NCBI RefSeq assembly: GCF_038024855.1
Contig: NZ_CP139089.1
Location: 3,809,501 to 3,873,500 of the forward strand
DNA from: Methylocella tundrae
Lineage (GTDB): Bacteria > Pseudomonadota > Alphaproteobacteria > Rhizobiales > Beijerinckiaceae
Length of the DNA stretch: 64,000 nucleotides
Direction of reading: 5' to 3'
The notes under the pieces were generated by a model. The model did no database searches. It was not told the origin of the DNA and was given only the letters and a program-made list of their open reading frames with translations. Positions 1 to 64,000 of the stretch are shown one piece after another. Positions within the stretch are counted from its first letter, which is position 1; each line of letters begins with the position of its first letter. The position numbers and the translations under genes are program-made.

Positions 1-339
1 GCGGTCGCGGCTGAAAAAGTCGGCGAGCACGGTCGCAGGCAAAAGCCCAGCCTTGTGCAGCCCTTTGCGGCGGCGTTCGATGGCGCCTTCGGCTTCGAGT
101 TCCTTCAGGAGCCGTTTGAGGGCGATGCGGTCATCGCCCCTGATGTCGAAGGCGCGGGCGATCTCGCGCTTGCTGATTTTCGCCGGCGATCTGCCGGAAG
201 ACATTTGCTCGCCCTGCGCCTCCCGCTCTCTGGCGATGAAGGCGACGATATCTTCCCGCGAGGGCGCGGGGCGAGGGGTCTGCTGCGCGCCTTGCGCAGC
301 CTTGGAGCCGGACTTTCCTGGACCGGCGGGTTTATTCAC
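1..339 (-). CDS. rnr: Ribonuclease R, N-terminal part (runs off the left edge)
   Basis: Exoribonuclease of the RNB family that degrades structured RNA 3' to 5'. Only the first 113 codons are in the window. After a Lys/Ala/Pro-rich start, the reading shows the N-terminal winged-helix region of bacterial RNase R, with the stretch KREIARAFDIRGDDRIALKR followed by a Lys/Arg-rich turn and a second helix region ending in ADFFSRDR. The start is a GTG whose last two bases fall in the TGA stop of topA (GTGA, four-base overlap), so translation is probably coupled to topA. topA followed by rnr is a common order in Hyphomicrobiales. The catalytic RNB and S1 domains lie outside the window and cannot be judged. 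Confidence 0.87.
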   Translation of the reverse strand, partial: MNKPAGPGKSGSKAAQGAQQTPRPAPSREDIVAFIAREREAQGEQMSSGRSPAKISKREIARAFDIRGDDRIALKRLLKELEAEGAIERRRKGLHKAGLLPATVLADFFSRDR

Positions 340-3299
340 GCGTGTTTGGCCTTTTTCTGTTTATCCGCCGCTGGTTTAGGGGCGGGTTTTTGTGAGCCCG
401 CAGGCTTTCGCGCCGGCGCGGGTTTGAGATTTGCCGTCGGCTCGAAAGGCGGACCGTCGTCGTCCCCCTCGGAGGCTTTCGCTTTCGACGCGGCGGCTTT
501 CGACGCGCCCGCCTTGGCGCCATTTGTCTTGGGCGCGGCTTTCGCAGCTGTCTTCTTCGGCGCGGCGGCTTTCTTTTTCGCTCCGCCGCCAGCCGCTTCC
601 TTGTCTTCGATCAGGCGGATCGCTTCCTCCAGCGTGATCGTCTCTGCCGAGGCGTTCGCCTTGAGGGTCGCGTTGGTCTTGCCGTGATTGACATAAGCGC
701 CAAATCGTCCGGCCCGCACCGTGATCGGGCCGCCTGACGGATGCTCGCCAAGCAGGCGCCCCTGAATGGGACCGCCGCCGCCCGACGCCTTGGCGCTCAG
801 AAGCTCCAGGGCGCCCTCAAGCGTCAATGTGGTGGGGTCGGCGTCCTTCAGCAAGGTCGCATTGACTTTGCCGTGGCTGACATAGGGTCCGTAACGCCCC
901 GCCTTGATCGTGACCGGACCGCCGGACGGATGTTCGCCAAGGACCCGGGCGGGCGCGCTTTCCGAAGCGCCGAAGCGCCGGCCGGTGAGCCCGCTTTCCT
1001 TGGCGATGATGAGATCGATCGCGCGATTGCCGCCGATGCTCAAAATATCCTCGTCCTTGCCAATATTGGCGTAGGTCTTGCCGTGCTGGACGTATGGACC
1101 GTAGCGTCCGATGCCCGCGACGACAGGCTCTTTCGTCTCGGGATGCTTGGCGACTTCGCGCGGCAGGGATAAAAGCCCGATCGCCTGCTCCAGCGTCAGA
1201 TCGCCGGGAGAAATCGTCTTCGGCAGGGACGAGCGCTTCGGCTTTTCGGCCTCTCCCTGCTGCACATAGGCGCCGAAACGCCCGTCGCGCAGCGTGACCT
1301 CCTCACCCGTCTCGGGGTCGATTCCAAGCACCTTGACGCCGGGACGATCGCCTTCGACGGCCTCGGCGTTTTCGCCATTGCCGCCCGCGAGCGTGCGCGT
1401 GAATTTGCACTCGGGATAATTCGAGCAGCCGACGAAGGCGCCGAATTTGCCGAGCTTCAGCGACAGCTGGCCGTCCGCGCAGGATGGGCAGGCGCGTGGA
1501 TTCGATCCGTCCGCTTTCGCGGGGAAAATATGCGGCCCCAAAATCTCATTCAGGCTGTCCAGCACCTGCGTCGTGCGCAGATCCTTGGTGCCGGCGAGAG
1601 CGCCGGAAAAATCGAGCCAGAAATCGCGGAGCACCTGCTTCCAGTCGATTTCATGATTGGAGATGCGGTCGAGTTTTTCCTCCAGGTCGGCGGTGAAGTC
1701 ATAGCCGACGTAGCGCGTGAAAAAGCTTTCAAGAAACGCCGTGACGAGACGGCCCTTGTCCTCGGGGTAAAGACGTTTTTTCTCGATCCGCACATAGTCG
1801 CGCTCACGCAGCACCGCCAGCGTTGAGGCATAGGTCGAGGGCCGGCCAATGCCGAGCTCTTCCATGCGCTTCACCAGCGTCGCTTCGGTGAAGCGCGGCG
1901 GCGGCTCGGTGAAATGCTGGGTCGCGTCGATGCGCTCCTTGGTCAGCCGCTCGTCCCTCGCCATGTCCGGGAGACGGCTTGAATCTTCGTCTTCCTCGTC
2001 GTCGCGGCCTTCCTGATAGAGCTTCAAGAAGCCGTCGAAGCGGATGACCTGGCCTGTCGCGCGCAGATCGAGCTTGCGCTCGCCTGCTTGCGCCAGAATA
2101 TCGACGGTCGTGCGCTCGAGCTCGGCCGATTCCATCTGGCTCGCGATGGTGCGCGTCCAGATCAGCTCATAGAGCTTCGCCTGGTCCGGCTCCAGGGCGC
2201 GCATGACGCGCTTTGGCAGCCGGGTCAGATCGGTCGGGCGGATCGCTTCATGCGCTTCCTGCGCGTTTTTTGCCTTCACCGTATATTTGCGCGGCGCCTT
2301 GGGCACATAGGCGTCGCCGAACTCGCGGGCGATGACGGAGCGCGCGCTCGTGATGGCTTCGGGCGCAAGATCGACGCCGTCGGTTCGCATATAAGTAATG
2401 AGTCCGACCGTCTCGCCGTCGATGTCGGCGCCTTCATAGAGGCGCTGCGCCAGCTGCATGGTGCGTGCGGGGGCGAAGCCGAGCTTGCGCGAGGCTTCCT
2501 GCTGCAGCGTCGAGGTGGTGAAGGGCGCGTAAGGGTGCCGCTTGGCGGGCTTTGCCTCGACCTCGGCGACTTTGAAGGCGGCGTTCTCCAGCGCCGCCTT
2601 GAAGGCCTCGGCCTCGGGTCCCGCGCCGATGTCGAGGCGCGTCAGCTTCTTGCCATCCGCGCCGACGAGCCGGGCGGTGAATGGCGCGCCCGCCTGCGTC
2701 TTCAAATGGGCGACGATCGACCAATATTCCCGCGCGACGAAGGATTCGATTTCGAGTTCGCGGTCGCAGACGAGGCGCAAGGCGACCGACTGAACCCGGC
2801 CGGCGGAGCGCGCGCCGGGCAGCTTGCGCCATAGCACCGGAGAGAGATTGAAGCCGACAAGATAGTCCAGCGCCCGGCGCGCGAGGTAAGCGTCGACGAG
2901 GGCCACGTCGATCTCGCGCGGATGCTGCATGGCCTCGAGAATGGCGGATTTGGTGATCGCATTGAAGACGACGCGCTCGACGCGCTTGTCTTTAAGAACG
3001 CGCTTCGCCTTCAAGACCTCCAGCACGTGCCAGGAAATCGCTTCGCCTTCGCGGTCCGGGTCGGTCGCCAGAATGACCTTGTCGGCGTCCTTGACGGCCT
3101 TCGCGATCTCCGAAAGACGTTTGGCCGATTTGACGTCGACGTCCCAGAGCATGGCGAAATCGGCGTCGGGATCGACCGAGCCATCCTTGGCCGGCAGATC
3201 GCGGACGTGGCCAAAGGATGCGTAAACCTCATAGCCCTTGCCAAGATATTTGTTGATGGTCTTGGCCTTCGCCGGCGATTCGACGATGACGACATTCAT
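336..3299 (-). CDS. topA: DNA topoisomerase I (type IA)
   Basis: Relaxes negative supercoils through a covalent 5'-phosphotyrosine intermediate. The Toprim domain opens the protein (VIVESPAKAKTINKYLG) and carries the metal-binding acidic cluster TDPDREGE near residue 80. The catalytic tyrosine is in GLITYMRTDGV at about residue 303. One four-Cys zinc ribbon (CPSC...CSNYPEC) follows, then several Toprim C-terminal repeats with the FGAYV/YGPYV pattern, and a long Lys/Ala/Pro tail. About 987 residues is slightly long for the family because of that tail. I chose the ATG at 3299 because GAGGA lies upstream at fair spacing; a TTG two codons earlier is possible. It overlaps rnr by four bases and is divergent from pyrB. 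In many relatives topA follows dprA, but here dprA is 9 kb away. Confidence 0.97.
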   Translation of the reverse strand: MNVVIVESPAKAKTINKYLGKGYEVYASFGHVRDLPAKDGSVDPDADFAMLWDVDVKSAKRLSEIAKAVKDADKVILATDPDREGEAISWHVLEVLKAKRVLKDKRVERVVFNAITKSAILEAMQHPREIDVALVDAYLARRALDYLVGFNLSPVLWRKLPGARSAGRVQSVALRLVCDRELEIESFVAREYWSIVAHLKTQAGAPFTARLVGADGKKLTRLDIGAGPEAEAFKAALENAAFKVAEVEAKPAKRHPYAPFTTSTLQQEASRKLGFAPARTMQLAQRLYEGADIDGETVGLITYMRTDGVDLAPEAITSARSVIAREFGDAYVPKAPRKYTVKAKNAQEAHEAIRPTDLTRLPKRVMRALEPDQAKLYELIWTRTIASQMESAELERTTVDILAQAGERKLDLRATGQVIRFDGFLKLYQEGRDDEEDEDSSRLPDMARDERLTKERIDATQHFTEPPPRFTEATLVKRMEELGIGRPSTYASTLAVLRERDYVRIEKKRLYPEDKGRLVTAFLESFFTRYVGYDFTADLEEKLDRISNHEIDWKQVLRDFWLDFSGALAGTKDLRTTQVLDSLNEILGPHIFPAKADGSNPRACPSCADGQLSLKLGKFGAFVGCSNYPECKFTRTLAGGNGENAEAVEGDRPGVKVLGIDPETGEEVTLRDGRFGAYVQQGEAEKPKRSSLPKTISPGDLTLEQAIGLLSLPREVAKHPETKEPVVAGIGRYGPYVQHGKTYANIGKDEDILSIGGNRAIDLIIAKESGLTGRRFGASESAPARVLGEHPSGGPVTIKAGRYGPYVSHGKVNATLLKDADPTTLTLEGALELLSAKASGGGGPIQGRLLGEHPSGGPITVRAGRFGAYVNHGKTNATLKANASAETITLEEAIRLIEDKEAAGGGAKKKAAAPKKTAAKAAPKTNGAKAGASKAAASKAKASEGDDDGPPFEPTANLKPAPARKPAGSQKPAPKPAADKQKKAKHA

Positions 3300-3624
3300 T
3301 GACAACAGTCCTCGGTTCGACCGGCTGGACCGGAATGGTCCCGGGTCGCTTCTTCAAAAATTCATATCGCGTCTTAAAGGTTAAGCTCGCGCTGGTTGTG
3401 CGGCGGGCTTTCCTCCGCAAAGGTTGCAGTGCAGTATGATTTTAGGCCCGGAAGATGGGGGAGGGCGCAGTCTTAGTCAAATCGGGGCCGATCGGCGCTC
3501 CTCGCTCCCGCCCCTTGCCGGGGGGCCGGGCCGCCGCTGAAATGCGCAAAATCTGTGCGCAGGCGCGGCGGATTGCGCCAAAGGCCTGTGACGACGGCCC
3601 CTGCGTCCTGTAAGACATCGCGTC
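3300..3624. other. Divergent topA/pyrB intergenic region with hairpin
   Basis: No convincing gene. The main structure is a GC-rich hairpin at 3531-3571: outer arms CCGCCGC (3531-3537) and GCGGCGG (3565-3571), inner arms TGCGCA (3543-3548) and TGCGCA (3556-3561). It lies about 53 bp before the pyrB start and has no following T run, so it is not an ordinary terminator. It could shape the pyrB leader, but that is inference. Confidence 0.5.
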
Positions 3625-4575
3625 ATGCTAGACCAAGGTCCAGAATACAAATTTCCCCATCGGCATCTCCTCGGCATCGAAGGTCTTTCGCCGCAGGACA
3701 TTCATGTTCTGCTGGATCTCGCGGAAGAAGCCATCGAAGTTTCGCGCCAGGTCGAAAAGAAGCGCTCGACCTTGCGGGGACGCACTCTGATCAATCTCTT
3801 CTTTGAGGCCTCGACCCGCACCCAATCCTCTTTCGAGCTGGCTGGCAAGCGGCTCGGGGCCGACGTCATGAACATGTCGGTCGCGACCTCCAGCGTCAAA
3901 AAAGGCGAGACTCTCCTCGATACGGCGATGACCCTCAACGCCATGCGCCCTGACATCATAGTCGTGCGGCACGCCCAGGCCGGCGCGGTCCATCTCCTCG
4001 CGCGGAAAGTCGATTGCTCAGTCGTCAACGCCGGCGACGGCGCCCATGAGCATCCGACGCAGGCGCTGCTCGACGCGCTGACGATCAAGCGCAACAGGGG
4101 CAGGATCTCGGGGCTGACAGTCGCGATTTGCGGCGATATTTTGCATTCGCGCGTGGCGCGCTCCAATATTCTGCTGCTTTCCGCGCTCGGGGCGCGGGTG
4201 CGCGTAATTGGTCCCTCGACCCTGCTGCCCGCCGGCATTGAGCGCATGGGCGTCGAGGTTTTTCGCGATATGCGGGCCGGGCTGAAGGACGTCGACATCG
4301 TCATGATGCTGCGCCTCCAGCGCGAGCGCATGCAGGGCGGCTTCATCCCCTCGCCAAAGGAATATTTCCGCTTCTTCGGGCTCGATGAAGAAAAGCTGAG
4401 CCTCGCCAAGCCCGACGCGCTGGTGCTGCACCCAGGCCCCATGAACAGGGGCGTCGAGATCGATTCGGCGGTTGCGGACGGCGCGCATAGCCGCATCCGC
4501 GAACAGGTCGAAATGGGCGTCGCGGTCCGCATGGCCGTGCTTGACGCGCTCGCCCAGCATCTGCCGAACGGATAA
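3625..4575 (+). CDS. pyrB: Aspartate carbamoyltransferase catalytic subunit
   Basis: Condenses carbamoyl phosphate with aspartate, the committed step of pyrimidine synthesis in the cytosol. The 316-residue length is normal. The carbamoyl-phosphate loop reads STRTQSSFE (residues about 55-63; Gln replaces the more usual second Arg), and the second signature [13 protein letters not shown] is intact, as is the C-terminal [12 protein letters not shown]. No regulatory PyrI is encoded next to it. The gene lies 35 bp before the dihydroorotase homologue. That arrangement is the one seen for pseudomonad-type ATCases that assemble with an inactive dihydroorotase-like subunit, which fits the motif loss in the next gene. 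Confidence 0.97.
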
Positions 4576-4610
4576 GAGCAGCTTAAAGGCAAGAGCGAAA
4601 GGCCGCCTCC

Positions 4611-5930
4611 TTGAGAATTCCATCCACTCCCTCGATCGCGCATCAGCCTTTGGCGCTCGTCAATGGGCGCCTCTTTGACGGCGAGACATTTTCGGGCGCG
4701 CACGGGGGCGTTCTGATCCTTGACGGCGCGATCCTGGATCTCGGGCCGGAAATCGCGCCAAAGAATCTGCCCTCGCACGCCCGCGTCATTGATTGTGGCG
4801 GCGACGTCATCGCGCCGGGCCTCATCGACATGCGCGCTTTCGTCGGGGAGCCTGGAGCCGAGCATCGCGAGACCATCGCCACGGCGACGGCCGCGGCGGC
4901 GGCGGGCGGCGTCACGACGATTCTCGCGCGTCCCGACACCAATCCGCCGGTCGACGAGCCGGCCGTCGTCGATTTTCTGTTGCGCCGCGCGCGCGACACT
5001 GGGCGCGTGCGCCTCATTCCCTCGGCCGCGCTGACGCATGGCCTGCGCGGCGAGGAGATCGCCGAGATCGGCCTGTTGCAGCAGGCGGGCGCGCTCGCCT
5101 TTTCGGACGGCGCCGAGTCGATCAGCAATGCGCGGGTGTTCCGCCGCGTCCTGTCCTACGCCCGCGATTTCGACGCGCTTGTCATCCATTACGCCGAGGA
5201 CCGCGATCTGTCCGCCGAGGGCGTCATGAACGAGGGCGAATTCGCCTCGCGCCTTGGTCTTTCGGGCATTCCGCGCGAGGCTGAGGCGATCATGCTCGAT
5301 CGCGACATCCGCCTCGTCGCCCTCACGGGCGCGCGCTATCACGCCGCCCTCGTCACGACGACCCTTTCGCTCGAGATCATCGCGAGAGCCAAGGCGGCCG
5401 GCCTGCCGGTCACCTGCGCCGTTTCGATCAATCATTTGACCCTGAACGAGAGCGACATTGGCGATTACCGCACCTTTTTGAAGCTCGCCCCGCCGCTCCG
5501 GCACGAAGACGAGCGCCGCGCGCTCGTCAAGGCGCTGGCCTCCGGCCTCATCGACATTATTGTGTCGGACCATAACCCGCAGGACGTCGAGACCAAGCGC
5601 CTGCCTTTCGCGGAAGCCGAGAATGGCGCGATCGGCCTCGAGACCATGCTGTCGGCGGGGCTGCGCCTCGTGAACGCGGGCGAACTCTCGCTTCAGCGCT
5701 TGATCGGCTCGATGACTTTGCGCCCGGCTGAAATTCTCGGGCTTCCGCAAGGGCGGCTGAAAATCGGCGCCCCTGCCGATCTCATCCGTTTCGATCCCGA
5801 AGAGCCCTATGTCGTCGATCCGGCAAACTTGCATTCGCGGTGCAAGAATACGCCTTTTGACGAGGCGCGCATGGAAGGCCGGGTGAAGCTGACGCTTGTG
5901 GCGGGGGAAACAGCGTTCGAGGCGGAGTGA
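4611..5930 (+). CDS. pyrC: Dihydroorotase homologue lacking the HxH zinc motif (PyrC/PyrX type)
   Basis: Amidohydrolase-fold protein of 439 residues. Active class I dihydroorotases carry a PGxIDxHxHxREPG signature. Here the segment reads PGLIDMRAFVGEPGAEHRET, so both metal-binding histidines are replaced (Arg and Phe) while the flanking residues are kept. The late loop reads SDHNPQDVETK and the C-terminal NTPF signature is present. In Pseudomonas such PyrC-like proteins are catalytically dead and hold the aspartate carbamoyltransferase dodecamer together; the position right after pyrB supports the same role. The start is a TTG; I see no in-frame ATG near the conserved N-terminus. Most annotation pipelines would call it plain dihydroorotase. 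Confidence 0.9.
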   Translation: MRIPSTPSIAHQPLALVNGRLFDGETFSGAHGGVLILDGAILDLGPEIAPKNLPSHARVIDCGGDVIAPGLIDMRAFVGEPGAEHRETIATATAAAAAGGVTTILARPDTNPPVDEPAVVDFLLRRARDTGRVRLIPSAALTHGLRGEEIAEIGLLQQAGALAFSDGAESISNARVFRRVLSYARDFDALVIHYAEDRDLSAEGVMNEGEFASRLGLSGIPREAEAIMLDRDIRLVALTGARYHAALVTTTLSLEIIARAKAAGLPVTCAVSINHLTLNESDIGDYRTFLKLAPPLRHEDERRALVKALASGLIDIIVSDHNPQDVETKRLPFAEAENGAIGLETMLSAGLRLVNAGELSLQRLIGSMTLRPAEILGLPQGRLKIGAPADLIRFDPEEPYVVDPANLHSRCKNTPFDEARMEGRVKLTLVAGETAFEAE

Positions 5931-6406
5931 GTGGCTTCACAGCGAATAGACGCGGCGCTGCACGGAGGAAAAAGTGTCGCCAACATTGGCGTCCCGGTTT
6001 CGCACGCTCCGCGCGCAGCGAAAGTCGATTGGTGATCTTCTGACCTTTGGCGCGCCGGGATCTGACGGCGGACCCGTGCGCACAAGCGATTTGTCGCCCC
6101 GGACGTTGCGACCGGCGCCCGGCAAATGCCGATGTCTTTTCGCCTAGAGTTTAATCATCTGCTTATTTAATCATCGATGTTTGAGGCGTCGCCTGTGCGG
6201 CCGCCGGCCTAACAACAATGCCGCGCGTCAATTTCCGCAGCTTTTCAGGGGCTTGAAACCACGCCGCCACGGTAAGGGCGCGCCGCGTGCGGCTGATGAG
6301 CAAAGCATCGCGATGGCATAAAATTTGATTGCCAGCCGCGACCATGCGGCGTTTAGACGCATGCGCCGCGATCCGCTTCATCAAAGCGAGAATTGGGAGC
6401 AGTCCC
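5931..6406. other. Intergenic region upstream of glnK with a 16-bp-period direct repeat
   Basis: No gene that I can support; short minus-strand ORFs here show no recognisable family. A ten-base direct repeat TTTAATCATC occurs at 6150-6159 and 6166-6175 with a six-base spacer. The AT-rich copies lie about 230 bp before glnK and could be regulator sites. I searched for a sigma-54 promoter (GG-N10-GC) and did not find a good one. Confidence 0.4.
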
Positions 6407-6745
6407 ATGAAGCTCGTCGTCGCCATCATTCAGCCCTTCAGACTCGACGAGGTGCGGGACGCTCTGACGGCTGCCGGGGTCTCCGGCATGATCTTAACCG
6501 AGGTCAAGGGATTTGGGCATCAGAAGGGCTACGCGGAAATTTACCGCGGCGCGGAATATGTTACGAGCTTCGTTCCAAAGATCAAAATCGAAGTCGCAGT
6601 CCCCGCCAGTCGGGTCGACGCGGTCGCCGAAGCGATCATGAAATCGGCCTTCACGGGCCAGATCGGCGACGGCAAGATTTTCATCATGAGCGTCGACCGC
6701 ACGCTGCGGATTCGCACGGGGGAAATGGATGAAGCGGCGCTTTAG
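6407..6745 (+). CDS. glnK: PII nitrogen regulatory protein
   Basis: Small trimeric signal protein that reads 2-oxoglutarate/ATP/ADP and controls AmtB, and in this group also glutamine synthetase adenylylation and NtrBC. The 112-residue chain begins MKLVVAIIQPFRLDEVRDAL. The T-loop contains QKGYAEIYRGAEYVTSF with Tyr51, the uridylylation site of the family, conserved. The B-loop TGQIGDGKIF and C-terminal IRTGE are intact. I start at 6407, where GGGAG lies upstream; the longer reading frame has no family support. It precedes amtB by 144 bp, the usual glnK-amtB pair, so glnK rather than glnB is the better name. Confidence 0.95.
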   Translation: MKLVVAIIQPFRLDEVRDALTAAGVSGMILTEVKGFGHQKGYAEIYRGAEYVTSFVPKIKIEVAVPASRVDAVAEAIMKSAFTGQIGDGKIFIMSVDRTLRIRTGEMDEAAL

Positions 6746-6889
6746 CGCGCCTTCCGGTCGAACGGGGTAACCGACCAGACAGCGCGCGACATCAATAGGC
6801 CGGGGCATGTTCTCATCGAAAAAGTCATTCAGCTTCTCAAAGACATGCTTCAGGCGAGGTTTCGATCGTTCGTTGGGAGGGGCCAGACC

Positions 6890-8284
6890 ATGAAGTCGTT
6901 GAAATGCGCGCCTGTGACGTTCAAGCTCCTTGCCTGCGGCTTCGTGATGGCGGCGATCGCGCTCCTTCTTTGTATTCATCCATCCCTGGCGCAGGAGACG
7001 GCTCCCGCGCCGCCCCCCTGCGACGCCAAGACCTTGACCGCCTGCACGCCGAACTCCGGCGACACCGCCTGGATGCTCACTTCCGTGGCGCTGGTCCTGA
7101 TGATGACGGTTCCGGGCCTCGGACTGTTCTATGGTGGTATGGTGCGCAAGAAGAACGTCGCCGACACGGTGATGACGAGCTTCGCCATCACCTGCCTCGT
7201 CACCATCCTGTTCGCCGTCGTGACCTACAGCATGTCGTTTCGCGCCGGCACGCCCTTCGTCGGCGGCTTCGATCGCGCCTTCCTGCAAGGCATTTTGAGC
7301 GATATCGGAAAAGGCGTCGGCAATCCCAATCCGCTCGCGCCGACGATTCCTGAAACAGTCTACATCTGTTTCCAGATGACTTTCGCGATCATCACCCCGG
7401 CCTTGATCGCAGGCGCTTTCGCGGAACGCATGAAATTCTCGGCGATGTTGTGGTTCATCGGTCTGTGGGCGATTTTCGTCTATGCGCCGGTCGCGCACTG
7501 GGTCTGGGGTCCGGACGGCTTCCTGAACAGCACGAATGACGCGGCCTTCGTCAAGGTTCTCGATTTCGCCGGCGGAACGGTGGTTCACGTCAATTCCGGC
7601 GTCGCCGGGCTGATGGCCGCCCTGATGCTCGGCAGGCGCAATGACACCGGTCCGGCGCATAATGTCGTGCTGACCTTTATCGGCGCCTCATTGCTGTGGG
7701 TCGGCTGGTTTGGCTTCAACGCCGGTTCCGCCGTCACCGCCGGATTGCAGGCGGGCATGGCGATGACGGTGACGCAGATCGCCACCGCCGTCTCGGCTTT
7801 TGTCTGGATGCTGGTCGAGTGGGCGCATCGCGGCAAACCGACGCTCGTTGGCGTCTGTTCCGGCGCGGTGGCGGGCCTCGTCGCCATCACGCCGGCCTCC
7901 GGCTTCGTCGGCCCCGGCGGATCAATGGTGATCGGCGTCGCGGCCGGCGTGATTTGCTATGGCGCCGTCACATGGCTCAAAGCGGCTCTTGGCTATGACG
8001 ACGCGCTGGATTGCTTCGGCGTGCATGGCGTCGGCGGCGCGACAGGCGCTATTCTGACCGGCGTCTTCGCGATCAGTGAATATGGCGGCACAGCGGGCCT
8101 GATCGAAGGCAACACACATCAGGTGGTCAATCAGCTGATCGGCGTTGGCGTCGTCGTCGCGTATGACGCCATCGTCTCTCTGATCATTCTTTTCATCATC
8201 GAGAAGGCGATCGGTTTGCGAGTGGCGAGCGAAGTGGAAATGGAAGGGCTCGATCTGTCGCTGCACGGCGAGGCCGTTCATTGA
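6890..8284 (+). CDS. amtB: Ammonium transporter
   Basis: Inner-membrane ammonium channel of the Amt/Mep/Rh family. After a cleavable signal-like segment (residues about 10-35, ending SLAQ) the chain has eleven hydrophobic spans. Recognisable signatures are FYGGMVRKKN, HWVWGPDGFL, the first pore histidine in VVHVNSGVAG and the second in FGVHGVGGATGA. Length 464 with signal is typical. The start at 6890 is set by GGGAGGGG six to thirteen bases upstream; a start 15 codons earlier has no such site. It is expected to be gated by the GlnK encoded just before it under nitrogen sufficiency. A convergent hairpin region separates it from the next gene. Confidence 0.96.
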   Translation: MKSLKCAPVTFKLLACGFVMAAIALLLCIHPSLAQETAPAPPPCDAKTLTACTPNSGDTAWMLTSVALVLMMTVPGLGLFYGGMVRKKNVADTVMTSFAITCLVTILFAVVTYSMSFRAGTPFVGGFDRAFLQGILSDIGKGVGNPNPLAPTIPETVYICFQMTFAIITPALIAGAFAERMKFSAMLWFIGLWAIFVYAPVAHWVWGPDGFLNSTNDAAFVKVLDFAGGTVVHVNSGVAGLMAALMLGRRNDTGPAHNVVLTFIGASLLWVGWFGFNAGSAVTAGLQAGMAMTVTQIATAVSAFVWMLVEWAHRGKPTLVGVCSGAVAGLVAITPASGFVGPGGSMVIGVAAGVICYGAVTWLKAALGYDDALDCFGVHGVGGATGAILTGVFAISEYGGTAGLIEGNTHQVVNQLIGVGVVVAYDAIVSLIILFIIEKAIGLRVASEVEMEGLDLSLHGEAVH

Positions 8285-8291
8285 GGCTGAG

Positions 8292-8371
8292 GTGCGCCGG
8301 CCGTCTCGCTGGCGCACGCCCCGCGGGAGGCGCGGAAAGCCATTGTCACGGCTTGCAAATGGCCTTTCCGC
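8292..8371. terminator. Two hairpins between convergent amtB and the cytochrome-porin gene
   Basis: GTGCGCC (8292-8298) pairs with GGCGCAC (8311-8317). GCGGAAAG-CCATT (8332-8344) pairs with AATGG-C-CTTTCCGC (8358-8371) with a single bulged C. There is no clear T run, so this may be a bidirectional transcription-end structure rather than a classical intrinsic terminator. Confidence 0.5.
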
Positions 8372-8410
8372 TCCCGCCGCCGAAAAGCCGGCGATGATAA
8401 AAGGGCCGTC

Positions 8411-9856
8411 TCAGAACGCCATCCAAGCGTACAGCAAAAGCGTGTTATTGCCGGCGGCGTTATGGTTCACATTGAGGCCGTCAAAATTGTTTCCCCCGCC
8501 GAAAACCTTCAGATAACTCGTATAGGAGACGCCAAGACGTGCATTGAGCCAAGGGTAGAAGGACGGGCCGCCCTTGCTGAATGGCAAAAAGGCTGCGTCG
8601 ACAATGATTCCTTCGCCGTTGGGGAGATTGACGAGCGAATTTGCGCCGTAAAGCAAGGCGTCGGCGGAGCCGGACACGTTGAAGTAACCTGCGGTCAAAC
8701 TATAGGTGTGATCATAGACGTATTCAGCTGAGGCCTTGAAGCTATTCAGCGTATTGTAAAGGTTGGAAGCGCCGCCCTGCAGGTAGCTTGAATTAAGCTG
8801 CTGGCTTTCGTGTATGTTCGTCAGCCGCAATGTAATGTTGTGCGGATCTCCGATGTACTGGTATTGGGCGTCAACGGCGACGTCCATAATCTGGTCGAAT
8901 CCGAAACCGGCGACCCGGCCGGGGAGCGTGTTGGCAAAAATGCCATAGGTTCCCACCTCGAAGGATTGCTCGCCGGTATCGTATTCAAACGCGGCGCGCC
9001 AGTAGGGCGCTACGCCGTCGATCGAGGTGGAGCCGATAACCTCCGGCTCGCCAAGCGCCTGTAACGTTCCCGTCGACAGATTTTGATAGGCGGTGAAATC
9101 GACATAGAACATATCGTTCCAGAACGTGTAGACTCCCGTCCCGATGACATGATTGCCGAGACCGCCCTCGATCAAGGTCCCCGGCAGCGCGAACTGGGGG
9201 GCGAGCGTCGAGGCGACGAACGGAAAGCCCCACGCCGGCGTCGTGTTCCAGACATCCTCGACGGTCGGCGTGTTGTTGACCGTCACGCCGTAGGTGACGT
9301 CAAATCCCAGAAGCTTCGTCGTGTCCGCATAGCGGACGTCGCTGGCGTCGAGAAACATATGCTGGGAGGCGCCGTCATAGGTGCCCTGGATGAAGGCGCC
9401 GAGATTCCCATAGATCTGGCCGCCGTAGAAAAGACTGAGTTGCTGCAGGAGCGGATTGTTATTGGTGTGCGTCGAGGGCGTCGGCGGCGAATCCTGATTA
9501 TCCTGCGTGTGGCTGAAAGATCCAATCACCATCATGGCAAGCGGCGGCGCCTGTTGCAAGCTCATGCCGCCGCCCATCGTGTAGCCGCCCAGCTTGAATC
9601 GGCGGCCAAAGGGCGTCAGTTGCGGAAACGCCGTATGGCATGTGGCGCAGGGCTGGCCGGTTTGCCGGGCGAAGCTCGGAAGAGCCGAAGCGCCCGGCGG
9701 CCTGATCAGGACGCCGGCGACGACGATCGCCGCGGCGAAGGATGCGGCGCCTGCGAAGCTGGCGATGAACCGAACATCGCGCCAGCTTTTGGTTGCGTTG
9801 GTCATTCCGCTCGCGGCATGGGCGCCGCGGTCTGATGTGGCATCCGGCATATGCAA
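8411..9856 (-). CDS. Cyc2-like fused monohaem cytochrome c / outer-membrane beta-barrel
   Basis: A 481-residue exported protein. Residues about 22-58 form a positively charged start plus hydrophobic signal segment ending GASA. Immediately after it come FARQTGQPCATCH (haem-c motif CATCH at residues 70-74) and then FPQLTPFGRRFKLGGY. The remaining 390 residues are rich in alternating aromatic/polar stretches, Gly and Asn, and end in Phe (WMAF), as expected for an outer-membrane barrel. One haem c at the very N-terminus fused to a barrel is the layout of Cyc2, the outer-membrane Fe(II) oxidase of Acidithiobacillus and neutrophilic iron oxidisers. The residues around CATCH follow the conserved Cyc2 pattern as I recall it. 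It is divergent from a HiPIP gene, a fitting periplasmic acceptor. The start could instead be the ATG at residue 18. Iron oxidation is inference; it may be another outer-membrane electron conduit. Confidence 0.75.
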   Translation of the reverse strand: MHMPDATSDRGAHAASGMTNATKSWRDVRFIASFAGAASFAAAIVVAGVLIRPPGASALPSFARQTGQPCATCHTAFPQLTPFGRRFKLGGYTMGGGMSLQQAPPLAMMVIGSFSHTQDNQDSPPTPSTHTNNNPLLQQLSLFYGGQIYGNLGAFIQGTYDGASQHMFLDASDVRYADTTKLLGFDVTYGVTVNNTPTVEDVWNTTPAWGFPFVASTLAPQFALPGTLIEGGLGNHVIGTGVYTFWNDMFYVDFTAYQNLSTGTLQALGEPEVIGSTSIDGVAPYWRAAFEYDTGEQSFEVGTYGIFANTLPGRVAGFGFDQIMDVAVDAQYQYIGDPHNITLRLTNIHESQQLNSSYLQGGASNLYNTLNSFKASAEYVYDHTYSLTAGYFNVSGSADALLYGANSLVNLPNGEGIIVDAAFLPFSKGGPSFYPWLNARLGVSYTSYLKVFGGGNNFDGLNVNHNAAGNNTLLLYAWMAF

Positions 9857-10280
9857 CCCCCGACGCGCCGCGCTCTAAGAATCGTGTCTCAATCAACAAT
9901 AACATGGCTATTTCAGTGAAGAAATTTTATGGTGCCCTGAAGGCGTATTGTTTGCCGATGTTGTATCAAAACAACAGCATGGTTGCGCGGTGATAGCGAC
10001 AACTAACGGCTGATTGCAGCTTGGTAGTCGGCGGCAGTTTACAGATATTACATAAATAGTTTTTTACTTACCGTGTTCCGTCATACATAGTTTAGCTGCG
10101 GCGGGCAGAATGGAAGCGCGTGTATAAGCGAGGCGGATACCTTCGACATTTGAGCGAAATCATCGACCGCGCGCCTTCAGCCTGAACATTTGCCGCATCG
10201 TTGAGAGCCGAAGTGTGTCGCGCTGCCGCAACTTCGCTCTTCACGCCTTGCGAAACATAGGCAAATAGAGGAAGTTAACC
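9857..10280. promoter_or_regulatory. Shared divergent promoter region of the cytochrome-porin and HiPIP genes
   Basis: About 420 bp that is AT-richer than its surroundings, particularly 9895-10110. It contains an inverted repeat TGTTG (9959-9963) / CAACA (9972-9976) and the run TTTTTTACTTACC. No gene is evident. I cannot assign promoter elements confidently, but the region must drive both divergent genes. Confidence 0.4.
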
Positions 10281-10309
10281 ATGACATTGGCGGATCGCTG
10301 CGGCAGGGA

Positions 10310-10552
10310 TTGTCAGGAGCGACAAGGGGAACTCTTCTCCAGGCAGGAGTCGGCGCGCTGTCGCTTCTTGGTTTGAGCGGACGCAGCGCGCAAGCCGCAA
10401 AGGTGTCGCGGGCGGCGGTAGCCTATCAAGGCGCGCCCAAAGGCGCCCAAAGCTGCTCCAATTGTCGCCTGTTTATAGCGCCGAACGCCTGCAAGCAGGT
10501 CGATGGCGCGATCAGCCCGAACGGCTGGTGCAGGATCTGGTCAAAGGCCTGA
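10310..10552 (+). CDS. High-potential iron-sulfur protein (HiPIP)
   Basis: Small periplasmic [4Fe-4S] electron carrier. The mature part shows the four cysteines in family spacing, QSCSNCRLFIAPNAC followed by SPNGWC (Cys 49, 52, 61, 74 counted from the TTG), with the typical YQGAPKG lead-in. The N-terminus RGTLLQAGVGALSLLG...AQA resembles a Tat-type export signal but lacks the twin arginine in this frame. The start is a problem: the only well-placed Shine-Dalgarno/ATG (GAGGAAG then ATG at 10281) is in another frame and ends at a TGA. In the HiPIP frame the first usable codon is the TTG at 10310 with poorly spaced AGGGA. A one-base indel, a sequence error or an unusual start could explain this. 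It is divergent from the Cyc2-like gene. Confidence 0.8.
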   Translation: MSGATRGTLLQAGVGALSLLGLSGRSAQAAKVSRAAVAYQGAPKGAQSCSNCRLFIAPNACKQVDGAISPNGWCRIWSKA

Positions 10553-10712
10553 ACCATCAGATCGATCCGCGGGACTGCTCGGCAGAAAGACATCGGGGGA
10601 ATGACATGTCCTTGCCATCCCCTTGCGGCGCGCGCGCTCGTCTGACGCGGCGCGCCAACGGCGCCGACCCGTTGCGCCGCGAGCAGGTCATGAGAGGGAA
10701 GGGAGAGCGGCG

Positions 10713-11144
10713 TTACCCCTCGCGATTGGGCGTGCCGAGGACATGCACGTTGGGCGGCAGCATGGCGTTGTCAAACGTCTGCGTGAACATTGGCGCGGCG
10801 AAGAAAGCCACCGCCCGCAAAGTATCCGCGCCTGTATTGACGAGATCATGGCGCACCGGCGTCGGCAGGACGAAAACGCTGCCCGGACCCACCTTATGAA
10901 CGCTTCCATCCTCCATATGCAGTTCGCCGCTGCCGGCGAGGATATACTGCGTTTCCTCGGTGGCGTCGGTATGCCAGCCAAGCCGGTCGCCGGCCTCGAT
11001 TTCATAGACGATCGTGGAGGATTGGGTGCTCCCATGTCCGCCAAAGGCGGCGAAGGCGCCAGCCCAACGCACATGTGGATCGTCCACGCCGCCGACCTTT
11101 GCGCGTGGAAGATCGGCGGTTTCAACGACAAAGACTGAAGCCAA
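10713..11144 (-). CDS. Cupin-domain protein
   Basis: A 143-residue single-domain cupin. The first cupin motif reads GDRLGWHTDATEETQYILAG (metal ligands His, His-like Asp, Glu) and the second reads PTPVRHDLVNTG. Such small cupins bind a metal and act as isomerases, dioxygenases or sugar/auxin-binding proteins; I cannot give a substrate. I start at the TTG at 11144 because AGGAG lies exactly six bases before it; a TTG 13 codons earlier has no such site. It is convergent with the HiPIP gene and divergent from plsY. Confidence 0.8.
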   Translation of the reverse strand: MASVFVVETADLPRAKVGGVDDPHVRWAGAFAAFGGHGSTQSSTIVYEIEAGDRLGWHTDATEETQYILAGSGELHMEDGSVHKVGPGSVFVLPTPVRHDLVNTGADTLRAVAFFAAPMFTQTFDNAMLPPNVHVLGTPNREG

Positions 11145-11355
11145 GGTTGTCTCCTGAAGCTGGGAGGGTTTGGAGTGCGGCAATAGATCGCATCATGAGC
11201 TTATGCGGCGCGCCGCGCAACTCAAATGACGAAATTTCATAGTCGTCCGGGGGCGAAAAATCGCGGGGCCAATCATCGCCGCGCGGCAATCGGTTGCCAC
11301 TGAATGCCTCAGACGCTAGGCTCTGCGCGCCTGCCTCCGGCTCCCGGTTTTCGAC

Positions 11356-11970
11356 GTGATCCTCAATTTCCTCGCTCTTGTTTTCGGCTATCTTTGCGGC
11401 TCGATTCCGTTTGGGCTGATATTGACCGCGCTGGCGGGGACGGCGGATCCGCGCTCGATCGGCTCCGGCAATATCGGCGCGACGAATGTTTTGCGCACCG
11501 GGCGCAAGGACCTTGCCGCGCTGACGCTTTTTCTCGATCTGGCGAAGGGCGCGGCCGCCGTTCTCATCGTCGCCTATCTTGCCGGGCGCCGGCTTCCTCC
11601 CGAAACCGCCTGGCCGCCGCCGCCCGTGCTGGCCGCGGCCATGGGCGCCTTTCTGGGTCATGTCTATCCCGTCTGGCTCGGCTTCAGAGGAGGCAAGGGC
11701 GTCGCGACTTTTCTCGGCTGCCTTCTCATTGTCGCCTGGCCGGCGGGCCTCGCCTTCATCGCCGTCTGGCTTGGCGCCGCCATCATCACGCGTCTGTCGT
11801 CGCTGGCCGCGCTGCTGGCGAGCGCCTTGTCGCCGGCTTTCCTGTTCGCCCTTGATCAAACCAGTTCGGCAATCGTCTTCGCGCTGATGGCCGTGCTGCT
11901 GTGGATCAAGCACGCTCCCAATATCGCCAGGCTCCGCGCCGGCAACGAGACGCGGATCGGCAAATCGTGA
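11356..11970 (+). CDS. plsY: Acyl-phosphate:glycerol-3-phosphate acyltransferase
   Basis: Integral-membrane enzyme that makes lysophosphatidate from acyl phosphate, the first acylation in phospholipid synthesis. The 204-residue chain has about five to six hydrophobic spans. All three family loops are present: [22 protein letters not shown] and the late HAPNIARL. The start is a GTG (11356) just before the first membrane span. The stop overlaps the start of dprA (GTGA), so the two are translationally coupled. plsY-dprA is usually preceded by pyrC in related genomes; here glnK-amtB and the cytochrome/HiPIP/cupin genes lie between. Confidence 0.95.
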
Positions 11971-13244
11971 CGGCGCCTGCGCTCGCCGAAGCGAACCGGC
12001 CGCTGACCGACGCCGAACGCTTCGATTGGCTCCGGCTTTTTCGCTCGGAAAATATCGGACCCCGCAGCTTTGTCTCTTTGCTCAGGCGCTATGGCGGCGC
12101 GGGCGCGGCGCTGGAGGCGTTGCCCGAACTCATCGCGAGCGGAAAGGCCGGACGGCCAATTTCCATCGCCTCGGCGAGCGACGTCGAGGCCGAGCTCGAG
12201 CAGCTTGATCGCCACGGCGTCGCGCTCATCGGCCTTTGCGAGCCAGCCTATCCCGCGCTGTTGCGACAAACCCATTCCCCGCCGCCTCTCATCGCGGCGC
12301 GCGGCGACCTTGCCTGCCTCAAGCGCTCAAAGATCGCCGTGGTCGGCTCGCGTAACGCGTCGGCGGCCGGGCTCGCCTTCGCGGAGCAGATTTCGCGCGG
12401 CGTCGCCCGCGCAGGGCATGTCATCGTCTCGGGGCTGGCGCGCGGCATCGATGCGCGCGCGCACCAGGCCGCATTGGAGACCGGCACCATCGCCGTGCTC
12501 GCCGGCGGTCTTGGCAACATCTACCCGGCGGAGCATGCAGGACTGCTCGAACGTCTGACGGAGCATGGCGCGGCGATCAGCGAGATGCCGTTTCACTGGG
12601 AGGCGCGCGGGCGTGATTTTCCGCGCCGCAACCGCATCGTCGCAGGGCTTTCACGGGGGATTATCGTGGTTGAAGCCGCGCGCCGGTCCGGCTCGCTGAT
12701 CACCGCTTCCTTCGCCGCCGAGGAGGGCCGGGAAATCTTTGCCGCGCCAGGCTCGCCTCTCGACCCCCGCGCCGAGGGCGCGAATGATCTTCTGCGCAAT
12801 GGCGCGACGTTCTGCACCAGGGCCGAGGATGTGCTCGACGCGCTCGCCCGGCAAAATCTGTCGCCCGATACGCCGGGCTTCAGTTTTTCCGAGCCGGAGG
12901 CGGGGCGCCCCTATGCGCCATTTTGGGACGAACTCGACTTGCCCGAATTCGACGGCGCTCTGGTGCGGACGATGGAGCTGACGCTTGAGATCGACGCATT
13001 CGCGCTCGACGAGAGCGATTTGGGGCGAGACAAGCCGGCGGGAGTTGTGGACAGTCCCGCCCCGCTGACGCGGGACGCCATTTTGGCGCGCGTCATCGAG
13101 TTGCTCGGGCCGACTCCGGTCTCGGTCGACGAACTTGTGCGCGCCTCAAAGGCGCCGGCGCGAGACGTCCGTACGATCCTGTTCGAACTCGAACTCGGCG
13201 GGCGCATCGAGCGTCACGGCGGCGATCTTGTGTCGAGAATCTAA
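11967..13244 (+). CDS. dprA: DNA-processing protein DprA
   Basis: Single-strand DNA-binding, RecA-loading protein used in natural transformation. Of 425 residues, the first 95 or so form the SAM-like N-terminal region ([18 protein letters not shown]). The Rossmann-like DprA core follows with [38 protein letters not shown] and [16 protein letters not shown]. The C-terminal winged helix typical of long DprA proteins ends the chain (about residues 360-425). I start at the GTG at 11967 that overlaps the plsY stop by four bases; the 22 codons before it belong to plsY in another frame. Confidence 0.95.
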
Positions 13245-13297
13245 ACGGGCAAGGCCTCAGTTGAGATTTACGTGATGAATGGAAGGCCGAAGTCGAG

Positions 13298-13702
13298 CTA
13301 TCGCTCGCGCTTGTAGAGAAATGCATTCTCTGGTTGCGGCATGCCAATCGCCTTGTAGAACGCCATTGCGTCCGGCGAAGACAGAAGCAGGCACATCGCC
13401 TCCGGACCGGCGGCTTTTCGCGTTTCTTCGATCAGTCTTTTGCCGATGCCGCGGCCTTGATGGGACCGGTCAACCGCCAGATCGGAAAGATAGCAGCAGT
13501 AAGAGAAATCCGTGATCGAACGCGCGACGCCTACCACATTGTCCCCGTCACGCGCGACGACGATCAAGTTCGCATTTTCAAGCATGCGACGGATCCGGCT
13601 TTGATCTGCGACGGGGCGCCTCTCGGCGAGTCCCGAGTTACGCAGGACCGTGAGGAAGGTCTCAAGGTCGAGACTCTCAACAACCGCGTATTCAATGGCC
13701 AT
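13298..13702 (-). CDS. GNAT-family N-acetyltransferase
   Basis: A 134-residue acetyl-CoA-dependent acyltransferase of unknown substrate. The acetyl-CoA loop reads VDRSHQGRGIGKRLIEE, preceded by the beta strand CYLSDLAV, and the domain ends with FYKAIGMPQPENAF, the usual GNAT beta6/7 region. It starts 34 bp after the accC stop on the same strand with AGGA upstream of the ATG at 13702, so it is likely cotranscribed with aroQ-accB-accC. A functional link to fatty-acid synthesis is not shown. Confidence 0.88.
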   Translation of the reverse strand: MAIEYAVVESLDLETFLTVLRNSGLAERRPVADQSRIRRMLENANLIVVARDGDNVVGVARSITDFSYCCYLSDLAVDRSHQGRGIGKRLIEETRKAAGPEAMCLLLSSPDAMAFYKAIGMPQPENAFLYKRER

Positions 13703-13736
13703 GCGCCGTCCTGAAGCCGGGGAGCTTTCCGAAAAC

Positions 13737-15095
13737 TCAGCCTTCGCCGTCCATGCCGCCATCAATCAAAAATTTCTCGAGCCAGTGAATGTCGTAGAGT
13801 CCGTTCTGGATGTCGGCGTTGCGGACCAGCGTCTGAAACAGCGGAATGGTGGTGTCGATGCCGTCGATGATGAATTCATCGAGCGCGCGGCGCAGGCGCA
13901 TCAAGGCTTCGTTGCGGTTGCGTCCGTGCACGATGAGCTTGCCGACGAGTGAATCATAGGTCGGCGGGATGGTGTATCCCGCGTAGACCGCGCTATCGAC
14001 GCGAACGCCAAGCCCGCCTGGCGGATGATAATAATTGATTGTGCCGGGCGAGGGGCGGAAGGTCGCCGGATGCTCGGCGTTGATACGGCATTCGATAGCG
14101 TGGCCGTTGAAGACGACCTCGTCCTGCGTCAGCGTCAGTTCGGAACCCGCCGCGATCTTGATCTGCTCATTGACGAGATCGACGCCTGTGATCATCTCGG
14201 TCACGGGATGTTCGACCTGAATGCGCGTGTTCATTTCGATGAAGTAGAACTTGCCTTCCTCATAAAGGAATTCGACGGTGCCAACGCCCGAATAGCGAAG
14301 CTCGCGCATGGCCGCGGCGCAGATTTCGCCGATTTCAAGCCGTTGCGGGGCATTGAGGGCGGGGGAGGGGCCTTCCTCCCATACTTTTTGATGGCGGCGC
14401 TGCAGCGAACAGTCACGCTCGCCGAGGTGGATGGCGTTGCCGCGTCCGTCGCCGAGAATCTGGATCTCGATATGGCGCGGCTTTTCGAGGAATTTTTCGA
14501 GATAGACAGATTCGTCGCCAAAGGCGGACTTCGCCTCCATGCGGGCGGTTTCGAGCGCCGAGGAAAGGTCGTCCGGACCATAGGCGACTTTCATGCCGCG
14601 TCCGCCGCCGCCCGCCGCCGCCTTGATGAGGACGGGATAGCCGAGTTCTTTTGCGATCGCTACGGCTTCGATGTCGTCGGTGATCGCGCCGGGTGAGCCG
14701 GGAACGCACGGAATGCCGAGCCGGGTCGCCGTCCGCTTGGCCTCGATCTTGTCGCCCATGATGCGGATATGTTCCGGCTTGGGACCGACGAAGACGATGT
14801 GATGCTCGGCGAGAATTTCCGCGAAGCGCGCATTCTCTGAAAGAAATCCGTAGCCCGGATGCAGCGCTTCGGCGCCCGTTATTTCGCAGGCGGCGAGGAG
14901 AGCTGGTATATTCAGATAGGAGTCGCGCGCGGCGGGCGGCCCGACGCAGACCGATTCGTCGGCGAGCTTGACGTGCATGGCGTCGGCGTCCGCGGTCGAA
15001 TGGACCGCGACCGTCGCAATGCCAAGCTCTTTCGCCGCGCGAAGAATGCGCAAGGCGATTTCGCCGCGGTTGGCGATGAGGATTTTTTCGAACAT
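13737..15095 (-). CDS. accC: Biotin carboxylase, acetyl-CoA carboxylase subunit
   Basis: ATP-grasp enzyme that carboxylates the biotin on AccB in the first step of fatty-acid synthesis. At 452 residues it has the normal length. The N-terminal domain starts [16 protein letters not shown]; the glycine-rich ATP loop is [12 protein letters not shown] at about residues 159-170; the catalytic region [14 protein letters not shown] is intact, as is the RRHQK metal/bicarbonate segment. The C-terminus ends with WLEKFL, as in other alphaproteobacterial AccC. It is 24 bp after accB in the aroQ-accB-accC operon. Confidence 0.97.
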
Positions 15096-15119
15096 CTCAA
15101 CTCACCGGGAACGCGGCGT

Positions 15120-15587
15120 TCATTCGATCACGAAGAGCGGCTGGCCATACTCGACAGGCTGGCCATCCTCCACGAGAATTCGGGTTACGGTCCCGGCGCG
15201 CGGCGCCACAATCTCATTGAAGGTCTTCATGGCCTCAACGAGCAAGAGCTTGTCGCCCGCCTTGACGACGGAGCCAACCTCGACGAAGGGCGCGGCTTCG
15301 GGCGATGACCGGCGGTAAGCAGTGCCGACCATTGGCGATTTGACGGCGCCTGGGACATCGCCTTCATCCGGCGCCGGCGCGGCCGCGGATGAGGCTGGCG
15401 CGGCCGCCGCCGCCGCCGGCTGGACTGCCACAAGTTGCCGCGCGACGCGGATCTTGAGATCGCCTTGCGCGATCTCGATCTCGGACAGTCCAAGACGCAT
15501 CAAGATCGCGGCGAGCGTCTCGACCAATTCTGTGTCGACCGCGCCGTCCGAGGAAGGCGCCGCCGCTTTCGGCCCGGCATATTTCAT
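15120..15587 (-). CDS. accB: Biotin carboxyl carrier protein of acetyl-CoA carboxylase
   Basis: Carries biotin between AccC and the carboxyltransferase. The N-terminal helical region ([20 protein letters not shown]) is followed by an Ala/Pro linker at residues about 55-75 and the biotinyl domain, whose biotin lysine lies in [10 protein letters not shown]. Length about 155 residues is usual. I use the ATG at 15587; a TTG at 15596 is also possible and would overlap the aroQ stop (TTGA). It is cotranscribed with aroQ and accC. Confidence 0.95.
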
Positions 15588-15592
15588 TTTCT

Positions 15593-16039
15593 TCAACTTT
15601 CGCTGGCCGTGGCTAGGGCGATGCAGGCCTCGAGCGCAAGACTATAAGAGAGCGCCCCGAAACCAAAAATGACGCCTTGCGCCACGGGAGAAATGTGGGA
15701 GTGATGGCGAAAGCCTTCCCGCGCGTGGATGTTGGAAAGGTGAACCTCAATCACTTTCGCATTGGCGCCTTTGATCGCATCCCGAAGGGCGATCGATGTA
15801 TGCGTATAAGCGCCAGCGTTCAAGATGATTGGCTCACCGGCAAGACCGGCGTCCTGCACCCAGGTGATGAGATCGCCTTCGTGATTGCTCTGCCGGAAAT
15901 GCAGCGCGAGCCCGCGCGATTCGCAGGCGGCGGCGAGGCGCGCCTCGATCGAGGCGAGCGTAGCGGAGCCATAAAGCTCCGGCTCCCTCGATCCAAGAAG
16001 ATTGAGGTTTGGCCCATTCAGGCAGTGGACGGCTCTCAT
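15593..16039 (-). CDS. aroQ: 3-dehydroquinate dehydratase, type II
   Basis: Third step of the shikimate pathway, forming 3-dehydroshikimate in a dodecamer. The 148-residue protein shows [17 protein letters not shown] with the catalytic lid Tyr region, [26 protein letters not shown] style INAGAYTH (here LNAGAYTH), and [16 protein letters not shown] with the active-site His. I start at 16039 where the conserved [11 protein letters not shown] begins; the longer frame has no family support. The Shine-Dalgarno is weak. It is the first gene of the aroQ-accB-accC operon, an arrangement widespread in alphaproteobacteria. Confidence 0.96.
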
Positions 16040-16194
16040 ATGGGACTCGATGGGCGACGAAAAACGTCCGAAGCCGCATCCATAACCGGGATCAAAAAGT
16101 AAGGGAAGCCCGTCCGCAAAAACGGAGGAGCCGCCGCGGCCGAAGCGGGGCAGTGTTGAAATTCGCGGCGAGGACAATCGCAAAGCCTTGCACG

Positions 16195-16379
16195 GAGTAG
16201 AAATATAATATCCGGCAACAATCATCAAATACAATAATTAATACGCAATAGACTGAATGTAACGTGTTTACATGTGAAGCTATAGTTTCCAATTATAATA
16301 ATGTTATTTGCGCGCTCTCATCTAATAGCTTAGGCTGCTTTGTATTTCAGTAAGGCGCGCCTCCACATTGGGTGCTGAG
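16195..16379. promoter_or_regulatory. AT-rich promoter region with an inverted repeat
   Basis: An AT-rich patch in otherwise GC-rich DNA between aroQ and the JmjC-like gene. It contains a perfect inverted repeat ATGTAA (16257-16262) / TTACAT (16268-16273) with a five-base spacer, which looks like an operator for a dimeric regulator. About 105 bp separate it from the downstream start. The rest of 16040-16194 shows no gene. Confidence 0.45.
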
Positions 16380-17447
16380 ATGTCCACATTTCCAATCCTT
16401 GAGACTTTTTCAAACGCCAAGTCTACTTTATCCAGCAACGCTTCAGTCTTCGCCGAATGGCTGCCAGAACACATCGAGAAATTTGCAAGGAAGCCATTCC
16501 TTATAAGCCACGTCCTCGCGCAAAATGCATTGTTCCAGCTTCCAAGGCTGGAACGGCTCGCTAAAGCGATTCATGCCGCGAGGATTGAAGGGCAAGCCAT
16601 CGACGCTCAGCTCAAATTGCGGCGAGACAAGCCGAATCTCGACGCTCTGCAGGCGATGTCCTGCTGGGGCGCGAAGAGTCCCATCGCCTTGAGCAAAGAA
16701 AGATGGGAGCACGAGCTTTCAGTTCTTTTCAATGAGCTCGATGACGGGCGCTCAACCATATCAATGATGCTGTCCTTCGCCAATCAAGTGGACCCGGAGT
16801 TCGACGCGCTCATGGGGCAAATAATCGGTGAGATCGCTGCTGCGACCGGCCTCTGCGCGTCGGATGTCGCCTTCAAGGGAATGACGGTCATCGTCTCCGC
16901 GCCACGGGCTGTAACTCCCTACCATAACGACCGTGAGCAGAACGTCCTGTTCCAGATTCGGGGCGTCAAGGACGTTTATCTCTATGATCAGAATGATCCG
17001 TTCATTCTGACCCAATCCGTGATCGAGGCGTTTCAGATTGGAAACGACGGCGCGACGCGATACCGCGCGGAACTGGCTGGCCGGGAGGCCGTCTACAGGC
17101 TTGAACCGGGCCTTGCGGTTCATCATCCGGCTCTGGCGCCGCACTGGGTCAAAAACGGCGATGGCGTGTCGGTCAGCCTCGCGGTCTATTTCACCACGCG
17201 ATCAATGGACGATCTGGCGCGGATCCATCAAGCCAATTCGATACTGCGCCAGTTGGGCTTGAGGCCCGCAGCGCCTGATCTCTCCAGGGGCTCGGATCGT
17301 TTGAAAGCCGCGTTCCTGCGAAGCTTGTCCGGCAAAAGAGACTGCGACCGCGCGCTGTTCCGCGGCCTTCACCGGCTGAAATCGCCGGCGCGGCAGTTGC
17401 GCGGCGCATGGACTTTGCTTCACCCGCAAAGGCCGAGCGCCGCGTAG
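16380..17447 (+). CDS. JmjC/cupin-like Fe(II) oxygenase-type protein
   Basis: A 355-residue protein with a helical N-terminal half and a C-terminal cupin-like fold. A plausible facial triad is visible: His182 and Asp184 in PYHNDREQNVLF and His255 in ALAPHWVKNG, with the Lys/Arg-type 2-oxoglutarate contact region in between (QIRGVKDVYLYD). This matches JmjC/cupin_8 hydroxylases, which hydroxylate proteins or small molecules. No substrate can be inferred. I start at the ATG at 16380; a TTG four codons earlier is possible. It stands alone between aroQ and secE, preceded by an AT-rich region with an inverted repeat. The last 50 residues are Arg-rich and look unstructured. Confidence 0.72.
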   Translation: MSTFPILETFSNAKSTLSSNASVFAEWLPEHIEKFARKPFLISHVLAQNALFQLPRLERLAKAIHAARIEGQAIDAQLKLRRDKPNLDALQAMSCWGAKSPIALSKERWEHELSVLFNELDDGRSTISMMLSFANQVDPEFDALMGQIIGEIAAATGLCASDVAFKGMTVIVSAPRAVTPYHNDREQNVLFQIRGVKDVYLYDQNDPFILTQSVIEAFQIGNDGATRYRAELAGREAVYRLEPGLAVHHPALAPHWVKNGDGVSVSLAVYFTTRSMDDLARIHQANSILRQLGLRPAAPDLSRGSDRLKAAFLRSLSGKRDCDRALFRGLHRLKSPARQLRGAWTLLHPQRPSAA

Positions 17448-17590
17448 GGCGGACCGACGCAGAATTTTCGATTTGCGTTCTGCGCCGGGATGATTATAGT
17501 CGATCGCTGCGGCGCGTGGCCTTCTTGGCTCCGCGCCCTGATTTTTTTGGGCGACCGGCAGTGTCCCCCCCGTAGAGGTCTTTTTGGGCG

Positions 17591-17782
17591 ATGGCAAATC
17601 CATTCCAGTTCCTTCAGGACGTGCGCGCCGAGGCCGGCAAGGTCACCTGGCCGACGCGGCGGGAAACCCTGATCACGACTGGGCTCGTCATTCTCATGGT
17701 GATCTTCGCCGCCCTGTTCTTCGTGGCGGTGGATCAGGGGCTCCGGCTGTTCGTCACGCTCGTCTTGAGCATTGGGCGTTGA
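17591..17782 (+). CDS. secE: Preprotein translocase subunit SecE
   Basis: Small essential clamp of the SecYEG channel. The 63-residue protein has the amphipathic helix ([20 protein letters not shown], with the conserved KVTWP) and one membrane span (residues about 30-58). It is followed after 31 bp by nusG. In many alphaproteobacteria tRNA-Trp or tuf lies just before secE; I see neither in the 143 bp upstream. Confidence 0.96.
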
Positions 17783-17813
17783 GCGCCATTCAAAAGAGGT
17801 CGAAGCTTACCCG

Positions 17814-18344
17814 ATGAGCATGCGCTGGTATATTGTTCACGCCTATTCGAATTTCGAAAAGAAGGTCGCCGAATCGATCAAGGAGCAGGCGGCTCAACGC
17901 GGCCTGACGTCGAAGTTCGAGGAAATCCTTGTCCCGACCGAGCAGGTCGTGGAGGTGCGGCGCGGCCGCAAGATCAATTCCGAGCGCAAGTTCTTTCCAG
18001 GCTATGTCCTTGTAAAATGTGATCTTTCGGACGATATCTATCATCTGATCAAGAATACGCCGAAAGTGACCGGGTTTCTTGGGGCCGACAAGAAGCCGAT
18101 GCCGATATCGGACGCGGAGGCTGATCGCATCAAGGGTCAGGTCGCCGATGGCGTCGAGCGCCCGAAAGCGTCGATCTCCTTTGAGATCGGAGAGACGGTG
18201 CGTGTGGCGGACGGCCCCTTTGCTTCGTTTAACGGGATCGTCGAGGAAGTCGACGAGAGCCGCTCACGCGTCAAGGTCGCCGTTTCGATCTTCGGCCGGG
18301 CGACGCCTGTCGAACTCGAATATGCGCAGGTCGAGAAGGTCTAG
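17814..18344 (+). CDS. nusG: Transcription termination/antitermination factor NusG
   Basis: Binds the RNA polymerase clamp and links it to Rho or to the ribosome. The NGN domain opens with [16 protein letters not shown] and contains the [15 protein letters not shown] segment; the KOW domain at the C-terminus reads [20 protein letters not shown]. The length of 176 residues is normal. I start at 17814 (MSMRWYIV); AGAGGT is upstream. It forms a unit with secE and precedes rplK by 217 bp of leader sequence. Confidence 0.97.
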
Positions 18345-18561
18345 GCTTCGCTTCCGGGAAGCCGCGGGCTTTCCGGACAAGATCATGCGTCGAAACGCTT
18401 TTGAATTCGGGCGGCGTCAAGCCGCCTGAACGGCGCGAGGGGCAATCCCGCCGCGCATCACGTGGAAGACCGGGCGATGGCGCGCCACGCCGCCGCCTCA
18501 GGTCGCACCACGACCGCAACCGCCGCGCCGCAAGGCCGGCTTTGTCTGGGAGTAAAGAGAA

Positions 18562-18990
18562 ATGGCGAAGAAGATCACGGGTTTCGTGAAGCTTCAGGTG
18601 CCTGCCGGAGCGGCCAACCCGTCGCCTCCGATCGGCCCCGCGCTGGGTCAGCGCGGCCTGAACATTATGGAGTTCTGCAAGGCCTTCAATGCGCGCACGG
18701 CGCAGATGGAGAAGGGCACGCCGATTCCGGTCGTCATCACGGCTTATGCGGATCGCTCGTTCACCTTCGAGATGAAGCTGCCGCCGGTGTCCTATTTTCT
18801 TAAGAAGGCCTCGGGGATCACTTCTGGATCGAAGACGACCGGGCGCGGCTTCGTCGGGAAGATCTCGAAGGCCCAGATCCAGGAGATCGCCGAAAAGAAG
18901 CTGCCCGATCTGAATTGCGCGACGGTCGACGCCGCAATGACGATGATCGAGGGCTCCGCCCGTTCCATGGGCCTCGAGATTGTAGGGTAG
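18562..18990 (+). CDS. rplK: 50S ribosomal protein L11
   Basis: Part of the GTPase-associated centre of the large subunit, and needed for RelA activation. The 142 residues include the Pro-rich N-terminal [20 protein letters not shown] and the C-terminal RNA-binding part ending [12 protein letters not shown], both characteristic. AGAGAAATG gives the start. It is followed after four bases by rplA. Confidence 0.98.
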
Positions 18991-18994
18991 AGAA

Positions 18995-19690
18995 ATGGCG
19001 CATGTTGGAAAGCGCGTGGTCAAGGCGCGTGAAGGAATTGACCGGATCAAGCTTTATCCGATCACGGACGCGGTCAAGCTCGTGAAAGAGCGGGCCAGTG
19101 CGAAATTCGACGAGACCGTCGAGATCGCCATGAATCTTGGCGTCGACCCGAAACACGCCGATCAGATGGTGCGCGGCGTCGTCAATCTGCCGAACGGCAC
19201 GGGCCGGACATTGCGCGTCGCCGTTTTTGCGCGCGGCGCGAAGGCTGATGAAGCAAAGGCGGCGGGCGCCGACATTGTCGGCGCGGAGGATCTCGTCGCT
19301 ACGGTCCAGGGCGGCACGATTGCTTTCGATCGCTGCATCGCGACGCCGGACATGATGCCGCTCGTCGGCCGTCTCGGCAAGGTGCTGGGACCGCGCGGCC
19401 TGATGCCCAACCCGAAGGTCGGCACGGTGACCATGGACGTCGCCGCGGCGGTCAAGGCTTCAAAAGGCGGCGCCGTGGAGTTTCGTGTCGAGAAAGCCGG
19501 CATCATCCAGGGCAGCGTCGGCAAAGCTTCCTTCGACGACGACAAACTCATCGCGAATATAGCGGCCTTTGTCGACGCGGTCGCCAAAGCCAAGCCGCAG
19601 GGCGCGAAGGGCACCTATATTCAGCGTGTTGCGATTTCATCGACGATGGGCCCGGGGGTCAAGGTCGATCCGTCGACGGTTTCGGCCTGA
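18995..19690 (+). CDS. rplA: 50S ribosomal protein L1
   Basis: Forms the L1 stalk and in many bacteria represses its own operon by binding the mRNA. The 231 residues contain [27 protein letters not shown], split here for length as [17 protein letters not shown], the hallmark of L1, and the C-terminal [17 protein letters not shown]. The gene begins four bases after the rplK stop with an AGAGAA site. Confidence 0.98.
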
Positions 19691-20254
19691 GGTCAGCGAC
19701 CGCAAATTATTCCTTGACATGTTGGAAAATTCGCAGATGGCCCTTGGCATCGCGGATTGGTTAGTTTAAATAGGGAGTTCGGGGCCGTTCCATTATGGCT
19801 GCTCCGCACCCTTAAAAGCTTCCGCGATTGCGAGCCGCCTATTTGACTTACAAGTTTAGCTTGTGTGCGAAAAAGCGTTCGCGGTCCGGTGGATGAGGCT
19901 GGAGGATAGGCGGCGACGCCTGTCCCTTCCGGCCATGTCCTGTCCAAGACTGCTGGCGTTTGATGTCTCTGCGAAGAGCTCAAACTTAATCTTCGATCGC
20001 CGGGCCGGTTCGCCGTCCTGTTTGAGAGTCGCCAGCATAGACGGGGTAATAACAAGATTTTGGATATGAGGGCGGCTCGTCTGGCCTCTTTATCCTTCGA
20101 TTTTGGTCTACTCCCTCTGTCCGGAGCGGCTTGTTGCTCCGGGGACAGGCACAGCGCTGTTTCGAGGCCGGATTCCCATCCCGTCTCGAGGCGGCAATTG
20201 CAGCCCGCGGGCCAGGCCGTTCAAGGTTTCGGGCCTGCGCAAGGAGAAAGCACT
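19691..20254 (+). promoter_or_regulatory. Long rplJ leader (candidate L10-type autoregulatory leader)
   Basis: 564 bp without a gene. It is rich in pairing segments. GCTGGCG near 19951 pairs with CGCCAGC near 20031, with CTCAAAC/GTTTGAG inside. CTGTCCGGAGC (20117-20127) pairs with GCTCCGGGGACAG (20136-20148). CAGGCC (20213-20218) pairs with GGCCTG (20232-20237) just before the AAGGAG of rplJ. Ribosomal L10 with L7/L12 is known to bind such a leader and limit rplJL translation. A TTGACT (19843) beside the palindrome ACAAG-TTTAG-CTTGT (19850-19864) may mark a separate promoter. The exact match to the L10-leader family needs a covariance search. Confidence 0.55.
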
Positions 20255-20770
20255 GTGGACAGAGCGGAAAAGAAAGAATGCGTCGAAACGCTCGCCAATG
20301 TCTTTAGGACGACATCGGTGGTCGTGGTCGCGCATTATTCCGGCCTGACAGTGGCTCAGATGCAAAATCTGCGCAAGCAGATGCGCGCAGCTGGCGCTAC
20401 CGTGCAGGTCGCCAAGAACCGTCTCGTCAAGATTGCTCTGGAAGGCTCGGAGGTCGCCTCGATCTCTGGTCTGATGAAAGGCCCGACCTTGATCGCTCAT
20501 TCGAGCGATCCTGTGGCGGCTGCGAAGGTCGCAGTGGCTTTCGCCAAGGATAACGACAAGCTCGTGATCCTCGGCGGGGCGATGGGGAAAACCGCGCTGA
20601 CCGTGGACGCTGTGAAGTCGCTTGCGACGATGCCGTCCCTGGATGAGCTTCGCGGCAAGCTCCTCGGCCTCATTTTGGCGCCGGCGACGAAACTCGCCCA
20701 GCTCACAACGGCGCCCGCCGCGAAACTCGCGCGCGTCGTTGCGGCCTATGCCGAAAAAGACGCTGCCTGA
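20255..20770 (+). CDS. rplJ: 50S ribosomal protein L10
   Basis: Anchors the L7/L12 stalk dimers and represses its own operon. The 171 residues begin [17 protein letters not shown] and contain [33 protein letters not shown] and the C-terminal helices that bind L12. I use the GTG at 20255 with AAGGAG nine bases upstream; the longer ORF beginning at 20060 reads through the RNA leader and is not expected to be translated. rplL follows after 54 bp. Confidence 0.97.
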
Positions 20771-20824
20771 CGGCCTTAATCTTGAGAGACACCATCAACA
20801 ATTGACCAATCGAAGGACGTAGAC

Positions 20825-21202
<378 letters not shown>

Positions 21203-21236
21203 GTTTGATCGCAGCTGCGGTCAAGATTTGAGTTGC

Positions 21237-21264
21237 GACGGCGCCCTGGAAACGGGGGGCCGTC
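21237..21264 (+). promoter_or_regulatory. Hairpin between rplL and rpoB (attenuator-like)
   Basis: GACGGC (21237-21242) pairs with GCCGTC (21259-21264), with CCC/GGG pairs inside. It lies 35 bp after rplL and 160 bp before rpoB, where an RNase processing site or attenuator is known in other bacteria. No T run follows, so partial termination or processing is only inferred. Confidence 0.45.
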
Positions 21265-21425
21265 GATCTATTGCCGGAAGGTATGTTCGAACCTTGCGGT
21301 CAATGCGCGGCGCATCAGCCGCGGCGCGGGGATCGAACAAGTCCCGCCCCAGCGTCCGAGCTGGGCGCGGATGAGGCGGTAATCCGTTCGGGATCATCGC
21401 CGTTTTGCAGAGGTGCGAGAGCGAC

Positions 21426-25556
<4,131 letters not shown>

Positions 25557-25576
25557 GATGCTCGACACTTTAGAGC

Positions 25577-25620
25577 GGCGCGCGCGTCCGGACGCAGCGC
25601 GCCGTTCTATTCATTTTTTT
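25577..25620 (+). terminator. GC hairpin with T7 tract between rpoB and rpoC
   Basis: GGCGCGC-GCGTCC (25577-25589) pairs with GGACGC-A-GCGCGCC (25590-25603) apart from one bulged A, giving a 13-bp stem. Ten bases later comes a run of seven T (25614-25620). This resembles an intrinsic terminator, but the T tract is displaced from the stem, so partial attenuation is more likely than full stop. Confidence 0.5.
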
Positions 25621-25679
25621 AGTTTCCGGCACGGGGCCTCGCAGCGGTTGCGCGCGGGTCCAAGCATCAGGAGATGGCA

Positions 25680-28600
25680 ATGAATCAAGAGGTCATGAAT
25701 CTCTTCAATCCGGTCGTGCAGCCGCAGGCTTTCGACCAGATCCAGATATCGATCGCCAGCCCCGAAAAGATTTTGTCCTGGTCGTTCGGCGAGATCAAGA
25801 AGCCCGAGACGATCAATTATCGCACCTTCAAGCCGGAACGCGACGGGCTTTTCTGCGCCCGGATTTTCGGGCCGATCAAGGATTACGAGTGCTTGTGCGG
25901 CAAGTACAAGCGGATGAAATATAAGGGCGTCATCTGCGAGAAGTGCGGCGTCGAGGTCACTCTGTCGCGCGTGCGGCGCGAGCGCATGGGCCACATCTCG
26001 CTCGCGGCGCCGGTCGCGCATATCTGGTTTTTGAAGTCGCTGCCCTCGCGCATCGGCCTTCTGCTCGATATGACGCTGAAGGATCTCGAGCGCATTCTTT
26101 ATTTTGAATCCTACATCGTTCTCGATCCCGGCCTGACGCCGCTGAAGGACCGCCAGCTCCTCAATGAAGAGGATTATCTGCGGGCCCAGGACGAGTACGG
26201 GCAGGATTCCTTCACGGCGATGATTGGCGCGGAAGCGATCCGCGAGATCCTGCGCAACATGGATCTGCCGACGATCGCCGAGAAGCTCAAGATCGAAATC
26301 GCGCAGTCGACCACCGAGCTGAAGCCGAAGAAGCTCGCCAAGCGGCTCAAGATCATCGAGGCCTTCATGCATTCTGGCAACAAGCCGGAATGGATGATCC
26401 TGACCGAAGTTCCTGTCATCCCGCCGGACTTGCGCCCGCTCGTCCCGCTCGATGGCGGCCGCTTCGCGACCTCCGATCTCAACGATCTCTATCGCCGCGT
26501 CATCAACCGCAACAACCGTCTGAAGCGGCTGATCGAACTGCGCGCGCCCGACATCATCGTGCGCAATGAAAAGCGCATGTTGCAGGAGGCGGTCGACGCC
26601 CTCTTTGACAACGGCCGGCGCGGGCGCGTCATCACGGGCGCCAACAAGCGGCCGCTGAAGTCGCTCGCCGACATGCTGAAAGGCAAGCAGGGCCGGTTCC
26701 GGCAGAACCTGCTCGGCAAGCGCGTCGATTATTCGGGCCGCTCCGTCATTGTCGTCGGTCCCGATCTCAAACTGCACCAATGCGGCCTGCCGAAGAAGAT
26801 GGCGCTCGAGCTTTTCAAGCCGTTCATCTACTCGCGCCTCGACGCCAAGGGTCTGTCCGCCACGGTCAAGCAGGCGAAGAAGCTTGTCGAGAAAGAAAAG
26901 CCCGAGGTTTGGGATATCCTCGATGAGGTCATCCGCGAACATCCGGTGATGCTGAACCGCGCGCCGACCTTGCATCGTCTCGGCATTCAGGCCTTTGAGC
27001 CGAAGCTGATCGAAGGTAAGGCGATCCAGTTGCATCCTCTCGTCTGCGCCGCCTTCAACGCGGATTTCGACGGCGATCAGATGGCGGTGCATGTCCCGCT
27101 CTCGCTCGAGGCGCAGCTCGAGGCGCGCGTGCTCATGATGTCGACCAACAACATCCTGCATCCGGCCAATGGTCTGCCGATCATCGTGCCGAGTCAGGAT
27201 ATCGTGCTTGGCCTCTATTATGTGTCGCTGATGCGCGATGGCGAGCCCGGTCAGGGCATGGCCTTTTCCAATATCGGCGAAGTCGAGCACGCCTTGTTCT
27301 CCAAGGCGATCACGCTGCATACGCGGATCAAGGGCAGGGCCTGGACCTATGACAGCGAAGGCAAGCGTCAGTCGAAGATCTATGACACGACGCCGGGCCG
27401 CCTGATCCTCGGGCAGTTGATGCCGGACCACGCCAAGATTCCTTTCGACGTCGTGAACAAGCTCATGACCAAGAAAGAAATCTCCAACATGATCGACGTC
27501 GTCTACCGCAACTGCGGTCAGAAAGAGACGGTGATCTTCTGCGATCGCATCATGGCGCTCGGCTTCCGCGAGGCCTTCAAGGCCGGCATTTCGTTCGGCA
27601 AGGACGATATGGTGGTGCCGGAGACGAAGCCGAAGATCATCGCCGACACGAGCGCGCTCGCCAAGGAATATGAGCAGCAGTATAATGACGGCCTGATCAC
27701 GCAGGGCGAGAAATACAACAAGGTGGTCGACGCCTGGGCAAAATGCTCGGACAAGCTCGCCGAAGAAATGATGGCGCGCATCTCCGCCGTGCAGAAGGAC
27801 GACAGCGGCCGCGACAAGCCGATCAATTCCATCTACATGATGTCGCATTCGGGAGCGCGCGGTTCGCCGACGCAGATGAAGCAGCTCGCCGCAATGCGCG
27901 GCCTCATGGCCAAGCCCTCCGGCGAGATCATCGAGAGCCCGATCATCTCGAACTTCAAGGAAGGCCTCACCGTGCTCGAGTACTTCAACTCGACGCATGG
28001 CGCCCGCAAGGGTCTCGCCGACACCGCCTTGAAGACCGCGAACTCCGGCTATCTAACCCGGCGTCTCGTCGACGTCGCGCAGGATTCGATCATCACGACG
28101 CTGGATTGCGGATCCAAAGGCGGCATCCGCATGCGCGCGATCATCGACGCCGGACAGGTCGTCGCCTCGCTCGCGACCCGCATTCTTGGGCGCACGGCGG
28201 CGGAGGATCTGAAGGATATTGAAGGCAATATCATTGTCGCCACCGGCGAGATGATTCAGGAATGGCATATCGACCACATCAATGCGGCCGGCATCCAGGA
28301 AGTGAAGATTCGTTCGGTGCTGACCTGCGAGGCGAAAAACGGCGTTTGCGGCACATGCTATGGCCGCGATCTTGCGCGCGGCACGCCTGTCAACATGGGC
28401 GAGGCAGTGGGCGTCATCGCGGCGCAATCCATCGGCGAGCCGGGCACCCAGCTGACGATGCGCACCTTCCACATCGGCGGCGCGGCGCAGATCGCGGATC
28501 AGTCCTTCATCGAGAGCAATTTCGATGGGATCGTGCGCATCCGCAACCGTCATCTGGCGCGCAACACCGATGGCGATCTGATGGTCATGGCGCGCAATGT

Positions 28601-29876
28601 CGCGGTTGTGATCGAGGGCTCCGACGGTACGGAGCGCGCCGTTCACCGCGTGCAGTATGGCGCGCGGATGAAAGTCGATGAGGGCGATCAGATCAAACGC
28701 GGCCAGCGCATCGCCGAATGGGATCCCTATACGCGGCCGATCCTGACCGAGGTCGACGGCTTCATCGGATTCGAGGATCTTGTCGAAGGAGCCTCCATGA
28801 CGGAGACCGTCGACGAGGCGACCGGCATTGCAAAGCGCATGGTCATTGACTGGCGCCTCAACCAGCGTTCCGCCACGTTGAAGCCCGCAATTGTGATCAA
28901 GGCGGCCGACGGCAAGATCAGCAAACTGCAGCGTGGCGGCGACGCCCGCTACACGCTGCCGGTCGAATCGATCATCGGCGTTGATCCGGGTGGCGTTGTA
29001 CGCGCCGGCGACATCATCGCGCGCATCTCGATGGAGTCAGCCAAGACGCGCGACATCACCGGCGGTCTGCCACGCGTCGCCGAATTGTTCGAGGCGCGCC
29101 GGCCGAAGGATCATGCGATCATCGCCGAGGCCTCAGGCACGGTTCAGTTCGGACGCGACTATAAGAACAAGACCCGCATCTCGATCATCCCGAACGAGGA
29201 AGACGCCGAGCCGATCGAATATCTGATCCCGAAAGGCAAACACATCCATCTTCAGGACGGAGACGTCGTGGAGAAGGGGGATTACATCGTCGACGGCAAT
29301 CCGGCGCCGCACGACATTCTGGCGATCAAGGGAGTCGAGGAGCTCGCGGCTTATCTCGTGAACGAGATTCAGGAAGTCTATCGTCTGCAGGGCGTCGCCA
29401 TTAACGACAAGCACATCGAAGTGATCGTCAGGCAAATGTTGCAGAAGGTTGACATCGTCGATCCCGGCGACACCGATTTTCTCGCAAATGAGCAGGTCGA
29501 TCAGGTCGAACTCGAGGAAGCCAACGCCAAGGCGCTCGAACAGGGCGGCAAGCCAGCAACAGGCACGCCGGTTCTGCTCGGCATCACCAAGGCCTCGTTG
29601 CAGACGCGTTCGTTCATCTCCGCCGCTTCCTTCCAGGAGACGACCCGCGTGCTGACCGAAGCCGCCGTCAACGGCAAGGCCGACACGCTCGAAGGCTTGA
29701 AGGAGAACGTCATCGTCGGTCGCCTGATCCCGGCGGGCACCGGCGCGGCGATGGCCAAATTGCGGCGCGTGGCGGCGATGCGCGACGAGCTGATTCTGGC
29801 GCAAAAAGGCGAGACATCGCGAGAGGCCGCGCCGACCCCGCTGCTGCCAGCCGCTGTTCCGGCGGCCCAGGACTGA
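25680..29876 (+). CDS. rpoC: RNA polymerase beta' subunit
   Basis: Largest catalytic subunit, 1398 residues. The N-terminal zinc ribbon reads [20 protein letters not shown]; the absolutely conserved Mg-binding loop is [12 protein letters not shown] at about residue 460; the second zinc site is [15 protein letters not shown]. The bridge-helix/trigger-loop region [20 protein letters not shown] is split by no gap. I chose the ATG at 25680 rather than 25674 because AGGAG is six bases before it and touches the earlier ATG. A strong terminator follows. Confidence 0.98.
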
Positions 29877-29933
29877 GCAGTCAAGCTCACGGCGTGCGTC
29901 TGACAAGGGCGACGGCGATGAGACGACAATGAG

Positions 29934-29970
29934 AAAGAGCGCATGATCGCAGGGGTCATGCGCTCTTTTT
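29934..29970 (+). terminator. Rho-independent terminator after rpoC
   Basis: A perfect 13-bp stem, AAAGAGCGCATGA (29934-29946) with TCATGCGCTCTTT (29956-29968), loop of nine bases, ending in a T run to 29970. It closes the secE-to-rpoC block. The str-operon genes rpsL/rpsG, which follow rpoC in many bacteria, are absent here. Confidence 0.92.
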
Positions 29971-30177
29971 CATGACTGGCGCGCGGTTGCGTCCGCGTCT
30001 TTGACTGGATGGGCGAACCGGCAAAACGCCGGCTCTCACCGTTCGCGCCGAGGCGGCGAAAGCTTCGCAACAGTTTGATTGATCATGACATCTATCGTGA
30101 CCGCGGCCTGGCTTTTTGCCATTTTCTTCCGCCGCATCGCGTGTCATTCTCGCGCGCATTGAACAAACTTGAGTTTC
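29971..30177. other. Intergenic region between the rpoC terminator and an L,D-transpeptidase
   Basis: No gene seen. A short hairpin CCGGC-AAAAC-GCCGG is present around 30018-30032, flanked by weaker GGCGAA/TTCGCGCC pairing. It may belong to the promoter or leader of the transpeptidase. Confidence 0.35.
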
Positions 30178-30960
30178 ATGATGCGGACAGCAAGATTGAT
30201 TTTTCATCTCGTGGCCGGGGCGGTCCTGTTGGCGGCCGCGACCGCTTCAGCGCCTCAGCCTGCGCTGGCGCAGTGGCGAAGCTATTCCGGCTATCAGCCC
30301 TATCCCTATTACCCGCCGGCCCCCCTGCCGGCCTATCCGGATTATCCTCTGCCGCCGGGAGCGCGGCCTTACGCCCCTTACGCTTATGGCGGCCCAAACC
30401 CACCATATGGCGGCGCCTATCCCGACTCCGAGCCGCGCGGCGAAGCCTACAGGCCCGGATATGGCGGCTCCGAGGATCGGCAAGGTCTCGAACTCGGCGT
30501 CAATGCCGCGCAAAGAACGGCGATGCTGGTCCAAAATCCGACGAATCAACCGCCTGGCACGATCGTCATCGATACGCACAGCCGCCATCTCTATCTGATC
30601 CGGCCGAACGGGCAGGCGATCGAATATGGCATCGGAGTCGGGCGTCAGGGATTTGAATGGAAAGGCAGCGCGAGGGTCGGCCGCAAGGCGGAATGGCCAC
30701 GCTGGACTCCGCCAAAGGAAATGCTGCAGCGCCGGCCGGACCTTCCTGAATCGATGGACGGCGGCCTTGAAAATCCGCTCGGCGCGCGGGCGCTTTATCT
30801 GTTTCAGGGGAACAAGGACACGCTGTTCCGCATCCATGGCACCAATGAACCGGACACAATCGGCAAGGCCGTGTCATCCGGTTGCATCCGCATGATGAAC
30901 GCCGACGTCATTGATCTCTATCAGCGCGTTGGCGTCGGCACGCGAGTGGTCGTAGAATGA
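30178..30960 (+). CDS. L,D-transpeptidase (YkuD/ErfK family), Pro/Tyr-rich
   Basis: Periplasmic enzyme that forms 3-3 peptidoglycan cross-links or attaches outer-membrane proteins to peptidoglycan. A signal peptide occupies residues 1-31 (ending PALA). A Tyr/Pro/Gly-rich linker follows at about residues 35-105. The YkuD domain begins TIVIDTHSRHLYLI and carries the catalytic motif RIHGTNEPDTIGKAVSSGC with Cys and upstream His, followed by IRM. About 260 residues. Start at the ATG 30178; the TTG at 30169 and the ATG at 30181 are alternatives. A second, clearly related transpeptidase lies at 41.7-42.4 kb. Confidence 0.92.
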   Translation: MMRTARLIFHLVAGAVLLAAATASAPQPALAQWRSYSGYQPYPYYPPAPLPAYPDYPLPPGARPYAPYAYGGPNPPYGGAYPDSEPRGEAYRPGYGGSEDRQGLELGVNAAQRTAMLVQNPTNQPPGTIVIDTHSRHLYLIRPNGQAIEYGIGVGRQGFEWKGSARVGRKAEWPRWTPPKEMLQRRPDLPESMDGGLENPLGARALYLFQGNKDTLFRIHGTNEPDTIGKAVSSGCIRMMNADVIDLYQRVGVGTRVVVE

Positions 30961-30980
30961 GCTGAGCCGGGGTGGGTGAG

Positions 30981-31006
30981 CCGTCAACACGCGCGCGTGT
31001 TACGGC
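30981..31006. terminator. Palindromic hairpin between convergent transpeptidase and gltD
   Basis: AACACGCGCGCGTGTT (30986-31001) is a perfect 16-base palindrome, extended by flanking GCCGT/ACGGC arms. No T run follows. It sits between two convergent genes and probably marks both transcript ends; that is inference. Confidence 0.45.
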
Positions 31007-31101
31007 CGCCCCCCGTCGCCGCCGCGCCAGTCTGTCAATGCCAGCCCATGCTGAGCGAGCATGATGACCAATTCCGTCGATCATGCTTGGCGAGTTGCGG
31101 C

Positions 31102-32520
31102 TTACCTTGGCAGAACGCTCGAGCCCATCAGGAATGTGTCGACTGACTGCGCCGCCTGGCGTCCTTCGCGGATTGCCCAGACCACCAGCGATTGGCCGCG
31201 CCGCATGTCGCCGCAGGCGAAGACCTTTGGCAAGGAGGTTTTGTAGGCGATCTGGTCCGCCGCCACGTTGCCGCGTGGGTCGAGCTTGACGCCAAGGCTG
31301 TTCAGAAGCCCGTCCTGCAGAGGCGAAACAAAGCCCATGGCAAGCAGCACGAGATCGGCCCTGATCTCGAACGTGCTGTCCGGGATTTCCTTCAGCTTCT
31401 CGTCGACGTGGACGCAGATGATCTTCTTGACGACGCCGTCTTCGCCATGAATGGCTTTGGTGAGCACGGAAAACTCGCGTTTTGCGCCCTCTTCCTGTGA
31501 GGAGGAGGTGCGCAGCTTCAAGGGCCAGTTGGGCCAGGTCAGCAGCTTGTTTTCCTTGTCAGGGGGAATCGGCATGATTTCGAGTTGCGTTACCGACAGC
31601 GCACCTTGACGGATCGAAGTCCCGATGCAGTCCGAGCCTGTATCGCCGCCGCCAATGACGACGACATGTTTCGCCGCCGCGAGGATCGGCTCATTGCTCT
31701 GGACGGGCTCCCTGCTGACGCGGCGATTTTGCTGCGGCAGAAAGTCCATCGCGAAATGCACGCCGGAGAGATCGCGGCCCGGGATCGGAAGATCGCGCGG
31801 CTTTTCGGCGCCGCCCGAGAGAACGATGGCGTCATAGTCATTGAGCAGGGCCGAGGCCTCGATGTCGACGCCGACATTGACGTTGACGCGGAACTCGACG
31901 CCTTCCGCCTGCATCTGATCGACGCGGCGGTCGATCAGATGCTTCTCCATCTTGAAATCGGGAATGCCATAGCGCAGCAGGCCGCCCGGCTTGGCGTTCT
32001 TCTCGAAAACATGCACCTCATGTCCAACCCTTGCGAGTTGCTGGGCGCAGGCGAGGCCGGCGGGACCGGAGCCGACGACGGCGATTTTCTTGCCAGTCCG
32101 GACGGAAGAAATTTCAGGCGGCAGCCAGCCGTTGGCCCAAGCGCGATCGACGATGGCGCATTCGATCGTCTTGATCGTCACCGGGGTATCGGCGAGGTTC
32201 AGAGTGCATGAGGCTTCGCAAGGCGCGGGGCAGACGCGGCCGGTAAACTCGGGAAAATTATTTGTGGAGTGGAGGTTACGGGAAGCTTCCTCCCAATCGG
32301 AACGATAGACGAGATCGTTCCAGTCCGGGATCTGATTGTTGACTGGGCAGCCGGTATGACAATAAGGGATGCCGCAATTCATGCAGCGGGCCGCCTGATC
32401 CTTCGTCGCCTCTTCGGACAGCGGGATCACGAACTCCTTATAGTGGCGAATTCGGTCGGAAGCGGGCGCATAGCGCCGGTCGCGCCGGTCGATTTCCAAG
32501 AATCCTGTCACCTTGCCCAT
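31102..32520 (-). CDS. gltD: Glutamate synthase (NADPH) small chain
   Basis: Feeds electrons from NADPH through FAD and iron-sulfur clusters to GltB. The N-terminal cluster region reads [20 protein letters not shown]. The FAD site is [19 protein letters not shown] and the NADPH site is [16 protein letters not shown]. It ends with the FAD-domain signature [18 protein letters not shown]. The 472-residue length is usual. I start at 32520 ([12 protein letters not shown]); the 90 codons further upstream lie in the gltB-gltD spacer. It is 155 bp after gltB. Confidence 0.97.
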
Positions 32521-32675
32521 AAAAGCCTCTCTGCCGGACGTTGTCGCCCGCAACTCGCGATGGTCACGCTTCAGCCTGCGTTCAACCCCGCAAGGCCCAA
32601 ACGCGAGCTGATGAACATGCAGGATTTGCGCCTGTGTCAAGCCGGAAAACGGCCGATGAAGCGCGCCTGTTTTCC

Positions 32676-35600
32676 CTAGATTCCAACCGTCGCGAGAAGC
32701 GCCTGACCCTGCTCCAATTTCATTTCTTCGATGGCGCGGCGATATTCCACCGGCATCACTTTGCGGAATTTGTTTTTGTACTCGTCCCAATGGTCGAGGA
32801 TCAGCTTGGCCCGCTCCGAACCGGTGTTGGCGGCATGTTGCGAGATCAGCTGATGGAGACGCTCGGCGTCATAGCGGGTCATGTCGCTCATCACGTCGAC
32901 GCGGCCGTGGGCGTCGAGATCGCCGCCCTGGTGATAGCTGTTTTGCATCACTTCTTCTTCATCGGCGACAGGCTGCAGTTCGACCATTGCAAGGTTGCAG
33001 CGCTCGGCAAATGTGCCTTCCTCGTCGAGCACATAGGCGATGCCGCCCGACATGCCGGCCGCGAAATTGCGTCCCGTCTGGCCGATGACGACGACAATGC
33101 CGCCCGTCATATATTCGCAGCCGTGATCGCCGACGCCCTCAACAACCGCCACCGCGCCGGAATTGCGCACCGCGAAGCGCTCGCCCGCGACGCCGCTGAA
33201 ATAGCTCTCTCCCGCGATTGCGCCATAGAGGGCCGTGTTGCCGACGATAATGGCATCCGTCGCAGCGATGCGTGAACCCGCCGGCGGACGAATGACGATC
33301 CGGCCGCCGGACAATCCCTTGCCGACATAGTCGTTCGCCTGACCTTCGAGTTCAAGCGTGACGCCCGCCGCCAGCCAGGCGCCGAAGCTTTGTCCCGCGG
33401 TTCCCTTGGCGAGGATATGGATCGTGTCGCGCGGCAGCCCCGCATGGCCGTATCGCTTCGCGATCTCGCCCGACAACATGCCGCCGGTGGTGCGGTCGGT
33501 GTTGTGGATCGGCGTTTCGATGACGACTTTCGCGCGCGTCTCGAGCGCGGGCTTGGCCTGCTCGATCAGCTTGCGGTCGAGCGCCTTGTCGAGCCCGTGG
33601 TTCTGCGTGATCGAATGATAGATCGTCTGGTTTGGCGCCGGCTGCGGCTTATGGAAGAGCTTCGAGAAATCGAGCCCGCGCGCCTTCCAGTGGGCGATCG
33701 CCTTTTGCCTGTCGAGCATTTGCATCTGACCGATCATCTCATCGAAGCTGCGATAGCCCATCTGCGCCATCAATCCGCGCACTTCCTCGGCGACGAAGAA
33801 GAAGAAATTGATGACATGTTCGGGCAGGCCGACGAAGCGTCTGCGCAGCACCGGATCCTGCGTCGCGACGCCGACCGGGCACGTGTTCAGATGGCATTTG
33901 CGCATCATGATGCAGCCGGCGGCGATGAGCGGCGCGGTGGCGAAGCCGAATTCATCGGCGCCGAGCAGAGCGCCGATGATGACGTCCCGGCCGGTGCGCA
34001 GGCCCCCGTCGACCTGCACCGCAATGCGCGAGCGCAGCCGGTTGAGGACGAGCGTCTGCTGCGTTTCGGCGAGGCCGATCTCCCACGGGCTGCCGGCGTG
34101 TTTGATCGAGGTCAGGGGCGAGGCGCCCGTGCCGCCCTCGAAGCCGGAGATTGTGACATGATCCGCCCGCGCCTTCGAGACGCCGGCGGCGACCGTGCCG
34201 ACGCCGACCTCCGACACGAGCTTGACCGAGACGAGCGCCTGCGGATTGACGTTTTTCAGATCCGAGATGAGCTGCGCCAGATCCTCGATCGAATAGATGT
34301 CGTGATGGGGCGGCGGTGAAATCAGTCCGACGCCCTGCGTAGAATGGCGCACCTTGGCGATCACCGCGTCGACCTTGTGGCCGGGCAATTGTCCGCCTTC
34401 GCCGGGTTTTGCGCCCTGCGCCATCTTGATCTGAATCATGTCGGCGTTGATGAGATATTCGGTGGTGACGCCGAACCGTCCGGAGGCCACCTGCTTGATG
34501 GCGGAGCGCATGGAATCGCCATTGGGCAGCGGCTTGTAGCGATCGGATTCCTCGCCGCCTTCGCCGGTGTTCGACTTGCCGCCGATGCGGTTCATGGCGA
34601 TCGCCAGCGTGGTGTGAGCCTCGCGCGAAATCGAGCCATAGGACATGGCGCCGGTGGCGAAGCGCCGCACGATCGTCGCGGCGGATTCGACCTCCTCGAT
34701 CGGCACGGGCGAGCGGCCGTCTTCCTCCGCCGATTTGATGCGGAACAAAGACCGGATGGTCAGAGGCTGTTCGCTCTCGTCGTTCAGAAGCGCGGCATAG
34801 GCTTTGTAGGTCTCGGGGTTGTTGCCGCGCACAGCATGCTGCAGCAGCGTCACCGATTGCGGCGACCAGGAATGCGCCTCGCCGCGAATGCGGTAGGCGT
34901 AATCGCCGCCAACGCTCAGCGCGTTGCGATAGACGGGCGAATCGCCGAACGCATCCTTGTGCCGGCGCACCGTTTCCTGCGCGATCTCGGCGAGGCCGAC
35001 GCCGCCGATCTGCGTCGCCGTGCCGGTGAAATATTTCGCCACGAAATCATCGGCGAGGCCGACCGCGTCGAAGATCTGCGCGCCGCAATAGGACTGGTAG
35101 GTCGAAATGCCCATCTTCGACATGACTTTGAGCAAGCCCTTGTCGATCGATTTGATGAAGCGCTTGCACGCCTCATAACCATCGACTTCTTCCGGGAACT
35201 CGTCCGCCATGGCGGCGATCGTCTCGAAGGCGAGATAGGGATTGATCGCCTCCGCGCCATAGCCTGCGAGCAGCGCGAAATGATGCACCTCTCGCGCTTC
35301 GCCTGTCTCGACGACGAGGCCGACCGACGTGCGAAGTCCCTTGCGAATCAGATGATGATGCACGGCGGCGGTCGCGAGCAGAGCCGGGATCGGAATGCGG
35401 TCGGGGCCGGCGAGGCGATCGGACAGAATGATGATGTTGAAGCCGCTTTTCACCGCCTGATCGGCGCGATCGCCAAGGCGCGCCAGAGCTTCGCCCATGC
35501 CATCGGCGCCCGCTTCCGCCTTATAGGTGATGTCCAGCGTCTTGGTGTCGAAGGCTTCCTCCAAATGGCCGATCGAGCGGATCTTCTCGAGATCGCTGTT

Positions 35601-37406
35601 GGTCAGAATCGGCTGGCGGACTTCGAGCCGCTTCAGCTTCGAATTGCCCTCATGATCCAGAATGTTCGGCCGCGGCCCGATGAAGGAGACGAGGCTCATC
35701 ACCAGCTCCTCGCGGATTGGATCGATCGGCGGGTTGGTCACCTGGGCAAAATTCTGCTTGAAATAGGTGTAGAGCGGCTTTGAGCCTGAAGACAGCGCCG
35801 AGATCGGCGTGTCCGTCCCCATCGAACCGACGGCCTCCTGGCCGGTCGCCGCCATCGGCGCCATCAGGATTGCGAGATCCTCCTGCGTGTAGCCGAACGC
35901 CTGCTGACGGTCGAGCAAAGACACGTCGGTGCGGGTCGAGCGCGGCTCGACATGGGCGAGGTCTTCGAGGAAGATCTGCGTATTCTTCAGCCATTCGGCA
36001 TAAGGATGCGACGTCGCAAGCGCATTTTTCATCTCGTCATCGGAGATGATGCGGCCCTGCTCGAGATCGACGAGCAGCATCTTGCCGGGCTGCAGGCGCC
36101 ATTTGGCGATAATGCGCTCTTCCGGGATCGGCAGCACGCCGACTTCCGAGGCGAGCACCACCAGCCCGTCGTCGGTGACGATGTAGCGCGCCGGCCGCAG
36201 GCCGTTGCGATCGAGCGTCGCGCCGATCTGCCGCCCGTCCGTGAAGGCGACGGCGGCGGGGCCGTCCCACGGCTCCATCATGGTGGCGTGATATTCGTAA
36301 AAGGCGCGCCGCGCCTCGTTCATCAGAGGATTGCCGGTCCAGGCTTCCGGAATCAGCATCATCATCGCATGGGCGAGCGAATAGCCCCCCTGCACGAGGA
36401 ATTCGAGCGCATTATCGAAACAGGCCGTATCGGACTGGCCCTCATAGGAAATCGGCCAGAGCTTTGAAATGTCATTGCCGAATAGGCCGGACGCGACCGA
36501 GGCCTGGCGCGCGGCCATCCAGTTGACGTTGCCGCGCAGGGTGTTGATCTCGCCATTGTGGGCGACCATCCGGTAGGGATGCGACAGCGACCAGGTCGGG
36601 AAGGTGTTGGTCGAAAAGCGCTGATGCACCAATGCGAGCGCCGAGACGAAGCTTGGGTCGGCGAGATCCTTGTAATAATGGCCGAGCTGTCCGGCCAGCA
36701 GCAATCCCTTATAGACTACGGTCCGCGACGACAGCGAAACCGGATAAAAGCCCGAGACCCGCGGGTCGCCGAGCTCATGCACGGTATTCGAGATGACTTT
36801 GCGCAGGATGAAAAGCCGCCTCTCGAAGGCTGTCTGGTCTTCGACGTGAGGGCCCCGCTGGATGAAAATCTGCCGGCTCACCGGCTCGGTCGGCTTGACG
36901 CTCTCGCCGAGGTCCGAAGAATCGATTGGCGTGTCGCGCCAGCCGAGAAAAATCTGGCCCTCATCGGCGATCACTTTCTCGATGATGGTCTCGACGATTT
37001 TGCGCCCTTCGGGATCGCGCGGAAGAAATAGCGCGCCGATGGCGTATTCGCCGGGCGCGGGCAGTTCGAACCCGAGCTCGCGCGCTTTCCCCGCGAAGAA
37101 TTCGTGCGGAATCTGCACCAGCATGCCGCAGCCGTCGCCGGCCTTGGGGTCGGCCCCGACCGCGCCGCGATGATCGATGTTGAGCAGGATCTGAAGTCCC
37201 ATCTCAATGATCTCGTGCGACTTCCGGTTATTCATATTCGCGACGAAACCAACGCCGCAGGCGTCGTGCTCTCGCATGGGCGAATAAAGACCTTGCTCTG
37301 GCGGCAGTCCCGGATCGCGCGCGCTCAAGGCCACAGCGCTCGTAGCAAGGCCGCTCGACGCGAGAGAGGAGTGACGGGAGGCGGCCGGGTCAATGGAATC
37401 GGTCAT
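32676..37406 (-). CDS. gltB: Glutamate synthase (NADPH) large chain
   Basis: Makes glutamate from glutamine and 2-oxoglutarate, the main ammonium-assimilation output together with glutamine synthetase. The 1576-residue chain has a propeptide of about 49 residues before the N-terminal nucleophile Cys ([14 protein letters not shown]). The class II amidase follows, then the central domain, the FMN domain ([16 protein letters not shown]...) and the 3Fe-4S motif [20 protein letters not shown]. The C-terminal GXGXG helix repeats end the chain. It is followed by gltD. The glnK-amtB pair elsewhere in the window belongs to the same nitrogen circuit. Confidence 0.98.
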
Positions 37407-38010
37407 ATCTTACCTCTCTCAGGAATTGTGAAGCGCCCGCCGACGGCCCTTCGCGAAGCGGGCCGGCGTCGGCGAAACAGCGAGCAGCCGGTTGAACTGT
37501 CAGCGCGCAGCATCGCTTCGGCATTGGATCGCCCTCGGTCATGGTCTCTTTGGCGCGCATGGTTCCTCTCGCGCGGTCTTTCGCCGCTGTCGCATCGCCC
37601 GCGGACGATAGCCCTTATTATTTCGACCCTCAACGAGCGTGCGTCCGCGACAAGACCGGAAGCAGGCGAGAAGAATGCTCAGCCTGCGCCGAGCCGCCAG
37701 ACGGAGATGTTTCCATGGAGAACATGGCCAGGCCGGCGCGCCGCGGATAGCGGAAACACGTCAGTATCACTGTCCTATCCGGAATGGGAAAATAGGTCAT
37801 TTGATCGGCGTTAACAAGAGGGCTGCGCCGCGATGGGCGTCGTTTCCTCAGTATGGCGGCGCAATAGAGTTTGATTTTCTCAAATCCTGGCCAATCTTAG
37901 CAAATTGGATGCCATAACTTGCGCCCGCGACGCCGCGCCAGCTTGACCGATAACCGCCGCAGCGTTCTGCTGTTGGTCGGCGAGCCGTCTTGCCAGAATT
38001 ATGAGGCCCA
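37407..38010. other. Intergenic region between gltB and threonine aldolase
   Basis: About 600 bp without a gene I can support. Near the gltB end, 37435-37474 can fold as a GC hairpin (GCCGACGGCCC with GGGCCGGCGTCGGC) within the gltB leader, which may be an attenuator. The right half (37780-37920) is AT-richer and probably holds promoters. Short ORFs in it have no recognisable family. Confidence 0.35.
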
Positions 38011-39060
38011 ATGGATTTTACGAGCGACAATGCCGCCGGCGTCAGTCAGCCGATCTTCAACGCGATGATGGCGGCGAATCAGGGGGCCTCTCCCGCTTAT
38101 GGCGCGGATCCGTTCACGGCCAAAGCCGTCGCCCTCCTGAGCGCCGTCTTCGAAACCGATGTCGCCGTCTTTCTCGTTGCGACGGGCACCGCCGCGAACG
38201 CGCTCGCGCTCGGCGCTCTTTGCCCGCCCTGGGGAGCCGTCTTCTGTCACGAGACGGCGCATGTCATGGAGGATGAATGCGGCGCGCCGGAAATGTTCAC
38301 GGGAGGCGCGAAGCTGATCGGCGTCAAGGGACGCGCGGGCAAGATCGCGGCGAAGGATCTCTCGGCGGCTCTCAAAGCCTTTCCGCGCGGACTCGTGAAA
38401 CAGGTCCAGCCCGCGGCTTTGTCGCTGTCTCAGGCGACAGAGTGCGGCGCCGTCTATAGCTGCGGCGAGCTGGGCGAGCTTTCGGCGATCGCGCATGCAG
38501 CCGGCCTTGGCGTGCACATGGATGGCGCGCGTTTCGCCAACGCATTGACGACTCTTGACTGCGCGCCTGCTGAAATGAGCTGGAAAGCCGGGATCGACGT
38601 GCTTTCCTTCGGGGCGACGAAGAACGGCGCGCTGGCCTGCGAGGCGGTGCTCGTTTTCGATCCAGCCAAGGCGCACACGCTGCCCTTTCAGCGCAAACGG
38701 AGCGGCCATACGGTCTCGAAGGGGCGTTTTCTCGGCGCGCAGATGGCGGCTTATCTCGAGGATGGCCATTGGCTCGTCAACGCCCGCACAGCCAATGAGC
38801 ATGCGGCCCGTCTGGCGGCGGGTCTCGCCAGGGCGCCAGGCGCGCGACTGCCCTGGCCGAGGCAGGCGAATGAGGTCTTTGCATTTCTGCCGGGGAAGAC
38901 CGACGCGGCCCTGCGAGCGGCGGGCGTTCGCTATTATGACTGGACCATGCGCGATTTCGGCGAGCAGCGCGCGGAAGACGAAGTCTTCGTCCGGCTGGTG
39001 ACGTCCTTTGCAACCTCGGCGTCGGATGTCGAAAAGCTGATCGCACTCGCAGGAGGCTGA
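38011..39060 (+). CDS. ltaE: Low-specificity L-threonine aldolase
   Basis: PLP-dependent fold-type I enzyme that splits threonine/allo-threonine into glycine and acetaldehyde. The 349-residue protein shows FTSDNAAGVSQPI at the N-terminus, HMDGARFANAL with the PLP Asp, and the Schiff-base lysine in LSFGATKNGALACEA. These match the beta-eliminating lyase family. It stands alone, followed by a terminator that belongs to the opposite strand. Confidence 0.94.
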   Translation: MDFTSDNAAGVSQPIFNAMMAANQGASPAYGADPFTAKAVALLSAVFETDVAVFLVATGTAANALALGALCPPWGAVFCHETAHVMEDECGAPEMFTGGAKLIGVKGRAGKIAAKDLSAALKAFPRGLVKQVQPAALSLSQATECGAVYSCGELGELSAIAHAAGLGVHMDGARFANALTTLDCAPAEMSWKAGIDVLSFGATKNGALACEAVLVFDPAKAHTLPFQRKRSGHTVSKGRFLGAQMAAYLEDGHWLVNARTANEHAARLAAGLARAPGARLPWPRQANEVFAFLPGKTDAALRAAGVRYYDWTMRDFGEQRAEDEVFVRLVTSFATSASDVEKLIALAGG

Positions 39061-39071
39061 GCTTTGAATCC

Positions 39072-39103
39072 AAAAAAAAAAAGGCGCCTCGAATGAGGCG
39101 CCT
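39072..39103 (-). terminator. Rho-independent terminator of the Hsp20 gene
   Basis: Read on the minus strand, AGGCGCCTC (39103-39095) and GAGGCGCCT (39090-39082) form a perfect nine-base stem with a four-base loop, followed by a run of ten or more T (plus-strand A run 39072-39082). It lies about 110 bp after the Hsp20 stop. The plus strand lacks a T run, so it does not serve ltaE well. Confidence 0.88.
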
Positions 39104-39211
39104 CGAATCGCTCCCGGCGGGAACTCTTCTTTCGGAACAGAGAGCTGATCCAGCTTCGGTTCGGCTGAATTCAATCTTCCTCCAGCCCGATTGACTCCAA
39201 TCTTGCGGAAA

Positions 39212-39691
39212 TCAGGCGGCTTGCTGCGCTGAGACGATCTGAGGGCCGGCTTCCGCCTTGGCCGCGCCGATCGGGATTTGACGCGGTTTGCGCGCTTCCG
39301 GAACTTCCCGCAGCAGGTCGATGTGAAGCAGGCCGTTTTCGAGGCTGGCGTTGGTTACGTGAACATGCTCCGCGAGCTGGAACCGGCGCTCGAAGGAGCG
39401 GGACGCAATGCCGCGATAGAGCACCTCGGCCTTGGGAGCTTCCCCTTCAGCCTGCGCGCCACGCGCGCCGCGAACGCTCAGAGTATTATCCCGGGTCTCG
39501 ACCGAGAGATCCTTTTCGGCAAAGCCCGCGACGGCGATGGAAATCCGATAGGAATCTTCGCCCGTGCGTTCGATGTCATAGGGCGGGTAGCTCGGCGCGG
39601 CGTCATAGCCGGCGGCCTGGTCGATCATGTTGAACAGGCGGTCGAACCCAATCGTCGAGCGATAAAGGGGAGAAAGATCAAACTGGCGCAT
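39212..39691 (-). CDS. ibpA: IbpA-type small heat-shock protein (Hsp20)
   Basis: ATP-independent holdase that binds unfolding proteins. The 159 residues begin MRQFDLSPLYRSTIGFDRLF, the class A (IbpA-like) N-terminus of rhizobial small HSPs. The alpha-crystallin domain spans residues about 35-130 with YRISIAVAGFAEKDL and the GLLHIDL strand; the C-terminal IXI-type motif reads RQIPI. I start at 39691 because AGGAGG is eight bases before it, while an ATG at 39697 touches it. The upstream region has a good RpoH-type promoter and a ROSE-like leader, so expression is predicted to be heat-induced at both transcription and translation. Confidence 0.95.
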   Translation of the reverse strand: MRQFDLSPLYRSTIGFDRLFNMIDQAAGYDAAPSYPPYDIERTGEDSYRISIAVAGFAEKDLSVETRDNTLSVRGARGAQAEGEAPKAEVLYRGIASRSFERRFQLAEHVHVTNASLENGLLHIDLLREVPEARKPRQIPIGAAKAEAGPQIVSAQQAA

Positions 39692-39796
39692 CTGCATATC
39701 CTCCTTGAATTGAAGCGACACGTTCTCAAGGCGGCCACCGTGGAGTTTCTTGCTCCAAACCTGGCCGGCTTTGCGCGTCCGTAAGCGGCCCGCGCA
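39692..39796 (-). ncRNA. Candidate ROSE-type RNA thermometer in the ibpA leader
   Basis: The roughly 100-nt leader read on the minus strand contains a long hairpin: GGCCA...TGGCC outer arms (plus 39762-39766 and 39733-39737) and TGGAG-CAAGAAA-CTCCA inner arms (plus 39757-39753 and 39745-39741). Next comes UCGCU, fitting the UYGCU box of ROSE elements, followed after eight bases by AAGGAGGAU containing the ribosome-binding site. In ROSE elements this box pairs with the site through non-canonical pairs that melt on heating. Gene type, position and motif all fit; a covariance search would settle it. Confidence 0.65.
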
Positions 39797-39802
39797 AAAA
39801 TG

Positions 39803-39830
39803 ATGTAAGAAATGGGCTGCCCGTTGCAAG
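39803..39830 (-). promoter_or_regulatory. RpoH (sigma-32) promoter of ibpA
   Basis: On the minus strand CTTG (plus 39827-39830) is followed after exactly 17 bases by CTTACAT (plus 39803-39809). The alphaproteobacterial RpoH consensus is CTTG-N17-CYTATNT, so only one fixed position deviates. Predicted transcription begins near 39796, about 100 nt before the ibpA start. Confidence 0.7.
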
Positions 39831-40020
39831 AGGGACGAAGCCTTGCTTCAAAAATTGGCGGGGAGCGCGCGCTCACCGAAGCCGGATTGCGTTGGCGCGC
39901 CAACTCAATCTTGCCTGGGACTCTTTGATTTCGCATTATTTTCATTCGCGGAACCGGCATCTGCTTTTCGGAAATGATGCCTGGCTTCAGCCAATTGCGA
40001 AGATTGACACGGATTGGACG

Positions 40021-41019
40021 ATGAACCTTTGCATCACCGAGGCGAACCCCATCCCGCCTGGCGCCGTCGTGTCCCGGATCCGGACGAAGGACGGTATCGC
40101 TCTGCGCGTCGCGCGGTGGAGTTGCGGCGAGACATGCGCCGGCACCGTGACGATCCTTCCCGGCCGGGCCGAATTCATCGAAAAATATGCTGAGGTCGTC
40201 GCGGAATTGCTCGCCCGGAACTTCGACGTCGTCGTCATGGACTGGCGCGGGCAAGGCGGCTCGGATCGCCTGACTTCGCACCCCGGGAAGGGCCATGTCG
40301 GGCATTTTTCCGCTTATCAACATGATCTCGAAGCCTTGCGTAGCGAAATCCTCGAACCGTTCGGACGGCTGCCGTTTTTTGCGCTCGGCCATTCGATGGC
40401 CGGCGCCATTCTGCTCGATCAGGCGCGCGCCGGGCGCTCGGCCTTCGAGCGCATTGTGCTCACCGCTCCGATGATCGATCTCTATCAGCTTCGCTTCGCC
40501 CGACTTGCACATGGGCTTGCGCGCGGCCTTGCCGGGCTCGGCCTTGGCCGCGCTTTCGCGCCGGGGGCGGGCGGCGCAACGCCGTATCTGGCGCGATCCT
40601 TTAGCGGAAATGTCCTGACCTCGGACCATCTTCGCTTCGGCCGTGTCGCATCGGTCGTCGCGGCCTGGCCGGAGATTGCAATTGGCGCCCCGACGATCGG
40701 TTGGGCCAATGCGGCGTTTCGCCTGATGGGGCGTTTCAGGGACGCGGAATATCCCCGCCGGGTTTTGACGCCGGTCCTGATCATCGGCGCCGGCGCGGAC
40801 GCCGTTGTCGACACGCGGGCGACGGAAGCATTCGCCAGCCGGTTGAAGGCCGGCCGCTGCATTACGCTGCGCCACGCGCAACACGAGATCATGCTCGAAA
40901 GGGACGCCATACGCGAACAGTTCTGGGCGGCGTTCGACGCCTTTGTTCCAGGTTCGCTCAAAGGCGTCGATCCCTTTGCGACAAGTCTCGCATCAGCGTC
41001 GGCGCGCGACGACGCATGA
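40021..41019 (+). CDS. Alpha/beta hydrolase, lysophospholipase-like
   Basis: A 332-residue serine hydrolase of the PldB/monoglyceride-lipase type. The nucleophile elbow is ALGHSMAGAIL; the acid is probably Asp in GAGADAVVD and the histidine lies in RHAQHEIMLE. The strand VVVMDWRGQGGSDR precedes the nucleophile as in lysophospholipase L2. No signal peptide is seen. I start at 40021 (MNLCITEANPIPPG); the frame is open 43 codons further upstream without family support. Substrate is not determinable. A GNAT gene follows after 94 bp. Confidence 0.87.
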   Translation: MNLCITEANPIPPGAVVSRIRTKDGIALRVARWSCGETCAGTVTILPGRAEFIEKYAEVVAELLARNFDVVVMDWRGQGGSDRLTSHPGKGHVGHFSAYQHDLEALRSEILEPFGRLPFFALGHSMAGAILLDQARAGRSAFERIVLTAPMIDLYQLRFARLAHGLARGLAGLGLGRAFAPGAGGATPYLARSFSGNVLTSDHLRFGRVASVVAAWPEIAIGAPTIGWANAAFRLMGRFRDAEYPRRVLTPVLIIGAGADAVVDTRATEAFASRLKAGRCITLRHAQHEIMLERDAIREQFWAAFDAFVPGSLKGVDPFATSLASASARDDA

Positions 41020-41113
41020 GGCTAAGACGCGGCCGAGGAGAAAATTCGATGGTTCCGCGTCGCCGTGATGGGACCTGCGCCGTCCCGGTCGCCGGGGCGC
41101 GGCGCGCTGGAGG

Positions 41114-41662
41114 ATGAGCGTGGAGCAGCTACGAAACTATCTCGCCGAAAGGACCCTGAAGGATGGAACGATCGTCGCCGTCCGGGCGGTCCGCCCTGAC
41201 GACGGGCCTAAAATTCACAAGGCATTCAAGGGTCTTAGTCCCGATACGGTCTATAGCCGGTTCTTCGGGCACAAGAGCGACGTCAGCGACGCCGAACTCT
41301 CCCATATAACGGGGGTCGACTTTGATCGCGATGTCGCTTTGCTGGTCACGACCGGCAAAGGCGAAGACGAGATGGTTATCGGCGGAGCGAGTTACTTCGC
41401 GATCGATCCGGCCCATCCGCTGAATAGCGCCGACCTCGCCTTTACGGTGGAAGAGGAATATCAGGGGCTTGGCCTCGCGAGCGACCTCTTGCGGCGGCTC
41501 ATTGAGATTGCGCGGCAAAAAGGCGTCGCGCGGCTGGAAGCCGATGTGCTGGCTGACAACCAGCCGATGCTCGCCGTCTTCCGCCATGCCGACGCGCCGG
41601 TGAGGCTGCGTCGCGAAGACGATATCATTCATGTGACGCTCGCCTTAGATGCGGCGAAATGA
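41114..41662 (+). CDS. GNAT-family acetyltransferase
   Basis: A 182-residue acyltransferase resembling the stand-alone version of the C-terminal domain of bacterial protein acetyltransferases (the YfiQ/Pat group): LKDGTIVAVRAVRPDDGPKI and then SPDTVYSRFFGHKSDVSD, followed by the acetyl-CoA loop EEEYQGLGLASDLLRRLI. Such proteins may acetylate other enzymes, often acyl-CoA synthetases; whether this one acts on the acs product at 49 kb is speculation. The GGAGG site touches the ATG at 41114 and is six bases before a GTG at 41120, so translation may really begin two codons later. Confidence 0.87.
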   Translation: MSVEQLRNYLAERTLKDGTIVAVRAVRPDDGPKIHKAFKGLSPDTVYSRFFGHKSDVSDAELSHITGVDFDRDVALLVTTGKGEDEMVIGGASYFAIDPAHPLNSADLAFTVEEEYQGLGLASDLLRRLIEIARQKGVARLEADVLADNQPMLAVFRHADAPVRLRREDDIIHVTLALDAAK

Positions 41663-41745
41663 CCGCGTTTTTCACGCCTCAAAGCGCGCGTCCGGCAAGC
41701 TAACAGCGGCCAGGAGGGCCGCTGCGCTCAGGTAATGTGGGTTGT

Positions 41746-42366
41746 TCAGAGAACGACGACCGGAGCGCCGACTTTGACGCGCTCGTAAAGGTCGACGACG
41801 TCGTCGTTGAGCAGCCGGATGCAGCCCGACGAGACCGCCTGGCCGATCGTATCCGGCTCGTTGGTGCCGTGGATGCGATACATCGTGTCGCCGTGGCCAT
41901 TGTAAAGATACATCGCGCGCGCGCCGAGGGGATTGGCGATGCCGCCAACCATCGTTCTCGGCAGCTCGGGGCGGCGCTTCAGCATGGCGGCGGGCGGCGT
42001 CCACGTCGGCCATTCGGCGCGGCGTCCGATATAGGCGCGTCCTTGCCAGCCAAAGCCATCGCGGCCGACGCCGACGTCATAGCGCATCGCCTGACCGCCT
42101 TCGAGCGAGAGATAAAGATAGCGATTCTTGGTGTCGATCGTGATCGTGCCGGGCTTTTCCTCGGTTGGATCTGGCACCAGCGCGCGCGTCGGCGCGACCT
42201 CGCGGTTGAGCTCGGTTGGAAGACTGGCTTGCTGCGTCTGCGCCGCCGGCTGCCCCTGTCCCCGCACGAGGCTGGAGGAGGACCCAGAGTCAAAAGCCTG
42301 CGCGCCCGTCGCCATCAGCACGGCGGCTGCGGCCGCGGAAAAAAGAACGTTCTTTATCATGACCAT
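41746..42366 (-). CDS. L,D-transpeptidase (YkuD/ErfK family), second copy
   Basis: About 206 residues with signal peptide (ending AQA) and a short Ser/Gln-rich linker instead of the long Tyr/Pro linker of the first copy. The YkuD domain starts TITIDTKNRYLYLSL and has the catalytic segment RIHGTNEPDTIGQAVSSGC then IRL. It shares most of the motif regions with the transpeptidase at 30.2 kb (AEWPTWTPP, NPLGARAMYL), so the two are paralogues. Start at the ATG 42366; an ATG two codons later also fits. Confidence 0.92.
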   Translation of the reverse strand: MVMIKNVLFSAAAAAVLMATGAQAFDSGSSSSLVRGQGQPAAQTQQASLPTELNREVAPTRALVPDPTEEKPGTITIDTKNRYLYLSLEGGQAMRYDVGVGRDGFGWQGRAYIGRRAEWPTWTPPAAMLKRRPELPRTMVGGIANPLGARAMYLYNGHGDTMYRIHGTNEPDTIGQAVSSGCIRLLNDDVVDLYERVKVGAPVVVL

Positions 42367-42526
42367 TGCCAAAAACCCCCGTCCAACAGCATCGAGGACA
42401 TAAGACTGCCAATCCAACGCCCAAGCTGTGCGGTTTGTTCCAGATCAATGGCAAAGATTTCGCATTCCAGCCATCAAATCGACGTCGTTTCGACGAATGC
42501 GGCGACATCCGCGCCGCCGATTTAGC

Positions 42527-43786
42527 TCACGGCCTCGGCCAGCTGAAATCGTCGGCGCGCCCTGGCTTCGGATCGGTTTGCTGCTCTTGCCGCAGAGTCT
42601 GCCTCGCGGGCGCCTGTGGGCTCGCCGCGCGAGAGGCGAGTTCGCCGCCTGGCGCGCGCACGGGTCCCGTCAGCGGCAGCACCGGGCCGGCGATGGGTTT
42701 TGGCGGGGGAGGCGGCGCGGGCGCGCCGGCCGGTTCGCTCGAAGACGCCCCCGGCGCGCCGTTTGGAGACGCGTCCGCGGGCGGCAGGCTCGCCTCCGCG
42801 GGAGCCGAGATCGCCGGACTTTCAGGGTTTGGCGGCGCCGTCTCGTCGAGATTGCGGCGGATATCCGGCTCGACGAAATGCGCCAGCTTGCGAGCGCCAG
42901 CCTTGGTGAAATGGATGCCGTCGGCCGCCCGCAGCTTCACGATCTGTCCGTTGAGATCCGGCCCCATGGCGCTGTATTCGCCGGCGTCATTGGCGAAGGC
43001 TTCCCAAACGTCGACATAGGTCGCTCCGGCCTTGCTGGCGTATTCGCGATAAAGGTCGTTGAAGGCGGAGGCGTCGGCGGACAGACGCTCGCTTTTCAGG
43101 ACGGGCAGTCCCACCCAGACCAGCGGAATTTTCTTGTCGCGGAACATTGAAGCGATCGTTTCGATGCGATGCGCATAAGCCTCGACCCATTGCGGCGAAC
43201 GCGGCTCGAACGCGCCGCCCTTGCCGTCCCGCAGGGTCTGACGGTCGTTGCTGCCAATCATCATGACGGCGAAATTGATCTTTTCGCCGCTCGCAAGAAG
43301 GTCCTGCGCGGCCTTCGTCCAATCATAGAAATCGTCGCGCACGAGCCCGCTGTTTTCTTTTGCCTTGCGCAGGATCGCGACCTCTGGCCGATCCGCGAAG
43401 GCTTCCGTCAGGCCCTGCTCAAGCATTTGCCCGAGGCTGTCGCCGAGCACGGCGACGAAATAGGTCGGCGCGACGGCCGGCGCCGCAGGTTTCGCCGTGG
43501 CGCTGTCGGCCGGTCGCTCGTCGCGCCGACCACTGGGCCTTGTCCGCTCCGAGGCGCGTCTTGGCGCGGCGCGATGAAATTCAGGCCTTGGCTTGATCAC
43601 GCGGCTCGGCGGCGGGGCGGGCTGAAACAAATGCGTGAACCAGGCGAACGGATCTGCCTGCGCATGGGCGGGCGACGCGCCGACGCAGGGCAGGAGGAGC
43701 GCGACGATCGTGAGCGCCAGCGCATGAAGCCGGAGAAGGCCGAGCCGGGACGTTCTCGATCGACGATCGCAAGATGGTCTGATCAT
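42527..43786 (-). CDS. Exported SGNH/GDSL hydrolase (DUF459-like)
   Basis: A 419-residue protein. The signal segment is residues about 15-43 (ending AHAQ). The SGNH fold shows block I VLGDSLGQM, block III MMIGSNDRQ and block V DGIHFTKAGARKLAHF with catalytic Asp and His. The last 100 residues are Pro/Ala-rich and likely disordered. DUF459 proteins of this type are widespread in Rhizobiales; a role in polysaccharide or peptidoglycan O-acyl changes is assumed. The same frame stays open 235 codons upstream across the divergent dehydrogenase, but the signal peptide places the start at 43786. Confidence 0.85.
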   Translation of the reverse strand: MIRPSCDRRSRTSRLGLLRLHALALTIVALLLPCVGASPAHAQADPFAWFTHLFQPAPPPSRVIKPRPEFHRAAPRRASERTRPSGRRDERPADSATAKPAAPAVAPTYFVAVLGDSLGQMLEQGLTEAFADRPEVAILRKAKENSGLVRDDFYDWTKAAQDLLASGEKINFAVMMIGSNDRQTLRDGKGGAFEPRSPQWVEAYAHRIETIASMFRDKKIPLVWVGLPVLKSERLSADASAFNDLYREYASKAGATYVDVWEAFANDAGEYSAMGPDLNGQIVKLRAADGIHFTKAGARKLAHFVEPDIRRNLDETAPPNPESPAISAPAEASLPPADASPNGAPGASSSEPAGAPAPPPPPKPIAGPVLPLTGPVRAPGGELASRAASPQAPARQTLRQEQQTDPKPGRADDFSWPRP

Positions 43787-44086
43787 CGCGCCATTATAGA
43801 CAGGTTCCGTTGAAGCCGCACCCCCCTCCGCGTCCGGAGAGGTTGTGAAATTCCTCCGGCTCAGGCTCCGCCTGATTGCGCGCCCCACCGATTTTCCGCC
43901 CTTGCCGAGGGCGGGCGCCGACATCGCGCGCAGTTGATGCGTCACCCCTCCTGCTACGCTTTGAGGCCGCCCTTTCGCGGCATATACCTTCGCCCCGTTC
44001 GCATACACCGGCGGCCCGTTCCAGAAGCCGCCTCCGCTGTGCTCACCCGCGGCGTCATCGCCGTGAGCAAAAAGGGAGAAACATGC
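43787..44086. other. Divergent promoter region SGNH hydrolase / aldehyde dehydrogenase
   Basis: 300 bp between two divergent genes. No gene, repeat or clear promoter element seen beyond the GGGAG site of the dehydrogenase. Confidence 0.3.
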
Positions 44087-45610
44087 ATGAACGTCCGCGC
44101 CAACATCACAGTGACCAGGGCGGTGGTTCCGCCCGCTATCAAGGCATGGCTGTCGACGGCCCGTCCGATGCTGATCGACGGCAAATGGGTCAAGGCTCAG
44201 TCCGGCAAAACGTTCGATGTGTTTGATCCCGCGACGGGCGAACCGATCGCCAGCGTCGCGGAAGGCGATAAGGCCGATATCGACCTCGCGGTGAAGGCGG
44301 CGCGCCGCGCTTTTGCATCGGGGCCATGGTCGCGCATGACTCCGTCCGAGCGGGGCCGCATCATTCATCGGATCGGCGATCTGATTCTTGAGAACGCCGA
44401 TGAACTCGCAAGCCTCGAGGCGCTCGACAATGGCAAGCCGAAAGCCGTCGCCAAGGCGGCAGACGTGACCCTTGCAGCCGATATGTTCCATTACATGTCC
44501 GGCTGGGCGACGAAGATCGAGGGCAAGACCATCCCGATCTCGGCGCTCGCCGCTCCTGGGGCCGAGTTCGTCTCAATGACCCGCATGGAGCCAATCGGCG
44601 TCGTCGGGCAGATCATTCCGTGGAACTTCCCGCTTCTGATGGCGGCCTGGAAACTCGGGCCGGCGCTGACGGCGGGCTGCACGGTCGTGCTCAAGGTGGC
44701 CGAGGAAACCCCTCTCTCCGCCCTCCGTCTCGGCGAGCTTATACTCGAAGCCGGCGTTCCGGCCGGCGTCGTCAACATCGTGCCCGGCTTCGGCGAGACG
44801 GCGGGCGCGGCTCTTGCGGAGCATCCGGACGTCGATAAGGTCGCTTTCACCGGCTCGACGGAGGTTGGCCGGCTGATCGTCCAGGCGGCGTCCCGCGACC
44901 TCAAGAAAGTCTCGCTCGAGCTCGGCGGGAAATCGCCAAATATCATTCTCGGCGACGCCGATCTCGAACTTGCGATCGCCGGCGCGACCGCGGCGATTTT
45001 CTTCAATCATGGACAGTGCTGCAACGCCGGCTCGCGTCTGTTCGTGCAAAGGAACATTTTCGACAAGGTGGTCGAGGGCGTCGCCGCGCAGGCCGACAAG
45101 ATCAAGCTCGGCCACGGCCTTAGCGACGACACGGAAATGGGTCCCCTGGTTTCCAAGGTGCAGTATGACCGCGTGACCGGCTATCTGGCGTCTGGCCGCC
45201 GGGAGGGCGCCCGTGCGCTTTGCGGCGGCGAAGGTCTTGGCGGGGCTGGCTACTTCGTGCCGCCGACTGTGCTCGTCGACACCAAACCGAACATGAAAGT
45301 CGTGCGGGAGGAAATTTTCGGGCCGGTGCTCGTCGCCACTCCCTTCGACGAAGTTGACGACGCGCTCATCGCGGAAGCGAACAACACCATCTACGGCCTC
45401 GCCGCCGGCGTGTGGTCAGGCAATACCGGAAGAGCCCACCAGATCGCCAACAGGTTGCGCACGGGAACGGTGTGGATCAACTGCTACCACGTCTTCGACG
45501 CGGCGCTGCCCTTTGGCGGCTACAAGCAATCCGGCTGGGGCCGCGAAATGGGACAGGCCGTGTTGTCGAATTATCTTGAGACAAAGGCCATCACGACGCG
45601 CCTTGGCTAA
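44087..45610 (+). CDS. NAD(P)-dependent aldehyde dehydrogenase
   Basis: Oxidises an aldehyde to the acid. The 507-residue chain has the NAD fold with PWNFPLLMAAWKLGPAL, the general-base Glu in LELGGKSPN, and the nucleophile Cys in FNHGQCCNAGSRLF, close to the ALDH1/2-type and betaine/aromatic aldehyde dehydrogenases. The C-terminal FGGYKQSGWGREMG is also typical of that group. I start at 44087, preceded by AGGGAG; the ORF is open 51 codons further but without family support. Substrate unknown; no alcohol dehydrogenase or PQQ gene is adjacent. Confidence 0.93.
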   Translation: MNVRANITVTRAVVPPAIKAWLSTARPMLIDGKWVKAQSGKTFDVFDPATGEPIASVAEGDKADIDLAVKAARRAFASGPWSRMTPSERGRIIHRIGDLILENADELASLEALDNGKPKAVAKAADVTLAADMFHYMSGWATKIEGKTIPISALAAPGAEFVSMTRMEPIGVVGQIIPWNFPLLMAAWKLGPALTAGCTVVLKVAEETPLSALRLGELILEAGVPAGVVNIVPGFGETAGAALAEHPDVDKVAFTGSTEVGRLIVQAASRDLKKVSLELGGKSPNIILGDADLELAIAGATAAIFFNHGQCCNAGSRLFVQRNIFDKVVEGVAAQADKIKLGHGLSDDTEMGPLVSKVQYDRVTGYLASGRREGARALCGGEGLGGAGYFVPPTVLVDTKPNMKVVREEIFGPVLVATPFDEVDDALIAEANNTIYGLAAGVWSGNTGRAHQIANRLRTGTVWINCYHVFDAALPFGGYKQSGWGREMGQAVLSNYLETKAITTRLG

Positions 45611-45641
45611 ACGCGTCGGATCAGGCGTTGCAATGATAATG

Positions 45642-45673
45642 GGCATGAGGGTTCGTTATGGAACGCTCATGCC
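45642..45673. terminator. Hairpin between convergent aldehyde dehydrogenase and sulP
   Basis: GGCATGAG-G-GTTC (45642-45654) pairs with GAAC-G-CTCATGCC (45661-45673) around a six-base loop. The stem straddles the stop codon of the SulP gene. No strong T run; likely a shared transcript-end structure. Confidence 0.5.
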
Positions 45674-47383
45674 TTCATGTGCAACGGGCGCCCGCGCAAT
45701 CGCCGCGCGGGCGGCTGAGACGGCGCTTTTCACATCGTCCTTGAAATGCACGCGCCTGACGCCGTCGCTGTGCAGCAGCAGAGCGCGGCGCACGGCTTTG
45801 CTCGCGCCCGAAACATAAACGAGGGCGCCGGCGCGGCGCGCCTTGCGCGCGAATTCTCCAATCGTCACCGCCGCGGTCGAATCGAAAAACTGCACGGCCG
45901 AGAGGTCGATGACATAGGCTTTCGGCTGTTCGGCGATCTCGTCGAGAACGGCGCTGACGCCGGCGGCCGCCCCGAAGAAGAAGGCGCCCGAGATCCGGAA
46001 CGCGACGATGTCGCGGTCCGTCGTCAGCGTCGCGTCATAGGCCTCGCCCGCCTCGCTGCGATCGGATTGGTCCTCGTCCATCGGGCCCAGAGTTTCGACT
46101 TCCAGCGATTGCGACATGCGGCGCAATATGATCAGCGATGCGAGGCTGAAGCCCACCAGGATTCCGGTGGCAAGATCACGGAAGATGGTCAACAGGAATG
46201 TCGCGAGCAACACGATGGCGGCGCCGCGCGAAGCGCGCAGCAGGGTCGCAAAGGCGTGTTTTTCCGCCATGTTCCAGGCGACGATGGTGAGGACGCCGGC
46301 AAGGGCCGCGAGCGGGATGTAAGAGGCGAGCGGCGCCGCGACCATCATGAAGATCAGGAGAAACAGCGAATGGAGCATGCCGGCGATCGGGCCGCGCGCG
46401 CCCGCGCGCACATTGGTCGCCGTGCGGGCGATGGTTCCCGTCACGCAGATCCCGCCAAACAACGCCGACGCCATGTTGGCGACGCCTTGCGCGACCAGTT
46501 CACAGTTCGAGCGATGGCGCCGCCCGGACATGCTGTCAGCGACGACAGCCGACAACAGGCTCTCGATGCTGCCGAGCAGAGCGAAGGAGAATGCGGCCGG
46601 GAGCACGGCGGTGATCTTGTCGTATGACATCGCGGGCAGATAGGGCGCCGGCAGGCTTCTCGGAATGCCGCCGAAATGCGTGCCGATGGTCTCGATCGGG
46701 AGGCCAAGCGCAAAACCGGCGGCGGAGGCGATGGTCACGGCGATGAGAAGGCCCGGCCAATGCGGGCGATAGCGCCGGATGAGTAGAATGACGGCGATGG
46801 TCGCCGCCGCGACGCCGACCGCCGACGGGCTGGTCGTCGGCAGGGCTTTGCCGAGAGTGCTGAGCTTTTCAAGCAGAGGGCCGGGTTCTGGCCCCGACAG
46901 GGTGAGGCCGAACAGATCCTTGATCTGGCTCGCGAAAATGATCGTCGCGATGCCGGCGCTAAAGCCGACCGTCACCGGATAGGGGATATATTTGATGAAG
47001 GCGCCAAGACGCAGGAACCCGATCGCCACCAGGATCAGCCCGGATAGCAGCGTCGCCAGGATCAAACCGTCGACGCCGTGCTCCGCGACCGTCGCCGCCA
47101 CGAGAACGATGAAGGCGCCGGCGGGACCGCCGATCTGGAAGCGGCTGCCGCCGAGCGCCGAGACGAAAAATCCGCCGATGATCGCGGTATAGAGCCCACG
47201 GTCCGGCGTCACGCCCGAAGCAATGGCGATCGCCATCGACAGAGGCAGGGCGACGATCGCGACGGTGAGGCCGGCGACGGCGTCGGCGCGCAAATCGGAG
47301 AGGCCGTAGCGCTCGCGCAGGACGGTGATGAGCTTGGGCGTAAAGAGCTCGACGAAACTCGGGTTCAAAATGCCGGCGGCCAT
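45656..47383 (-). CDS. SulP-family anion transporter with STAS domain
   Basis: Inner-membrane carrier of sulfate, bicarbonate or another anion (SLC26 family), 575 residues. The N-terminal signature DAVAGLTVAIVALPLSMAIA is present, followed by ten or more hydrophobic spans, and a cytosolic STAS domain at residues about 450-560 (YVIDLSAVQFFDSTAAVTIG). The start at 47383 has GGGAG nine bases upstream; a TTG seven codons earlier is less likely. It lies 81 bp after an XRE regulator on the same strand. Substrate cannot be read from sequence; no carbonic anhydrase or cys gene is adjacent. Confidence 0.92.
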   Translation of the reverse strand: MAAGILNPSFVELFTPKLITVLRERYGLSDLRADAVAGLTVAIVALPLSMAIAIASGVTPDRGLYTAIIGGFFVSALGGSRFQIGGPAGAFIVLVAATVAEHGVDGLILATLLSGLILVAIGFLRLGAFIKYIPYPVTVGFSAGIATIIFASQIKDLFGLTLSGPEPGPLLEKLSTLGKALPTTSPSAVGVAAATIAVILLIRRYRPHWPGLLIAVTIASAAGFALGLPIETIGTHFGGIPRSLPAPYLPAMSYDKITAVLPAAFSFALLGSIESLLSAVVADSMSGRRHRSNCELVAQGVANMASALFGGICVTGTIARTATNVRAGARGPIAGMLHSLFLLIFMMVAAPLASYIPLAALAGVLTIVAWNMAEKHAFATLLRASRGAAIVLLATFLLTIFRDLATGILVGFSLASLIILRRMSQSLEVETLGPMDEDQSDRSEAGEAYDATLTTDRDIVAFRISGAFFFGAAAGVSAVLDEIAEQPKAYVIDLSAVQFFDSTAAVTIGEFARKARRAGALVYVSGASKAVRRALLLHSDGVRRVHFKDDVKSAVSAARAAIARAPVAHEGMSVP

Positions 47384-47464
47384 GCCGATTTTCTCCCAAT
47401 CCAATATCGCGGGATCGTCTGGCTCAGGCCCTGGCGGTCTCCGTCATATGCGTTTCAAAAAAAG

Positions 47465-47740
47465 TCAGTCCGGGCGCGGCGCCGACTCCTTGAATCGAAC
47501 GCCCCGGCCGCCGCCGTAACTTGCCGCATCTTCCGCGATAAGTTCGACGCCGGCGCGATTGAACGCCTCGATCACCTTGGTCAGGGTCTCCACCACGCCC
47601 CGTACATTGCCCTCGCTGGCTTCCATGCGCTGGATCGTCGGCAGCGACATGCCGGAGAGCTCGGCAAGCTGGCGCTGGTCGATCCCGAGCAGGGCGCGGG
47701 CGGCCCGCATCTGGGCGGCAGTGATCAAGAGCGGCCCCAT
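47465..47740 (-). CDS. XRE-family helix-turn-helix regulator
   Basis: A 91-residue DNA-binding protein. The HTH reads MRAARALLGIDQRQLAELSG and continues MSLPTIQRMEASEG, a classic Xre/Cro arrangement covering residues about 8-60. The rest (IEAFNRAGVELI) is the short tail common to SulP-linked regulators. It is upstream of and probably cotranscribed with sulP, so it is likely its repressor and its own. Confidence 0.87.
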   Translation of the reverse strand: MGPLLITAAQMRAARALLGIDQRQLAELSGMSLPTIQRMEASEGNVRGVVETLTKVIEAFNRAGVELIAEDAASYGGGRGVRFKESAPRPD

Positions 47741-47748
47741 GTTTATTT

Positions 47749-47765
47749 GCTATTACGCATATAGC
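47749..47765. promoter_or_regulatory. Inverted repeat upstream of the XRE-sulP unit
   Basis: GCTAT (47749-47753) and ATAGC (47761-47765) flank TACGCAT. It lies immediately upstream of the regulator start, in AT-rich DNA, where an autoregulatory operator would be expected. Confidence 0.45.
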
Positions 47766-48098
47766 ATCATGATTGATGGTTTCAACATGAATCTAGGGAG
47801 ATTTAACATGAGTCTCCCCCGGCCGCCTGACGGCAGCGGGCCAATCGGACCGCCGCGGTCGTAACAAACCAGACGTCGCCTATTGGCAAGCCTGCGGGAG
47901 CGCGGCTTTAAGCGAAAAGAATCGATCTTCGGGATTGCCGGGATCAGCAGCGCCTGCGTCCAATCCTCTGGAGATTGACCGTTTGGCGTAGCGAGGATGA
48001 GGCTCGCGGCTCCGAGCCTTGGCGCGCCCGGCGCGCTGCGCCGTCCGGGTTCATGACTCGCCAGATGGAGACGAACGGTGAGCGGGCCGAGACATAGT

Positions 48099-48134
48099 GG
48101 AAAGGCGGTAGCGGAGGAGCGCTACCGCCTTTCC
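48099..48134. repeat. Perfect 15-bp-arm inverted repeat
   Basis: GGAAAGGCGGTAGCG (48099-48113) and CGCTACCGCCTTTCC (48120-48134) are exact reverse complements around GAGGAG. No T run follows and no gene ends nearby, so it is not an obvious terminator. It may be a REP-like element or the relic of a mobile-element end. Confidence 0.7.
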
Positions 48135-48383
48135 CCACACTTGCCAAATGTGCGCTATCACCTCCAATCCTGCGCATGAGACTTGGTAGGTGCATCCGAG
48201 AAATCCGCTCCGACGCCGTCTAGACTCTCGCCAGGCTCGCGCCTGACAGGAGGTTGGCTTCTATTCTGGCCGCGTGGTCTGTTAGCGGACTCCGATCAAT
48301 TTCCAACCGCTCATAATCCACCAAGCTCAGATCAAGGTTGCTTAGGCGCATCGACGCAAAAAGGGCAATTTCCAATAAAGCGA

Positions 48384-48397
48384 TTGATGTGAATCAT
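48384..48397. promoter_or_regulatory. FNR/FixK-type box upstream of the CBS/acs/pdh group
   Basis: TTGAT-GTGA-ATCAT matches the FNR/FixK consensus TTGAT-N4-ATCAA at nine of ten fixed bases. A TATCAG element at 48420-48425 sits at the distance expected for the -10 of a class II promoter (predicted start near 48432). This suggests activation under low oxygen of the CBS gene and perhaps of the operon beyond. Confidence 0.6.
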
Positions 48398-48534
48398 AGC
48401 CCTCGAACATTGAAGAGACTATCAGCAATGCCCCTGCGCGCGTTCCGCAAGGCAGGCTGGGCAGCGGGCGAGACGGCCATTGCCGCGACGCGGCCATGAC
48501 CAGGTGGAAAGAGGTCCGCCATGAAAGTAAAAAA

Positions 48535-48972
48535 ATGATGCACAATGGTGTTTCTCCGGACACAGCCGTCACGGCGCTGGCAAAAAAAATGCAACAATCT
48601 GATATCGGCGCTATTCCTGTCGGTGAAAACGATCGGCTCATTGGTATGGTGACCGACCGCGACATCACGGTGCGTGGCGCCATGAGCGGGAAGGATCTCG
48701 ATAAGCTCACCGCTGGGGACGTGATGACTGCCGGCGTAATCTACTGCCGCGACAGCGAAACAGTGGATGAGGCGGCGCGGATAATGGAAAGCAAGCAGGT
48801 AAGACGGTTGCCCGTCATCGATGCGAACAAGAGAATGGTTGGGATGATCAGCCTCGGTGATGTTTCGCATGCGGCCTCGCAGGAGCGACGAAGGCTGTCT
48901 CGGCCCATCACGCCTGACCAAAAAGCTCCTGGCCAAGGGTCAATCGTGACCTTTATCTCAAGCGTATCCTGA
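48535..48972 (+). CDS. Tandem CBS-domain protein
   Basis: About 145 residues forming one CBS pair (Bateman module) that binds adenine nucleotides. CBS1 includes [20 protein letters not shown] and [12 protein letters not shown]2 includes [20 protein letters not shown]. Stand-alone proteins of this type usually start MKVKxxM. Here an ATG with a good GAGGT site (48521) reads MKVKK and then meets TGA after a run of seven A (48529-48535). One more A would restore the family N-terminus. In the CBS frame the choices are ATG 48535/48538 (overlapping that TGA, so restart is possible) or ATG 48496 without a site. It precedes acs by 31 bp. Confidence 0.85.
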
Positions 48973-49003
48973 AAACCAGAAAAACGCCGGCCTGGAGGAG
49001 CCA

Positions 49004-50761
49004 ATGGAATGGAAGGCTATTCGAAAGCGTTCAGAGGACTTTGCGGGCGCCAACCTTCAGGATTACGAAACTTCGGTTGCAACCTTCTCATGGTCGCAAG
49101 AACAAACGCTGCTTGGCGGGTTACCGCAGGGCGGTCTTAATATCGCTCATGAGGCGGTTGATCGGCATGTATTGGCCGGGCGCGGCGGAAAGCTCGCGCT
49201 ACGCTGCATTGGCCGCGACGATCGGGTTCAAGACTTCTCCTACGCTGATCTCCAGGCTGCGGCCAATCGATTCGCTAATGTCTTGGCGCGGTGGGGCGTG
49301 GGGAAAGGCGAGCGGGTCTTTTCGCTGCTTGGCCGGACGCCGGAGCTTTACATCGCCGCCCTCGGCACGCTCAAGAACGGCAGCGTGTTCTCGCCGCTGT
49401 TCTCGGCCTTCGGACCGGAGCCGATCAAAGCGCGCATGACGATCGGCGCCGCCAAGGCCCTTATCGTTTCCGAAACGTTCTACCGGCGCAAAATCGAGCC
49501 TATTCGCCACGAATTGACGAGCCTCGGGCATGTCTTTCTGACCGATTGCCTGGACGATCCGCCCGCGGGCGCGACCGATCTTGCGGCCGACATGGCGGCG
49601 GCGTCGGATTCGTTTGAAACGGTTTTGACGGGCCCCGAGGACATGGCCCTCCTGCATTTCACCAGCGGAACAACCGGGCGACCAAAAGGCGCCGTGCACG
49701 TGCACCAATCCGTCGTCGCCCATCATGTGACGGGCAAGCTCGCGCTTGATCTCCATCCCGGCGACATCTTTTGGTGCACGGCTGATCCCGGCTGGGTGAC
49801 GGGCACGTCTTACGGCATCATTTCTCCGCTCACGAATGGCGCCACGCTGATCGTCGACCAGGCCGAATTCGAAGCCGAACGCTGGTACAGAATTCTTGAG
49901 AAGCAGAAAATCAATGTCTGGTACACAGCGCCGACCGCGATCCGCATGCTCATGAAAGCTGGCGCCGGCGTCGCTAAGCGGTTCGATTTGTCGAACTTGC
50001 GTTTCATGGCCAGCGTCGGCGAACCGCTCAACCCTGAGGCTGTCGTTTGGGGACTCGAAGCATTCGGGATGCCGTTCCACGACAATTGGTGGCAGACTGA
50101 GACCGGCGGCATCATGATCGCCAATTACCGGTCCATGGACGTCAAGCCGGGATCGATGGGCAGGCCATTGCCTGGTGTGACGGCTTCGATCGTCGAACGG
50201 AAGCAAGGCGGGGAGATCCAGGAGAGCGCGAAGCCAATGATCATGGGAGAGCTTGCGCTGCGTCCGGGCTGGCCCTCGATGATGCGCGCCTATCTGAACG
50301 AGGAGGAGCGTTACCGCAAATGTTTCGCCGGCGGCTGGTACCTAACCGGCGATCTCGCGATGCGCGACGACGAAGGCTATTATTGGTTTGTTGGCCGGGC
50401 CGATGACGTCATCAAGAGCGCAGGCCATCTCGTCGGCCCATTCGAGGTGGAAAGCGCCCTCATGGAACACGAGGCGGTCGCCGAGGCTGGCGTGATTGGA
50501 ATCCCGGACGAGATTGCGGGGGAGGTCGTGAAAGCCTTTATCGCCTTGAAGGAAGGGGTTGAACCGACCGAGGGGTTGCGCAAGGAGCTGCTCGGCCACG
50601 CGCGCAAGCGCCTTGGTCCCGCGATCGCGCCAAAGGACATCGCTTTCCGCAAGAACCTGCCGAAGACGCGCAGCGGCAAGATCATGCGCCGGCTCTTGAA
50701 AGCGCGTGAATTGGGGCTGCCGGAGGGCGATCTGTCGACGCTTGAGAGCGAGGAGCAATGA
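49004..50761 (+). CDS. acs: Acetate--CoA ligase family enzyme (AMP-forming)
   Basis: Adenylate-forming enzyme making acetyl-CoA, or a similar short acyl-CoA, from acid, ATP and CoA. The 585-residue protein is shorter than classical Acs (about 650) and resembles the AcsA group of Gram-positives. Motifs: P-loop [26 protein letters not shown] with the acyl-pocket Trp, [20 protein letters not shown], and the C-terminal catalytic lysine in [13 protein letters not shown]. The stop overlaps the pdhA start (ATGA), so it is translationally coupled to the dehydrogenase genes and forms the first gene of a five-gene unit. Confidence 0.93.
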
Positions 50762-51741
50762 CCGATAAACCACGTTTGTCGCGGGCGCATGAGCTCGACC
50801 TCCTCAAGCACATGATCCGTATCCGCCGGTTTGAGGACAAATGCGCCGAGCTCTATACGCAGGAGAAGATTAGGGGCTTTCTCCATCTCTACGATGGAGA
50901 GGAGGCCGTCGCCGCCGGGGTCATTCCCGTGCTCGAGAAGCGCGATCGGGTTGTTTCTACCTATCGCGAGCATGGCCATGCGCTCGTGCGCGGCGTGTCG
51001 ATGAAGGCTGCGCTCGCCGAGATGTACGGCAAGCAGGAGGGATGTAGCGGTGGCCGCGGAGGCTCAATGCACCTGTTCGACCGGGCGACTAATTTCTACG
51101 GAGGCAACGCCATTGTCGGGGGTGGGCTTCCAATGGCGGTCGGTCTCGCGCTGGCCGATCACATGCGCGGGGAGGACATTGTGACTGCCTGCTTCTTCGG
51201 CGACGGCGCCGTCGCGGAAGGCGAGTTTCATGAGAGCCTCAATTTAGCGATGCTCTGGACGCTCCCTGTGCTGTTCGTGTGCGAGAATAATCTCTACGCC
51301 ATGGGAACGTCGCTGGCGCTCTCCGAATCGGAGACCGATCTGCACCTTAAGGCGGCAAGCTATCGGATCGCTGCCGAGGCGATCGATGGCATGGACGTGA
51401 TCGCGGTCGAGGCCGCGGCGCGACGCGCGGTGGAGGCGGTGCGGCGAACAGGAAAGCCGTATTTTCTCGAATGCCACACCTACCGGTTCCGCGGCCATTC
51501 AATGTTCGACAGCCAACTCTACCGCGACAAGACTGAGGTCGAGGCCTGGCGGCAAAAGGGGCCGATCGTGCGGTTCAGCGGCTGGCTCGAGGCAAATCAC
51601 ATGATCCACCCGGAGGATATGGCGCTGATCGAAGCTGAGGTCGCCGCCGAAATCGCCGAAGCCATTGCTTTCGCAGAGGCGGGAACATGGGAGCCGGTCG
51701 AACGCCTCAAGCGATTCACTTATGCGGAAGGGACAGCCTGA
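50758..51741 (+). CDS. pdhA: Pyruvate/2-oxoacid dehydrogenase E1 alpha subunit
   Basis: Thiamine-diphosphate enzyme half that decarboxylates pyruvate or a related oxoacid. The 327 residues start with the family [19 protein letters not shown]; the TPP-binding motif runs from [19 protein letters not shown] to VCENN, and the regulatory loop [10 protein letters not shown] is present. Members of this size are often labelled acetoin or pyruvate dehydrogenase E1 alpha; the neighbouring acetate ligase and PEP synthase favour pyruvate. It is coupled to acs by ATGA and followed by the beta subunit after 19 bp. Confidence 0.93.
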
Positions 51742-51760
51742 CAGGCTGGCGACGGGCCTC

Positions 51761-52771
51761 ATGCCACAAAACGCAGATCGATCCGAACCTGTCGAGATCA
51801 GCTATCGAGAGGCCGTGCGCGCTGCGATCCGCGATGCGCTCACGCGCGATCAGCGCGTCTTCCTGATGGGCGAAGACGTTGGCCGTTACGGAGGTTGTTA
51901 TGCGGTCACCAAGGGACTTCAGGCGGAGTTCGGACCGGAGAGAATCCGTGACGCGCCGCTGTCGGAGTCGGGGTTTACGGGCGCCGGAATCGGCGCCGCA
52001 ATGGCGGGCATGCGCCCGATTGTCGAATTGATGACCGTGAATTTCAGCCTGCTCGCGCTCGACCAGATTCTCAACTCCGCCGCTACCATTCGTCATATGT
52101 CCGGCAATCAATTCGGCGTGCCGCTGGTGATCAGGATGGCGACCGGCGCGGGCCGTCAGCTCGCCGCTCAGCACTCGCACAGTCTCGAAGGGTGGTACGC
52201 CCACATTCCAGGCATTAAAGTGCTCGCGCCGGCAACGCTCGAGGATGCGCGAGGCATGCTATGGACGGCCCTTCAGGATCCGGATCCCGTGCTGATCTTC
52301 GAAAACATCGTGCTTTACAATATGAGCGGAAAGCTCGCGGCCGATGCCGGCCCGGTCGAGATCGACAAAGCCGCGGTGCGCCGCGTGGGGCGAGATATCT
52401 CTCTCATCACCTACGGCGGATCGCTGTGGAAGTGTCTCGAAGCCGCCCGCATGCTCGCGGATGAAAATATCGAGGCGGAAGTCATCGATCTGCGCAGCTT
52501 GCGGCCGCTGGATGATGTGACGATCATCGCATCGGTGAGCAAAACGCGGCGCGCCATCGTAGTCGATGAAGGCTGGCGCAGCGGCAGCATTTCGGCGGAA
52601 ATTTGTACACGCGTCATCGAGCAGGCGTTCTGGGAGCTCGATGCGCCGCCAGGCCGCGTCTGCAGCGAGGAGGCGCCGATTCCCTATCCGCGCCATCTTG
52701 AGCAGGCTGCAATCCCCCAGGCGCCGAAAATTGTCGCGGCGGTGAAATCCGCGCTTGTGCGCGAAAGGTGA
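51761..52771 (+). CDS. pdhB: Pyruvate/2-oxoacid dehydrogenase E1 beta subunit
   Basis: Second half of the E1 heterotetramer, 336 residues. Signatures are [40 protein letters not shown], and the late EEAPIPYP. A conserved potassium/TPP contact region ([15 protein letters not shown]) is intact. I start at 51761; an ATG at 51722 inside pdhA is an alternative without a better site. The next gene starts four bases after the stop. Confidence 0.93.
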
Positions 52772-52775
52772 CGCC

Positions 52776-53975
52776 GTGGCCGAATTTCGCATGCCCTCGC
52801 TTGGCGCCGATATGGAGGCCGGAACGCTCGTCGAGTGGATGGTGAAGCCAGGAGATCGCGTCAAACGCGGCGAAGTCGTCGCCGTAGTGGAGACTCAGAA
52901 AGGGGCGATCGAGGTCGAAATTTTTGAGACTGGCGAGGTTGAGCAGATTCTGGTCGATCTTGGCGCCAAAGTGCCAGTCGGGACGGCGCTAGCGAAAATT
53001 CGTACGGAGCAGGAAGCCAGAGCCGGTATCTACGCAAAGCCTGCCGAAGCGGCTTCAGCGATGGCGCCTCCTGTAGCCGCACCCGCTGCGCAGCATCTGA
53101 TTTTGCCTTCGACGGCCCCAAGGCCGGCCCCTTTGGCGATCGATCGCATTCGCGCCTCACCTGCGGCGCGGCGGTTCGCTCAGACTCGCGATCTGGACCT
53201 TGCAGCGATCACCGGCAGCGGTCCGGCGGGCGCCATCGTTCTTCGAGACGTCGAACGCCATCTCACCGCCGTAGCGACGCCGGTGGAGAAGAAGTCCGCG
53301 CCGGGCCTCAACCTTGACGCTATGCGGGCGGCGATCGCCTCCGCCATGGCGCGATCGAAGCGTGAAATTCCACATTATTATCTTGAGCATCGGGTTGACG
53401 TAACGCGATGCGAGGCGTGGCTTGCGCAGGTCAATGCGGTCCGTTCGCCCGACAAAAGAGTGTTGATGGCCGCACCTGTTCTGAAGGCCGTTGCTTTGGC
53501 CGCGCGCCGCTTTCCCGCCTTCAACGGATTTTACCGGGATGGAAAATTCGAGTCGGCCTCCGGCGTCCATGTGGGAGTGGCGATCGCCATTCGCGGCGGC
53601 GGATTGGCGGCGCCGGCGATTCATGACGTCGACCAGCTCTCGTGCGACGAACTTATGGCGCGCACGCACGATTTAGTCCAACGCATGCGGACCGGTCGCA
53701 TCCGCAGTTCGGAAATTGCCGAATCTACCATTACCGTTTCAAGTCTCGGCGAACGCGGCGTCGAAGCGCTCTTTGGCGTGATTTATCCACCCCAGGTAGC
53801 CGTCGTGGGCGTTGGGAAGATCTTACCGCGTCCCTGGATCGTGGAAGGCGCCGTCGCGGCGCGCTCCATCGTCAGCATCACTCTTTCGGGCGATCACAGG
53901 GCCAATGACGGCCATGGCGGAGCTTTGTTCCTGGCCGAAATAGGTAAACTGCTGCAAGAGCCGGAGAAATTATGA
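52776..53975 (+). CDS. pdhC: Dihydrolipoamide acyltransferase (E2)
   Basis: Transfers the acyl group from E1 to CoA. The single lipoyl domain covers residues 2-77 with the lipoyl lysine at about 42 in VETQKGAIEVE (ETDKA is more usual). A linker follows, then the peripheral-subunit-binding domain (IRASPAARRFAQTRDLDLAAI) and the catalytic domain ending in the active-site motif SGDHRANDGHGGALFL (usual DHRxxDG). The start is a GTG at 52776 with AAAGGTGA upstream. Its stop overlaps the ACP start (ATGA). No E3 gene lies in the operon, so a shared lipoamide dehydrogenase elsewhere is assumed. Confidence 0.93.
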   Translation: MAEFRMPSLGADMEAGTLVEWMVKPGDRVKRGEVVAVVETQKGAIEVEIFETGEVEQILVDLGAKVPVGTALAKIRTEQEARAGIYAKPAEAASAMAPPVAAPAAQHLILPSTAPRPAPLAIDRIRASPAARRFAQTRDLDLAAITGSGPAGAIVLRDVERHLTAVATPVEKKSAPGLNLDAMRAAIASAMARSKREIPHYYLEHRVDVTRCEAWLAQVNAVRSPDKRVLMAAPVLKAVALAARRFPAFNGFYRDGKFESASGVHVGVAIAIRGGGLAAPAIHDVDQLSCDELMARTHDLVQRMRTGRIRSSEIAESTITVSSLGERGVEALFGVIYPPQVAVVGVGKILPRPWIVEGAVAARSIVSITLSGDHRANDGHGGALFLAEIGKLLQEPEKL

Positions 53976-54217
53976 AAGATCTCGATATCCGCACGGCATT
54001 AAAGGAGGAACTCGGAAACATTGCGCCTGAAATCGATATAAATTCGGTTGATCCCGCCGCAGACCTGCGGGATGCTCTTGATATTGATTCTATTGATTTC
54101 CTTAATTTTATAACTGCGATCCACCATCGCCTCGAGATCGAGATACCGGAGATCGACTATCCAAGGCTCAGGACGTTGGATGGGGCCGTCAGTTTTCTCA
54201 AAGAGAAGCTTGGGTGA
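53972..54217 (+). CDS. Acyl carrier protein
   Basis: 81 residues, acidic, with the phosphopantetheine serine at about residue 40 in ALDIDSIDFLNF. The third helix region reads EIEIPEIDY. The gene overlaps the E2 stop by four bases (ATGA), so it is part of the acs-pdhA-pdhB-pdhC unit. An ACP inside a 2-oxoacid dehydrogenase operon is unusual: it suggests that the acyl group may be passed to a carrier protein, or that the ACP serves lipoate supply. The gene is locally more AT-rich than its neighbours (around 54075-54120). Confidence 0.9.
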   Translation: MKDLDIRTALKEELGNIAPEIDINSVDPAADLRDALDIDSIDFLNFITAIHHRLEIEIPEIDYPRLRTLDGAVSFLKEKLG

Positions 54218-54266
54218 CGTCAACGGTCATCCGATTAAGCTGAGGATGATGATGTCCTTGTAGGGG

Positions 54267-54440
54267 ATGCCTTTGAATGCCAGTCCGCGAGTTCAGGGTA
54301 AACTGCACGCCGAAAGACCACTCAGCGCACCGGGCGGCGGCAAGCCTACGCAAGGCCGCGAAAAAGCCGCGCCTCACATCAAGGCCGAGCTAGCGCGCGG
54401 ACACCGGCCCGACCCTGCGGGGCTTCCTTTCAGACGATAG
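54267..54440 (+). CDS. Small ORF, 57 residues, unknown
   Basis: An ATG (54267) preceded by TAGGGG opens a 57-codon frame rich in Pro, Gly, Arg and Lys (contains EKAAPHIKAELARGHRPDPA and ends PFRR). I recognise no family. It is the only plausible coding stretch in the 436 bp between the ACP gene and the NUDIX gene; the rest of that gap (54441-54653) shows nothing. Could be a remnant rather than a gene. Confidence 0.25.
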   Translation: MPLNASPRVQGKLHAERPLSAPGGGKPTQGREKAAPHIKAELARGHRPDPAGLPFRR

Positions 54441-54653
54441 TCAGACGATCCTCGACCGAGCTGACGCCCGGCGCCGCCCAAGCCGCCTCTTCTATCGGCG
54501 CAAAGCGGCGCTCACCGCGCCTCATCTTCATCAACGAACTTGACGCTCTCGGTCGCTCATGCTCCGCCGGCTGCGTAGGCCGCCTCCATACGGCATGGCG
54601 GAATAAGTAGAGTCTGGCTCATAAGTTGGTCGCCATGGGCAGCGCCAAACGGA

Positions 54654-55130
54654 TCAATTGACGCCCCCATCGGGCCCAAAAAGCGCTTCGAGACGATCGA
54701 GCAGGATCTGCTGGCCGGGGAGGATCTTCTGGCGGGCCATCGGCAACGCAAACCAGGCGGCGCGATCGATTTCCGGAAAGGACTGCATGCGCCCGCTGCG
54801 AGGCGGCCACTCGATCTCAAACAAGTTGCTGCTGATGCAGGTCGCATCGAAATCGGCCTCCATGGTGAAGGCTTCGGTCTTTTTCCGCGCATTCTGCTGA
54901 ACGCTGCCAAGCGGCCTTAGCGCGCCCGCCGGCATGGCGCCTAGTTCTTCCGCGAATTCGCGGCGAGCGGCGGTTTCGGCATCCTCGTTCTCAGCCACTT
55001 CGCCCTTGGGAATCGACCATGCGCCAAGGTCCGTATTGCGCCAGAACGGACCGCCGGGATGCACGAGAAGTACAAAAAGCTGCCCATCCATGCGCTTATA
55101 CATCAAGACGCCAGCGCTCCTGAGGCTCAT
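54654..55130 (-). CDS. NUDIX hydrolase
   Basis: 158 residues cleaving a nucleoside diphosphate linked to another group. The Nudix box runs residues 43-66: GEVAENEDAETAARREFAEE followed by LGAM, with all catalytic Glu positions present. The start of the chain (SAGVLMYKRMDGQLFVLLVHPGG) matches the subgroup often called predicted NTP pyrophosphohydrolase/DNA-mismatch type. Its ATG overlaps the stop of the fragment upstream (ATGA). Substrate unknown. Confidence 0.9.
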   Translation of the reverse strand: MSLRSAGVLMYKRMDGQLFVLLVHPGGPFWRNTDLGAWSIPKGEVAENEDAETAARREFAEELGAMPAGALRPLGSVQQNARKKTEAFTMEADFDATCISSNLFEIEWPPRSGRMQSFPEIDRAAWFALPMARQKILPGQQILLDRLEALFGPDGGVN

Positions 55131-55336
55131 CTCTTCGGATCCAAAAACTCTACCGCAAGGTCAATTCCAACGCCTTCGTGTGGCGCTCCGCCAAATGAGT
55201 TTCGAATTATCGCGCTGTCTTGAGGTCGATGGCCGAATGGTCCTAACCTTCTGATCGCAGTTTGATTTGTCGATTCAGAAGCGAAGCCGCGCGCGAAGGT
55301 GTCGATATAGCCCTTCATGATCGCCGGCATCGACAT
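55127..55336 (-). pseudogene. Truncated NAD(P)H:quinone oxidoreductase (flavodoxin-fold) fragment
   Basis: 69 codons that open with SMPAIMKGYIDTFARGFASE, the segment found in the second half of flavodoxin-like NAD(P)H dehydrogenases (usual form MPAILKGxIDRVFxxGFAF). The FMN-binding N-terminal two thirds are missing, a TGA lies just upstream, and the later residues do not resemble the family. It overlaps the NUDIX start by four bases and may now only provide translational coupling. Confidence 0.6.
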
Positions 55337-55380
55337 CCGTCACAGCGGGTAGCGGCCGGCCAGAAGCGCCGGAGGTGGCG

Positions 55381-55950
55381 TCAGCTCGCGATCGGGCTCG
55401 CTGCCTCAGCGTGGGATACAATGCCGCCGTATATGCCGTCAACGTGGCGCCCGTCCGACGATAGCGGAGCTGCAAGAACCTCGATCCACTGGCGACGGCC
55501 CGGCTTGACGCGAAGCTCGAACGCCGCGGCCAAAGGCTCGGCCGTTTCAGCGACCGTCTCAAAAAGCCGCCGCAGACGCGCGGTGATGCGCGGCGCGAGC
55601 ATTTTCGAAAGCCTTTTTTCTTGGGACGCCAATCCCAGGAGACGACCTGCTTCAGGCCCGGTCCGACTCGCTTCCCATTCATTCGTCCCGTCAGATCGCT
55701 GGAACACGAAAATACCGGCCGCAATTTCGTCCGGTCCCTGAGCAAGATCGGCGGCGGTCGGCATGAGCCGGCTTCCACGCTTGTCGCGCCAGAATTCAAG
55801 CTCTAGCCTCAAAAGCGGGTCGCTCGCATCGGCGGCGTCAAGGCGATTGAAAAGGCGCGCGAGATGGGGCGGCGCCACGGCGAGCGTGGTCAAGTCATTC
55901 CCCCACGTGCTCGGTCTTCGGCAGCCATCCAACGAGCCACGGATCAACAT
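55381..55950 (-). CDS. PAS-like (PAS_5-type) sensor domain protein
   Basis: About 189 residues. The pattern LLRLELEFWRDKRGSRLMPT with ADLAQGPDEIAAGIFVFQ resembles the alphaproteobacterial PAS_5 family (a conserved FWxxKRGxRxMPxRxDxxP opening), followed by a PAS-like ending AAPLSSDGRHVDGIYGGIV. No output domain is attached. A TTG at 55893 with GGGGGA five bases upstream is an attractive alternative start and would move the coding region away from the FixK-type box in the divergent promoter. Ligand and partner unknown. Confidence 0.6.
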   Translation of the reverse strand: MLIRGSLDGCRRPSTWGNDLTTLAVAPPHLARLFNRLDAADASDPLLRLELEFWRDKRGSRLMPTAADLAQGPDEIAAGIFVFQRSDGTNEWEASRTGPEAGRLLGLASQEKRLSKMLAPRITARLRRLFETVAETAEPLAAAFELRVKPGRRQWIEVLAAPLSSDGRHVDGIYGGIVSHAEAASPIAS

Positions 55951-55973
55951 GAGGGCGCCGAAGACTCCTCTCC

Positions 55974-55987
55974 TTGATCTGCGTCAA
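55974..55987. promoter_or_regulatory. FixK/FNR-type box in the PAS/kinase divergent promoter
   Basis: TTGAT-CTGC-GTCAA fits TTGA-N6-TCAA, the FixK-type core, and misses the FNR consensus by one base. A TATGAT hexamer at 56006-56011 lies toward the kinase gene. It could serve either divergent gene. Confidence 0.5.
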
Positions 55988-56029
55988 CACTTTACGCATC
56001 GAATTTATGATGAGTAAATAGTCAGTCAG

Positions 56030-57076
56030 ATGATCGAGCGCAACGTGACGGATATTCCCGAGACCTCCCTCGAGGAGAAGGTCTGTTTCCTCAAGAGCCC
56101 AGCGGCCTACCGCCCTCAGCCGGCGAAGGTTGAGGTTGAGGAAACCCATATGTCTTGGGTCTTTCTGGCGGGAGATCGCGTTTATAAGTTGAAGAAGCCG
56201 GTCCGCCATTCCTTCCTCGACTTCGGGTCTATCGAAGCGCGTGAGAAGAACTGTCGCGAGGAGCTTCGACTCAATCGTCGTCTGGCGCAGGATATCTATC
56301 TCGGCGTGGCGCCGTTGACTCGGAACGATAGTGGACGCCTCTCGATAGACGGGGAAGGGCGTCCAGTTGACTGGCTGGTCGTCATGCGACGCCTGCCACG
56401 GGATCGCATGCTCGACAGCGCCATTATCGCCCACACTCTCAGCGGCGCGGAAATAGCGTCCGTCGCTGAGCGGCTCGTCGGCTTCTACAAGCACGCTCAG
56501 CCCGCGGATCTCGCGCCGGCGGCCTATGTGGCGCAATTCATTGAAGAGCACGCCCGGAACGAAGCCGTGCTGACCGCTCCGCAATTCGACCTCGATGGTG
56601 GGCGCATCGAACGGCTTTTGGGTCTTGTCGAGGATACTTTGCGCAGCGGCCTCCTGGAGACGCGCGCCGAAAGCGGCCGGATCGTCGAGGGACACGGCGA
56701 CCTGAGGCCGGAGCATGTCTGCCTCAGCCAACCGCCGGTCATTATTGACTGCCTGGAGTTCAATCGGCGGCTCCGCCTTGTCGATCCGGTGGATGAGCTC
56801 ACCTATCTCGGCCTCGAATGCAGCCGTCTGGGGGCGGACTGGGTAGAGCCAGTCCTCTTGAGTGTCTACGTTAAGAGTTCAGGCGACGACACGCCGTCGC
56901 CGGAGCTCGTTTCATTCTATCGGACCTACCGCGCCTGTTTGCGCGCCCGATTATCGCTCGTCCACATTCTGGAGCATGACCAGCGCAAGCCGAAGAAATG
57001 GTTGCCCCTGGCCAAACAATATTTGGACATTGCCGCGTCGGCTAGCCTTAGCCCCGACGTTCCAGCGGCGCAATGA
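56030..57076 (+). CDS. Aminoglycoside-phosphotransferase-like kinase (COG2187 type)
   Basis: 348 residues of the protein-kinase-like APH fold. The glycine/ATP part is near WVFLAGDRVYKLKKPVRHSF; the catalytic loop reads VEGHGDLRPEHVCL and the metal-binding part IIDCLEFNRRLRLVDPVDEL. COG2187 proteins often carry a C-terminal P-loop AAA domain; this one is the kinase half only. The substrate is unknown for the family. Its stop overlaps the next start (ATGA), so it is coupled to the CapA-like gene. A FixK-type box lies 43 bp upstream. Confidence 0.8.
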   Translation: MIERNVTDIPETSLEEKVCFLKSPAAYRPQPAKVEVEETHMSWVFLAGDRVYKLKKPVRHSFLDFGSIEAREKNCREELRLNRRLAQDIYLGVAPLTRNDSGRLSIDGEGRPVDWLVVMRRLPRDRMLDSAIIAHTLSGAEIASVAERLVGFYKHAQPADLAPAAYVAQFIEEHARNEAVLTAPQFDLDGGRIERLLGLVEDTLRSGLLETRAESGRIVEGHGDLRPEHVCLSQPPVIIDCLEFNRRLRLVDPVDELTYLGLECSRLGADWVEPVLLSVYVKSSGDDTPSPELVSFYRTYRACLRARLSLVHILEHDQRKPKKWLPLAKQYLDIAASASLSPDVPAAQ

Positions 57077-58281
57077 TCCGATCGCCTTCGTCAAAGGCGA
57101 TCGAAAGCAGGGTATTGAGCATGAGCCCCTCGGCTCGGTCCACATTCGACTCCCCGGCGCCGCGCCAAGTCATTCGCGTCTTTCTCTGCGGCGACGTGAT
57201 GACGGGGCGCGGCATCGATCAGATCTTGCCGCATCCATGCGACCCTAGTCTGCATGAAGATTATGTGCATTCGGCAAATAGATATGTTCGTCTCGCCGAG
57301 CAGGCGAACGGATCGATTCCAGCGCCGGTTGCGCCGTCCTATATCTGGGGCGCCGCTTTGGACGAGCTGAACCGGAAGGCACCCGACGCTCGCATCATCA
57401 ATCTCGAAACCAGCATTACGCGTAGCGACGCCTATGCTGAAAAAGGCATCAACTATCGAATGAGCCCGGAAAACGCCGCGTGCCTGCCTGCCGCCGGCGT
57501 CGATTGCTGCGCCCTCGGCAACAACCATGTCCTCGACTGGGGGCGCGCCGGACTGCTCGAAACATTGGCCACGCTCGAACGTTTGGGGATCAGGACCGCC
57601 GGAGCTGGCCGCGATCTGGCGCAAGCGCGCGCGCCGGCGATCCTCGAGATCGCCGGCAAAGGACGCTTGCTGGTATTTTCTTTCGCGTCCCCGACGAGCG
57701 GCGTCCCACGGAATTGGGGAGCGACTCCGGTGGCCGCTGGCGTGAACCTTCTCTCCGACTTTGCCGATGAAAGCGTCGCGCGGATCGCGGAACAGGTGGA
57801 GAGCGTACGGCGGCCAGGCGATCTGGTCATCGCGTTCATTCATTGGGGAGCAAATTGGGGATATGAGGTTCCAGAAGAGCAACGACGATTTGCGCGCGGC
57901 CTCATCGATCAGGCCAATGTTTCTCTTGTCCACGGCCATTCCTCGCACCACGCGAAAGCCATCGAAATTTACATGGATCGACTGATCCTCTATGGCTGCG
58001 GCGACTTCCTGAACGATTATGAGGGCATTCGCGGCTACGAGGAATTTCGCGGCGATCTCGCCGTGATGTATTTCGCCGGTTTCGATGCCTTGACCGGACA
58101 TCTTGCGAGTCTCGAACTCTCGGTGCTTCAAATCCGGCGTTTTCAGCTTGTTCCAGCATCGAGAGCTGATGTCGAGTGGATGCGCCGGACGCTCGATCGC
58201 GAAAGCTCTCCGTTCGGCGCGCGGGTCCGCCTGACGCCACACGGGAGACTGACGCTGCGCTGGCGTGATGCGGTCGGTTGA
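57073..58281 (+). CDS. CapA-family metallophosphatase-like protein
   Basis: 402 residues resembling PgsA/CapA (poly-gamma-glutamate synthesis) proteins of the calcineurin-like fold. Visible motifs are FLCGDVMTGRGIDQIL, INLETSITRSD, CCALGNNHVLDWG, FIHWGANWGYEV and LVHGHSSHHAKAIEIY, the expected Asp/Asn/His metal ligands. There is no signal peptide. It overlaps the kinase gene by four bases (ATGA); an ATG at 57121 with GCAGGG upstream is an alternative start. No capsule-synthesis genes are nearby, so the CapA name should not be read as a capsule function. Confidence 0.85.
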   Translation: MIRSPSSKAIESRVLSMSPSARSTFDSPAPRQVIRVFLCGDVMTGRGIDQILPHPCDPSLHEDYVHSANRYVRLAEQANGSIPAPVAPSYIWGAALDELNRKAPDARIINLETSITRSDAYAEKGINYRMSPENAACLPAAGVDCCALGNNHVLDWGRAGLLETLATLERLGIRTAGAGRDLAQARAPAILEIAGKGRLLVFSFASPTSGVPRNWGATPVAAGVNLLSDFADESVARIAEQVESVRRPGDLVIAFIHWGANWGYEVPEEQRRFARGLIDQANVSLVHGHSSHHAKAIEIYMDRLILYGCGDFLNDYEGIRGYEEFRGDLAVMYFAGFDALTGHLASLELSVLQIRRFQLVPASRADVEWMRRTLDRESSPFGARVRLTPHGRLTLRWRDAVG

Positions 58282-58484
58282 CGTGCTGACATGCATATGG
58301 CGCGTTCTTGTGCCCAGCGCCGATCTCATGATTAACGCTTCACCGAGGAGCGCGATCAACGCCGCCGCCCGCCTTGCGTGCGAGAGCTGGCGCACCTCAT
58401 AGGCTAGACGCGTGCGACCGAGCTCAAGTTTAGCCGCAGCCGCATGACGGACCATACCGCCGAGTCCTCCACGAGAGCCGCGAC
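58282..58484. other. Intergenic stretch after the CapA-like gene
   Basis: About 200 bp without a recognisable gene. A minus-strand frame starting near 58450 reads as a helix-rich peptide, but it stays open through the CapA-like gene and has no family. Confidence 0.3.
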
Positions 58485-58984
58485 TCAAAACACAAGGAGA
58501 TCTGTGAGCGGCTGGTCGTGGAGCCGGGCGATCGCCTCGGCCAGCAGCGGCGCAGCCGACGCGATGGCGAGCTTGTCTCGGACGGGACCAGCCGGAAGCC
58601 GGAAGGGAGGAACCGTATCGGTCGTGATGATGCGCTCGATGGCCGGGTCGGCCAGCGTCTTCTCGGCGCCCGGCATGAAGAGGCCGTGCGCGATGCAGGC
58701 GATGATCCACCGCGCGCCGCGATCCACGCGCGGCATGAGCCGCGCGTACGAGCGTTCCGCCCGTGCTGACGAGATCGTCGACGATTATGCAGACGGCCCC
58801 CGCGACGTCGCAAGCGAAAAGGTCGCCGGAGACAACGCCGGCGCTGCGATGCTTTTCCGCGAATGCTTTGCCGACCGGCCGGCCCGTGGACGCCTCCAGC
58901 GCTTCGCGGAGCAAGTCGCCCGAGGAGCCGGCTGATCGCTTGGCCAAGCCCTTCGGTTCCCTTCAACGCGAACAAGCTCAGCCG
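58485..58984 (-). pseudogene. Ribose-phosphate pyrophosphokinase remnant (prs paralogue)
   Basis: Three pieces in different frames follow the order of a ribose-phosphate pyrophosphokinase. First LFALKGTEGLGQAISRL (N-terminus, about 58935-58984). Then EALEASTGRPVGKAFAEKHR through SAGVVSGDLFACDVAG to the PRPP motif IVDDLVSTGGTLVRAA (about 58730-58920). Then GARWIIACIAHGLFMPGAEK and TTDTVPPF to the C-terminus (58485-58725). The middle of the protein, about 165 codons, is missing and at least two frameshifts are present, so the gene is dead. A similar paralogue is commonly found in low-oxygen gene clusters. Confidence 0.8.
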
Positions 58985-59386
58985 GCCGCCAGATATAGGC
59001 CGAACATGCGAGGGCGACCAGATGCGAGGTTTCGCCATCAGCCGCGTCTCCGTTTGGCGGGACCAATGCTCGCCTCGCATAAGCTTTGGTTTGTTGTATC
59101 GGCGCGCCTTGAGCGGCATCAAGCCGCGCGGCTGCATCCGTCTCGACGTTGGTCCCTTGAGGCGCCGCCAGTCATGCTTCGTAAATGGCTCGCGCGGCTT
59201 CGTGCCGAGGACGTCGCCAGGCCGCAGGATTGTTCGTTCAGGCGGCATCGACTAACGTTCCAGGCAGCTGCCTGCAATTAAATTGCGGGCGTCCCAACAC
59301 GATTGTCCCGCCACCGTTGATCGTGATCAAAGGGCTCGATCTCTGGTTGGAGCAGGCTCGCAACCTCAGCCAGGTAGAGGAAGCTA
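58985..59386. other. Region upstream of ppsA
   Basis: 400 bp with no supported gene; the minus frame here is open but matches nothing I know. It carries the FNR/FixK box at 59317-59330. Confidence 0.35.
59317..59330. promoter_or_regulatory. Perfect FNR/FixK box upstream of ppsA
   Basis: TTGAT-CGTG-ATCAA matches the FNR/FixK consensus at all ten fixed bases and ends 56 bp before the ppsA ATG. With the box at -41.5 transcription would begin near 59365. The -10 region there is poor (near CAGGCT), as is common for activator-dependent promoters. Strong hint that ppsA is switched on when oxygen is low. Confidence 0.72.
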
Positions 59387-61807
59387 ATGACCAGCTCAAA
59401 CTATATCCGCTGGTTTGAAGACCTCAGCGGCGCCGATGTCGCCATCGTCGGCGGCAAAACGGCCTCGCTCGGCGAGCTCTGCTCGGCGCTTTCGGGCCAG
59501 GGCGTCAAGGTTCCGCCGGGCTTCGCCGTCACCGCTGAGGCTTACCGCGACGCCCTCACGGCGGCGGGCGCCTCTGCGCCATTGCATCGCCTGCTCGACG
59601 GGCTGGACGTAAGCGACGTCGATCTTTTGTCCGAAAGGGCGGCCGAGGCGCGCCGGATCGTCTACACAGCGACTGGAGGCGAGGAGCTTCGCCGTCAGAT
59701 CGTCGCCGCCTACCGGGAGTTGAAGAAAAGATGCGGCGGGAGCCTCTCCGTCGCGGTGCGCAGTTCGGCGACGGCCGAGGATCTGCCGACGGCGAGCTTT
59801 GCCGGCCAGCATGAGAGCTATCTGAACGTGAGCGGCGAAGCCGCCGCGGTCGAGGCCTGCCGGCAGTGCTTCGCCTCGATCTTCACCGACCGCGCCATCA
59901 CCTACCGCCTCGACAATGGCTTCGATCATTTCAAGGTCGCCCTGTCCGTCGCCGTGATCAAAATGGTGCGTTCGGATGTCGGCTCGAGCGGCGTGATCTT
60001 CACCCTCGACACCGAGACCGGATTCCGCGATGTGGTTTTCGTCACCGGCGGCTATGGCCTCGGTGAGAATATCGTCCAGGGCAGCATCGACCCGGATGAG
60101 TTTTATGTGCACAAGCCGACCTTCAAGAAAGGATTTCGGACGGTGCTCGCGCGCAGGATGGGCGCGAAGCAGCTCAGGATGATCTATGCGGAAAGCGCCG
60201 GCGCGGGCGCGAGAACCAGAAACAAGCCGACGTCGAAGGCGGAGCGGGAGCGTTTCTGCATTTCCGATGAGGACGTGCTCGCCCTGACCGGCTATGCGAT
60301 CGCGATCGAGGATCACTATTCGCTGAAAGCCGGCCGGCCTATGCCCATGGATATCGAATGGGCCAAGGATGGCAAGACCGGCGAGCTCTATATCGTTCAG
60401 GCCCGGCCGGAGACGGTGGCCTCGCGCCGCGCCGCCAATATTCTGCAGACTTATGCGATCAAGGGGTCGGGGCCGGTCATTGTCACCGGCCGCGCGGTCG
60501 GCGAGAAGATCGCGACCGGCATCGCCCGCGTCGTCTCCAGCGTTGAGGATCTCGACGCCTTCCGCCCTGGCGAGATTCTGGTGGCGGAAACCACGAGGCC
60601 CGACTGGCAGACGGTGATGAAAACGGCCGCCGCCATCATCACCAACCGCGGCGGGCGCACCTGCCATGCGGCGATCGTGGCGCGCGAGGCCGGCGTGCCG
60701 GCCGTGGTCGGAACGGGCGATGCGACCTTGAAGCTCAAGACCGGCGCGACCGTGACAGTATCCTGCGCGGAAGGCGACGTCGGGCGGGTCTATGCGGGCG
60801 CCATTCCTTTCGAGGCCTCGGTTATCGACTTCAAGGACCTGCCGACGCCCAAGACGGAGGTCATGGTCAATCTGGGCGATCCCGACCTCGCCTTTCGCGC
60901 GGCCGAACTGCCATCGGCCGGCGTCGGTCTGGCGCGTATGGAATTCATCATCCAGCAGCACATTGGGATCCACCCCATGGCGCTTGCCGAGCCGGCCAAG
61001 GTCGTGTCGGCCAAGGCCAGGGCTGCGATCGCGCGCGCCGTCCGGGGTTATCCACGGCCGGCCGATTTCTTCATCGAACGCCTCTCCGAGGGCGTCGGGA
61101 CCATCGCCGCGGCCTTTTATCCCCGCCCCGTGATTGTCCGCCTCTCGGACTTCAAGACGAATGAATACGCCGGGCTGATCGGCGGCGCCGGCTTTGAGCC
61201 GAAGGAAGACAATCCGATGCTCGGCTTTCGAGGCGCCTCCCGCTACGATCATCCGGCCTATGCCGCGGGCTTTGCTCTTGAATGCGCGGCCTTGCGCCGC
61301 GTGCGCGAGGGAATGGGCCTCACAAATCTCAAGGTCATGGCGCCTTTCGTCCGGCGCGAGGAGGAAGCCAGACGGGTGCTGGCGGCATTGGAGCGCAATG
61401 GGCTGAAGCGCGGCGAGAACGGGCTCGAGGTCTTCGTCATGTGCGAGATCCCCAATAATGTCATCCGCATCGACGCCTTCGCCGAGCTGTTCGACGGTTT
61501 TTCCATCGGCTCCAATGATTTGACGCAGCTCACCTTGGGCGTCGACCGGGACTCCGAGATCGTCGCCTTCGATTTCGACGAGCGCGACCCCGGCATGCTG
61601 GAGATGCTGCGTCTCGCCGTCACGGGCGCGAAGCGTAACGGGCGCCATGTCGGCATCTGCGGCGAGGCGCCTGCAAACTATCCCGAGATCGCCGCCGCTC
61701 TGGTCGGCTGGGGAATTGATTCCATCAGCGTCAATCCATCCAGCCTGATCGGCGCGCTGAAGGTGGTGGCGGATGCGGAACGCGCGGCGGCCGCAGCGCG
61801 GCCTTAG
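59387..61807 (+). CDS. ppsA: Phosphoenolpyruvate synthase
   Basis: Converts pyruvate and ATP to PEP, AMP and phosphate. The 806-residue enzyme has the N-terminal ATP-grasp domain (VGGKTASLGELCSAL; VRSSATAEDLPTASFAGQHE), the swivelling phosphohistidine domain with the catalytic His in NRGGRTCHAAIVARE, and the PEP-binding barrel with GSNDLTQLTLGVDRDS and the catalytic Cys in HVGICGEAPAN. The TTG/ATG region at 59387 has a plausible AGGTAGAGGAAG site. A perfect FNR/FixK box lies upstream. Together with the pyruvate dehydrogenase and acetate ligase operon it places pyruvate partitioning at the centre of this region. Confidence 0.95.
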   Translation: MTSSNYIRWFEDLSGADVAIVGGKTASLGELCSALSGQGVKVPPGFAVTAEAYRDALTAAGASAPLHRLLDGLDVSDVDLLSERAAEARRIVYTATGGEELRRQIVAAYRELKKRCGGSLSVAVRSSATAEDLPTASFAGQHESYLNVSGEAAAVEACRQCFASIFTDRAITYRLDNGFDHFKVALSVAVIKMVRSDVGSSGVIFTLDTETGFRDVVFVTGGYGLGENIVQGSIDPDEFYVHKPTFKKGFRTVLARRMGAKQLRMIYAESAGAGARTRNKPTSKAERERFCISDEDVLALTGYAIAIEDHYSLKAGRPMPMDIEWAKDGKTGELYIVQARPETVASRRAANILQTYAIKGSGPVIVTGRAVGEKIATGIARVVSSVEDLDAFRPGEILVAETTRPDWQTVMKTAAAIITNRGGRTCHAAIVAREAGVPAVVGTGDATLKLKTGATVTVSCAEGDVGRVYAGAIPFEASVIDFKDLPTPKTEVMVNLGDPDLAFRAAELPSAGVGLARMEFIIQQHIGIHPMALAEPAKVVSAKARAAIARAVRGYPRPADFFIERLSEGVGTIAAAFYPRPVIVRLSDFKTNEYAGLIGGAGFEPKEDNPMLGFRGASRYDHPAYAAGFALECAALRRVREGMGLTNLKVMAPFVRREEEARRVLAALERNGLKRGENGLEVFVMCEIPNNVIRIDAFAELFDGFSIGSNDLTQLTLGVDRDSEIVAFDFDERDPGMLEMLRLAVTGAKRNGRHVGICGEAPANYPEIAAALVGWGIDSISVNPSSLIGALKVVADAERAAAAARP

Positions 61808-61825
61808 AGTGTGGGAGACGAATCC

Positions 61826-62284
61826 ATGCAACTCAGATCGAGCGCCTTTTCCGACGGTAGCGCTATCCCGCGGCGTTTTACCTGTGCGGGCGAAGACGTG
61901 TCCCCGCCGCTCCATTGGACTGATGCGCCGGAAGGAACTCGCAGTTTTGTCCTTCTCTGCGACGACCCCGATGCTCCGGCAGGGATTTGGCGTCACTGGG
62001 CGGCTTACGATCTTCCTGCCGATCGTACAGCGCTCCCCGAGGGCGCTGGTCGGCCCGGAGGCGAGGATGGCTCAAAACAGGCGCTTAACGACTTCGGCCG
62101 ATCGGATTACGGCGGCCCCTGCCCACCACGCGGCCATGGGCCGCATCATTACCATTTCCGGCTGCTTGCGCTCTCAATAGACCATCTGCCAGTGCGCAGG
62201 AATCCATCCTGCCGGGATGTCGAACGAGAGGCGCGCAAACATCTTCTTGCGGAAACAATCCTCGTGGGAACGTACCAGCGATGA
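61826..62284 (+). CDS. YbhB/YbcL-type PEBP-family protein
   Basis: 152 residues of the phosphatidylethanolamine-binding/Raf-kinase-inhibitor fold. The signature blocks are SAIPRRFTCAGEDVSPPLHW, LLCDDPDAPAGIWRHWAAYD and GPCPPRGHGPHHYHFRLLAL, which form the conserved anion pocket. It lacks a signal peptide. Role in bacteria is poorly defined. It begins 18 bp after ppsA with GGGAG upstream and may be cotranscribed with it; a GTG five codons earlier is an alternative start. Confidence 0.9.
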   Translation: MQLRSSAFSDGSAIPRRFTCAGEDVSPPLHWTDAPEGTRSFVLLCDDPDAPAGIWRHWAAYDLPADRTALPEGAGRPGGEDGSKQALNDFGRSDYGGPCPPRGHGPHHYHFRLLALSIDHLPVRRNPSCRDVEREARKHLLAETILVGTYQR

Positions 62285-62376
62285 TCAGTAAGATCGGTTT
62301 CGTTCACGAGGGTTTTCCAGGCTGTGTCGCCGGATTCGCTGCTTACGCGCCTTCCTGAAGATAGGGAACAGGATCG

Positions 62377-64000
62377 ATGCCGGTGCAGAATGCCGAGATT
62401 GCGGCGTTGTTCGACCAAGCGGCCGAGCTACTGGAGATCAAGGGCGATAACCCTTTTCGCAGCAGGGCATACCGCCGAGCGGCGCGCCTCATTGAAGGAT
62501 TGCCTAAAAGCGTTACGAGTCTTCTGAAAGCAGGGGAAGATCTCTCGGAATTGCCCGGCATCGGCAAAGATTTGGCCGGTAAGATTGCGGCCATCGTCAC
62601 AACCGGAAAATTCGATCTCCTCGAATCCTTGAAGGACGAGCTGCCCGGCGATCTGGGCGAGATAGCCGCCTTGCCCGGTCTCGGTCCGAAACGCGTCAAG
62701 CTTCTCTACGACAAGCTCGGCGTTCGCTCGATCGAAGATCTTTATCGCGCCGCCAAGGCGGGGCGTCTCCGCGAGCTCCGGGGCTTCGGCCCAAAGAGCG
62801 AGGCGAAGCTCCTTGCCGCGCTCGCCAAGCCCCCGAGCCAGAAGAGGTTTAAACTCGCAATGGCCGAGGCGGAGGCGGAAGCGCTTGTCAGCTTCCTGCG
62901 CCCGGGGTTGGACAAAGCTCGGGTCGTAGTGGCGGGCAGCTATCGCCGGCGTCGCGACACGGTCGGGGATCTGGATATTCTTGTCGCCGCGCACCGCAAT
63001 GCGGCTGCCGGAGACAGGCTCTCAAAATATGAGAACGTGGCGAACGTCCTCGCCCACGGGCCGACGCGGACCACCGTCGTGCTTCGCTCCGGCCTCCAGG
63101 TCGACCTCCGCGTCGTTCCGGAGCAGAGTTACGGCGCGGCTCTGATGTATTTTACCGGCTCCAAGGCGCACAATATCGCGCTCCGCGCTCTCGCCAATGA
63201 GCGCGGTTGGAAACTCAATGAATATGGTCTTTTCGACGGCGAGCGGCAGATCGCCGGTGCGACAGAGGAAGACGTCTATGGGAAGCTCGACCTCGCCTTC
63301 GTCCCACCGGAGCTGCGCGAGGACCGGGGCGAAGTCGTGCTGGCAAAGAAGAAACGGCTGCCCAAGCTCGTGTCGCTCTCCGACATTCGCGGCGATCTTC
63401 ACGTCCATTCGGAGTGGAGCGACGGCACGGTTTCCATTGCCGACATGGCAGCAGCAGCCAGAGAGCGCGGCTACGCCTATATGGCGATCACGGACCACAG
63501 CCAGCGCGTAACCATCGCTCATGGCCTCGATCCTGCGCGGCTTTCGCGGCAAATTGACGAAGTTGATCGCCTCAACGACGAACTCGAGGGCTTCGTCGTG
63601 CTCAAAGGCGTCGAGGTCGATATTTTGGCGGATGGTCGCCTTGATCTTCCAAATAAAATCCTGTCTCGTCTTGATGTCGTTGTTGCCGCCGTCCATTATA
63701 AGTTCGATCTCTTCCGCCAGGCTCAGACGGAGCGGATCATCCGCGCGATGGACAACCGGAACATGTCGATCCTGGCGCATCCGACCGCCCGATTGATTGG
63801 AGAGCGGGAGCCCTATGACGTCGATATGGAGCGCGTCATCGCTGCGGCGCATGAGCGCGGTTGCCACCTCGAGGTGAATGCTGAGCCGGAGCGGCTGGAT
63901 CTGACAGATGTGCACGCTCAAGCCGCGAAATCGATGGGCGTCAAAGTCGCGATCTCGACCGACGCTCACACGACCGCGGCGCTCGGATATATGCGGTTTG
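62377..64000 (+). CDS. polX: DNA polymerase X family protein with PHP domain (runs off the right edge)
   Basis: Base-excision-repair polymerase with a 3'-5' exonuclease/AP-endonuclease PHP domain. 541 codons are in the window without a stop. The N-terminal 8-kDa-like and HhH regions contain KGDNPFRSRAYRRAARLIE and LPGIGKDLAGKIAAI; the palm carries GSYRRRRDTVGDLDIL and VDLRVV (catalytic Asp residues). The PHP part has DLHVHSEWSDG, ITDHSQ, AAVHYKFDL, AHPTARL and STDAHT, all metal ligands intact. Family members are about 570-580 residues, so only the last few dozen are missing. The ATG at 62377 has AGGGAACAGGA upstream. Confidence 0.93.
   Translation, partial: MPVQNAEIAALFDQAAELLEIKGDNPFRSRAYRRAARLIEGLPKSVTSLLKAGEDLSELPGIGKDLAGKIAAIVTTGKFDLLESLKDELPGDLGEIAALPGLGPKRVKLLYDKLGVRSIEDLYRAAKAGRLRELRGFGPKSEAKLLAALAKPPSQKRFKLAMAEAEAEALVSFLRPGLDKARVVVAGSYRRRRDTVGDLDILVAAHRNAAAGDRLSKYENVANVLAHGPTRTTVVLRSGLQVDLRVVPEQSYGAALMYFTGSKAHNIALRALANERGWKLNEYGLFDGERQIAGATEEDVYGKLDLAFVPPELREDRGEVVLAKKKRLPKLVSLSDIRGDLHVHSEWSDGTVSIADMAAAARERGYAYMAITDHSQRVTIAHGLDPARLSRQIDEVDRLNDELEGFVVLKGVEVDILADGRLDLPNKILSRLDVVVAAVHYKFDLFRQAQTERIIRAMDNRNMSILAHPTARLIGEREPYDVDMERVIAAAHERGCHLEVNAEPERLDLTDVHAQAAKSMGVKVAISTDAHTTAALGYMRF

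What the first reader, a model, noticed from the sequence alone, without database searches (positions are those of the whole stretch)
48384..61807. Oxygen-responsive C2/C3 module: CBS protein, acs-pdhABC-ACP, COG2187 kinase, CapA-like, ppsA
Three FNR/FixK-type boxes (48384, 55974, 59317) fall within 11 kb and in front of the three main transcription units of this accessory region; I noticed none in the other 50 kb. The genes handle acetate, pyruvate and PEP and include an adenylate-sensing CBS pair. The composition recalls low-oxygen loci such as the lxa locus of Burkholderia cenocepacia and the DosR regulon, but the acs-PDH-ACP core is different. A coherent, possibly undescribed fermentation/acetate-recycling island is my inference.
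Basis: partly seen in the sequence, partly recalled or inferred. Interest (0 to 1): 0.75.

Follow-up and report, generated by a model that had tools for sequence, protein, structure and literature searches.

The report
Low-oxygen acetyl-making operon with carrier protein
This methanotroph-like bacterium carries a five-gene set, also found in other bacterial phyla, that looks like a spare low-oxygen machine for making acetyl groups from pyruvate and acetate, with its own small carrier protein whose job is unknown.

Summary
The genes and three boxes are real. What matters is the five-gene core at 49004-54217: acetate--CoA ligase, PDH E1-alpha, E1-beta, E2 and an acyl carrier protein (ACP). Of 55 loci with a clear E2 relative, in six phyla, 54 have the ACP and 51 the ligase (3 of 4 ligase misses are contig ends). 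A second set of 16 loci, from an even draw of the class, gave 15 and 14. No E3 motif was found in the 55. An FNR/FixK-type box lies 30-200 bases before acs in 27 of 57 loci tested; the best of 19 permuted palindromes reached 4. Oxygen control is thus well supported by sequence; no expression was seen. I read it as a mobile, oxygen-regulated PDH variant. The bold part, that E2 hands acetyl to the ACP, is inferred from anatomy and from QncN/L/M-type antibiotic systems. Ten searches of an open-access library listed no description of it.

The parts
48384..48397 (.). FNR/FixK-type box TTGATGTGAATCAT, 112 bp before the CBS start
   Evidence: Methylocapsa aurea L015 has a perfect box before its CBS gene
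48496..48972 (+). two-CBS-domain protein, 31 nt before acs
   Evidence: Pfam CBS 2.4e-25; 87% relative just before acs in L015
49004..50761 (+). core 1: acetate--CoA ligase
   Evidence: NF003313 901.8 bits, cut-off 729
50758..51741 (+). core 2: PDH E1-alpha
   Evidence: TIGR03182 435.3 bits, cut-off 393.85
51761..52771 (+). core 3: PDH E1-beta (start ATG 51761 chosen by eye; listed ORF from 51665)
   Evidence: NF006667 401.2 bits, cut-off 321
52776..53975 (+). core 4: E2 acyltransferase with lipoyl, E3-binding and catalytic domains (start GTG 52776 chosen by eye; listed ORF from 52755)
   Evidence: Pfam; below every NCBIfam E2 cut-off listed (best 231.8 against 445); set apart in the tree
53972..54217 (+). 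core 5: acyl carrier protein, Ser40 in DIDS motif; start overlaps E2 stop by 4 bases
   Evidence: Pfam PP-binding 1.8e-7; ACP present in 54 of 55 loci; DS motif in 54 of 54
54654..55130 (-). NUDIX hydrolase, neighbour
   Evidence: Pfam 1.7e-14
55381..55950 (-). PAS-domain protein, neighbour; related ORFs lie near the operon in L018 and L023
55974..55987 (.). FNR/FixK-type box TTGATCTGCGTCAA, 56 bp before COG2187
56030..57076 (+).
   Evidence: weak APH hit; relatives at 7 other operon loci
57073..58281 (+). CapA-like protein (PGA_cap), overlaps COG2187 by 4 bases
   Evidence: Pfam 4.7e-76
59317..59330 (.). perfect FNR/FixK-type box TTGATCGTGATCAA, 70 bp before ppsA (a 1-mismatch site lies at 59109)
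59387..61807 (+). PEP synthase PpsA
   Evidence: NF005057 1104 bits, cut-off 598
61811..62284 (+). PEBP-family protein, neighbour
   Evidence: Pfam 2.5e-43
62377..64000 (+). PolX-type DNA polymerase/PHP protein, runs off the window; polX also lies near the operon on a Sinorhizobium plasmid
   Evidence: Pfam; L070

Best explanation
A mobile five-gene operon, switched on at low oxygen by an FNR/FixK-type activator, encodes a specialised pyruvate dehydrogenase variant. E1 decarboxylates pyruvate and puts acetyl on the lipoyl arm of E2. E3 (not encoded here) is borrowed from the housekeeping complexes. The acetate--CoA ligase feeds acetate into the same two-carbon pool. The dedicated ACP is a working part: most likely it receives the acetyl group from E2, alongside or instead of CoA. 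In this genome the same signal probably also drives COG2187-CapA and PEP synthase, the latter returning pyruvate to PEP. Shown: gene content, order, overlap of E2 and ACP genes, wide co-occurrence, conserved boxes. Inferred: low-oxygen induction, mobility, pyruvate as substrate, E3 sharing, and transfer to ACP (the least certain step, about 0.4).
For: Five genes in constant order in Alpha-, Beta-, Gammaproteobacteria, a Myxococcota MAG, Verrucomicrobiota, Dormiibacterota and Actinomycetota, and without the cut-off ligase end in a Chloroflexota MAG. ACP in 54 of 55 and ACS in 51 of 55 loci with E2 of 200 bits or more; 0 of 12 other E2 loci have such an ACP. Even draw of the class: 16 of 289 genomes with the E2, own included; ACP 15 of 16, ACS 14 of 16 fetched loci, none a near copy of the first set (best DNA match 77%). 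ACP start 4 bases inside E2 stop in 44 of 54. Box before acs at up to 2 mismatches: 19 of 45 (background 6.6%) and 8 of 12 in the second set (background 6.5%); together 27 of 57 against at most 4 of 57 for 19 permuted palindromes, and 35 of 298 flanking ORFs; 21 of 32 site positions fall at -59 to -99. Own genome has Crp-family proteins with the ExxSR helix, three of them beside perfect boxes, and perfect boxes in a Usp/Hsp20/P-type ATPase island. Streptomyces plasmid L072 has two exact OsdR-like sites between a divergent usp and acs. PpsA: 6 of 16 PpsA-type genes in 21 genomes, own included, lie within 35 kb of the operon.
Against: No expression or enzyme data. 30 of 57 acs upstream regions have no box at 2 mismatches, the window's own acs included (its box is before CBS). 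No OsdR-like site in 2 Rhodococcus loci or L033; in L072 22% of random 300-bp windows hold a 1-mismatch OsdR-like site, and the two exact sites may serve the usp gene. No E2-ACP fusion in the 15 loci checked. Usp near the operon is only mildly enriched in 21 genomes (7 of 128 matches within 35 kb, counted by hand). Near relatives are in the counts (for example L016 and L040 share a site), so binomial values are too strong.
Confidence: 0.6

Rival explanations
1. An ordinary low-oxygen PDH isozyme that acetylates CoA; the ACP only helps to make it, for example as octanoyl donor for lipoylation of this E2.
For: E1 components pass curated PDH models; E2 keeps lipoyl, E3-binding and HRxxDG motifs; lipoyl assembly uses octanoyl-ACP (general knowledge).
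Against: The ACP reaches no NCBIfam ACP cut-off and goes with this E2: 54 of 55 loci against 0 of 12 other E2 loci. Canonical complexes manage with the housekeeping ACP (general knowledge).
Confidence: 0.25
2. The E1-E2-ACP set makes an unusual two-carbon or other acyl-ACP for a product (lipid, signal, natural product), as QncN/QncL/QncM and SclQ1-4 do.
For: Same set E1-alpha, E1-beta, E2, ACP (PMC6335953, passages read). Residues peculiar to this E2 family: R280, M301, R310, Q347 in 52-53 of 54 rows. Some single neighbours are of ACP or acyl-activation type: a KAS III-type gene 8 kb away in L073, FabI in L083, an acyltransferase in L033, two AMP-binding proteins in L075.
Against: No NRPS or ketosynthase among the window genes scanned near it or the 25 commonest flank families (rarer ones not seen). 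E1-alpha passes the pyruvate dehydrogenase model. The ligase is constant here; the passages on SclQ1-4 name none in that set.
Confidence: 0.15
3. The acetate--CoA ligase itself loads the ACP with acetate, and the PDH is a parallel acetyl source.
For: Ligase and ACP are both constant members.
Against: The ligase scores as an acetate--CoA ligase and sits at the other end of the operon; E2 is the gene that overlaps the ACP.
Confidence: 0.1
4. Chance: background boxes in front of unrelated neighbours.
For: Site clusters of equal density exist on contig C2; flank genes vary.
Against: Gene order kept across phyla and the box across genera.
Confidence: 0.03

Closest known systems
Pyruvate dehydrogenase complex (E1-alpha/E1-beta type)
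   Same: E1-alpha, E1-beta, E2 with lipoyl, E3-binding and catalytic domains
   Different: ACP and acetate--CoA ligase in the operon; no E3 motif nearby; E2 set apart in the tree and below curated E2 cut-offs
QncN/QncL/QncM and SclQ1-4 (hydroxyethyl/glycolicacyl-ACP units in natural products)
   Same: E1 halves plus E2 plus ACP in one cluster; there the unit is attached to the ACP
   Different: there in NRPS clusters and proposed to use a ketose phosphate; here with a ligase, no NRPS seen, often in stress or low-oxygen neighbourhoods
lxa locus (Burkholderia cenocepacia) and DosR/OsdR regulons
   Same: low-oxygen type promoter signal; many relatives of the operon sit near Usp, Hsp20, P-type ATPase or ppsA
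   Different: PDH or ACP not mentioned in the main text of 6 papers on these and related regulons (word searches); no Usp found near it in this window
FNR/FixK regulons
   Same: TTGAT-N4-ATCAA box (recalled consensus) at a promoter-like distance
   Different: this target operon was not found in the listings searched

Membership tests
Pyruvate dehydrogenase complex | E1-alpha and E1-beta of the PDH type | tested here: met
   TIGR03182 and NF006667 over cut-off
Pyruvate dehydrogenase complex | E2 with lipoyl, E3-binding and acyltransferase domains | tested here: met
   three Pfam domains; H381 and R382 in 53 of 54, D385 in 50 of 54
Pyruvate dehydrogenase complex | E2 passes a curated PDH E2 model | tested here: not met
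   best 231.8 against 445 bits
Pyruvate dehydrogenase complex | E3 available | tested here: inconclusive
   no CxNxGCxPSK-type motif (recalled) in 55 operon loci, found in 4 of 12 others; housekeeping E3 not searched
Pyruvate dehydrogenase complex | pyruvate to acetyl-CoA activity | not testable with these tools
   needs enzyme assay
Qnc/Scl-type acyl-ACP cassette | E1 halves, E2 and ACP genes together | tested here: met
   PMC6335953 passages
Qnc/Scl-type acyl-ACP cassette | NRPS neighbour | tested here: not met
   none among window genes scanned nearby or the 25 commonest flank families
Qnc/Scl-type acyl-ACP cassette | E2 transfers the unit to ACP | not testable with these tools
   needs assay
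FNR/FixK regulon | conserved box before the operon | tested here: met
   27 of 57 loci, permuted controls at most 4 of 57
FNR/FixK regulon | cognate regulator in the genome | tested here: met
   ExxSR Crp-family proteins; meaning of the motif recalled
FNR/FixK regulon | low-oxygen induction | not testable with these tools
   no expression data
lxa-type locus | universal stress proteins in the locus | tested here: not met
   nearest Usp match on C3 about 1 Mb away; met by the second island L092

The most novel reading that the evidence does not exclude
A pyruvate dehydrogenase-like complex of central metabolism that delivers acetyl from pyruvate to a dedicated carrier protein instead of CoA when oxygen is scarce, giving aerobes a CoA-independent, protein-bound acetyl pool, spread as a mobile operon across phyla and wired separately to FNR/FixK in proteobacteria and to an OsdR/DosR-type site in Streptomyces.
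Probability: 0.35. Interest if true: 0.85.

Novelty: new variant of a known kind. Interest (0 to 1): 0.68.

Why it matters
PDH is textbook-central, and its E2 is held to pass acetyl to CoA. A PDH-like operon with its own ACP, kept together in six phyla and under oxygen-type promoters in many proteobacteria, suggests another acceptor or a new way to run acetyl metabolism in oxygen-starved or dormant aerobes. It can be tested directly with a few purified proteins. It may also be a central-metabolism cousin of the E1-E2-ACP cassettes that antibiotic makers use.

Tried and rejected
Rejected: the 13-kb block as one conserved unit. Rejected: box density alone as proof. Looked for E2-ACP fusion: none in 15 loci. 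Looked for OsdR/DosR-like sites before acs in 4 actinobacterial loci: L072 yes, L073, L080 and L033 no. Distance correlation of the five proteins: 0.64-0.73 among ACS, E1a, E2 and ACP; E1b only 0.18-0.22, probably because my E1b extraction took wrong starts and fused genes; not used. Tree (53 operon rows): the row L004_own was translated on the wrong strand and is junk, and it is why the operon label needs two changes; apart from it the 15 other E2s sit behind one branch (100/100, 1.29). Rfam and tRNA scans of the window: nothing. The last literature searches listed nothing relevant. Of 29 plasmid records I fetched 16. Dropped before the 55-locus count: L067 (duplicate of L015), and L042 and L054, which have E2 and ACP hits but no E1-beta hit. 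Of 312 flank ORFs picked, 260 were scanned with Pfam and 52 were not. Structure prediction was not used.
Full report
What is there. The window is G000:C3:3809501-3873500 of a 4.42-Mb genome in 3 contigs. Among named genomes the closest E2 is that of Methylocapsa aurea (L015, 76% identical; records very near the own genome may be left out there). The M. aurea contig has the same length (234,539 bases) as contig C5 of G004, which the tool calls same genus, so the genus is probably Methylocapsa (inference). The named genes are present. CBS, acs, E1-alpha, E1-beta, E2 and ACP run in one direction from 48496 to 54217 with 4-base overlaps at acs/E1-alpha and E2/ACP. COG2187-CapA (56030-58281) and ppsA (59387-61807) follow, separated by a NUDIX and a PAS gene on the other strand and by a broken prs-like stretch.

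The boxes. TTGATNNNNATCAA with at most one mismatch occurs 8 times in the window, not 3: four sites lie in 48-60 kb, four in 30-43 kb. In the genome there are 165, so the block has 4 where 0.50 is expected (P 0.0018, chosen after the fact). Similar clusters exist on contig C2, so density alone is weak.

Conservation of the core. One scan of the genome collection (84,980 species by its description) with E2 gave 45 loci; to these come 29 plasmid records (16 fetched) and 8 regions of unnamed relatives. L067 duplicates L015 and was dropped; L042 and L054 had no E1-beta hit and fell out. Of the remaining 67 loci, the window included, 52 have all five genes. With E2 of at least 200 bits (55 loci) the ACP is found in 54 and ACS (over 300 bits) in 51. 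The ACP miss is L044, a Chloroflexi MAG with E2 only 35% identical and no ligase; the other three ligase misses are at contig ends. None of 12 other E2 loci has this ACP. The ACP start lies 4 bases inside the E2 stop in 44 of 54. In four roseobacter plasmids the gene annotated E1-alpha is about 2 kb and no separate E1-beta is listed, so the two look fused. Tree: 53 operon E2s and 15 other E2s are split by a 100/100 branch of 1.29 (one junk row is described under tried and rejected).

Independent check. An even draw of 289 genomes of the class gave 16 with the E2, own included; in close relatives 9 of 79, own included. The distribution is patchy. Sixteen further loci from 15 of these genomes were fetched: ACP in 15, ACS in 14. 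The exception for both, L096, has an E2 34% identical and looks like an ACP-less, ligase-less outgroup; L109 is cut by its contig. None of the 16 is a near copy of a locus of the first set (best DNA match 77%).

Promoters. Nine loci of non-proteobacterial records were set aside; one Myxococcota (L041) and one unassigned MAG (L030) stayed in. Boxes at -200 to -30 of acs: at most 1 mismatch 10 of 45 against 1.5% in random windows of the same loci, at most 2 mismatches 19 of 45 against 6.6%. Second set: 5 of 12 against 1.0% and 8 of 12 against 6.5%. Together 27 of 57; 19 permuted palindromes of the same letters reach at most 4 of 57; upstream regions of 298 flanking ORFs give 35. Of 32 site positions, 21 fall at -59 to -99 and 13 at -66 to -76. 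Thirty of 57 have no such site. The window's acs is one of these, since its box lies before CBS. In Streptomyces (L072) two exact OsdR-like sites lie between a divergent usp and acs, of three in the whole 24.9-kb locus; one-mismatch sites are common there (22% of random windows), and the Rhodococcus loci have none.

Neighbours. Counting the window, relatives of COG2187 are at 8 of 55 loci, PEP synthase 11 (one a 10% fragment), CBS 7 (several weak), CapA 4, PEBP 3. In 11 plasmid loci with gene annotation, Usp is listed in 8, Hsp20 in 6, ppsA in 3. So the operon often lives in low-oxygen or stress neighbourhoods, but the company changes.

How it probably works. The ligase, E1-alpha and E1-beta pass curated models: acetate and pyruvate are the likely inputs. 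E2 has the lipoyl, E3-binding and catalytic parts but passes no curated E2 model, and carries residues of its own (R280 where 11 of 13 other E2s have T; M301, R310, Q347). The ACP keeps its DS motif in 54 of 54 and reaches no NCBIfam ACP cut-off. No E3 motif lies in the 55 loci. The close analogue is the QncN/QncL/QncM and SclQ1-4 set, where E1-E2-like proteins put a two-carbon unit on an ACP (PMC6335953, three passages read). I therefore commit to a low-oxygen PDH variant with ACP as a working partner of E2; transfer to ACP is an inference at about 0.4.

Is it known? Ten searches of the open-access library listed no paper on this operon by title or start of abstract; and 83 more papers matched than were listed. 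In the main text of six papers (Myxococcus NmpRSTU, B. thailandensis oxygen response, lxa in infection isolates, B. cenocepacia micro-oxia, B. cenocepacia anoxic survival, OsdR) I searched for acyl carrier, pyruvate dehydrogenase, acetyl-CoA synthetase, acetate-CoA and dihydrolipoa- and found none; supplements were not searched. The founding lxa paper is not held. So 'undescribed' holds only for what I could search.

Verdict. The core is a real, cross-phylum operon with an oxygen-type promoter in many proteobacteria and a new variant of PDH.

Noticed in passing
L092 (G000:C3:2818001-2838000): A second low-oxygen-type island in the same genome: P-type ATPase, perfect box, shortened PPDK_N gene (236 aa), Usp, DUF3775, perfect box, Usp, Hsp20, 1-mismatch box, PHB depolymerase, LigD. 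The ppsA in the window may stand in for the shortened copy.
   Followed up: partly
about 58430-58940 (- strand): A broken phosphoribosylpyrophosphate synthetase-like stretch: recognisable pieces lie in two different frames (family recognised by eye, no Pfam hit in the open ORF).
   Followed up: partly
G000:C2:130505-138406, 230827-253534, 277597-294942: Contig C2 (304 kb) holds clusters of FNR-type boxes as dense as the window's.
   Followed up: no
L088, L090, L091: Three Crp-family genes with the ExxSR helix each lie near a perfect TTGAT-N4-ATCAA site, as if self-regulated.
   Followed up: no
L044:7600-11000; L096:4853-8023: E1-alpha/E1-beta/E2 sets of intermediate similarity (E2 34-35%) without ligase or ACP: possible outgroup of the operon.
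   Followed up: no
L069, L071, L081, L083: Roseobacter plasmids list one pdhA gene of about 2 kb and no separate E1-beta, as if the two E1 genes are fused.
   Followed up: no
G193:C29 and C122 (L097, L098): One genome of the class carries two copies of the operon.
   Followed up: no
L060:12490-15864: Archease, RtcB and an M50 protease with CBS domains sit between the operon and ppsA in a same-genus relative.
   Followed up: no
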